Shown here piece after piece: positions 1-30,583 of a stretch of DNA of 30,583 nt. The notes beneath the pieces are model-generated. The model was given only the letters and a program-made list of their open reading frames with translations, had not been told where the DNA came from and did no database searches. Source of the stretch: a virus; the IMG/VR virus record IMGVR_UViG_3300035180_004109, positions 1-30,583 of that record; one strand, written 5' to 3'. Every line of letters begins with the position of its first letter. The first letter of the stretch is position 1. Made by a program: the position numbers and the translations under genes.

Positions 1-576
1 ATGAGATATTTACTCCTTATCCTCACGCTGTTTTTAGGACTCGCTGCATCTGCTCAGCTGCCATATTATAAGATAGTTAAAAGCTCATTTAATGACTCTA
101 CAACTATAAGCTTAGGGTCTCAGCAGTGGGTAGATATTAGCGTCGATACTACCTATTCAGCGCCAGACACCCTATTTATTGATCTTTACATCGGCCATAA
201 TCAGTCATGTCAATATACTGGAGATTTAATCTTATTCAAGGTTTCCACTGTGAGCTTTCATGCGATGGCGCTGAATGCAGATCACACTACAAGGCATATT
301 GGCTTTACAATGCCAGCAACATGGGATTGTGCTGATACCATTCCTTTTACTCTTGGTGCTAATAGTTGGGGACAGGGAGGATCGTTTGTGAGGGGCCTTT
401 TCTACGTCCCAACTACTGGCATATCAGAAATAACTCCCAATATGCCAGTAGCAAGCCGTCGATATTTCAATTTTGATGGTCAGCTCACCGAATCCCTTTC
501 GGGCCTCGTAATTGAGGAGCTTACCTACGCTAATGGTATGGTGACCAGAAGCAAAAAGTACATTACAGCGCAATAA
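1..576 (+). CDS. Secreted accessory protein with T9SS-like C-terminus
   Basis: The 191-residue protein starts with a clear signal peptide (short basic start, LLLILTLFLGL, cleavage near ASA-Q at residues 17-19). The body is beta-rich with a few cysteines and matches no family I know. The last ~40 residues (RYFNFDGQLTES, then GLVIEELTYANG, then SKKYI) have the pattern of a type A type IX secretion sorting domain: Y-x-x-x-G-x, a short turn, then G-L-V-I and a Y-x-N-G strand. This suggests Sec export followed by T9SS secretion or surface attachment; that is inferred from pattern only. It is read against the tail-fibre gene and the two 3' ends overlap by 14 bases, which argues it belongs to the phage genome as a cargo gene rather than to flanking host DNA. 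The upstream region is outside the window, so promoter and start cannot be checked. Confidence 0.7.
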   Translation: MRYLLLILTLFLGLAASAQLPYYKIVKSSFNDSTTISLGSQQWVDISVDTTYSAPDTLFIDLYIGHNQSCQYTGDLILFKVSTVSFHAMALNADHTTRHIGFTMPATWDCADTIPFTLGANSWGQGGSFVRGLFYVPTTGISEITPNMPVASRRYFNFDGQLTESLSGLVIEELTYANGMVTRSKKYITAQ

Positions 577-1687
577 ATGAGATACTTGATAACCATATTC
601 CTATTGGCGATATTCCTGTTGTAACGGTACCGTCAGTATGTACAGTTACCGTAAAAGGCGTTGTACTACCTCCTGAATCATAATTCATAGAAAAAGTCTC
701 ATCCTGACTAGGCCTGTATCCTGATGGCAATGTGAATACTGGGTTTAAGTGTGCACCTGATGTCGAACTACCACAAAACCCACTCAGCTGCACCCTCCCA
801 CATCTGTCTTTCATAAATCTCGGTGTGGGGCTTCCTGCGCTCCAGCCTGTGCCGAAGGTCGTCACTACCTGCCAGCTGCCGGACTGCCACTGATCGACGA
901 GTGACCATACGTTCGCGCCCTGATAGCTCAGGGTCGCCCAGTCTCCGTGCCTGTAGGTATAGTCGCGGCCCTGTGGTGTGAGGATATTGGCTCCTGATGT
1001 CAGCGTGATCTCGTCAGAGTCGACAGCGCCGACGAATCGCACTACGATATTAGTCCCTACCTCGACACCGCCGATGCCACCGTTGATCTGCACGAGTGTG
1101 GTGCCATTCACAAAGGGCAGGTCGAAGCTATTGCCATCGGCAGCGAGCGAATACTGTCCTGCGCTGACGAGCGTCGCGGTACCTTTGGCGAAGCCGATAG
1201 ACTTCGTGAACTGTATGCCTTGCGTAGCCACCATATCGGCGATCAGATTCTCCTGACGCTTCATAGCGAGGATGCTCACAGCTCCTGCCGGAGGCGTACC
1301 TGCATATCCGATCACGGCCTTTGTGATCTTGTAGGTGTCAATCCCTGCACCTCCGATAGCGAATATTTTCAGCCCTGCCGGATCGTATGTCACATCAGTA
1401 GTCCAGTACCATGTGAGTAGTGGATTCACCGTCTCATCTATACCGACGAGATCAGCATCTACAAAGCAAACCTCACCATTAAGCATCAGGATACCCGCTG
1501 TGGTGCCCTGATTAGAGCCTCCACGCGGCACGATATTACAGCCTGTGATGATATAGCTATCCTGACCGTTCAGCGTGGCAGCGCCGCCGATGGCTTCTGC
1601 CGCTGCATCCTGCATTAGTTCAAAATCATCCTGTACTATCGGCATTCCGCCGTTGGTGGCACTCGTGCCTGTGTCAAATCTTCTCAT
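563..1687 (-). CDS. Putative tail fibre / distal tail protein
   Basis: This 374-residue protein is the last gene of late operon 1, where Mu-like phages keep host-recognition fibres. The N-terminal ~130 residues (MRRFDTGTSATNGG, then VQDDFELMQDAAAEAIGG) resemble the virion-attachment part of Bacteroidota phage fibres. The middle is Gly/Thr-rich beta sequence. The C-terminal part, from about residue 270, holds the W-x-x-G-S and F-M-K-D-x-x-G-R-V-x-L-S-G motif seen in trimeric fibre heads. I found no variable-repeat signature and no reverse transcriptase, so the fibre does not look like a diversity-generating target. Its start lies 10 bases after the stop of the preceding tail gene. The receptor is unknown. 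Confidence 0.65.
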   Translation of the reverse strand: MRRFDTGTSATNGGMPIVQDDFELMQDAAAEAIGGAATLNGQDSYIITGCNIVPRGGSNQGTTAGILMLNGEVCFVDADLVGIDETVNPLLTWYWTTDVTYDPAGLKIFAIGGAGIDTYKITKAVIGYAGTPPAGAVSILAMKRQENLIADMVATQGIQFTKSIGFAKGTATLVSAGQYSLAADGNSFDLPFVNGTTLVQINGGIGGVEVGTNIVVRFVGAVDSDEITLTSGANILTPQGRDYTYRHGDWATLSYQGANVWSLVDQWQSGSWQVVTTFGTGWSAGSPTPRFMKDRCGRVQLSGFCGSSTSGAHLNPVFTLPSGYRPSQDETFSMNYDSGGSTTPFTVTVHTDGTVTTGISPIGIWLSSISFIAL

Positions 1688-1697
1688 TTATTTTTGT

Positions 1698-2252
1698 TTA
1701 ATAGTTTACAATCGAATATCTCGTACCTGCCTGTCTGTATTTATTGACCCATGCTTTCATCTTGGCTACGAATAGCAGATCGGTCGTCACATCTGCGAGC
1801 GCCGTGGGCACATTGATGAGGAAATCTGCCTCATCGTCAAACTCTCCCATATTGTACAGATAGAGCGGCGGTGTGTGCGCCTCACTCGCATTGTACAGAT
1901 AGAGCGGCGGACGTGCCTCGGCATTATTCCAAACATAGGTCACGGGCAGCGCATTGGGAAAGTCAATGATATAGATCGCGTTGGGCGTGTTGGGCACATA
2001 GGTGCCGTCTGTGGAGTTCCAGTTCCATGCATTGAGCCCCCCGTTAAATTTATCGTTCAGCAGCTGCTCCAGGGAGATCACCTGACCTGTGATGGACAGT
2101 TCATAGAGCGTTTCATTTTTGAAAGCAATGAATGTCTGGTACAATTCTGACAGCGGTTTCAGAAGCGCATTCAGCCAGTCGTTCATCTTTGTCTTATTCA
2201 GAAACCATGGCAGCAGCCAGCTCACGAGATATGACCATATCACACTAAACAT
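1698..2252 (-). CDS. Uncharacterised tail-tip or baseplate protein
   Basis: This protein of 184 residues begins with a Trp-rich amphipathic stretch (residues 1-20, then helices to about 60) and continues as a compact Asn/Tyr-rich domain. It starts inside the last codons of the baseplate J-like gene (8-base overlap) and precedes the fibre gene. That is where Mu-like phages keep gp48-type proteins that join baseplate and fibre, so a connector role is likely from position only. Residues of about 115-140 carry a 13-residue tandem duplication, PPLYLYN followed by ASEAHT and a second PPLYLYN. The TAA stop at 1698 is followed by the fibre ATG after 10 bases. Confidence 0.5.
   Translation of the reverse strand: MFSVIWSYLVSWLLPWFLNKTKMNDWLNALLKPLSELYQTFIAFKNETLYELSITGQVISLEQLLNDKFNGGLNAWNWNSTDGTYVPNTPNAIYIIDFPNALPVTYVWNNAEARPPLYLYNASEAHTPPLYLYNMGEFDDEADFLINVPTALADVTTDLLFVAKMKAWVNKYRQAGTRYSIVNY
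1851..1910. repeat. 21-bp direct repeat (in-frame micro-duplication)
   Basis: The same 21 bases (starting ATTGTACAGATAGAG, ending CGGCGG) occur at 1851-1871 and 1890-1910, a period of 39 bases or 13 codons. The repeat lies within the minus-strand tail gene and gives the duplicated PPLYLYN peptide. The two copies are identical at the DNA level, which suggests a recent slippage-type duplication. Confidence 0.85.
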
Positions 2253-3096
2253 ATGGTACGTAGGTTATCGTAGTGGACAAAGGATAGGCAGGGTCGATGC
2301 TCAGGTATCCGGCATTCGAAGCGTACTGACCAATGATCGGAGCATATGGGAGCAGTCCATAGGTGGCCTGTGCATCAGTGAGGCGAGGGTCTACGACACC
2401 GGGTACACGCTGTATCGCATCCGTCTGAGCGGTGAGATTGTAGACACCATTAAATGTCAGATTGCCGATGAAGTTATTGATCGCGGCCTCGACAGCTGGC
2501 TGCAATACCGCCAGATCGACGAGCGGATCATAGTAGATGGTGTAGGACAGGCGCAGCAAATCCGCAGTATAACTCACACAGGTGATCGCGGGGCCTGCAT
2601 ACTTGATCTTCTGATAGTAGGCATTGAAGGCTACGAGCTGCGGCGCAGACAGCGGAGCGATAGACGTACCGTCAAAGATCGCCGCCTTGATCAGTATCCC
2701 TGTGGCTCCGCGCTCGATGGCGGCGCATCTGTTTACGATGCGATTGGCAGGGGTCACGGTGGCATACTGCCATTTGTTATTTATCAGCGTCAGCGGGTCT
2801 CCGTATTGGAAAATGAAAGCCTGCTGCTGATACCAGAGCAGTGTGCCAGGTATCTTATTGGCTATCGTGGTATTGACCACATTCAGAAAGCTATCCCACA
2901 GCGTCTCCAGCGTATTCATAGACACTGCGACGATGTAGCACATGAGTCTCCAGACTGCCACGCGGCTCGGACTGTTGCCGAGATCGGTCAGAAGCTGCGG
3001 GAGGTTCTCCACTGTAGGCAGCAGCCCGGACAGTGATGTCATCGTGTTTTTCTCATTGACGATGCTCTGATATATTGTTGATACTGATCTTGCCAT
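2245..3096 (-). CDS. Baseplate J-like protein (Mu gp47-like)
   Basis: The protein has 283 residues. The N-terminal half is helical with many short hydrophobic segments (RVAVWRLMCYIVAV). The C-terminal half, from about residue 150, has the baseplate J pattern: a Y-x-Q-K-I-K-Y-A-G stretch, alternating strands (RLSYTIYYD), a helix (AVEAAINNFIGNL) and a D-A-I-Q-R-V-P-G-V-V-D end motif. Baseplate J proteins form the wedge that links tube and sheath to fibres. It lies between the LysM tail protein and the fibre-proximal genes, as expected. It is shorter than Mu gp47 (about 360), so the family call rests on C-terminal pattern plus position. The start is 2 bases after the preceding gene's stop at 3098. 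Confidence 0.6.
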   Translation of the reverse strand: MARSVSTIYQSIVNEKNTMTSLSGLLPTVENLPQLLTDLGNSPSRVAVWRLMCYIVAVSMNTLETLWDSFLNVVNTTIANKIPGTLLWYQQQAFIFQYGDPLTLINNKWQYATVTPANRIVNRCAAIERGATGILIKAAIFDGTSIAPLSAPQLVAFNAYYQKIKYAGPAITCVSYTADLLRLSYTIYYDPLVDLAVLQPAVEAAINNFIGNLTFNGVYNLTAQTDAIQRVPGVVDPRLTDAQATYGLLPYAPIIGQYASNAGYLSIDPAYPLSTTITYVPYV

Positions 3097-3097
3097 T

Positions 3098-3964
3098 TTA
3101 GGATATGTTTATTGTTAAAGTCATTGCGCTGCCTGTCACATCTCCATTGATATCAGCTCCGACATCTGTCCACTCGGCAGGGCTGAGCGGCGCCATAAAG
3201 AATAAGTAAATGTGATCGTACAGCGGCAGCGGCTCACTGACGAGCGAATCCGAGCTACCCATTGGATGATAGCTGGAGAAATCACCATTAAATGCGATGA
3301 AGTTTCTGCCACTGGGGAATGTACAGTTAGTCACGCTATACTCAGCAGTCGCACTGATGCTGAGACCTGAGATAGTGACTCCGTAGATCCCCGCAAACGA
3401 AGCCATTCGGATGATCGTCCCCGCTCCGTCTACCATCAGAAATAGCTGTGTAGCTACTGTGAATCCATCAGCAGTATGATATTGTACCCTGAAAATATAG
3501 GTACCTGCACCACGAGCGCTGAATGTATAATCTGTAGCTGCGGATATCGTATCAGATACGATGGAGGTCGGTGTCATGCCAGTCCAGAAGTCTCCTGTCA
3601 CAGATGCAGGACTCATAGTATCTGTGCCGCTCAGCGTCAGCGAGCTAAATGGCACACTGAATGTCCAGTTGTCACCGCCGCCATTGGCTACAGTGACGGG
3701 CTCCAGTCCGAATGCAAAGCCGGAGACATGCGTCAGTACAGTGCCGCCTTTCGGCTTGATCCCTGCGGCTTTGATATCGGCCAGCATCTTAGCATCTGTC
3801 GGAGCGCTTTTGATCAGCAGTATCTGGCCTCCGGTGAGGATGGTCGCGTAGCCATCAGCAAGCGCATTGTCAGCGATCAGCGCAGCTGCACCCTCGACAC
3901 TACCGTACTCCTGCACGGCGATGTCGAAGATGTTTTGTCCATTCTCTACAGTGATCTGTCTCAT
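3098..3964 (-). CDS. LysM-type tail protein with beta C-terminal domain
   Basis: Residues 1-50 form a LysM-like module: ITVENGQNIFDIAVQEYGS, then a helix with A-L-I-A-D-N-A-L-A-D-G, then L-x-x-G-Q-x-L-L-I. In contractile-tail phages such modules occur in gpX-type or hub-adaptor proteins that hold the tail tip together. Residues 85-288 are Ser/Thr/Gly-rich beta sequence unlike a classical gpX, possibly an exposed or carbohydrate-binding domain. The protein has 288 residues. The ATG overlaps the stop of the membrane-anchored protein before it (4 bases), so the two are probably translationally coupled. The lysis genes immediately upstream raise the alternative that it is a cell-wall-binding lysis accessory. 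Confidence 0.55.
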   Translation of the reverse strand: MRQITVENGQNIFDIAVQEYGSVEGAAALIADNALADGYATILTGGQILLIKSAPTDAKMLADIKAAGIKPKGGTVLTHVSGFAFGLEPVTVANGGGDNWTFSVPFSSLTLSGTDTMSPASVTGDFWTGMTPTSIVSDTISAATDYTFSARGAGTYIFRVQYHTADGFTVATQLFLMVDGAGTIIRMASFAGIYGVTISGLSISATAEYSVTNCTFPSGRNFIAFNGDFSSYHPMGSSDSLVSEPLPLYDHIYLFFMAPLSPAEWTDVGADINGDVTGSAMTLTINIS

Positions 3965-4590
3965 TTCTTTTTAAAATTGATCTTCATCAGCAGCTCGCCC
4001 TGATGCGTCAGGTTCTTAGCGTCAAATCCATATCCGATCATAAACCTGTCAGCGATCACGACATCAGCCTTGAGGCCGAGGCCCCAGTAGTTCTCTTTGC
4101 CGAGACCGAAGGCTCCGGCATATACCTGAAACATAGCCGAGCGCGGATGCTCTACGACGGTAGTGGTCACGGTCTCCATGCGGATAGTCTCAGGTGTGAG
4201 GTTGACGTAGTTTACTTTCCAGTCTACGACCTCATTGCCTGTCACGGTGGCGTGAGCTTCGGCCCTGTAGTGATTCGGGACGAGCGTGTCGACGCAGTAG
4301 AAGTTTGTATCCGCACAGTTAGCGCCGCTCAGGGTCTCGCAGCTGCCCAGCTCCATCGCCTTCGCGCTGTGATCCTCTGTGTGACGGATCCTGACAGATG
4401 CCTTATTGAAAACGGGCTTCATCGCCGTGTCCCTCACTGCGATCACGGAGTCGCGGTACGTGATGACCGTCGACTCCGTGACAGGCGGACAGTCTGCACG
4501 GTGCACTTTGATGCCTACGGCAATACTCGTGCAGAGTAGCACGAGCAGCACCACGTTCAAAGCAGCTGATATGATAAAAGGTTTGTTCAT
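3961..4590 (-). CDS. Membrane-anchored lysis-cassette protein, spanin candidate
   Basis: The 209-residue protein has one N-terminal membrane segment (residues 6-27, ISAALNVVLLVLLCTSIAVG). A polar periplasmic region with three to four cysteines follows. The last ~55 residues show alternating strands (FQVYAGAFGLG, WGLGLKADVV, FMIGYGFDAK, ELLMKINF) typical of beta hairpins of outer-membrane proteins. The gene directly follows the endolysin (4-base overlap), the normal place for spanins. I infer a protein spanning from inner membrane to outer membrane, a layout different from known two-gene (Rz/Rz1) or lipoprotein-type u-spanins. A structural tail role cannot be excluded, because the next gene is a tail gene. 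Confidence 0.5.
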   Translation of the reverse strand: MNKPFIISAALNVVLLVLLCTSIAVGIKVHRADCPPVTESTVITYRDSVIAVRDTAMKPVFNKASVRIRHTEDHSAKAMELGSCETLSGANCADTNFYCVDTLVPNHYRAEAHATVTGNEVVDWKVNYVNLTPETIRMETVTTTVVEHPRSAMFQVYAGAFGLGKENYWGLGLKADVVIADRFMIGYGFDAKNLTHQGELLMKINFKKK

Positions 4591-5177
4591 GGCTTGCTGG
4601 TAGCTACCATCGCTATTTGATTGTTCTGAAAGAATACAAAGTCGGTCATGCGGTTAAACCATCCATCGGTGAAAGTCCAGAGGCTCGTAGTATGCTGCGG
4701 CAGGTGGCTCAGAAACTTAAAGCGGTCAGTGATCAGCGTCTGATACAGCTCCTGCTGATTGGCTCTGTTGATCGCCAAAAGCGTACCCACTCCGAATACG
4801 CCGTCTACCTGTATGCCGAGTGCCCGCTGCACATCCCGGATCGGGATGGCTGCACCGCTACCCCAGCACCACTCTGCGAGCACCTCGGCGATGTTCTGGT
4901 TCTTGATCTGGTCACCGTGTACGACATCCCAGTAGCCGTCTTTGTAGATATGCTCCCACTTGTCTGTGGGCATGATCATAAACTCAGGGTGCGTATTGCC
5001 CCCGTAGTAGTGTTTCCACGTCCTGTAGGTGATGCCCTTGTTGGTTTCGCCTCCGGGGTCTTTAGGATTGTTTACCCAGCCGCCCTCCCACTTCAGTATG
5101 AACGGGACGATACGGTGACAGTCCGCACTGTGGCAGACTGTAGACAAACAGAGTAGTAGGATGATGAGTGCTCTCAT
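4587..5177 (-). CDS. Endolysin, GH108-type muramidase
   Basis: This 196-residue enzyme cuts the glycan strands of peptidoglycan at lysis. Residues 1-20 form a signal peptide (MRALIILLLCLSTVCHSAD), so it is exported by Sec rather than depending on holin pores alone. The catalytic motif K-W-E-G-G-W-V-N-N-P-x-D-P-G-G-x-T-x-x-G-I-T lies at residues 29-50, with the likely catalytic Glu31. The C-terminal half (LGIQVDGVFGVGTLLAINR and later W-F-N-R) matches the peptidoglycan-binding domain that accompanies GH108. Its length is normal for the family. It overlaps the holin-like gene before it and the membrane-anchored gene after it by 4 bases each, a compact lysis cassette inside the tail operon. Confidence 0.9.
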   Translation of the reverse strand: MRALIILLLCLSTVCHSADCHRIVPFILKWEGGWVNNPKDPGGETNKGITYRTWKHYYGGNTHPEFMIMPTDKWEHIYKDGYWDVVHGDQIKNQNIAEVLAEWCWGSGAAIPIRDVQRALGIQVDGVFGVGTLLAINRANQQELYQTLITDRFKFLSHLPQHTTSLWTFTDGWFNRMTDFVFFQNNQIAMVATSKP

Positions 5178-5407
5178 TTTTTCTTTTCTATTTTGGTTTC
5201 GCTCTCCAGTATGCCTTCGTACAGGGCCGTAGCCGGAGGCGTAGATTTCTTAGTATCCTTTTCGATCACCGTGAGGCGTACCTCGTGATCCCATATCTTC
5301 TCGTGATCCTTCCACAGCAGCCCGAATGAGCCTCCGCTAAACATGACCGTCAGCGTGAGCATGGCGGTGTGAATGAGGTTTTTAGGTGTATTGTCTGCTG
5401 CTGCCAT
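5174..5407 (-). CDS. Small one-membrane-span protein, holin candidate
   Basis: The protein has 77 residues: a short N-terminus, one membrane segment (residues 13-32, TAMLTLTVMFSGGSFGLLW), and a highly charged C-terminal tail ending ESETKIEKKK. One-span proteins with charged tails next to an endolysin are typical of class III holins or of release-regulating proteins. I assign holin by context only. The stop overlaps the endolysin ATG by 4 bases. With a signal-peptide endolysin, the holin could act by collapsing membrane potential (pinholin type); that is inference. Confidence 0.55.
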   Translation of the reverse strand: MAAADNTPKNLIHTAMLTLTVMFSGGSFGLLWKDHEKIWDHEVRLTVIEKDTKKSTPPATALYEGILESETKIEKKK

Positions 5408-5408
5408 C

Positions 5409-5696
5409 TTAATAGTTTGCGTCTATGTTTATACCATCCGATCCGACACTGAGGTTTTGCACGATCATGCCGTCGCGGACTAATTCTTTTCTCATCGCCC
5501 TGAGCAGATCGCCGGGGCCTTCGTCATCCAGATAGCTCTGGGCACCTATGCCGATCAGCGGATTCTGCTTGTAGTCTCCGGGCTCAGCCATTAGCAGATG
5601 CTTCTGATGCTGCTGCGTACTATCGCCTACGGCAAAATCCCCGTCACGTATGATCAGGTCATTGTCGTCACCGAGTAGTATATCTGTTACTTTCAT
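5409..5696 (-). CDS. Baseplate wedge protein, gp46/gpW-like
   Basis: The 95-residue protein starts MKVTDILLGDDNDLIIRDGDF, then V-G-D-S-T-Q-Q-H-x-x-x-L-L-M-A-E-P-G-D-x-K-Q-N-P-x-x-G-I-G. This pattern is shared by Mu gp46 / T4 gp25-like wedge proteins of Bacteroidota phages. These proteins sit at the sheath-baseplate junction and start sheath assembly. Length fits the family. The ATG overlaps the stop of the 53-residue gene before it by one base (TAATG), so translation is probably coupled. Confidence 0.75.
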   Translation of the reverse strand: MKVTDILLGDDNDLIIRDGDFAVGDSTQQHQKHLLMAEPGDYKQNPLIGIGAQSYLDDEGPGDLLRAMRKELVRDGMIVQNLSVGSDGINIDANY

Positions 5697-5857
5697 TACC
5701 CTATGGCACTTATCAATGAATCAGTTATCGCTTTCTCGATCATCTCTTTAGTCGGAGCTCCATGTATTTCTATTTTCTCGACCAGAGTCTTGATATTGAT
5801 CTGCTGTCCGCGCTTACTGCGTATGATTCTCGTTGGTTGTTTGCGTCCTTTTTTCAT
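5696..5857 (-). CDS. 53-residue protein resembling the tape-measure C-terminus
   Basis: This short gene has an A-rich leader (AAAAAACAAACAAT) just before its ATG and ends with a stop that overlaps the next ATG. The product starts MKKGRKQPTRIIRSKRG and continues NIKTLVEKIEIHG, then TKEMIEKAITDSLISAIG. The second half lines up with the last ~40 residues of the tape measure encoded just upstream: a strand ending in V/M-x-x-L-E-I-x-I-x-G followed by an amphipathic helix I-E-x-A-V/I-x-x-x-x-x-x-A-I. The N-terminus is basic. I infer duplication of the tape-measure tail, giving a small baseplate or tape-cap protein. I know no characterised homologue. Confidence 0.7.
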   Translation of the reverse strand: MKKGRKQPTRIIRSKRGQQINIKTLVEKIEIHGAPTKEMIEKAITDSLISAIG

Positions 5858-5869
5858 ATTGTTTGTTTT

Positions 5870-7735
5870 TTATTTAGCTGTAGCGCTTGCGATAGCCCTT
5901 GTCATTCCCTCCTCGACGGCGCGTTCTATCTGCGTTTGCATTTCGGCTACGCCGCCATATATTTTGATCTCCAGAGTCTCTATCATCTTGCCGACTGTCA
6001 CGGTTATATTTTTGACACCGCCACCGCTCACGGCGTTCAGTCCTGCTTCTGTTTTGGCTCCGGCTTCCTTGTCGTCTTTTTTGTCATCAGCTGCCGAGTC
6101 TACCTTACTGTTTTTGTAGTTATCCTTCAGCAGCTCCTCAGGAGTCTTTTCTTTCTTGGTATCATTGGTGACTTTGATCTCATGATCCTTATTCCAGCTC
6201 TTAGTGCCTTCGGCTTCGCCCTTCTTGTATGCACCGCCGATGTCAGCGCCTTTGAATGCCTTCACGCCCTGGACTACCATGCCCACGGGACTCAGATTGA
6301 GGGCGAGCTGACCTGCTGCCTTGGCAGCATCGGCCCAGCGGCCCTCCTTGATCGCGGCGATCGCGTCACCGATAGGCGAGAAGATGGATTTAAACAGCGA
6401 TCCAATGGCAGTGAAAACGACTTTAAATGTCTCCCACAGTCCGTAGATCACTTTGCGGAATCCCTCGAAGTTTTTCCATGCATAGATCACACCTGCCACG
6501 AGTGCGCCGATAGCCAGTACGACCCAGCCGACAGGTGAGGCGTAGAAGGCTGCATTCAGTGACCACTGAGCCACGGTGAGGGCACCTGTCACGACTCCGA
6601 GCACCGTCTTGGCACCTGCCAGTATCGTGGTGGCGATGGTCTCGCGCATCATCCATGTGTAGCTGAGCACCTGCCATATCTGATATGCCTTGTAGGCAGC
6701 AGCAGCACCGAGCACGAAGCCTGTCAGCTCCTCCAGTATGTCGGCGTTCTTTTCGGCCCAGCCGCATAGCACGGTGAAAACAGAGACCGTGTAGTCCAGT
6801 CCCTTATTGAAATAGTCCATGCTCATGGTGAGCACCTTGACGCTGCCGTCTACGATCGGCATGAACTTCGCGCCGATGGTGACGGCGAGGTCTTCGACTT
6901 CTGCCTTCATGGTTACCCACTTCTGTGTAGGTGTCTGCGCTGCTTTAGCCAAAGTCCCGTTAAATATCCCTCCTGCTTTAACGCCCTCATCCAGTGCCTT
7001 ATTAAGCACATCCATACTGATCGCGCCATCTGCAAGCTGCTTCTGCCAGTACTCATCCGATGAACCTGCGAGCGTCTGCATGAGTGCGAGCGGTTTGAAC
7101 CCATTATCCGTCATGGTCTTGAGCGTCTCAGTGGTGAGCTTGCCTTCTTTCTGCACGGTGGTGAATGCCTCCGTGAGTGCGTCAAACTTCTCGCCACCGC
7201 CTCCGGCTACCTCGCCGATGTTCTTGAGCATCGGGCTGATGGTGTCCTTGTCAGCTCCTGCGGTGAGGAGATTCTTAGCAGCAGATACGACACTGCCGCC
7301 GAGTTCTACGCGAAGCTTCTTGATGTCCTCGTAGACTTTGGCCCCGGTATTGAGGCCGAGGAGGTCGGTATAGTCGATCTTGGCTTTGGAGTCCTTCATG
7401 CCCATAGCGATAGATGCCATGATGCCAGCTCCTGCGATGACGAATGGATTTTTGATCAGCTTGCCGATACCACCGAAGGCACTTTCGACTCCTTCGGGTA
7501 TGGCAGATTTGATCGCGTCGAAACCACCTTTGACGGCGTCAGGCATAGCATCCTTGAGGCCGTCGAGGGAGGAGAGGCTGCTGCCTAGTTTCTTGGTAGC
7601 ATCAGTAGCGGACTCAGCAGCGCCTGTCAGTTTCTCCAGTGCGCCTTTGGCACCCTCAGAGCCTCCTGCGATCTTGGAGAGTGGCCCGGAGAGGCCATCC
7701 TTCATTTTCACTAAATACTCTACTGCTGCGCCCAT
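5870..7735 (-). CDS. Tail tape measure protein
   Basis: The protein has 621 residues. It sets tail length by occupying the tube during assembly and is later ejected. It is the longest tail gene and follows a frameshifting chaperone, the classic position. The N-terminus (EYLVKMKDGLSGPLSKIAGG) and Ala/Gly/Lys-rich helices are typical. Hydrophobic segments occur near residues 92-107 (FVIAGAGIMASIAMG) and in the middle third (VGWVVLAIGALVAGVIYAW), as in tape measures that enter the inner membrane. A Lys/Asp-rich linker (about 520-570) leads to a small C-terminal beta-alpha unit (ITVTVGKMIETLEIKIYGG, then IERAVEEGMTRAIASA). Its ATG lies 3 bases after the stop of the frameshifted chaperone. Confidence 0.85.
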   Translation of the reverse strand: MGAAVEYLVKMKDGLSGPLSKIAGGSEGAKGALEKLTGAAESATDATKKLGSSLSSLDGLKDAMPDAVKGGFDAIKSAIPEGVESAFGGIGKLIKNPFVIAGAGIMASIAMGMKDSKAKIDYTDLLGLNTGAKVYEDIKKLRVELGGSVVSAAKNLLTAGADKDTISPMLKNIGEVAGGGGEKFDALTEAFTTVQKEGKLTTETLKTMTDNGFKPLALMQTLAGSSDEYWQKQLADGAISMDVLNKALDEGVKAGGIFNGTLAKAAQTPTQKWVTMKAEVEDLAVTIGAKFMPIVDGSVKVLTMSMDYFNKGLDYTVSVFTVLCGWAEKNADILEELTGFVLGAAAAYKAYQIWQVLSYTWMMRETIATTILAGAKTVLGVVTGALTVAQWSLNAAFYASPVGWVVLAIGALVAGVIYAWKNFEGFRKVIYGLWETFKVVFTAIGSLFKSIFSPIGDAIAAIKEGRWADAAKAAGQLALNLSPVGMVVQGVKAFKGADIGGAYKKGEAEGTKSWNKDHEIKVTNDTKKEKTPEELLKDNYKNSKVDSAADDKKDDKEAGAKTEAGLNAVSGGGVKNITVTVGKMIETLEIKIYGGVAEMQTQIERAVEEGMTRAIASATAK

Positions 7736-7738
7736 TGC

Positions 7739-8289
7739 TTAGTTTCCTTTGTTGTGTTTAGCCTCCTCTTTGCGTATCCATACGAGTTCGTTGAATCGCA
7801 TGGCATACTGATCGTCCGTGAGTGTGTCCGGGTCTATGTGAAAATAGTAGCGGAGCATGGTGTCTACCTGCCGGAGCAGGTCATCCTCCGCTACTGTGTA
7901 TTCATCTAGCTTTTTTTTAGCTCGACGGTTTTTACCTGAATGAGGTTTTCGAGAAACGGAATGGCATTCAGGAAGTAGTCGTCATCGTTTCTGATCTCCT
8001 CGTCACCTTCGAGCCATACCGCGTCCAGGATTGCCTCCTGTATCTTGATATAGTCTCCCTGTCCGACCGTACGGGCGAGGGATGCGACATGGCGGTCAGG
8101 CTTGCGCAGGAATGCTGTCTTATCACCGACCTTCAGTACGAAGATTTCCGTGAGTGGTATCTTCTTGCCTGTAGCATCCGGGCGAGCGTGGGTCTTCTTT
8201 AGTTTTTCGATCTTCGCTTCGAGCGCCTTCGCTGTTTCGAGATCCTCATTCGTGGGCTGTACCGTTGTTGTTTGTTCGTGTCTTTTCAT
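7739..8289 (-). CDS. Tail assembly chaperone, long form by -1 frameshift
   Basis: A -1 slip at the A-run (7911-7918) joins residue 126 of the short form to a further 57 residues: KLDEYTVAEDDLLRQVD, then a middle part, ending EAKHNKGN. The total is 183 residues, with the TAA at 7739-7741, 3 bases before the tape-measure ATG. The extension has no start codon at its beginning, fills the whole gap before the tape measure, and reads as ordinary protein (LRYYFHIDPDTLTDDQYAMRF). This is the G/GT arrangement of many tailed phages, in which the minor long form carries a tape-measure-binding T domain. The shift is deduced from sequence, not shown experimentally. Confidence 0.75.
7906..8289 (-). CDS. 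Tail assembly chaperone, short (zero-frame) form
   Basis: The 127-residue product is Lys/Glu-rich and helical at its N-terminus, followed by a domain with FVLKVGDKTAFLRKPDRHVA. Its size and position between tube and tape measure fit lambda gpG and Mu gp41-type chaperones, which coat the tape measure during assembly. It ends VELKKS just after an eight-A run, where a -1 shift would extend it (see the long form). The ATG overlaps the tube gene stop by one base (TAATG). The family is assigned from context; the sequence itself is only weakly familiar. Confidence 0.7.
   Translation of the reverse strand: MKRHEQTTTVQPTNEDLETAKALEAKIEKLKKTHARPDATGKKIPLTEIFVLKVGDKTAFLRKPDRHVASLARTVGQGDYIKIQEAILDAVWLEGDEEIRNDDDYFLNAIPFLENLIQVKTVELKKS
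7911..7918 (-). other. Slippery A8 run for -1 ribosomal frameshift
   Basis: On the minus strand the message reads CTA AAA AAA AGC TAG. After a one-base backward slip the same run is read AAA AAG CTA GAT, which opens the 57-residue extension. A-A-A-A-A-A-G heptamers are among the most efficient bacterial -1 sites. The zero-frame stop follows one codon after the slip. Confidence 0.75.
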
Positions 8290-8705
8290 TAGATGGATGT
8301 TAAGCCAAGAAAGATAATAGGGAGTGTGATGGGCATACTCTTGGCACCTTGCTCCATCCCCTTTTCATACTTCGTAAACTCTACGCCGAGCAGCGAGTCC
8401 GTCTGTATCAGACGGGCACCTTTCGCGCGGTAGTTTGCGATCACCACGACGGAGATGTCGAGGATGTCGCTACCACCTGATGCGCGAGCTGCTTTGTTCA
8501 GATCGTCGAGCAGTCCTTTCAGGATGGTGATCTCACCCTCGTAGGATACATTGCCACGCTGGACGCTCAGTGGCTCATTGCCAGCGGCGTGGATGACCTC
8601 CTTCTCCTGTGTACGGCTGTACTTGAGGCCCTGCACCTTGCCGAGCTTGACACCGTCGATGAAGATTTCGAGGTCATTCCATTCACATTCTTTGCTATCA
8701 AACAT
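8289..8705 (-). CDS. Tail tube protein
   Basis: The 138-residue protein lies directly after the sheath gene in transcription order, the usual place of the tube gene. It has the tube pattern: an N-terminal strand with D-L-E-I-F-I-D-G-V-K-L-G-K-V-Q-G-L, then E-K-E-V-I-H-A-A-G-N-E-P-L-S-V-Q-R-G-N-x-x-Y-E-G-E-I, and a C-terminal strand with ITLPIIFLGL. These match the two-sheet fold of Mu gpM/XkdM-like tubes. It polymerises as rings around the tape measure. Length is normal. Confidence 0.75.
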   Translation of the reverse strand: MFDSKECEWNDLEIFIDGVKLGKVQGLKYSRTQEKEVIHAAGNEPLSVQRGNVSYEGEITILKGLLDDLNKAARASGGSDILDISVVVIANYRAKGARLIQTDSLLGVEFTKYEKGMEQGAKSMPITLPIIFLGLTSI

Positions 8706-8737
8706 TATTTATGTTTTAATTGGTTTTTAAATACGGT

Positions 8738-9910
8738 TTAAGCCAATGCCGGATTGTCAAATCCGAGGTTGACCACGATGTTGCCATTATAGCCCACCGG
8801 AGTGATCGTCAGGGATACCATCGTCTGATTGGTAGAGAGTACATTCTGCGTCGGGCTGATGAAGCACTTGACAGCGCTGATCTCTCCGCCTGCAGTCATG
8901 GAGCCGTTGATCTGTCCTTCGATCTTGGCCTCCAGGGTCTTGATCAGTCCCTGAGAGAGGGTGCCGTCAGCATTGACCGTGATCTCGTCGTCCAGCTCCT
9001 CGACGAAGGTGACATAAGCCAGTACCTGCGCCTTGTCTATCACCCGTCCGCGGGATATGAAATGATAGTCGTCCGTGTCTGCTGCGCAGGTATGGTCACC
9101 GCTCCAGTAGTAGCCTACTTTATTCGGGAATTTACGCGGTACATTATAGCCCTTGTCATGCATCACGCCGAGTCCGCTGAATGTGTCTACCTGAGCGGAG
9201 CCGACATACATGGTCACAGGCTTGAGCGGCCCGTCCTTGACGCGGCTCGCCTTGCGCTGTACGGGGATCGCTGCGAGGCGTCCCAGATACTCACCGACAC
9301 CGCATGAGCCATCGTCCAGCGATCCTCCGGTCACGATGCCGACACGATTGTCGGTCATGGTAGTGAGATCGGTGAGGTCAGCCTCTACACCTGAGAAGGC
9401 GCGGCCCTCGATCAGTGCCCTGAGCGGTGTCTGATTGTGTGCGAAGTCCGCAGCGAGCGCCTGTGCATTCGGTATGGCATCAAATACGTCAGCGTCGATA
9501 CCCGCAGTCACGTCGAGCGTGTAGCCTCCCGGAGCCGCGAAGTATGAACCCGCGATCCTGATGCGGCCCTGCGCATAGTTGAGCAGCTGGGTGATGCTAT
9601 TGGTATTAGTACGATCCCACATGTCGGCCTGCGTCATGGTGTCCGGCACGAGCATGATGTATAGCTCGGCGCCGTCTCCAGCCTCTGCGTAGAACTCACG
9701 AACCTGACGGTATGCGGCAGGGTTGTCTACCGGGGTGATGCCGATATTGACAGCATCCTGTAGAGAGGTGATGAGGCGCGGATCATTGATACCGATCTTG
9801 CCGCTCACTGCGACTCCGGTTCCGATGATACCTGCTACACCCTCGGCGAACTGGATCAAGCCTCCTAGCTGTCCGTTCAGTAAATTTATCCTTACGTTTG
9901 GTAAACCCAT
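8738..9910 (-). CDS. Contractile tail sheath protein (DUF2586-like)
   Basis: This 390-residue protein forms the contractile outer tail. The start (MGLPNVRINLLNGQLGGL) and the central motifs (FYAEAGDGAELYIMLVPDT, AIPNAQALAADFAHNQTPL, VGIVTGG with a D-D-G-S segment) resemble the DUF2586 sheath family of Bacteroidota Mu-like phages. The C-terminal domain (W-S-G-D-H-T-C-x-x-x-x-D-D-Y-H-F-I-S-R-G-R-V-I-D-K-A, later EITVNADGTL) has the conserved handshake-region features of phage sheaths. A hairpin attenuator precedes it on the transcript. Its presence defines the virion as a myovirus. Confidence 0.85.
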   Translation of the reverse strand: MGLPNVRINLLNGQLGGLIQFAEGVAGIIGTGVAVSGKIGINDPRLITSLQDAVNIGITPVDNPAAYRQVREFYAEAGDGAELYIMLVPDTMTQADMWDRTNTNSITQLLNYAQGRIRIAGSYFAAPGGYTLDVTAGIDADVFDAIPNAQALAADFAHNQTPLRALIEGRAFSGVEADLTDLTTMTDNRVGIVTGGSLDDGSCGVGEYLGRLAAIPVQRKASRVKDGPLKPVTMYVGSAQVDTFSGLGVMHDKGYNVPRKFPNKVGYYWSGDHTCAADTDDYHFISRGRVIDKAQVLAYVTFVEELDDEITVNADGTLSQGLIKTLEAKIEGQINGSMTAGGEISAVKCFISPTQNVLSTNQTMVSLTITPVGYNGNIVVNLGFDNPALA

Positions 9911-9927
9911 TTTTTGTGATGATTAAA

Positions 9928-9958
9928 TCAGGCTGCGAGCATCCTCCCCGCAGCCTGA
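9928..9958 (-). terminator. Hairpin attenuator before the sheath gene
   Basis: A perfect 10-bp stem (TCAGGCTGCG at 9928-9937 with CGCAGCCTGA at 9949-9958) encloses an 11-base loop. On the minus strand it is followed by TTTAATC, a weak U-run. It lies between the Ala/Lys-rich gene and the sheath gene of the same operon, so it more likely attenuates or processes the transcript than ends it. Confidence 0.65.
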
Positions 9959-9970
9959 CTGATGAATGAA

Positions 9971-10357
9971 TTATTTGTTTTCTGCAGCGGCGGCTTTGCC
10001 AGCAGCTTCCTTGTCGGCGAGAGCTTTATCAGCAGCGGCCTTGTCAGCGGCCTCCTTATCGGCGGCAGCTTTGTCAGCAGCAGCTTTCTTGTCAGCAGCG
10101 GCTTGTTGTGCCTTTGTCAGTGGCTTTTCTGATGGTGTCTTGATCTCTGCTTCTATAGACTCCTCGCCTGTCCAGGCTTCGGCCTCTGCGCGGGTGATGG
10201 TGGTGACATCAGTGCCGAGGTGAGCTGCGTGAGCATCAGCATACTTTTTCTCAAAGAAATGCTGTCCGTCAGTGGTGACGTGTACCTCATTGCGGATATA
10301 GTTTCCGTCCTCGCCTTTCTCGGCGTTCTTAGCGAAAATCCTTTTAGCTTTTTCCAT
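9971..10357 (-). CDS. Ala/Lys/Asp-rich protein, possible head accessory
   Basis: I take the ATG at 10355-10357 (MEKAKRIFAKN) as the start, because the more upstream ATG would read through the A-rich leader. This gives 128 residues. Residues 1-75 form a small domain (NYIRNEVHVTTDGQHFFEKKYADAHAAHLG). From about residue 85 it is a low-complexity helix of repeating A-A-D-K and A-A-D-K-E units, rich in Ala, Lys and Asp. It lies between capsid and sheath genes and is bracketed by two hairpins, so its dosage is probably tuned separately. Head decoration or head-tail joining is possible. I recognise no family. Confidence 0.6.
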   Translation of the reverse strand: MEKAKRIFAKNAEKGEDGNYIRNEVHVTTDGQHFFEKKYADAHAAHLGTDVTTITRAEAEAWTGEESIEAEIKTPSEKPLTKAQQAAADKKAAADKAAADKEAADKAAADKALADKEAAGKAAAAENK

Positions 10358-10404
10358 ATTGATTTTTTGATTTTGATTTTTTTTATTAACGTTTTGCACC
10401 CGGA

Positions 10405-10432
10405 AACCCCGCTCACTTGTGGTGGCGGGGCT
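10405..10432 (-). terminator. Hairpin attenuator after the major capsid gene
   Basis: On the minus-strand RNA, AGCCCCGC (10425-10432) pairs with GCGGGGTT (10405-10412), 8 bp including one G-U pair. That pair would be an A-C mismatch on the other strand, so the structure favours the minus-strand transcript. The inner CAC/GTG can extend it. No long U-run follows. Partial termination after a major capsid gene would lower expression of the downstream genes. Confidence 0.55.
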
Positions 10433-10456
10433 CCTTCGAACAAAAACAAACAGTGG

Positions 10457-11572
10457 TTAAGCTGATGCTGCCTGTACGGCGACGATGATACCGCTGTTGT
10501 CAGCACGGCGGCGACGGCCACCGAGACGGAGCAGAGCAGAGTAGATATCACCCTGATATTCGGCACGATCCTGATTTTCAAAGAACTTGACTTCACCCAG
10601 GGCGCGAGTGACCGCATCCCTGTGCCAGAAGATCGCGACATCATTGGTCGTGTCGTCTATCGCTGCACCGTAGGCGCTGATAGTGGTAGTGGTCACTCCT
10701 CCGGGAGCGGTAGTCTCGGCATAGGCTACGGAGCTGCGCTCGTAGAATGTGAAACCTGCATACTTTCCTATCACTCCGGTCTCTTCATTGTAGAACTGAT
10801 TGAAAGCATTCTGCTGTGAATCAGTGAGAGAGTCGGTGAACTGCTGCATCATGTCAGACGAGAGGAGGCAGAAGCGATCAGTAGTAGGGACATTTTGCTT
10901 ATTCAGCTTAGTCATGATCTTCTTGACATCCTTATAGGTAAAGGCTTTCCTATTGCCTACTGCACCTTCGATAGCTGGTACTGCTGCACCTGTAGTGTAG
11001 TAGTAGGCTGTCTGCGGCAGGGCTGCAAGCCATGACAGGATGAGGTTATCTGCTGCTACTGTCGCGAGGGCACCTGAGTGATCACCATAGACGCTATTGA
11101 TCTTGTCATAGCTCGGCTCGACCTTTTCCGCATCGGTGATATGAGTAGGATCAGTAGAGTAGACATCCAGTGCATAGAGTACATCAGTATCCGCACGTCT
11201 GACTGCGACAGCTGGAAATACCGTTCGGTTTTTAACTACCGTGGGCAGTGCACCCGGCTGTGGTATATGGACGATCTTACCTCCGAGTACCTTGTCGTCA
11301 TCGCTGAAACAAGATTGCATGAACTGATTTAGTTTCCACAGACGCTCTAAGATATAGTTCGCCCACATTTCGACCTCGACACCGTTCCTTACTGAGGTTC
11401 TGGTAAAGTGGGGCTGTCGGAAATAGGCCACAGAGAAGACCATTGTAACGATGAGCGCGAGCATCAGCACTGCGGAGTTGATCCCGAATGCTGACAGCTT
11501 CGATATCATCGGAGATGCTATCAGCAGGAATGCCAGAAAGGGTATAAAGAATTTGAAAATGAAATTTTTCAT
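10457..11572 (-). CDS. Major capsid protein with hydrophobic N-terminus
   Basis: The 371-residue protein has the signature of Bacteroidota phage capsid proteins: EVEMWANYILERLWKLNQF, then a D-D-D-K-V-L-G-G-K-I-V-H-I-P-Q-P-G segment, V-V-K-N-R, and R-R-A-D-T-D-V-L-Y-A-L-D-x-Y-x-T-D-P. The C-terminal part (AIFWHRDAVTRALG, then Y-Q-G-D-I-Y-S-A-L-L-R-L-G-G-R-R-R-R) fits an HK97-fold P-domain. Residues 4-22 and about 32-50 are two strongly hydrophobic stretches (FFIPFLAFLLIASPM and VLMLALIVTMVFSVAYF) ahead of the capsid fold. The A/T-rich leader just before the ATG at 11572 supports translation of this extension. It follows the protease-scaffold gene, as in Mu. Confidence 0.8.
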   Translation of the reverse strand: MKNFIFKFFIPFLAFLLIASPMISKLSAFGINSAVLMLALIVTMVFSVAYFRQPHFTRTSVRNGVEVEMWANYILERLWKLNQFMQSCFSDDDKVLGGKIVHIPQPGALPTVVKNRTVFPAVAVRRADTDVLYALDVYSTDPTHITDAEKVEPSYDKINSVYGDHSGALATVAADNLILSWLAALPQTAYYYTTGAAVPAIEGAVGNRKAFTYKDVKKIMTKLNKQNVPTTDRFCLLSSDMMQQFTDSLTDSQQNAFNQFYNEETGVIGKYAGFTFYERSSVAYAETTAPGGVTTTTISAYGAAIDDTTNDVAIFWHRDAVTRALGEVKFFENQDRAEYQGDIYSALLRLGGRRRRADNSGIIVAVQAASA

Positions 11573-11627
11573 GATATTGATTGTGGTTTTAAATGAAAAT
11601 TAAATGGTGATTTTATGCGTGATCGGC

Positions 11628-12284
11628 TTAGACGTTCTTAGGGTCTTTGCCAAATTTTTCCCTGAACTTGAGTTTGTAAGTCTCGGTATCGTTCTTCAGG
11701 AGATATGGCAGTTCACCCGATCTGAAGAGCTCATCGTATGACTTGGCTGCGAGCTTGACGAGTTTTTCGTCTGCTACTGCGCCGCCTCCGCCGCCCTGCT
11801 CCAGTTGAGACTTGATGGTAGCCGGAGCCTTCATCGCGTCCAGTACCTGCTTGGTGCCTTCGAAATCAGCCTTTGCGAGGCGGATGTACATGTCCTTTTG
11901 CGAGAGCGTGATCTTACGCATCTTGACGGCTGTGTCGGCGAGAGATACACATTTCTCCTCCTGTGCCTGCTCGTCGGCGAGCTGCTGCTGCTCATCCATA
12001 TCGGCGAGCTTCTGAGTGCTGTCGGCGAGTGCCTTCTGGAGGGCGAGGATGAGCGCTACCTTCTGATCGTCGTCGAGATCAGCGGGGTCGGCATTCAGAT
12101 CGACGTCTGCATCCGGCTCGTCATCCGCTGCCGGATCATCTGCCAGTTTCAAAAGAGCTTTCGCAGCAGCGAGATCAGCTGCCTTCGGCGCTTTGGACGC
12201 TATAAACGTGGACTTGCTTTTGTCAGCGAGTTCGACCGTTTTTTTCGCAGCTGCTATCTGTGCTGTTGTGGGTTTTGTCTTCAT
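11628..12284 (-). CDS. Probable nested scaffold gene (in-frame internal start)
   Basis: An in-frame ATG at 12282-12284 (Met173, MKTKPTTAQIAAAKK) lies exactly at the protease/scaffold boundary. It is preceded by AATAATTCAAAAATCAAAA, an A-rich leader very like those before true starts in this genome (for example before 10357). Such leaders aid initiation in Bacteroidota, which rarely use Shine-Dalgarno sites. Starting here gives a 218-residue free scaffold with the full coiled and acidic region, parallel to Mu gpZ within gpI and lambda Nu3 within C. The internal start is inferred from sequence only. Confidence 0.55.
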   Translation of the reverse strand: MKTKPTTAQIAAAKKTVELADKSKSTFIASKAPKAADLAAAKALLKLADDPAADDEPDADVDLNADPADLDDDQKVALILALQKALADSTQKLADMDEQQQLADEQAQEEKCVSLADTAVKMRKITLSQKDMYIRLAKADFEGTKQVLDAMKAPATIKSQLEQGGGGGAVADEKLVKLAAKSYDELFRSGELPYLLKNDTETYKLKFREKFGKDPKNV

Positions 12285-12800
12285 TTTTGATTTTTGAATT
12301 ATTGGAAAAAGTTTATCGTATGTCTCCTCGGAGAGATGGATCGTATTGAAGTCATGATCGTAGAGCGCTACGCCGAGCGAGTCGGGATTTGATCCGATGT
12401 CGCAGATGCTTGCCTCTTTGAGTTTCCACTTGGTGACTGTGGGGCGCTCCTGTCCGGGCAGCAGATCGGCCTCCTCGATGGAGACCTCTATCGGCTCGGC
12501 ACCTGCGCTGCACATCTTGAGAAAACCCGCCTCTACCTTATTGTAAATCTTCATGGCGAACTCATCGCCATCGTCAAAGAACGGAGTAGCCCAGATGTTG
12601 TCACCCTCGACAGCGAGGTCGACCCAGTTGCCGATAGGGAGCAGCTGATCTGTGCTGTTGCCCTTTGGCCTGATGTGATTGAACAGCATCAGAGGGTTCT
12701 CATTGAAGTCATCCAGCACCACGCCGGAGGTGAGCATTCGGAAGCCCTGCGAGTTGAGACCGCTGGTAGAGATGATGAAACGTTTGCTGCTTTTTGGCAT
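11628..12800 (-). CDS. Prohead protease fused to scaffold
   Basis: The protein has 390 residues. Residues 1-160 resemble HK97-type serine protease (S78/U35): L-M-L-F-N-H at 38-42 gives the catalytic His42, L-K-M-C-S-A-G gives Ser98, and L-K-E-A-S-I-C-D-I-G-S-N-P gives an acidic residue near 129. Residues 173-390 are scaffold-like: Ala/Lys/Asp-rich coiled helices (LADSTQKLADMDEQQQLADEQ) with a very acidic centre (about 215-245). The C-terminus (LVKLAAKSYDELF, then FREKFGKDPKNV) is the likely capsid contact. Mu encodes the same pair as gpI and the nested gpZ. It is the first gene of late operon 1 and is read from the divergent control region. Confidence 0.8.
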   Translation of the reverse strand: MPKSSKRFIISTSGLNSQGFRMLTSGVVLDDFNENPLMLFNHIRPKGNSTDQLLPIGNWVDLAVEGDNIWATPFFDDGDEFAMKIYNKVEAGFLKMCSAGAEPIEVSIEEADLLPGQERPTVTKWKLKEASICDIGSNPDSLGVALYDHDFNTIHLSEETYDKLFPIIQKSKMKTKPTTAQIAAAKKTVELADKSKSTFIASKAPKAADLAAAKALLKLADDPAADDEPDADVDLNADPADLDDDQKVALILALQKALADSTQKLADMDEQQQLADEQAQEEKCVSLADTAVKMRKITLSQKDMYIRLAKADFEGTKQVLDAMKAPATIKSQLEQGGGGGAVADEKLVKLAAKSYDELFRSGELPYLLKNDTETYKLKFREKFGKDPKNV

Positions 12801-12812
12801 GTTTTAATGTCG

Positions 12813-12843
12813 TTTGACAGGGCAAACATCATATCTATTTTTG
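12813..12843 (+). promoter_or_regulatory. Bacteroidota-type promoter for late operon 2
   Basis: TTTG at 12813-12816, a 19-base spacer, then TATTTTTG at 12836-12843 match the -33 TTTG and -7 TAnnTTTG consensus exactly, with normal spacing. Transcription would start near 12850, leaving a leader of about 200 bases before the small terminase gene. Confidence 0.6.
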
Positions 12844-12860
12844 GCGCAGAAAAACGAACA

Positions 12861-12958
12861 ATTTGCATTAATCGCCTAATTGTACCATTAAGTTTCGCGC
12901 CGCGTACCGATTCAAATACTTCCTGTGATAGCCTAGCTACGCTAGGTCATATTTGCAT
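12861..12958. repeat. Two ATTTGCAT direct repeats, candidate activator sites
   Basis: ATTTGCAT followed by T/C-A occurs at 12861-12868 and 12951-12958, 90 bases apart. Both lie upstream of the minus-strand operon and inside the leader of the plus-strand operon. They may bind a late activator. Chance occurrence is possible for an 8-mer in A/T-rich DNA. Confidence 0.35.
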
Positions 12959-12961
12959 CAT

Positions 12962-13028
12962 GGGAGGGCGTGATGAGCGTCTGCGGACACACACGAAAAC
13001 CACGTCAGAGCTACCGTAGCGCCCTCCC
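12962..13028 (+). repeat. 9-bp inverted repeat with 49-base loop in late leader
   Basis: GGGAGGGCG (12962-12970) pairs perfectly with CGCCCTCCC (13020-13028). The 3' arm ends about 20 bases before the small terminase ATG, so folding could expose or hide that start. The loop contains a small GCTA-CCG-TAGC hairpin and no clear protein code. Confidence 0.55.
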
Positions 13029-13048
13029 TTTCTCTATAAAAATCATAC

Positions 13049-13495
13049 ATGGCTGAACTCACTAACCAACAGAAAAAAGACTGGGCGAAAACGCTCTACA
13101 CAAAGGAGAATCTGACCCAAAAGGAGATCGCCTCGCGTGTGAGCGTCAATCCTAACACGATAGGCCGATGGGTGCAGGAGGGCGAGTGGGATAAGCTGCG
13201 TATGAGTATGCTCATGACCCGCGAGGAGCAGCTGCGCAATCTCTACATGGAGCTACAGGAGCTGAATGAGTATATCAAGACGAAGGACAAAGGATTCCGC
13301 TTCGCAGACAGCAAGGAGGCAGACACGCGCCGCAAGCTGATCAGAGACATAAAAGACCTCGAAACGAAAGCCTCCATCGCGGAGATCATCGAGACGGCTA
13401 AGAAGTTCATCACATGGATCAAGCTATTCGACATGGAGCTGGCAAAGAAGATATCAGCGCTATTTGATGACTTCATAAAGGATAACCTGAGATGA
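13049..13495 (+). CDS. Terminase small subunit (HTH)
   Basis: The 148-residue protein has an N-terminal helix-turn-helix (residues 18-50: YTKENLTQKEIASRVSVNPN, then T-I-G-R-W-V-Q-E-G-E-W-D) of the kind found in small terminases, which recognise phage DNA for packaging. The rest is coiled (LRNLYMELQELNEYIKTKD) for oligomer formation, ending in a short helical C-terminus. It overlaps the large subunit gene by 4 bases. It is first in late operon 2 and follows the long structured leader. Confidence 0.8.
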   Translation: MAELTNQQKKDWAKTLYTKENLTQKEIASRVSVNPNTIGRWVQEGEWDKLRMSMLMTREEQLRNLYMELQELNEYIKTKDKGFRFADSKEADTRRKLIRDIKDLETKASIAEIIETAKKFITWIKLFDMELAKKISALFDDFIKDNLR

Positions 13496-15051
13496 AAGCA
13501 GAAGACAAACAGGCGCTCGCCTCCTGGGAGGAGTTTCGCAAGTCGATCAGGGAAAGTACGCCCGTCGATGAGGAGGAGAAACACGCTGACAAGCTGCGCC
13601 GTATCGCTGCGCTCGAAGCCGATCCACAGGCGTGGAAAGAATACTATTTCCCGAAATTTTTCAGCTCGCCATCACCCGACTTTCATCTCGAAGCGAGTGA
13701 GCGGCTGCATGATAACCTGAAAACAAACAGGCACTGGTATGAGGTGAGGCACTGGGCGCGTGGACTGTCGAAGACCACGACGGCGATGTTTGACGTGCTC
13801 TATCTGGTCATGACCGGGCAAATGACAGCGCCGATCATCTACACGAGCAGCACATTCAGCGTGGCGGATGCCTTCCTCACCAAATATCAGTGTCAGCTGG
13901 ATAGCAATCAGCGACTGATATCAGACTACGGCGTACAGGAGCAGCCCGGATCGTGGGCTACAGGAGACTTCACCACGACGAAGGGTGTGCGTTTCATCGG
14001 TATGGGTGCAGGACAGGCTCCGCGCGGATCAAGCAGCGAGGAGCTGCGGCCCGGATGCCTGATCATGGACGATTTCGACACCGATGAGGAGTGCCTGAAT
14101 ACGGAGATCATAGACAAGAAATGGAAGTGGTTTGAAAAGGCCCTGTTTTTCACCGTCGACGTATCAAAGCCCTACCTGATCCTGTGGCTCGGCAATATCA
14201 TCGCCGAGGACTGCTGCATAGTCCGTGCCTCAAAGATGGCTGACTACAGCGAGATCATCAATATACGAGATGAGTATGGCGTCTCCGTGTGGCCTGAGAA
14301 AAACAGCGAGGAGGACATAGACTACCAGATATCAAAGGTGAGCTGGGAGGCATCGCAGTCGGAGCTGTTTAATAATCCCGTCGTCCAGGGCAAAGCATTT
14401 CCCGAAATGAAGTATGGCAAATGTCCGCCTATCAAGGAGTGCCCCTTCATAGTAGTATACGCCGATCCCGCGACGAGCAACAGAGACAAGCCGACCGTCA
14501 AATCAAAGGCGCTGAACTCCTGCAAATCTGTGGTTGTAATAGGCTTCAAAGGGCCATTCAGATACGTGTATAAGGCGTATGTGGACAATATGAATCAGAG
14601 CCACTTCGTCGACTATCTTTTCGCGGCGCGGACGTACGCTACAGGTGCGAAATCGCTCTTTACCTTCATAGAGAATAACTCGCTGCAAAATCCATTCTAC
14701 GAGCAGGTGCTGAGACCTGCCATATCACGCAAAGGACGCGAGATCGGCAATGCGCTCGCCATCACGCCCGATGCCCGTGACAAGGGAGACAAGTACACCC
14801 GTATCGAAGCCACACTGGAGCCGATCAACCGCATGGGAAATCTGATTCTGAACGAGGAGGAGCGAAATGACCCTCACATGAAGCGACTGGAGGCACAGTT
14901 TAAGGCAGCAGGGCCAAACAGCAAGACGATGGACGGCCCCGATGCAGTCGAGGGCGCAGTATGGATCATCAACAGCAAGGCCGCAGCACTCACGAGCACC
15001 AAAATGACCGTGATCAGGCCAAATAAAAATCATTCATCAAAAAGAATATAA
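13492..15051 (+). CDS. Terminase large subunit
   Basis: This 519-residue protein is the packaging motor and headful nuclease, comparable to Mu gp28. The ATPase domain has a Walker A-like H-W-A-R-G-L-S-K-T-T (residues 87-96), Walker B C-L-I-M-D-D-F-D (189-196) and a coupling region near L-W-L-G-N-I-I. The nuclease domain begins at about residue 315 with V-V-Y-A-D-P-A-T (acidic Asp325) and continues with F-T-F-I-E-N-N-S-L-Q and the acidic D-G-P-D-A-V-E-G region near the C-terminus. Length and motif order are normal for a large terminase. It starts with an ATGA overlap with the small subunit. Confidence 0.9.
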   Translation: MKAEDKQALASWEEFRKSIRESTPVDEEEKHADKLRRIAALEADPQAWKEYYFPKFFSSPSPDFHLEASERLHDNLKTNRHWYEVRHWARGLSKTTTAMFDVLYLVMTGQMTAPIIYTSSTFSVADAFLTKYQCQLDSNQRLISDYGVQEQPGSWATGDFTTTKGVRFIGMGAGQAPRGSSSEELRPGCLIMDDFDTDEECLNTEIIDKKWKWFEKALFFTVDVSKPYLILWLGNIIAEDCCIVRASKMADYSEIINIRDEYGVSVWPEKNSEEDIDYQISKVSWEASQSELFNNPVVQGKAFPEMKYGKCPPIKECPFIVVYADPATSNRDKPTVKSKALNSCKSVVVIGFKGPFRYVYKAYVDNMNQSHFVDYLFAARTYATGAKSLFTFIENNSLQNPFYEQVLRPAISRKGREIGNALAITPDARDKGDKYTRIEATLEPINRMGNLILNEEERNDPHMKRLEAQFKAAGPNSKTMDGPDAVEGAVWIINSKAAALTSTKMTVIRPNKNHSSKRI

Positions 15052-15054
15052 GAT

Positions 15055-15480
15055 ATGCCATTTCTGACACCGGATGACCTCAAGACACATATCTACGGCG
15101 GCGTAGTGACGACCATATCGCGCACAGATGCCGACCTGCTACAGGCGGCTGTCGATACGTCGATAGCACAGGTCAAGGGCTACATGAGCCGCTACGACTA
15201 CGCGCAGATTCTCGACAATGTAAACGCCCTGCCCGGCTACGTGAAAGACCCGATACTCCTCATGTATGTCAAGAACCTCGTCAAGTGGCATTTCATCGTA
15301 CTGGCGAATCCGAGCATCGACTATGAGGATGCCAAGACGCGATTCGCAGAGGCGATACAGTGGCTGAAAGACGTGCAGTCGGGCAAGTTCGTGCCGGATG
15401 GCTGGCCCCCGGCTGTGGTAGCAGAGAAGGCGACATTTTTTCACACGAGCAGCGCTCCGAAGCGCCTAAACAGATTTTAA
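15055..15480 (+). CDS. Mu gp36-like head-tail connector (DUF1320)
   Basis: The 141-residue helical protein begins MPFLTPDDLKTHIYGGVVTT and has the pattern of the DUF1320/gp36 connector family: T-P-D-D-L, then D-A-D-L-L-Q-A-A-V-D-T-S-I-A-Q-V-K-G-Y-M-S-R-Y-D, and a long helical C-half (VKDPILLMYVKNLVKWHFIV). These proteins sit below the portal and help attach the tail. It is placed between terminase and portal, with 3 bases after the terminase stop. Confidence 0.7.
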   Translation: MPFLTPDDLKTHIYGGVVTTISRTDADLLQAAVDTSIAQVKGYMSRYDYAQILDNVNALPGYVKDPILLMYVKNLVKWHFIVLANPSIDYEDAKTRFAEAIQWLKDVQSGKFVPDGWPPAVVAEKATFFHTSSAPKRLNRF

Positions 15481-15483
15481 GCG

Positions 15484-16797
15484 ATGGCAGAAGAGACCCC
15501 ACTATTAAACCCGGTGATGACCGATGCAAACAAGGCATTTAACGGCCTCCAGAAGGCTGACGTAGATGCAGACGGCAAGCCCCGCCCCGTGATCATACAG
15601 CAGCTGACCGTACGCCCTGCCAATAGGATACCGCTCAGCATAGGTCAGTGGCGCAGCGATCACAAGAGCGCTGATGCACTGATCCCGCGCCGGGTGCAGC
15701 TCTATGATCTGTACCTCGACATCCTGCTCGACGCTCACCTCGCAGCCGTGGTCAATAAACGCATCATGGCAGTGACAAACGTCGACTGGGTATTCACAGA
15801 CAAGGACGGACAGGAGGTAGACACCATCATGAAGTGGATAGACACTCCGGCATTCGAGACGGTGATCACGGAGATACTGAACTCGAAGATGTGGGGCTAC
15901 ACGATGCTGGAGTTTCAGTTTACAGACGAGGGACTCGGCGTCTATCTGATCCCGCGCAAACATATGCGCCCTGAGCAGGGTATGGTATCGACGCAGCAGA
16001 CGGCAAACTTTGGCTTTAGCATCCGTGAGGGTGTCTACGCCGATACGGTGCTCGAATGCGGCGGTGAACCTGACCTCGGACTCCTGCTGATCGCTGCGCC
16101 CTACGTGATCTATAAGCGTGACACCTTTGCGGACTTCGCGGAGTTCATCGAGGTATTCGGATCACCTCTGATAGATGCCATGTGGGACGGTGCAGATGAA
16201 AATCAGCGCATCCTGCTGGAGCAGATGTTTGAAAAGCTCGGCAATAGTGGCAGGATCATACGCCCTGCGGGTACTGAGGTGAAATTCATCGAAGGTGGTA
16301 GTAACAATCCTACAGGACAGCTATTCACCGCGATGGTCGACCTGTGCAATGATGAGATCAGCAAACTGATACTCGGACAGACGGAGACCACACAGAGCAG
16401 CGACACGAGCGGCTATGCTCAGGCGAGTGTACACGCAGACGTGGAGAATGATATCAACAAAGCTGACCGCAACTTCGTGCGCCGCATCCTCAATAAGCGC
16501 CTCGTCAGGATATTCGAAGCAAACGGCATCGACACCAAGGGCGGCAGATTCAGTATCAAGGTCAATGAAAAGGTCAACGAGAAAGACCGGATCGCGATAG
16601 ACGCACAACTGAAAAATGATATCGGACTGCCGATGAGTGACGACTATTTCTACGAAACATACGGTGTCAAAAAGCCCGACAACTATGAGGAGCTGAAAGG
16701 CAAGGGCGCAGGTGAGGACGCTACCACCACTGATCCGCCGAAAACAGATCCTGACACGCCTCCGGCTCCTGCATCACCTCCTAAACCAGAAGCATGA
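15484..16797 (+). CDS. Portal protein (Mu gp29-like, DUF935)
   Basis: The 437-residue portal forms the dodecameric ring at one capsid vertex. DUF935 features are visible: R-R-V-Q-L-Y-D-L-Y-x-D-I-L-L-D-A-H-L and V-x-K-R (about 60-90), W-G-Y-T-M-L-E-F (about 138), I-P-R-K-H-M-R-P-E, and F-I-E-V-F-G-S-P-L-I-D-A-M-W-D-G (about 218). The ring helix region and L-I-L-G-Q-T-E-T-T-Q-S-S lie near 290-305. The C-terminal tail is Pro/Thr/Asp-rich (KTDPDTPPAPASPPKPE). No Mu F-type minor head gene follows, unlike Mu; baseplate genes come next. Confidence 0.9.
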   Translation: MAEETPLLNPVMTDANKAFNGLQKADVDADGKPRPVIIQQLTVRPANRIPLSIGQWRSDHKSADALIPRRVQLYDLYLDILLDAHLAAVVNKRIMAVTNVDWVFTDKDGQEVDTIMKWIDTPAFETVITEILNSKMWGYTMLEFQFTDEGLGVYLIPRKHMRPEQGMVSTQQTANFGFSIREGVYADTVLECGGEPDLGLLLIAAPYVIYKRDTFADFAEFIEVFGSPLIDAMWDGADENQRILLEQMFEKLGNSGRIIRPAGTEVKFIEGGSNNPTGQLFTAMVDLCNDEISKLILGQTETTQSSDTSGYAQASVHADVENDINKADRNFVRRILNKRLVRIFEANGIDTKGGRFSIKVNEKVNEKDRIAIDAQLKNDIGLPMSDDYFYETYGVKKPDNYEELKGKGAGEDATTTDPPKTDPDTPPAPASPPKPEA

Positions 16798-17396
16798 CAT
16801 TCTCATTTGTAGATTTATTTCAGGCTACGTGGGGCTACAGGCCGCAGGCCATACAGCTGACCGATCCCGATGGCTCGAAAAATTTCCGTGTCACGGATGG
16901 CGGAGATTTTAAGTTTAAAGACGTAAACCAGAAGTCCAAGAAGGGCAAGTATGGCGACTACTACAAAGCCGATCTGATGGGCCGCATGGTCTTCATGCCT
17001 GTCACCCTGGGCGGATTGTTTCTGCCCTACTCGTGGATCAGCATCAGCGGCAGCAAGAAGATAGTAGAGACACCGATGACCGAGCGCCGTGGTGAGGTCA
17101 ATGAGATCATCAGCGCCGAGGACTATAAGATCAGCCTGAAAGGCTTCGTGATCGGTCAGAATGGAAACTTCCCTGAGGCGGACATCGAAGACCTCAAGAC
17201 GCTGTTTGAAAAACAGCAGTCTGTGGAGCTGGACTGCATCCTCTCGGATATATTTCTGCTGAGCACAGAGCACGGCGGTCAGGACAAGGTGATCATCAAG
17301 ACCTTTGACATGCCGGAGATGCCCGGTGTGGAGCATGTGAGGGCCTTCGCGATGGAACTCAAGACGGATCAGATTTTCACACTCGAAATAGCATAA
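16794..17396 (+). CDS. Baseplate/tail-tip adaptor (DUF6046-like)
   Basis: The 200-residue protein contains YKADLMGRMVFMPVTLGGLF, then L-P-Y-S-W-I-S-I-S-G-S-K-K-I-V-E-T-P-M, a charged linker, E-D-Y-K-I-S-L-K-G-F-V-I-G and F-P-E-A-D-I-E-D-L-K-T-L-F-E. I associate this pattern with the uncharacterised DUF6046 group in Bacteroidota Mu-like phages, always next to the hub gene. By order it may do the job of Mu gp43, linking tape measure and hub. It overlaps the portal stop by 4 bases and ends directly before the hub ATG. Confidence 0.55.
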   Translation: MTFSFVDLFQATWGYRPQAIQLTDPDGSKNFRVTDGGDFKFKDVNQKSKKGKYGDYYKADLMGRMVFMPVTLGGLFLPYSWISISGSKKIVETPMTERRGEVNEIISAEDYKISLKGFVIGQNGNFPEADIEDLKTLFEKQQSVELDCILSDIFLLSTEHGGQDKVIIKTFDMPEMPGVEHVRAFAMELKTDQIFTLEIA

Positions 17397-18383
17397 ATGG
17401 CATTCACACTCGGCAGTCAGTTCAATATCGGCGCGTACAAGTTCAAAGGATGCAATGATCTCAAGATCACCAAGACCATACACGACTATGTGCAGAAGGC
17501 CGTCATCAAGCTGCCGACCTCTGCCGTGCTGAAATGCGATGAGAAGCAGACAGAGAGTGTGCAGACTGCAAAGACCTTCAATGTCGGTGACAAAGTCAGC
17601 ATTCAACTGGGATATAATGGCGATTTAAAGCAGGAGTTCGTCGGCTTCATTTCCAATATCAATTTCATCACGCCCGTAGAGATCGAATGCGAGGGCTACT
17701 CATGGCAGCTGCGCCGCAAGACCAATATCAAGAAGAGCTGGGCGAGCACCACGCTGCAGGAGGTGCTGCAGGAGGTCGTATCGGGCACGGATATCAAACT
17801 GCATCCCGACATCCCCGATATGCCGCTCAAAAACATCGTCATAAACAACGGATCAGGTACGCAGGTGCTGGACTATATCAAAAGCCTGCTGAAAGGCGCT
17901 CTGACGGCGTTTTTCATCGATGATACGCTGTATATGGGACTGAGCTACTACGACACTGCTCATGTCACTACCAAATATCAGCTCGGATGGAATACCATCG
18001 ACGCGAATGATCTCAAGTTCAAACGGGCAGCGGACACCGTGATCAATATAGAGATGAAATACCGCGACAATACCGGGCAGCTCATCACGACCAATCAGGG
18101 CAAGAAGGGCGGAGCCGTGCGCACGGATACGATCAGTGTCGTGTCGAGCAGTGAGCAGCTCACCAAGATCGCCAAGGCCAAGCTGCTACAGGAGAGCTTC
18201 GACGGATACGAGGGGACGTTCACGGCGTTTCTCGTGCCCTACTGTCAGGCGGGATACCGCTGCGAGCTGACAGACAAACGATACCCGGAGCGGTCGGGCA
18301 ATTATTATATAGAAAGTACCGAGACGACCTACGGCATGGGAGGTGCGAGGCGTAAAGTAGGTATAGGATTAAAACTCAGCTGA
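17397..18383 (+). CDS. Baseplate hub protein (gpD / Mu gp44-like)
   Basis: The 328-residue protein has the hub layout: an N-terminal beta domain (YKFKGCNDLKITKTIHDY, then V-G-D-K-V-S-I-Q-L-G-Y-N-G and E-F-V-G-F-I-S-N-I), a middle domain (W-x-L-R-R-K-T-N-I-K-K-S-W, L-Q-E-V-L-Q-E-V-V-x-G-T-D), and a C-terminal domain (INIEMKYRDNTGQLI, later Y-C-Q-A-G-Y-R-C-E-L-T-D, Y-I-E-S-T-E-T-T-Y). Trimers of these proteins close the tube and carry the spike. The spike gene follows directly, sharing one base. Confidence 0.75.
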   Translation: MAFTLGSQFNIGAYKFKGCNDLKITKTIHDYVQKAVIKLPTSAVLKCDEKQTESVQTAKTFNVGDKVSIQLGYNGDLKQEFVGFISNINFITPVEIECEGYSWQLRRKTNIKKSWASTTLQEVLQEVVSGTDIKLHPDIPDMPLKNIVINNGSGTQVLDYIKSLLKGALTAFFIDDTLYMGLSYYDTAHVTTKYQLGWNTIDANDLKFKRAADTVINIEMKYRDNTGQLITTNQGKKGGAVRTDTISVVSSSEQLTKIAKAKLLQESFDGYEGTFTAFLVPYCQAGYRCELTDKRYPERSGNYYIESTETTYGMGGARRKVGIGLKLS

Positions 18384-18946
18384 TGGATCAGAAGAAAATA
18401 AAGCAGATACGCGAGGGCATCGCCGAGCTGGGCAAATCCGATGCCTACGAAATCTACACAGGCAATGTAGACAGCGTGGATGCTGACACCAAGACATGCA
18501 AAGTGCTGATCAATGACGATCTGATACAGCCTGACGTGCGCCTCCGCATGGCTACCGAGGGCGATGTCGGTATGTGGATACTGCCAAAGAAAGGAAGCTA
18601 CTGCGCCATCGCCAAGATGGACGGCGGGACGGACTACTGCCTGATCCAGTGCTCGGAGATCGACAAACTGTATGTCAAGATCGGTGATATGAGCTTTGAG
18701 ATGACAAAGGATGGCGTGGTATTCAACGGCGGCAATAATAAGGGCATGGTACTCACTGACAAGGCCGTCGAGCGATGGAATAAGCTGGAGGATGATGTCA
18801 ATCAGCTGAAACGGATCTTATCCGCCTGGACTCCTGTCGCGCAGGATGGCGGAGCGGCCCTGAAAGCGGCTGCGGCTCCGTGGTTTGGTGCTCAGCTCGT
18901 GAAAACCCTCGACACAGACGTCAAAAATGACAAGGTAAAGCAGTGA
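18383..18946 (+). CDS. Baseplate spike protein (Mu gp45-like)
   Basis: The 187-residue protein shows an OB-fold region at residues 25-95 (YTGNVDSVDADTKTCKVLIN, V-R-L-R-M-A, G-M-W-I-L-P-K-K-G-S-Y-C-A-I) and then a short spike-like segment (YVKIGDMSFEMTKDGVVFNG). The C-terminal part is helical with a low-complexity Ala stretch (ALKAAAAPW). This matches the membrane-piercing central spike of Mu-type tails, although the helix at the end is unusual for a metal-binding tip. It is read in the same operon directly after the hub. Confidence 0.65.
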   Translation: MDQKKIKQIREGIAELGKSDAYEIYTGNVDSVDADTKTCKVLINDDLIQPDVRLRMATEGDVGMWILPKKGSYCAIAKMDGGTDYCLIQCSEIDKLYVKIGDMSFEMTKDGVVFNGGNNKGMVLTDKAVERWNKLEDDVNQLKRILSAWTPVAQDGGAALKAAAAPWFGAQLVKTLDTDVKNDKVKQ

Positions 18947-18947
18947 T

Positions 18948-19409
18948 ATGGACTTCAAAGAGTTTAACAACAGGATACAGGACATGTCTGCGAAGGCAAA
19001 AGGCACGATCGGCAAGCCGCTGACGCAGAAAATAGCGAAGTACAGCGTGATCCTGATCGACGACAACCTCAAATCGCGCAGCTGGGAGGGCATGTCGTGG
19101 GCCAAAACGAAGGAAGGCAAGCCCGTCAAGACCGATGACCTGCTAAAAAGCATCCAAAACAAGACCACTGACACAGAGATCAAGGTCAGCAGCACTGCGA
19201 AATATGCCCGTGCGATGAATGAAGGATACCGGGGCACTCAGAATGTGAGGGGATTCACGACGCGAAAGGGAGCCGTGAGGCCATTCACGAGGCGCGGATA
19301 CATGCCACGCCGTCAATTCATGCCCTACGGAGGCCATACGAGCCCGAAACTGGATAGAAAGACCACCCAGCTGATCACTGACCAGCTGACCACATTATTT
19401 ACTCTTTAA
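18948..19409 (+). CDS. Virion morphogenesis protein (Mu gpG / P2 gpS-like)
   Basis: The 153-residue protein has an N-terminal helical part with a phage-joining pattern, a basic middle (MSWAKTKEGKPVKTDDLLKS) and a K-Y-A-R-A-M-N-E-G-Y region. The C-terminal motif (R-G-F-T-T-R, R-R-G-Y-M-P-R-R-Q-F-M) resembles the R-x-F-L/M patch of this family. Such proteins complete the tail-head junction. The start is 2 bases after the spike gene stop. Confidence 0.7.
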   Translation: MDFKEFNNRIQDMSAKAKGTIGKPLTQKIAKYSVILIDDNLKSRSWEGMSWAKTKEGKPVKTDDLLKSIQNKTTDTEIKVSSTAKYARAMNEGYRGTQNVRGFTTRKGAVRPFTRRGYMPRRQFMPYGGHTSPKLDRKTTQLITDQLTTLFTL

Positions 19410-19420
19410 ATCGCCATTTT

Positions 19421-19918
19421 ATGAACTCACGTTTTGCAAATATCTTTCTCGCCCTCATGGCACGGATACAGGATCAGGTGCCGGAGATCGTCTACATAGA
19501 ACATGACCTCGGTCAGCTCGAAGGGTATGCCAGTCGTCCCGCGATGGCTTTCCCCGGTGTATTGGCTGACTTTGACGGATGGACATTCGGTGAGCTGGGC
19601 GATAATACCCAGACAGCTGTGGGCGATGTCGTGATCAAGCTCGCATTTGCGCAGTTCGGCAAAAGCGACAGCATGACGCCGGAGGACTGGAGGCGCGAGG
19701 CGCTCAGCTACTACGATATAGAGTGGGCACTGAATAAGGCGCTGCACGGATGGAGTCCGATGGATACCGTCGGCCATCTGATCCGTACATCAGTCATCAC
19801 CGAGAACCTGCCGATGGGTGTGAGGCTGCGGACACTGCGGTACAGCCTTGCCTTTGAGGATGGAGATACGGAGCCGGAGTATGGCACGATGCCGAGACCG
19901 GAGCCACAGATCAGATAA
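19421..19918 (+). CDS. Mu gp37-like tail completion protein
   Basis: The 165-residue protein (ALMARIQDQVPEIVYIEHDLGQ, then S-R-P-A-M-A-F-P-G-V-L-A-D-F, and V-V-I-K-L-A-F-A-Q-F) fits the gp37/DUF1834-type tail terminator pattern: an N-terminal helix, a P-A-V/M-F-P strand and a C-terminal strand (LRTLRYSLAFED). It is the last gene of late operon 2, and a strong terminator begins 4 bases after its stop. The role is inferred from pattern and order. Confidence 0.6.
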   Translation: MNSRFANIFLALMARIQDQVPEIVYIEHDLGQLEGYASRPAMAFPGVLADFDGWTFGELGDNTQTAVGDVVIKLAFAQFGKSDSMTPEDWRREALSYYDIEWALNKALHGWSPMDTVGHLIRTSVITENLPMGVRLRTLRYSLAFEDGDTEPEYGTMPRPEPQIR

Positions 19919-19921
19919 ATG

Positions 19922-19953
19922 AGAAAGCCCCTCGATGGAGGGGCTTTCTTTTT
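19922..19953 (+). terminator. Rho-independent terminator of late operon 2
   Basis: AGAAAGCCCCTC (19922-19933) and GAGGGGCTTTCT (19938-19949) form a perfect 12-bp stem with a GATG loop, followed by TTTT (19950-19953). It also lies beyond the end of the minus-strand early operon (stop at 19999), so it separates the convergent transcripts. Confidence 0.95.
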
Positions 19954-19998
19954 GTTCGGGCTGCAACCCTCTCAAAAAATAAAACAAAACGAAAATCT

Positions 19999-20403
19999 TT
20001 AGTGATCATTCGGGAATCCGATACCCTTTGTACTGTGAATGAATTGACCATTTGAGGAGCCTACCATGCAGCGCATGTCGACTGCTGCATTGATCACAGA
20101 GTCATGAGTATTTCGGCAGCTGAAATCCATGTGGATGACGTAGGCGGTATCCTGCTCCATGTGAAAGCCGGAGGAGATATACCTGAATGAGGCGGGATGC
20201 TTTAACCATGTTTTGACATCATGCTCCAGTATGACAGGCTCATTATTTTCGCCACTGAAATCGCTGCGGGTGATAGCGATGCTGTCCTTATACCTCTGCG
20301 GCATGGCGTCAAATGCTTTCTGCTTTGCCTTGAACTCGTCGAGCGAGTTGGTACAGGAGCTGAGGCAGAGGGAGAATGCAAGGAGGAGAAATAAACTTTT
20401 CAT
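19999..20403 (-). CDS. Small lipoprotein, accessory or conversion candidate
   Basis: The 134-residue protein has a lipoprotein signal peptide: MKSLFLLLAFSLCLSSC, with the lipobox L-S-S-C and Cys17 as the lipidated residue. The mature part begins TNSLDEFKAKQKAFD and contains V-K-T-W-L-K-H-P-A-S-F followed by beta strands (YVIHMDFSCRN), a pattern found in many small periplasmic domains. It is the last gene of the early operon, next to the convergent terminator. Lipoproteins at this place in prophages are often superinfection-exclusion or fitness factors; function is not proven here. No promoter of its own was seen. Confidence 0.65.
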   Translation of the reverse strand: MKSLFLLLAFSLCLSSCTNSLDEFKAKQKAFDAMPQRYKDSIAITRSDFSGENNEPVILEHDVKTWLKHPASFRYISSGFHMEQDTAYVIHMDFSCRNTHDSVINAAVDMRCMVGSSNGQFIHSTKGIGFPNDH

Positions 20404-20433
20404 TTTGTTGATTTGGTTTTGTGAATATAAATA

Positions 20434-20760
20434 TTAATTCTTTTTGGGATTCCAGACGAGGTGTGGGTAGAGCTTGGCGAGCTGTGCGGGTGTGGGATTA
20501 TGCTCGATGATCTCGGCGAGTTTCTTCTGATTCTCTGCCATGACTACCACGAGGCGATGCTCTGTCAGAAAGAACTCGCGCTCCAGCTGCTTGAGGGCGT
20601 CGTCGTAGCGCATCCGCTGGATATTGGCATAGTAGAAGAACCTGTAGGCGAGACACAGGTCACGCTCCGGCTTGTAGTGATTGCGAGCGCGGTAGTCGTC
20701 GGGCTTTGGTGCCTTATCCTTCTCGACGAAGAGTCCGAATAGTGTGTTTGTTCCTCTCAT
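20434..20760 (-). CDS. HTH DNA-binding protein, late activator candidate
   Basis: The 108-residue basic, helical protein has R-A-R-N-H-Y-K-P-E-R-D-L-C-L-A-Y-R-F-F-Y-Y (residues 24-44), then R-Y-D-D-A-L-K-Q-L-E-R-E-F-F-L-T-E-H-R-L (51-70), which reads as a helix-turn-helix. It closes the replication part of the early operon just before the lipoprotein, the slot held by mor (late/middle activator) in Mu. I therefore propose that it activates the divergent late promoters. The sequence does not look like Mu Mor itself; Bacteroidota phage homologues are usually called hypothetical. Confidence 0.55.
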   Translation of the reverse strand: MRGTNTLFGLFVEKDKAPKPDDYRARNHYKPERDLCLAYRFFYYANIQRMRYDDALKQLEREFFLTEHRLVVVMAENQKKLAEIIEHNPTPAQLAKLYPHLVWNPKKN

Positions 20761-20975
20761 GGGTTAGTCTCTGTTTTACGTAGAAATATGATTCGTGAGG
20801 TCACCTGCTTCATTGTGGGGCGCTGCCAGTGATGATGATCGCGGTCGCGTACTTTGTAGCCGTCTTTATCGCGGGTAACCTCGTGGACGACCTTCTTTTT
20901 GTCTCCTGCAAAGTAGAATCGGTCGCCATCCTCCAGATCAGTGAAGGCGTATTCTTTTTTAGCTATCTTAACCAT
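20757..20975 (-). CDS. Hypothetical 72-residue protein
   Basis: The protein is small and charged. It has a beta-rich N-terminus (KEYAFTDLEDGDRFYFAGDK), then K-V-V-H-E-V-T-R, and a His/Lys-rich C-terminus (DRDHHHWQRPTMKQ). The Leu-x-x-G-D-x-F-x-F pattern resembles small SH3-like barrel proteins, but that is weak. It overlaps both neighbours by 4 to 8 bases, so it is clearly translated in the operon. Confidence 0.55.
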   Translation of the reverse strand: MVKIAKKEYAFTDLEDGDRFYFAGDKKKVVHEVTRDKDGYKVRDRDHHHWQRPTMKQVTSRIIFLRKTETNP

Positions 20976-21378
20976 TATTCCAGCGTTCAGATGATAAATA
21001 TGTTTCGGGGAGCTGCTTGTTTTGCCACTTCGGGCGGGTGCCTTCGTAGATGCGGATGTACTCCAGGGCCTTGATGCGGTTTTCTTTGCTCATGCGTGAC
21101 CATGTGGAGGCGGCTCGCTTCTTGGTGCCCTCCTTGAATGCGTACATGTCCCAGAAGGTCTCGAAGCCGAGATCGGTCGGCGTGACGGTGATCGTCGTCG
21201 TCGCTGATCTGAACTTCTTGAGGTCGGCGATGGTCGTGGGCGTGTTTCGCGTGATGTACTCATGCTGCTCGTCGTCCAGCATGGCCCGGATATCAAAATA
21301 GATGAGCTTCATCGCAGCGTTGAACACGAATACGATCTCGCCCTTGAACTGTGGTGATGTGAGAGTGTGTGTGGTCAT
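20968..21378 (-). CDS. Putative replication/primosome-type protein
   Basis: The 136-residue protein begins with a beta-rich part (QFKGEIVFVFNAAMKLIYFD). Its C-terminal half has F-E-T-F-W-D-M-Y and K-K-R-A-A-S-T-W-S-R-M, then R-I-K-A-L-E-Y-I and a final P-E-T-Y-L-S-S-E-R-W. This F-W-x-x-Y ... W ... Y-L-x-x-x-x-W motif also ends many phage replisome-organiser and DnaT-like proteins, where it contacts the helicase loader. A role in recruiting the host replisome after transposition is inferred. Confidence 0.5.
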   Translation of the reverse strand: MTTHTLTSPQFKGEIVFVFNAAMKLIYFDIRAMLDDEQHEYITRNTPTTIADLKKFRSATTTITVTPTDLGFETFWDMYAFKEGTKKRAASTWSRMSKENRIKALEYIRIYEGTRPKWQNKQLPETYLSSERWNNG

Positions 21379-21740
21379 TGCAGTTGCTTGTCTATGTTAT
21401 TGAAAATTCCCTGCACGATGGCTTTGCTGTATTTGTTGTCAGGGAGCGGACAGGCGGAGTAGTACATCATGAAGGCTGCGGCATCTGCTCTGGTGAGGGT
21501 CAGGGTGTAGCTGGGTTTTTTATCATCATGCATGTAGCGATTGCCGAGGCTGCGGTAGACCTCGAATACGAGGTGCTGCACCATCGCCGCGATAGATTTA
21601 TTATCGCCGTCATATAGATGCAGATACTGCGCGATATATTTATTATCGCCGTCATACTGCGCATGAAACAATTTAGCCTGTGAGATGTACTTGCACAGCT
21701 CCGGTACTTCTGCGTTGTTTAATTTGAGTTTAACTGCCAT
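21375..21740 (-). CDS. Hypothetical 121-residue early protein
   Basis: The product is mainly helical (LNNAEVPELCKYISQAKL, then HLVFEVYRSLGNRYMHD, and ADAAAFMMYYSACPL). Residues 29-56 contain a 14-residue duplication, QYDGDNKYIAQYLH then LYDGDNKSIAAMVQ. I recognise no family. It is coupled to its neighbours, with a 4-base overlap downstream and 1 base upstream. Confidence 0.55.
   Translation of the reverse strand: MAVKLKLNNAEVPELCKYISQAKLFHAQYDGDNKYIAQYLHLYDGDNKSIAAMVQHLVFEVYRSLGNRYMHDDKKPSYTLTLTRADAAAFMMYYSACPLPDNKYSKAIVQGIFNNIDKQLQ
21590..21656. repeat. 25-bp direct repeat (in-frame micro-duplication)
   Basis: 25 bases (CGATANATTTATTATCGCCG then TCATA) occur at 21590-21614 and 21632-21656 with one mismatch, period 42 bases or 14 codons. 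They encode the duplicated Y-D-G-D-N-K peptide of the early hypothetical protein. Confidence 0.85.
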
Positions 21741-21741
21741 T

Positions 21742-22185
21742 TTATTTTCCTTTTAGTGTGGTGAGGTAGTATTTGTTGAGCTGGGCGTATGCGGCTTGCA
21801 GTTCTGTTTTGTCCATATCGTTCAGGGCTTTCTTTGCAGCTGTACGCGTGGTGAGGTAGCCATTGAGACGGCTGTAGTCTATCTGCTTCTTACCTTCCTT
21901 GAGAACGAGTACGTCGTCCTTGTACTGATACCATCCGAGACTATGCGCGACGGCTATGATGCCGCGGCGGATGTTCTGACAGGCGGACTTCGTGGCATCC
22001 TGCTCGGTGGCCTGAGCCTTGAGGAAGCTGATCAGGTCGTCGCGCTGCGCGGAGGTCATATCCTTGAGGGAGGTTTTGGTCTGATCTCCGGTGTAGGAGA
22101 TGACGACCTCCTCCTTGGAATCGGTACTCCATCTGAGCATCTTGATCAGGGTGTGAATTATGGTGTACTGCTGTCTATCTGACAT
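21742..22185 (-). CDS. GemA-like regulatory protein (Mu gp16, DUF1018)
   Basis: I choose the ATG at 22183-22185 (MSDRQQYTIIHTLIKML), because the more upstream start would run through the 54-residue gene; this gives 147 residues. GemA-family features are the start R-Q-Q-Y-T-I-I-H-T-L, M-T-S-A-Q-R-D-D-L-I-S-F-L near the middle, I-R-R-G-I-I-A-V-A-H-S-L-G-W-Y, and a C-terminal helix (LQAAYAQLNKYYL). In Mu, GemA alters host gene expression and DNA gyrase-linked processes early in infection. The place in the early operon matches Mu. Confidence 0.65.
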   Translation of the reverse strand: MSDRQQYTIIHTLIKMLRWSTDSKEEVVISYTGDQTKTSLKDMTSAQRDDLISFLKAQATEQDATKSACQNIRRGIIAVAHSLGWYQYKDDVLVLKEGKKQIDYSRLNGYLTTRTAAKKALNDMDKTELQAAYAQLNKYYLTTLKGK

Positions 22186-22339
22186 GTGCGACGGTTTTGG
22201 GGTGAAGTAAATGTCCGATGTGCTCGCTGACGAGGGATACACCGAGTACGAAGTATATCACGACGCAGAATAGCGAGAGGCGAATGAGCAGCGGGTGCAT
22301 CAGCTCAGTGATGATCTGTTTTTTGAGTTTTGGTGACAT
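22175..22339 (-). CDS. 54-residue single-span membrane protein
   Basis: This short ORF begins ATG TCA CCA AAA at 22339 and ends in a TAG inside the first codons of the GemA-like gene (11-base overlap). The product has a charged N-terminus (MSPKLKKQIITELMHP), one membrane helix (LLIRLSLFCVVIYFVLGV, residues 17-36) and a His-rich tail. It fills the gap between two early genes with no spare space, supporting a real gene. Function is unknown; small early membrane proteins of phages often affect superinfection or membrane potential. Confidence 0.6.
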   Translation of the reverse strand: MSPKLKKQIITELMHPLLIRLSLFCVVIYFVLGVSLVSEHIGHLLHPKTVAHVR

Positions 22340-22342
22340 GAT

Positions 22343-22567
22343 TTAGGCTTGTGATTCTTTTTTAATAAGGTCTTGCTTTACATTTGACCAATAATCCTCT
22401 CCTTCCGGCGTCTCATCCCACACAAAGGAAATCTGAAGAATAGCCGAGGCCTTTCTATTGATACACCCCAACAAAAGAGACCTAGGGTTTTGCTTTATTG
22501 CATTTATCAATGCACGATTGCGAATTGTTCTATCTTCTATCGTATCGAGGACTTCAAAATTTGTCAT
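22343..22567 (-). CDS. Hypothetical 74-residue early protein
   Basis: The product starts MTNFEVLDTIEDRTIRNRAL and has N-A-I-K-Q-N-P-R-S-L-L-L-G-C-I-N-R-K and a Trp-containing charged end (VWDETPEGEDYWSN). I recognise no family. The GC content is lower than its neighbours, which may indicate separate acquisition. The next gene starts 3 bases downstream of its stop. Confidence 0.5.
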   Translation of the reverse strand: MTNFEVLDTIEDRTIRNRALINAIKQNPRSLLLGCINRKASAILQISFVWDETPEGEDYWSNVKQDLIKKESQA

Positions 22568-22642
22568 GATATTTGTTTTTTGTGGAGAGGGCGGGAATCG
22601 ACATTTTGATTTTTATTTATTGATGATTTAAACGATGAATAA

Positions 22643-22745
22643 AGAGTCCGCTTCGCTCATATCTGACAGGGTTCCCATGTATTGTTCCCGGAAGGGACGC
22701 CTTTCGGCACAGACTGACCATTGTTTCTGGCACCTCACGGACTCT
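22643..22745 (-). ncRNA. Candidate structured RNA between Gam and next gene
   Basis: This is the only sizeable gap (22568-22750) inside the early operon. AGAGTCCG (minus strand, 22745-22738) pairs perfectly with CGGACTCT (22650-22643), closing about 87 bases. Inside, three short hairpins are possible on the minus-strand RNA: GCCA/TGGU, GUGCC-GAAA-GGCGU (GNRA loop; two of its pairs are G-U and would be lost on the other strand) and UCCC-UUCC-GGGA. It starts 5 bases after the Gam stop. A 34-codon ORF (22617-22721) overlaps it but shows no protein-like features. It matches no RNA class I know, so the call is structural inference. The rest of the gap (22568-22616) is A/T-rich leader for the downstream gene. 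Confidence 0.35.
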
Positions 22746-22750
22746 GATTT

Positions 22751-23290
22751 TTAGAGAGGTTTCACGTAGAACGATTCTCTCTGGTCGATGTCGAGGCCGA
22801 CGTTGCCAAGTAGTTCATAGATGGCTTTGTTGTCTTTCTCTTTTTTGAGTCCCGCTTTGTCGATGGAGTATGCGATATTGACGAAAGGCCTGAGCGATCT
22901 GTATCCGAGCATGTCCTCTGCGATCTTCGACTCCAGCTTTTTGATCTCGGAGGCTTTGGCATCGAGGGGCAGGTCTATGATGCGGACGGCAGGAGGATTC
23001 AGGCTGTAGCCGATGGTACCTGTGCTGAGTGTGTAGCTGCGCGAGCCGAGGAATAAGCCGGGGTTCTCCTTCGCGAACTGCTCCAGGCGGTCGAGGCATT
23101 CGGTTTTCTTGACCTCGCAGTTTTTAAGGCTGTCGGCGAAGCTCTGCTCGACCAATGCGATACGCTTTTCCTTCCGGGCTTCGAGCTGCCTGATAGTGAT
23201 ATCGGCGTTAGTCCAATCCCTGAGGAGCTTTTCGGCTTCCTTCTGGGTCATGGGTTTTTGTGTGGGTGTGGCTGTTTTAGCTTGTCTCAT
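22751..23290 (-). CDS. gam: Gam-like DNA-end protection protein
   Basis: The 179-residue protein has the Mu Gam/host-nuclease inhibitor features: a coiled N-half (AEKLLRDWTNADITIRQLEA, R-K-E-K-R-I-A-L-V-E-Q) and a C-half with T-G-T-I-G-Y-S-L-N-P-P-A-V and E-S-F-Y-V-K-P. Gam proteins are Ku-like, bind DNA ends and block RecBCD-type exonucleases. Its place downstream of A and B and upstream of GemA is as in Mu. Its ATG overlaps the stop of the previous gene by 4 bases. Confidence 0.85.
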   Translation of the reverse strand: MRQAKTATPTQKPMTQKEAEKLLRDWTNADITIRQLEARKEKRIALVEQSFADSLKNCEVKKTECLDRLEQFAKENPGLFLGSRSYTLSTGTIGYSLNPPAVRIIDLPLDAKASEIKKLESKIAEDMLGYRSLRPFVNIAYSIDKAGLKKEKDNKAIYELLGNVGLDIDQRESFYVKPL

Positions 23291-23796
23291 GATTGTTGTT
23301 TTATTGATTTATGAATTGTTGACTCTCTGACGATCCGGGCGGCGAGGGCGGCGATGTCTATAGGTGGCCTCCCTCGTTTTTTATAGGTGCGCTTGACTTT
23401 CTCTTTGAATGGCTTCGCACTGAGCGGCGCTTCGAGCAGCCGCTGTACTTTTTCGAAGCCTTCGGCGACATGATCTGTGTCGATGACCTCTGTATTTCTG
23501 AAATCCTTTAGTGACCATGCGCTGTTAGTATTCGTATAGAGCGGGTTGACGTGAGCGGCATACTTCGGGTGCTGCGGCAGGGCTGAGATGGTATGATAGC
23601 GAGCGTCCAGATATTTCATGCGTCCGGTCATCTCGCCGATGCACCTTGTGATATCTACGATAGAGCGTCTGGCAGCTCGCATGGCATCGCGCGTATCCAT
23701 GAGCATAAACTTCTGCTCCAGCAGATAGTCGTATTCCTTTTTGATATCTGCGAGCAGTTTGATATCTCCCACAGGTCTGGTCATGGTCTCGCTCAT
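23287..23796 (-). CDS. Early protein with AT-hook-like motif
   Basis: I take the ATG at 23794-23796 (MSETMTRPVGD), because it overlaps the upstream stop as ATGA like other pairs in this operon; an ATG 15 bases further upstream is possible. The product has 169 residues. The N-half is coiled (LLADIKKEYDYLLEQKFMLM). The C-terminal part has K-K-R-G-R-P-P-I-D-I-A-A-L-A-A-R, a match to the R-G-R-P core of AT-hooks, which bind the minor groove of A/T-rich DNA. Function unknown; a nucleoid or transposition accessory is possible. Confidence 0.5.
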   Translation of the reverse strand: MSETMTRPVGDIKLLADIKKEYDYLLEQKFMLMDTRDAMRAARRSIVDITRCIGEMTGRMKYLDARYHTISALPQHPKYAAHVNPLYTNTNSAWSLKDFRNTEVIDTDHVAEGFEKVQRLLEAPLSAKPFKEKVKRTYKKRGRPPIDIAALAARIVRESTIHKSIKQQS

Positions 23797-24230
23797 AGCT
23801 TTGTTCTCCATATCTTTTGTGTGGTGGTCATGAGGTGCATGTATGATTTGCAGAGGCTCTCGCGGCGTATCCCTTTGCTGTGGTAGTAGGTGTATGCGTT
23901 GAGGACATTGCGGGAGGGACGGGCATCGCGAGAGGCTCGGCTGAGATCATGGTAGGCGATGAACTCGGCGTCGCGCTGATACCACTGCTCGAACCACCAC
24001 GCCCAGTAGAAGTGCATGTATCTGATCTCCTGTGTGGCGGCGATGTCTCCCATAGCCTGATGCTCCAGATAGTCGCATCCCGCATCTATGATGCCCCAGT
24101 ACATGTCCTCCTCGCTGACTCCGGTCAGGCGGCTGATCAGTGCCTGATTGCGCTGGTATATCTCGTGTGTATCCTGCGGCTGCGGGGTGGCTGTCGGTTT
24201 GGCCTCTCTGATGTATTCCTTTGTTTTCAT
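23793..24230 (-). CDS. Hypothetical early protein, Trp/Tyr-rich
   Basis: The ATG at 24228-24230 (MKTKEYIREAKPTATPQPQ) is chosen, because earlier ATGs lie inside the upstream ATPase gene. It encodes 145 residues: a Pro/Thr linker, then helices with MYWGIIDAGCDYLEHQAMG and an aromatic patch (YMHFYWAWWFEQWYQRD), and a basic C-terminus (SLCKSYMHLM). The phage-specific family is not known to me. It is coupled to the next gene by a 4-base overlap. Confidence 0.5.
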   Translation of the reverse strand: MKTKEYIREAKPTATPQPQDTHEIYQRNQALISRLTGVSEEDMYWGIIDAGCDYLEHQAMGDIAATQEIRYMHFYWAWWFEQWYQRDAEFIAYHDLSRASRDARPSRNVLNAYTYYHSKGIRRESLCKSYMHLMTTTQKIWRTKL

Positions 24231-24238
24231 TGCTGTTT

Positions 24239-24853
24239 TTATTTGTGATCCCAGTATTCCTTTGCTCCTTTCTCGTATATCGTATAGTTTCCTGTCGGGC
24301 CTATTGATCTGCCCTGACTGAATGCTTTGTATCCCTGCACCCATATTTTCAAACCCACATTGTATTTCACTTGTCGGGCTGCACGTCCTTCGGGCTCTTT
24401 GCCATCGGCGTGGCTCGTGAAGATCAGCAGCTTGTTAGGGTGCTTATTTCTAAACTCCATGTACCGTTTGAAGTTGAGATCGGTATACTGAAAGCTGTCT
24501 ATCACTACCACATGCGGGCTCTTCGGCTTTGCGAGCCTCTCAGACAGCTCGTCCATCGATTCGGAGATGATGTGTATGTTCCTTTTGACTTCGTCGGTCT
24601 TGACCCGTGCGTATGCGTCCTGCATGGATAGGTCATAGCCCTCCTCAAGGCTGTTATGTATGACTTTGAAATGCTTGGCGAGTTCCCTGATCAGCTGGAC
24701 TGTGAATGCCGTCTTTCCGTTAGTGCTAGGCCCCCAGATCAGCCATGCTCCCTGCGCCTGCGGTGTACCGAATGCGTCGTACCATGCCCCGGTGAATGGG
24801 ATGAGCTGGTATTTCTTTGCGGCAAGGTTGGTAACTGATAGGGCTTTTTTCAT
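24239..24853 (-). CDS. RecA-like P-loop ATPase
   Basis: The 204-residue protein has Walker A G-P-S-T-N-G-K-T (41-48), a likely catalytic acidic pair in N-S-L-E-E-G (67-72), and Walker B H-V-V-V-I-D-S-F-Q-Y (114-123). Then come L-L-I-F-T-S-H-A-D-G-K-E-P and a C-terminal beta region. The order fits the RecA/RadA/DnaB-core superfamily without extra domains. It is a second ATPase beside the MuB-like one, probably acting on DNA as a helicase or recombination mediator; the exact role is not clear. A 81-base gap with no recognisable feature lies upstream (24854-24934). Confidence 0.7.
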   Translation of the reverse strand: MKKALSVTNLAAKKYQLIPFTGAWYDAFGTPQAQGAWLIWGPSTNGKTAFTVQLIRELAKHFKVIHNSLEEGYDLSMQDAYARVKTDEVKRNIHIISESMDELSERLAKPKSPHVVVIDSFQYTDLNFKRYMEFRNKHPNKLLIFTSHADGKEPEGRAARQVKYNVGLKIWVQGYKAFSQGRSIGPTGNYTIYEKGAKEYWDHK

Positions 24854-24934
24854 TTGTCGTACGGTCAGCGGTTTGTGAGGTCAGTGAAAGGGGCGAGGGA
24901 CAGAGGGCGAGGGAATTAGTAGTCGAGTGATCCT

Positions 24935-25252
24935 TTAGGGTAAGTCCTCTTCATCGTCTTCGTCGTCTTGGTACTTGTGGCCCTCTCCGTCGAAGTCGTC
25001 GTCGAGGTCGGGGTATTCGAACCGGGTGTCTATGTCGAAGTCCTGATCGTCGTCGAAGTCTTCGTCCGTTCCTTCAAAGGATATTTCGCTAGGATTATAT
25101 CTGGTTTTTAACTCTGCGTCCCATCCGCATTTGCTGCATATTTGATAGTCGATATCAATCTCATCATACTCGCGGCCACAGGATGGGCAGTCTTGGTGTC
25201 CCTCGCTTTCCTCCTCAAAAAGAAAGTCATCTAATTCGGTTTCAGGATTCAT
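24935..25252 (-). CDS. Very acidic zinc-ribbon protein
   Basis: The 105-residue protein has an N-terminal acidic start, a zinc ribbon C-P-S-C and C-S-K-C (residues 22-42, with 13 residues between the pairs), and a long Asp/Glu-rich tail (DEDFDDDQDFD, ending EDDEEDL). I count 42 acidic residues of 105 against 6 Lys/Arg. Such composition suits DNA mimicry (anti-restriction or decoy) or an acidic protein-binding tail. The ATG overlaps the MuB-like gene stop by 4 bases, so the two proteins may work together. Some acidic tails merely keep proteins soluble, so function is open. Confidence 0.65.
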   Translation of the reverse strand: MNPETELDDFLFEEESEGHQDCPSCGREYDEIDIDYQICSKCGWDAELKTRYNPSEISFEGTDEDFDDDQDFDIDTRFEYPDLDDDFDGEGHKYQDDEDDEEDLP

Positions 25253-26166
25253 GCCATTTGATTTTTAGCGCGTTTCTGCAATATGACCAAAGACTCAGCG
25301 CGGCGGAGGCCACCGAGTTCGCCTTTGCCGTCATTGGCGAGGCATTTATTGACGATGGCCTTGAGGTCGGTGCTGCTGTCAGTGTTGGGTTTGAGTACAT
25401 CCATGAGCAGCTTGGTCTGAAATGCCCTGCGGTCGTCCTTATTGATCGGTACGATGGACTGATATTTGCCGGAGAAGCGGCTGAATATCTCTGTGTATCC
25501 CACTTTCTCCGACTTGATACCCATGTTGATCTTGGCGCGGAGGCCATCAGCACCCATCATGTACCATCCGCAGAGGCCATCGGTGGCATTCCAGAGGGCT
25601 TTGATCTCAAGGAATGCAGCTCCCTCCAGATCACCTGCCTCGTCGATAATCACGACAGGCTGATCGAGGGCGCGGAGGTAGCGTACGATCTTATCTTTGG
25701 CATCGGTGAAGGTGCCTTTCTCGCCGAGGCCGAGGGATTTGGAGAGGGCGCGGATGAATGAGGTCTTAGTCTTGCACTGGGAGCCGTCTACATAGAAGCA
25801 GTTCTCCAGGGTAGTGGCGAGATGTTTGGCGGTGAAGGTCTTGCCGATCTCACAGGCATCGACGAACATCATGGCCTTGGCGTGTTCCTTGCAAAACAGC
25901 ACCTGCTCCTCGATGCAGAGATAGACTTCGGTCTTGCATACTTTCCAGTTGCGCTCGCTGATGTCGAAGTTGAGCGCTCCGGCTATGTCGATCCATTTGG
26001 AGTCACTGATGAGCTTTTCGATGCTGCCGCCATTTTTGATCGTGCTGTAGACGGATGGATTGATACCGAACTTAGCGGCGTATCCTGCGTCTTCGCCTCC
26101 GTAGGTATTGCGACTGTCGAGCAGACGGCGAGCGATCTTCTTTTTGATTTCTAAACTGAGTCCCAT
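25249..26166 (-). CDS. MuB-like transposition ATPase
   Basis: The 305-residue protein has an N-terminal HTH (residues 29-50, AAKFGINPSVYSTIKNG), typical of MuB, then an AAA+ ATPase. Walker A reads D-A-C-E-I-G-K-T (103-110), with Asp where Gly/Ala is usual; Walker B is V-V-I-I-D-E-A-G-D (171-179). The C-terminal part holds R-F-S-G-K-Y (sensor area) and helices including GELGGLRRAESLVILQKRA. MuB-type proteins bind target DNA, stimulate the transposase and give target immunity. The start is set by the leader; the acidic zinc-ribbon gene overlaps its end. Confidence 0.85.
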   Translation of the reverse strand: MGLSLEIKKKIARRLLDSRNTYGGEDAGYAAKFGINPSVYSTIKNGGSIEKLISDSKWIDIAGALNFDISERNWKVCKTEVYLCIEEQVLFCKEHAKAMMFVDACEIGKTFTAKHLATTLENCFYVDGSQCKTKTSFIRALSKSLGLGEKGTFTDAKDKIVRYLRALDQPVVIIDEAGDLEGAAFLEIKALWNATDGLCGWYMMGADGLRAKINMGIKSEKVGYTEIFSRFSGKYQSIVPINKDDRRAFQTKLLMDVLKPNTDSSTDLKAIVNKCLANDGKGELGGLRRAESLVILQKRAKNQMA

Positions 26167-26187
26167 TTGTATTTGTTTTATGATGAT

Positions 26188-26406
26188 TTAATTGAATGTT
26201 ACTTCGTGATGCGATCTGTAGTTATCATCGTCGAACTCGACATCGGGATACGATTTGAATCGGTTTTCTTCAATGCCTTTGACATGCGTATTTTCATCTA
26301 CTTGCGTATTTAGAAATCGTAACATATCGCCACTCTCAAAAGCTAGTGCCAATATGTTTGCCTGTATGCTAGTCAGGCCTGTTACTTTTACTGTTGATGA
26401 TCCCAT
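26188..26406 (-). CDS. Hypothetical 72-residue early protein
   Basis: The product starts MGSSTVKVTGLTSIQANILA and ends with an acidic, Asp/Asn-rich part (YPDVEFDDDNYRSHHE). The T-S-I-Q-A-N-I-L-A-L-A-F-E region reads as one amphipathic helix. I recognise no family. The 21 bases to the MuB-like ATG carry an A/T-rich leader. Confidence 0.5.
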   Translation of the reverse strand: MGSSTVKVTGLTSIQANILALAFESGDMLRFLNTQVDENTHVKGIEENRFKSYPDVEFDDDNYRSHHEVTFN

Positions 26407-26410
26407 GATT

Positions 26411-26626
26411 TTATTTTTTTGTTTTTGGTTTATAAGGAAAAGGTACTGCTGCTACTCGCTTGTGATAGGCATCGCCCCGGAGTGAGAAGGCTCGGTCGAG
26501 TGCTGCGTCGTAGGACAGGGGGCCGCTGATGTCTTTGCGGGTTTGCTTTCGGCCTGTGCCCTGTGTGGCTACGACGCAGTACTGTCGGTCGGTGCCTGTG
26601 GTGAATGGTGTGGGGATGAATGTCAT
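26411..26626 (-). CDS. Hypothetical 71-residue early protein
   Basis: The basic product has R-Q-Y-C-V-V-A-T-Q-G-T-G-R-K-Q-T-R-K, then a helix (SYDAALDRAFSL) and a Pro/Lys-rich C-terminus (PFPYKPKTKK). Its ATG overlaps the final stop of the methyltransferase reading frame by 4 bases (ATGA), which indicates that ribosomes were selected to finish that full-length frame. No family recognised. Confidence 0.5.
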   Translation of the reverse strand: MTFIPTPFTTGTDRQYCVVATQGTGRKQTRKDISGPLSYDAALDRAFSLRGDAYHKRVAAVPFPYKPKTKK

Positions 26627-27241
26627 ATTAGTTTGAGTTGTCTGGTATTTAATTCGATTCTTTTTAAAGCGGCTTCGTAGTAGTCTTTATCTAGTTCGCA
26701 GGCTGTGAGGTTAAAGCCCATTTGCGCGCAGGCGATAGCAATAGAGCCGCTTCCCATGTGGGTGTCAAGTATCTTACCCCCCCCCCGCAAACTCGCTTAT
26801 AATCCACTTATATAGCTTTATGGGCTTCTGTGTTGGGTGAATGCGATCATGCTGATTAGGATTGAGTTTGAATATCTTTGCAGACTTATCAAATGAGGTC
26901 CAAGCCATCTCGCATTCTGCAAAATCCCGTCCGTACATTGATTCTCCTTTGTCCCATACAATGAAACATCTGTGTTTAGGAAGTCCGAAATAGTTTCCGC
27001 CCCAAATAATTTGGTTAGATGATACTCGAAGTAATTCATTGAAATATGATTGATCAGGTATACATGAATCCCATTTTTTATTGTCATGCTTTTTCGCCTT
27101 TCCTTTTCTAATACCCATATTCATATTGATATTGATACCATAGGGAGGATCGACAACAGCGAGGTCAAAATAATTGTCTGGATACCGAGCCATCAGGGTC
27201 ATGCAGTCCTCATTAGTAATGTGTAGTAGGTCGGTAGTCAT
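26623..27241 (-). pseudogene. DNA methyltransferase, off at a G10 tract (phase-variable candidate)
   Basis: The frame opens with an ATG overlapping the transposase stop (TAATG) and encodes MTTDLLHITNEDCMTLM, then the class motif D-P-P-Y-G (motif IV, near residue 32). A central part follows (IIWGGNYFGLPKHRCFIVWD), and H-P-T-Q-K-P-I-K-L-Y-K-W. After 155 residues it stops in a run of ten Gs (minus strand, 26777-26786). In the shifted frame the rest is intact: K-I-L-D-T-H-M-G-S-G-S-I-A-I-A-C (motif I, AdoMet site), later LDKDYYEAALKRIEL, ending at a TGA that overlaps the next ATG. With nine Gs the gene would give 205 residues, a beta-class N6-adenine/N4-cytosine methyltransferase. All motifs needed are present, so one base decides on or off. 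Phase variation and assembly error are both possible. Confidence 0.8.
26777..26786. repeat. Homopolymer run of ten C (G on coding strand)
   Basis: Ten consecutive C on the plus strand form the longest homopolymer I saw in the window. The run lies between methyltransferase motifs, at a place where homologues have a short Gly/Lys loop, so a variable number of Gly codons would be tolerated. Tracts of this length slip often in replication. Confidence 0.9.
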
Positions 27242-29310
27242 TAGAATCTATCCTCCAGTTTTGTACTGAAATTTCTTTCAGTGATGATTAAATCGTCATG
27301 ATGTGCGGGGGTCTCGATGACCTCTGCGTCGCTGTGGTTTGGTATGTAGGTCTTGACGCCGGGCATACGGAATGCTCCGCGCTCCGGCAGCTCGCGCTGT
27401 ATGAGGGTGACGGGTTTGATCTTGCGTATGCCTCTCTTTGCGAATGCCTCGACGGTGGCTACGTAGGCGCTCATGAGTGTGCGGTTTTGCTCCTGCTCCG
27501 GTGTGCGCTCGGAGATGGCTCGGCTGTATCCGAGATCGCCGAGCAGCTCGCAGATCATGCGGCCCGACTGGTCGTAGACGTGGGCCTGTATGACCTCGCC
27601 CTGATTGTCATCCATCCAGTAGATGGTGACGGCCTCGCCCTCGATGTCGCTCATGATGCGGATGAGGTCATCGCCCAGGGCTACCTGACCACCGTGTCCG
27701 ACGACGCGCTGTTTGCCCTGTAGGGTGATGCGTCCTGCTTTCATCGACGATGGTGTCACGAATCCGAGGTGCGGCAGGATGCCAGTCCAGTTGATCGGCT
27801 GGGCGTTTGGGTTTTGCTTCTCCCTGAGTACCTGCCAGCGGGTCATGCCGGGGTGTGTAGTCTGATCAGAGTGCAGGGTATTATTCCACTGCTCTATGAT
27901 GGCGAGGGAGTTTTGTATGATCTCCTCCTTTGGCAGGAGCGGTACCCGGTGCGCTCCCTTCTGATTGGATTCGCTTTTCGCGAAGGGACGAGCGATCCAT
28001 CCGTCGATCTCTTTCTCCGCACCATACCTGATGTTTTTGAAATACCGCTCTATACGCTTGCCACGGGCGTTATTAGCCTCGATGCGGGTATGCTGGAACA
28101 TGACGCCGTCCTGCAGGAAGGTATTGACGTAGGAGCTATTCAGAGAGCTCTCCGCCTCCAGCTCCAGAGGGAGGGGCAGGTTCCACTCGTGATAGTTGCG
28201 CAGCATCTGACGATAGAAGTCCTCGATGATGCCCTCCTTGGTCTCGCCATATACTCCGGTGGTGAAACACTCGCTGCCGAGATCAATGCCGAGGTAGAAC
28301 CACATACGCTTTCCCGGTGCATACTCGAAGGGCGGCTGACGGTCATCTATAGAGATGATGCTGCCTGCATACCGCGGCTGAATGAGTTTGTGGTATGGCT
28401 TGTAGAGGTTCATGTGTACCTGACGGTCACCGGAGCGGACGGCGGCGGTGCTGACGCGGCTCGACCATGTGGACTGATGCTCCAGTACGGTGCGGTCGGT
28501 GACATCTCGGTAGTCCTCATGCAGGTGATTGTAGACTTCGCCTGTGCTGTTGTTGATGATGTCGAGTTTGCCCGCGCGGAAGGCCATGTATTTGACATAG
28601 ACCTCGGTGTAGTTCGGCTTACGTCCGTGCTGACCTGCGTAGATACTCGTCCAGAGTTCGAGCATGAGGGGCGTGACCTTCTGGGCGTTCGCATTGGCAT
28701 TGCGTTTGTCGACGAGGTACTCGTATCCCTGCGCCCGATAGTCGCGGAGCTTGGCACGGAGGCGGAGTTCATTGGCGGGGAGGGAGTGCTGCACGTTGTA
28801 TTTGGTCTTTAGGTAGCCGTTGAAGTGAGCGACATCCGATGCGAGTGAGGCCCAGATACCGTGTGTGCTGCCGCCTTTGCCTCTGCGGGATGCGCGGCGG
28901 TTCTGCTCCAGTGTGGCGAGGGCGTTGAGAACGGAGGCGTTGACAGTGTAGCGGTCGATCTGCTCCTTCTTGAGATACAGGCCGTCCTCCCTGCGGTATG
29001 CCTGATAGTACTGACGTGCCTCCGCGCTGATCTGAAAGTATGACTGGAGGGGATTGTGTATCTCGTTAGGATTGCCCCACCGCGCAATGACCTGTGAGTA
29101 GTAAGGCTCCGGAATGGCGTCGAGTGCGAAGAGGGCTGTGCGTCCGTTGCCGCCTTTTTGGAGCTGCGCTTCTTTGCGGTCGCGGCACCATTTCTTATAG
29201 AGAGCAAGCGTGATGATGCCGTCCGGGTTCAGCTCCGCATCGTGGATGATGACGCTGCCTTTGACGCAGGTCTTGTCCTTGTATTCCTGATATGGGGATT
29301 GGTGGCTCAT
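27241..29310 (-). CDS. MuA-like DDE transposase
   Basis: This 689-residue transposase performs integration and replicative transposition. The N-terminal third carries DNA-binding helices (LALYKKWCRDRKEAQLQKG). The catalytic RNase-H domain begins near residue 315: S-I-D-D-R-Q-P-P-F gives Asp322/323, W-F-Y-L-G-I-D-L the next strand, L-P-L-E-L-E-A-E-S-S-L-N the second acidic position (about 385, Glu instead of the Asp of Mu), and A-R-G-K-R-I-E-R-Y-F the third (Glu421). The mu-type beta barrel (RITLQGKQRVVGHGGQVALG) and a charged C-terminal tail follow. Size and layout match MuA (663). It lies second to third from the repressor end, as in Mu, and its stop overlaps the methyltransferase ATG. Confidence 0.9.
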   Translation of the reverse strand: MSHQSPYQEYKDKTCVKGSVIIHDAELNPDGIITLALYKKWCRDRKEAQLQKGGNGRTALFALDAIPEPYYSQVIARWGNPNEIHNPLQSYFQISAEARQYYQAYRREDGLYLKKEQIDRYTVNASVLNALATLEQNRRASRRGKGGSTHGIWASLASDVAHFNGYLKTKYNVQHSLPANELRLRAKLRDYRAQGYEYLVDKRNANANAQKVTPLMLELWTSIYAGQHGRKPNYTEVYVKYMAFRAGKLDIINNSTGEVYNHLHEDYRDVTDRTVLEHQSTWSSRVSTAAVRSGDRQVHMNLYKPYHKLIQPRYAGSIISIDDRQPPFEYAPGKRMWFYLGIDLGSECFTTGVYGETKEGIIEDFYRQMLRNYHEWNLPLPLELEAESSLNSSYVNTFLQDGVMFQHTRIEANNARGKRIERYFKNIRYGAEKEIDGWIARPFAKSESNQKGAHRVPLLPKEEIIQNSLAIIEQWNNTLHSDQTTHPGMTRWQVLREKQNPNAQPINWTGILPHLGFVTPSSMKAGRITLQGKQRVVGHGGQVALGDDLIRIMSDIEGEAVTIYWMDDNQGEVIQAHVYDQSGRMICELLGDLGYSRAISERTPEQEQNRTLMSAYVATVEAFAKRGIRKIKPVTLIQRELPERGAFRMPGVKTYIPNHSDAEVIETPAHHDDLIITERNFSTKLEDRF

Positions 29311-29313
29311 GGG

Positions 29314-29544
29314 TTACTGTTGTGCGTCTGTTATACTATTCATGGCATCATCCAATAATGAGTATGCATCTTCCATGTTGGAAATGGCATCGTTTGACTT
29401 TTCACCTTTATCGCTATCTTGAATAGAATCAGGCATCTTGTCAAAATAGTCCTGCTCCTCTTCCTTCAATATATACAAAGCCTCTTTGGCCTTGTCGATG
29501 TAGTCAAGTACATTCTGTAATTGCTTTCTGCGCTGTGCGTTCAT
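29314..29544 (-). CDS. Hypothetical 76-residue coiled protein
   Basis: The acidic helical product (MNAQRRKQLQNVLDYIDKAK, later D-K-M-P-D-S-I-Q-D-S-D-K-G-E, then DAISNMEDAYSLLDDAMNSI) matches a small phage protein with the M-P-x-S-I/L-Q-x-S motif found in many phages, function unknown. It overlaps the preceding gene's stop by 4 bases and ends 3 bases before the transposase ATG. Confidence 0.6.
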   Translation of the reverse strand: MNAQRRKQLQNVLDYIDKAKEALYILKEEEQDYFDKMPDSIQDSDKGEKSNDAISNMEDAYSLLDDAMNSITDAQQ

Positions 29545-29771
29545 ATTTCAGTTTGAAGTTTGTTAGCTAATTTTTCCTTCTCTGTGTATGCCTTGATATT
29601 GATCTCAGCGGCACCTATCAGAAAACTCATGATCTTTTTGCCTTTTCCTTTTGCATGGTTCCGTCTTGCTTCGATTACCATGTCTACCAGTTTTGGGTGA
29701 CACTCGGCTGTGACCGCTGCCATCATCCTATCCTCTGGATAAATATTTTCTGTAATTTGTTCTAGTGTCAT
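29541..29771 (-). CDS. First early-operon protein, Ner position
   Basis: I choose the ATG at 29769-29771 (MTLEQITENIYPEDRMMAAV), because a longer frame would run through the operator region. The product has 76 residues: a charged N-terminus, H-P-K-L-V-D-M-V-I-E-A-R-R-N-H-A-K-G-K-G-K, and a helical end. It is first in the early operon, the position of the Ner repressor in Mu, but I see no clear HTH, so its function stays open. Confidence 0.55.
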   Translation of the reverse strand: MTLEQITENIYPEDRMMAAVTAECHPKLVDMVIEARRNHAKGKGKKIMSFLIGAAEINIKAYTEKEKLANKLQTEI

Positions 29772-29893
29772 GTTTTTTATTTCTATTTGTATCCGAATCG
29801 TGAAACAAAAATAGAAAGTACTTTCAATATTGAAAGCGAATAATGAAAGTAAATGAAAGTATTTTGTCCACATAGTTTTCAACATTGAAAGTA
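29772..29893. promoter_or_regulatory. Early/repressor control region with operators
   Basis: This 122-base region separates the divergent early operon and repressor gene. GAAAG units are crowded in it: GAAAGTACTTTC (29814-29825), CTTTCAATATTGAAAG (29821-29836, perfect 16-bp palindrome), TGAAAGT (29844-29850 and 29854-29860) and TTTTCAACATTGAAAG (29876-29891, two mismatches to the palindrome). A minus-strand -7 element, TATTTTTG (29806-29813), abuts the first palindrome, so a bound repressor would block the early promoter. The last operator touches the repressor ATG, suggesting autoregulation. Confidence 0.75.
29806..29836 (-). promoter_or_regulatory. Early promoter overlapping operator
   Basis: On the minus strand, TATTTTTG (29813-29806) fits the Bacteroidota -7 consensus TAnnTTTG. 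The -33 element would be TTTC (29836-29833), one base off TTTG, with about 19 bases between. The start of transcription falls near 29799, about 28 bases before the first early ATG. The -33 and spacer lie inside the operator palindromes. Confidence 0.55.
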
Positions 29894-30583
29894 ATGACAG
29901 GCGAGGAGTTAAGAAATGAATTGAAAGGAATGGGAATCGGTATGGGAAAAATAGCGTCCCTGCTTGATCTCACGCCACAGGGCTTAAATTTCCATCTACG
30001 GAAAGATAAAGTGGACACTGCGCTACTTTCAAAAGTGAAAGCACTGAAAGAAAGTTATAACGCAGGTCTGCTCAATGAGCTGGAGGTATCATATAACACA
30101 AGTGAGAAGTCAAACGCGAAGCCCGTGGCGATAGCTGACACTCAGATGATGCTCGTGCCCCTCGTCAATAAGTATGCATACGGCGGATACCTGCGCGGAT
30201 ATGGTGATCCTGAGTATGTAGAGAAGCTACCGACGCTGCCTTTCCCGATCAATAAGGAGTACCGTGGGCAGTATCTGCTGTTTGAAGTGAGCGGAGATAG
30301 CATGGATAACGATACGAAGCGCTCCTGTGCCTCCGGTGACATCGTACTGGGCCGTCAAATAGGCAAGCAGTACTGGAAAGACAAGCTCCATATCAACAAA
30401 TGGAAGACATTTGTGATCGTGCACAAGGAGGACGGGATACTAATCAAGGATATTATCAAGCATGATGTCGCAAAAGGGATCATTACACTGCACTCCCTGA
30501 ACCCGCTATATGAGGATTTCGATGTAAACCTCAAAGATGTAGCCCAGATATACAATGTCATTAAGGTTTTGAGCGATCTCTGA
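29894..30583 (+). CDS. Phage repressor, HTH plus S24/LexA-like domain
   Basis: The ATG at 29894 (MTGEELRNELKGMGIGMGKI) is chosen; an upstream TTG would overlap the operator. The product has 229 residues. Residues 13-36 form the DNA-binding HTH (GKIASLLDLTPQGLNFHLR). The C-terminal part, from about 125, is S24-like: Y-L-L-F-E-V-S-G-D-S-M gives Ser136 and G-I-L-I-K-D-I gives Lys185, the catalytic dyad positions. The only Ala-Gly pair (57-58) is 79 residues from the serine, too far for LexA-type self-cleavage, so SOS induction is doubtful. It keeps the prophage silent by binding the palindromic sites upstream and one inside its own gene (30026-30041). It is read away from the early operon, as in Mu. 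Confidence 0.85.
   Translation: MTGEELRNELKGMGIGMGKIASLLDLTPQGLNFHLRKDKVDTALLSKVKALKESYNAGLLNELEVSYNTSEKSNAKPVAIADTQMMLVPLVNKYAYGGYLRGYGDPEYVEKLPTLPFPINKEYRGQYLLFEVSGDSMDNDTKRSCASGDIVLGRQIGKQYWKDKLHINKWKTFVIVHKEDGILIKDIIKHDVAKGIITLHSLNPLYEDFDVNLKDVAQIYNVIKVLSDL
30026..30041. promoter_or_regulatory. Operator copy inside repressor gene
   Basis: CTTTCAAAAGTGAAAG differs from the palindrome at 29821-29836 at two central positions and keeps both CTTTC and GAAAG arms. Two further GAAAG units follow at 30046-30054. It lies about 130 bases inside the repressor coding sequence, where a bound repressor would act as a roadblock or loop with the upstream sites. Confidence 0.5.

Follow-up and report, generated by a model that had tools for sequence, protein, structure and literature searches.

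A G10 tract ahead of AdoMet motif I as a proposed ON/OFF switch of an orphan methyltransferase in a Mu-like phage

The methyltransferase gene between transposition genes A and B

The window analysed here is a whole virus record of 30,583 nt (30.6 kb), which encodes MuA-, MuB- and Gam-like proteins in this order, the arrangement of a Mu-like transposable phage. The transposition genes enclose a DNA methyltransferase (MTase) gene, and the features relevant to it are the following:

29885 to 30583, plus strand: repressor-like protein with an S24 peptidase domain (PF00717, E=8.6e-5, just under Pfam's cut-off)
27241 to 29310, minus strand: MuA-like transposase (A; PHROG 310 transposase, E=3e-37; relatives adjoin B in 80 loci)
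27239 to 27243, minus strand: TAATG overlap of the transposase A stop and the MTase start, a probable translational coupling (sequence, ORF list)
26623 to 27241, minus strand: beta-class DNA MTase gene of the N6-adenine/N4-cytosine type, whole coding stretch, frameshifted at the G10 tract (PF01555, PHROG and PDB matches)
26774 to 27241, minus strand: MTase N-terminal frame, 155 aa, with motif IV DPPYG, target-recognition region, HPTQKP, and a TAA directly 3' of the tract (ORF list, PHROG)
26777 to 26786, minus strand: G10 homopolymer, the proposed slippage switch, coding for A-G-G-G in place of the family's A-K-[EQP]-G-D (sequence, relatives)
26623 to 26775, minus strand: MTase C-terminal frame, 50 aa, from AdoMet motif I (DTHMGSGS) onward, intact and without decay (translation, column conservation)
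26623 to 26626, minus strand: ATGA overlap of the MTase stop and the start of orf71 (sequence, ORF list)
26411 to 26626, minus strand: orf71, 71 aa, part of the A-B cargo (ORF list)
26188 to 26406, minus strand: orf72, 72 aa, part of the A-B cargo (ORF list)
25249 to 26166, minus strand: MuB-like transposition ATPase (B; AAA_22, PHROG 296 DNA transposition protein, 411 relatives)
22751 to 23290, minus strand: Mu Gam-like end-protection protein (PF07352, PHROG 491)

The initial annotation had described an MTase frame with D-P-P-Y-G that ends in a run of ten Gs, and an intact remainder with DTHMGSGS that continues in another frame up to an ATGA overlap with the next gene; both descriptions hold. 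The plus strand shows exactly ten C at 26777-26786, i.e., ten G on the coding strand, and the 155-aa frame (27241-26774), which includes VVDPPYG, is closed by a TAA whose T is the base right after the last G. The C-terminal part, in frame 26775-26623, reads KILDTHMGSGSIAIACAQMGFNLTACELDKDYYEAALKRIELNTRQLKLI (50 aa), contains no other stop and terminates at the TGA inside ATGA. As had been proposed, one G fewer joins the halves into an enzyme of 205 residues (A-G-G-G-K); two extra Gs, a solution absent from the initial annotation, restore the frame too, and this G12 version has 206 residues (A-G-G-G-G-K) and the usual family spacing. The overlap of the MTase start with the stop of A is a further addition, and with TAATG on one side and ATGA on the other the gene looks coupled to both of its neighbours.

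The read-through product matches PF01555 (N6_N4_Mtase, E=1.9e-13) and, by sequence, the beta-class enzymes RsrI, MboIIA, CcrM and DpnA-like proteins of the PDB, while its N-terminal part matches PHROG 67 and 23224; the best relative, from Parasporobacterium paucivorans, shares 71% over the N-terminal part. Beta-class MTases carry motif IV (DPPY), the target recognition region, motif X and motif I in this order, and DPPYG, HPTQKP and DTHMGSGS succeed one another accordingly in the phage gene. Since motif I comes last, the 155-aa product is devoid of the AdoMet-binding motif.

The placement of the MTase between A and B was likewise borne out, with two small ORFs sharing the interval. In the 80 relatives the A-B gap has an estimated median of 25 nt and a maximum of 439, against 1074 nt in the window, where the interval (within 25249-29310) holds 1.07 kb made up of the MTase, orf71 and orf72. 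None of the 80 B-relative loci, at 40-52%, has an MTase of the window's family and, A and B being nearly adjacent in them, we regard the three genes as added cargo. Searches of Pfam, PHROG and PADLOC gave no family match for orf71, PADLOC gave none for orf72, and neither ORF had a match in the 80 loci. No endonuclease was recognised among the neighbours A, orf71, orf72 and B, and PADLOC matched the MTase only; the enzyme is therefore treated as an orphan. A pattern search with transposase A found no close phage relative, and a nucleotide search in phages returned short partial matches only. The nearest named phages are the Mu-like prophages of Porphyromonas gingivalis (BK068096 and relatives; terminase 43%), which points to a probable Bacteroidales-type host.

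Conservation of the gene and recurrence of the tract

The tract is the only G/C run of at least seven bases in the 30.6 kb of the window, and in 17 of its genes GGG accounts for 26 of 462 glycine codons (5.6%). Of 100 dinucleotide shuffles, only 1 contained at least three G8 matches. After the tract, all 14 family-conserved columns (conserved at ≥90%) are kept, and the N-terminal part keeps 39 of 41, with two conservative changes; the divergence after the tract relative to the N-terminal part has residual rank 26 of 78, without excess. In conservation the C-terminal part matches intact homologs, so both halves either worked until a very recent time or still work when the tract has another length. 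The gene has no second inactivating change, so that the length of an in-gene homopolymer, a simple sequence repeat, by itself sets the MTase frame.

Such a run is foreign to most of the family, as 82 distinct homologs typically read Y-A-K-[EQP]-G-D-K-I-L-D-T-H at the tract site, in a single frame and without a long G run. Comparing 155 distinct linkers, defined as the segment from HPxQKP to motif I, we found G runs of at most five in 146 and of seven to ten in nine. The frame was broken in two of the nine linkers with a run of at least seven (the window and L171, at G9) vs. none of the 146 others. The share of the nine among the linkers is no frequency estimate, some of them having been fetched for their tracts. 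In the tract carriers, glycines replace the family's K-[EQP]-G-D just before motif I, indicating that the tract grew over conserved residues and does not reflect codon choice alone. The spacing of the window's G9 version has a precedent in L259/L260, which are in frame with the same 24-codon linker. The window and L171, both broken genes of the family with the DTH motif, need a shift in the same direction. No G8 or longer run shortly before a DTHxG motif was found in 395 Bacteroidia genomes. Two paralogous tract MTases, with G9 and G8, lie 3.8 kb apart in L169 (positions 2211 and 6009; also in L172 and L175), both in frame. The G8 runs of L082 and L031 were rejected as tracts, since they reflect codon choice, in frame, within the conserved IWGGNYF motif. 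In L317, at 1748, an MTase homolog is apparently frame-broken at a G8 in the conserved WGGNYF motif, a second tract-prone glycine-rich site.

We scanned 2.9 million viral contigs for two patterns: G8 or longer shortly before DTHxGSG occurred in eight contigs of the window's family, and G9 or longer before LDP[FY]xGSG in 37 that carry other beta-class MTases (tracts G9-G13). When the window, L260 and L278 are added, the matches fall into 30 clusters at 60% identity, on contigs of 25-70% GC, a number that is not in itself a measured enrichment, as the scans sought long tracts; nor were the 37 LDP[FY]-type matches used as one, there being no total of motif sites to set them against. Across these roughly 30 clusters of phage MTases, tracts at the site before motif I range from G7 to G13, and the same-site carriers comprise 28 ON (in frame) and 22 OFF copies according to heuristic frame calls made by script. 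Among loci collected by means other than a tract pattern, G8 or longer preceded motif I four times vs. 0.05 expected in a position-only control, where the glycine-rich loop explains some of the excess and some loci had been fetched as relatives of tract carriers.

Over 1012 aligned bases, the sole difference between L356 (G11, OFF) and L357 (G13, ON) is GG. Five other near-identical groups (L169/L172/L175, L174/L176, the L349 group, L354/L378 and L366/L380; tracts G8-G9) have equal tract lengths, and variation is thus not universal.

LoVEphage, a Bacteroides phage, has an MTase of the window's family that is broken at a C9 tract (L338/L339; OY731444, OY725593; 1727-1735) and annotated as two genes; in its near relative BI-TP1 (L340, PQ571265) the MTase is intact and without the tract. 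Near its start, a PAPS-reductase-like gene of LoVEphage-type phages carries a tract that is G10 in four of the records and G8 in the two others (L338 533-542, L340 535-542; L381, L382, L383), and tract length changes which N-terminus is in frame; judging from these tracts, it is a candidate for a second phase-variable phage gene. The MTases of LoVEphage and BI-TP1 and the PAPS-reductase-like tracts indicate that poly-G/C length differs between closely related Bacteroides phages, beside a DNA-modification gene.

The proposed switch and its alternatives

In our reading, to which we give a probability of roughly three in four, slipped-strand events lengthen or shorten the G tract before motif I and thereby turn the orphan MTase of this phage ON and OFF; the record caught the gene in the OFF state. 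Slippage during replication would change the number of Gs just before AdoMet motif I. With the G10 of the record, translation would end after the tract and leave a 155-residue stub, predicted to be inactive (OFF) since it keeps DPPY and misses motif I, while G9 or G12 would yield the full MTase (ON). Slippage-controlled switching had been put forward in the initial annotation, and the comparative part of that claim found good support in the same-site tracts, the ON and OFF frames and the L356/L357 pair; for this phage itself, a tract of varying length is what we infer from the relatives.

An error in the record ranks first among the alternatives and is unlikely, though to be taken seriously: sequencing or assembly would have miscounted a true tract of nine (or twelve) Gs, and the MTase would be constitutively intact. 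We are dealing with a single record, runs of ten Gs are error-prone, metagenome assemblies can miscount them, and the conserved downstream frame is what an intact gene would have. Nevertheless, nine Gs would still be an exceptional run, atypical of the family, a break of this kind also occurs in the unrelated record L171, and nearly half of the same-site carriers are broken, even if some of these could be errors too.

Less probable again is a simple pseudogene, in which a single frameshift at a G-rich site inactivated the MTase permanently. The frame is indeed broken, and phage cargo genes are often lost. Yet the C-terminal part shows no other stop, frameshift or loss of a conserved residue, the N-terminal part retains nearly all of its conserved columns (39/41), and the frame stays restorable although the tract displaced conserved linker residues; a one-off event also fits poorly with the recurrence in about 30 clusters and with the L356/L357 pair.

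We hold it very improbable that the G10 gene yields some full-length MTase because ribosomes make a programmed +1 frameshift, or RNA polymerase slips, on the G run. A G run before TAA is a possible slippery site, and the shift direction common to the window and L171 would suit this mechanism, but other carriers have their tract in frame, where shifting would only be harmful, and no stimulatory RNA fold for a programmed frameshift was found (z=0.15). Some transcriptional slippage could still leak MTase product in the OFF phase. That the tract serves mainly to tune the downstream orf71 and ATPase B, through polarity or translational coupling and with the MTase only incidental, can practically be dismissed: the TAATG and ATGA couplings and the position of the cargo inside the A-B operon would allow it, but B follows A without any such element in the 80 relatives, and since MTases of diverse phages carry a tract at this very site, the enzyme is the factor they share.

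Under slipped-strand switching of the MTase, phage DNA produced in the ON state would be protected from host restriction and/or the methylome of the lysogen would be changed, whereas the OFF state may avoid a cost or modification-dependent restriction. A possible side effect of the OFF phase is that ribosomes would stop about 150 nt upstream of ATGA and the coupled start of orf71, perhaps with operon expression towards B, would drop. It is plausible, by analogy, that MTase switching alters restriction sensitivity or the host methylome, as the initial annotation suggested; the benefit of a mixed population is drawn from known orphan phage MTases. On a broader proposal our judgement is evenly balanced, namely that the loop before motif I may be a recurrent evolved switch site, where phages of widely different hosts would repeatedly have grown G tracts, in the window's family at the cost of conserved residues, so as to render methylation bistable within phage populations.

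Phase variation is generally presented as a bacterial trait. Should phages carry such a switch themselves, one lysogen or one burst could release modified as well as unmodified particles and so hedge its bets between hosts that have the matching restriction and hosts that do not, or against restriction that depends on modification; lysogens would also switch their own methylome. In phage catalogues, genes of this kind would then turn up as two fragments or as pseudogenes, which is the case for the annotated same-family MTase of LoVEphage.

Comparison with known modification systems

Among Mu-like phages, Mom of Mu and the hin1523/hia5 adenine MTases of Mu-like prophages are DNA-modification genes thought to protect phage DNA. 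The MTase of the window is likewise a DNA-modification gene of a Mu-like phage, but those genes belong to other families and do not lie between A and B, and we know of no G tract in any of them. The P. gingivalis Mu-like prophages share the repressor-A-B-ATPase-Gam order of the window; unlike in the window, their A and B overlap, without an MTase in between.

The closest precedent for a repeat in the coding sequence of a prophage-borne orphan MTase is the M.Btr192IV group of Bibersteinia trehalosi prophages, hia5-like enzymes with 12 CAAG repeats (PMC4996451, which also covers hia5). It differs from the window in that the repeat is a tetranucleotide near the start codon, and the enzyme resembles the promiscuous hia5 and is unexpressed in its native host (PMC4996451).

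Orphan MTases occur in prophages of the Bacteroides fragilis group (PMC10333322), and phage populations can carry MTase islands that are hypervariable (PMC7468147). As in the window, phage MTases are there gained, lost and exchanged as anti-restriction diversity; in those cases they vary by exchange of genes, in the window, as proposed, by tract length within one gene.

That repeats, poly-G among them, make bacterial MTases phase-variable is well established (PMC12003011; PMC13076061). In the Hpy300X-type Type III MTase of H. pylori a coding poly-G tract sets full-length vs. truncated product (PMC12003011), and for the Type IIG enzyme cj0031 of C. jejuni ON/OFF variants are cited (PMC13076061). 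Reversible ON/OFF states of an MTase are what we propose for the window as well, but the bacterial G-tract MTases are chromosomal and mostly Type III or Type IIG, while the window has a small orphan beta-class enzyme in a Mu-like phage, with the tract before motif I. Our literature search, which covered few subscription journals, turned up no report of G tracts, ahead of motif I in particular, switching phage MTases. MTase phase variation in bacteria and tetranucleotide-repeat prophage MTases are the known part of this picture, and what appears to be new is the proposed recurrent G-tract switch ahead of motif I in phages.
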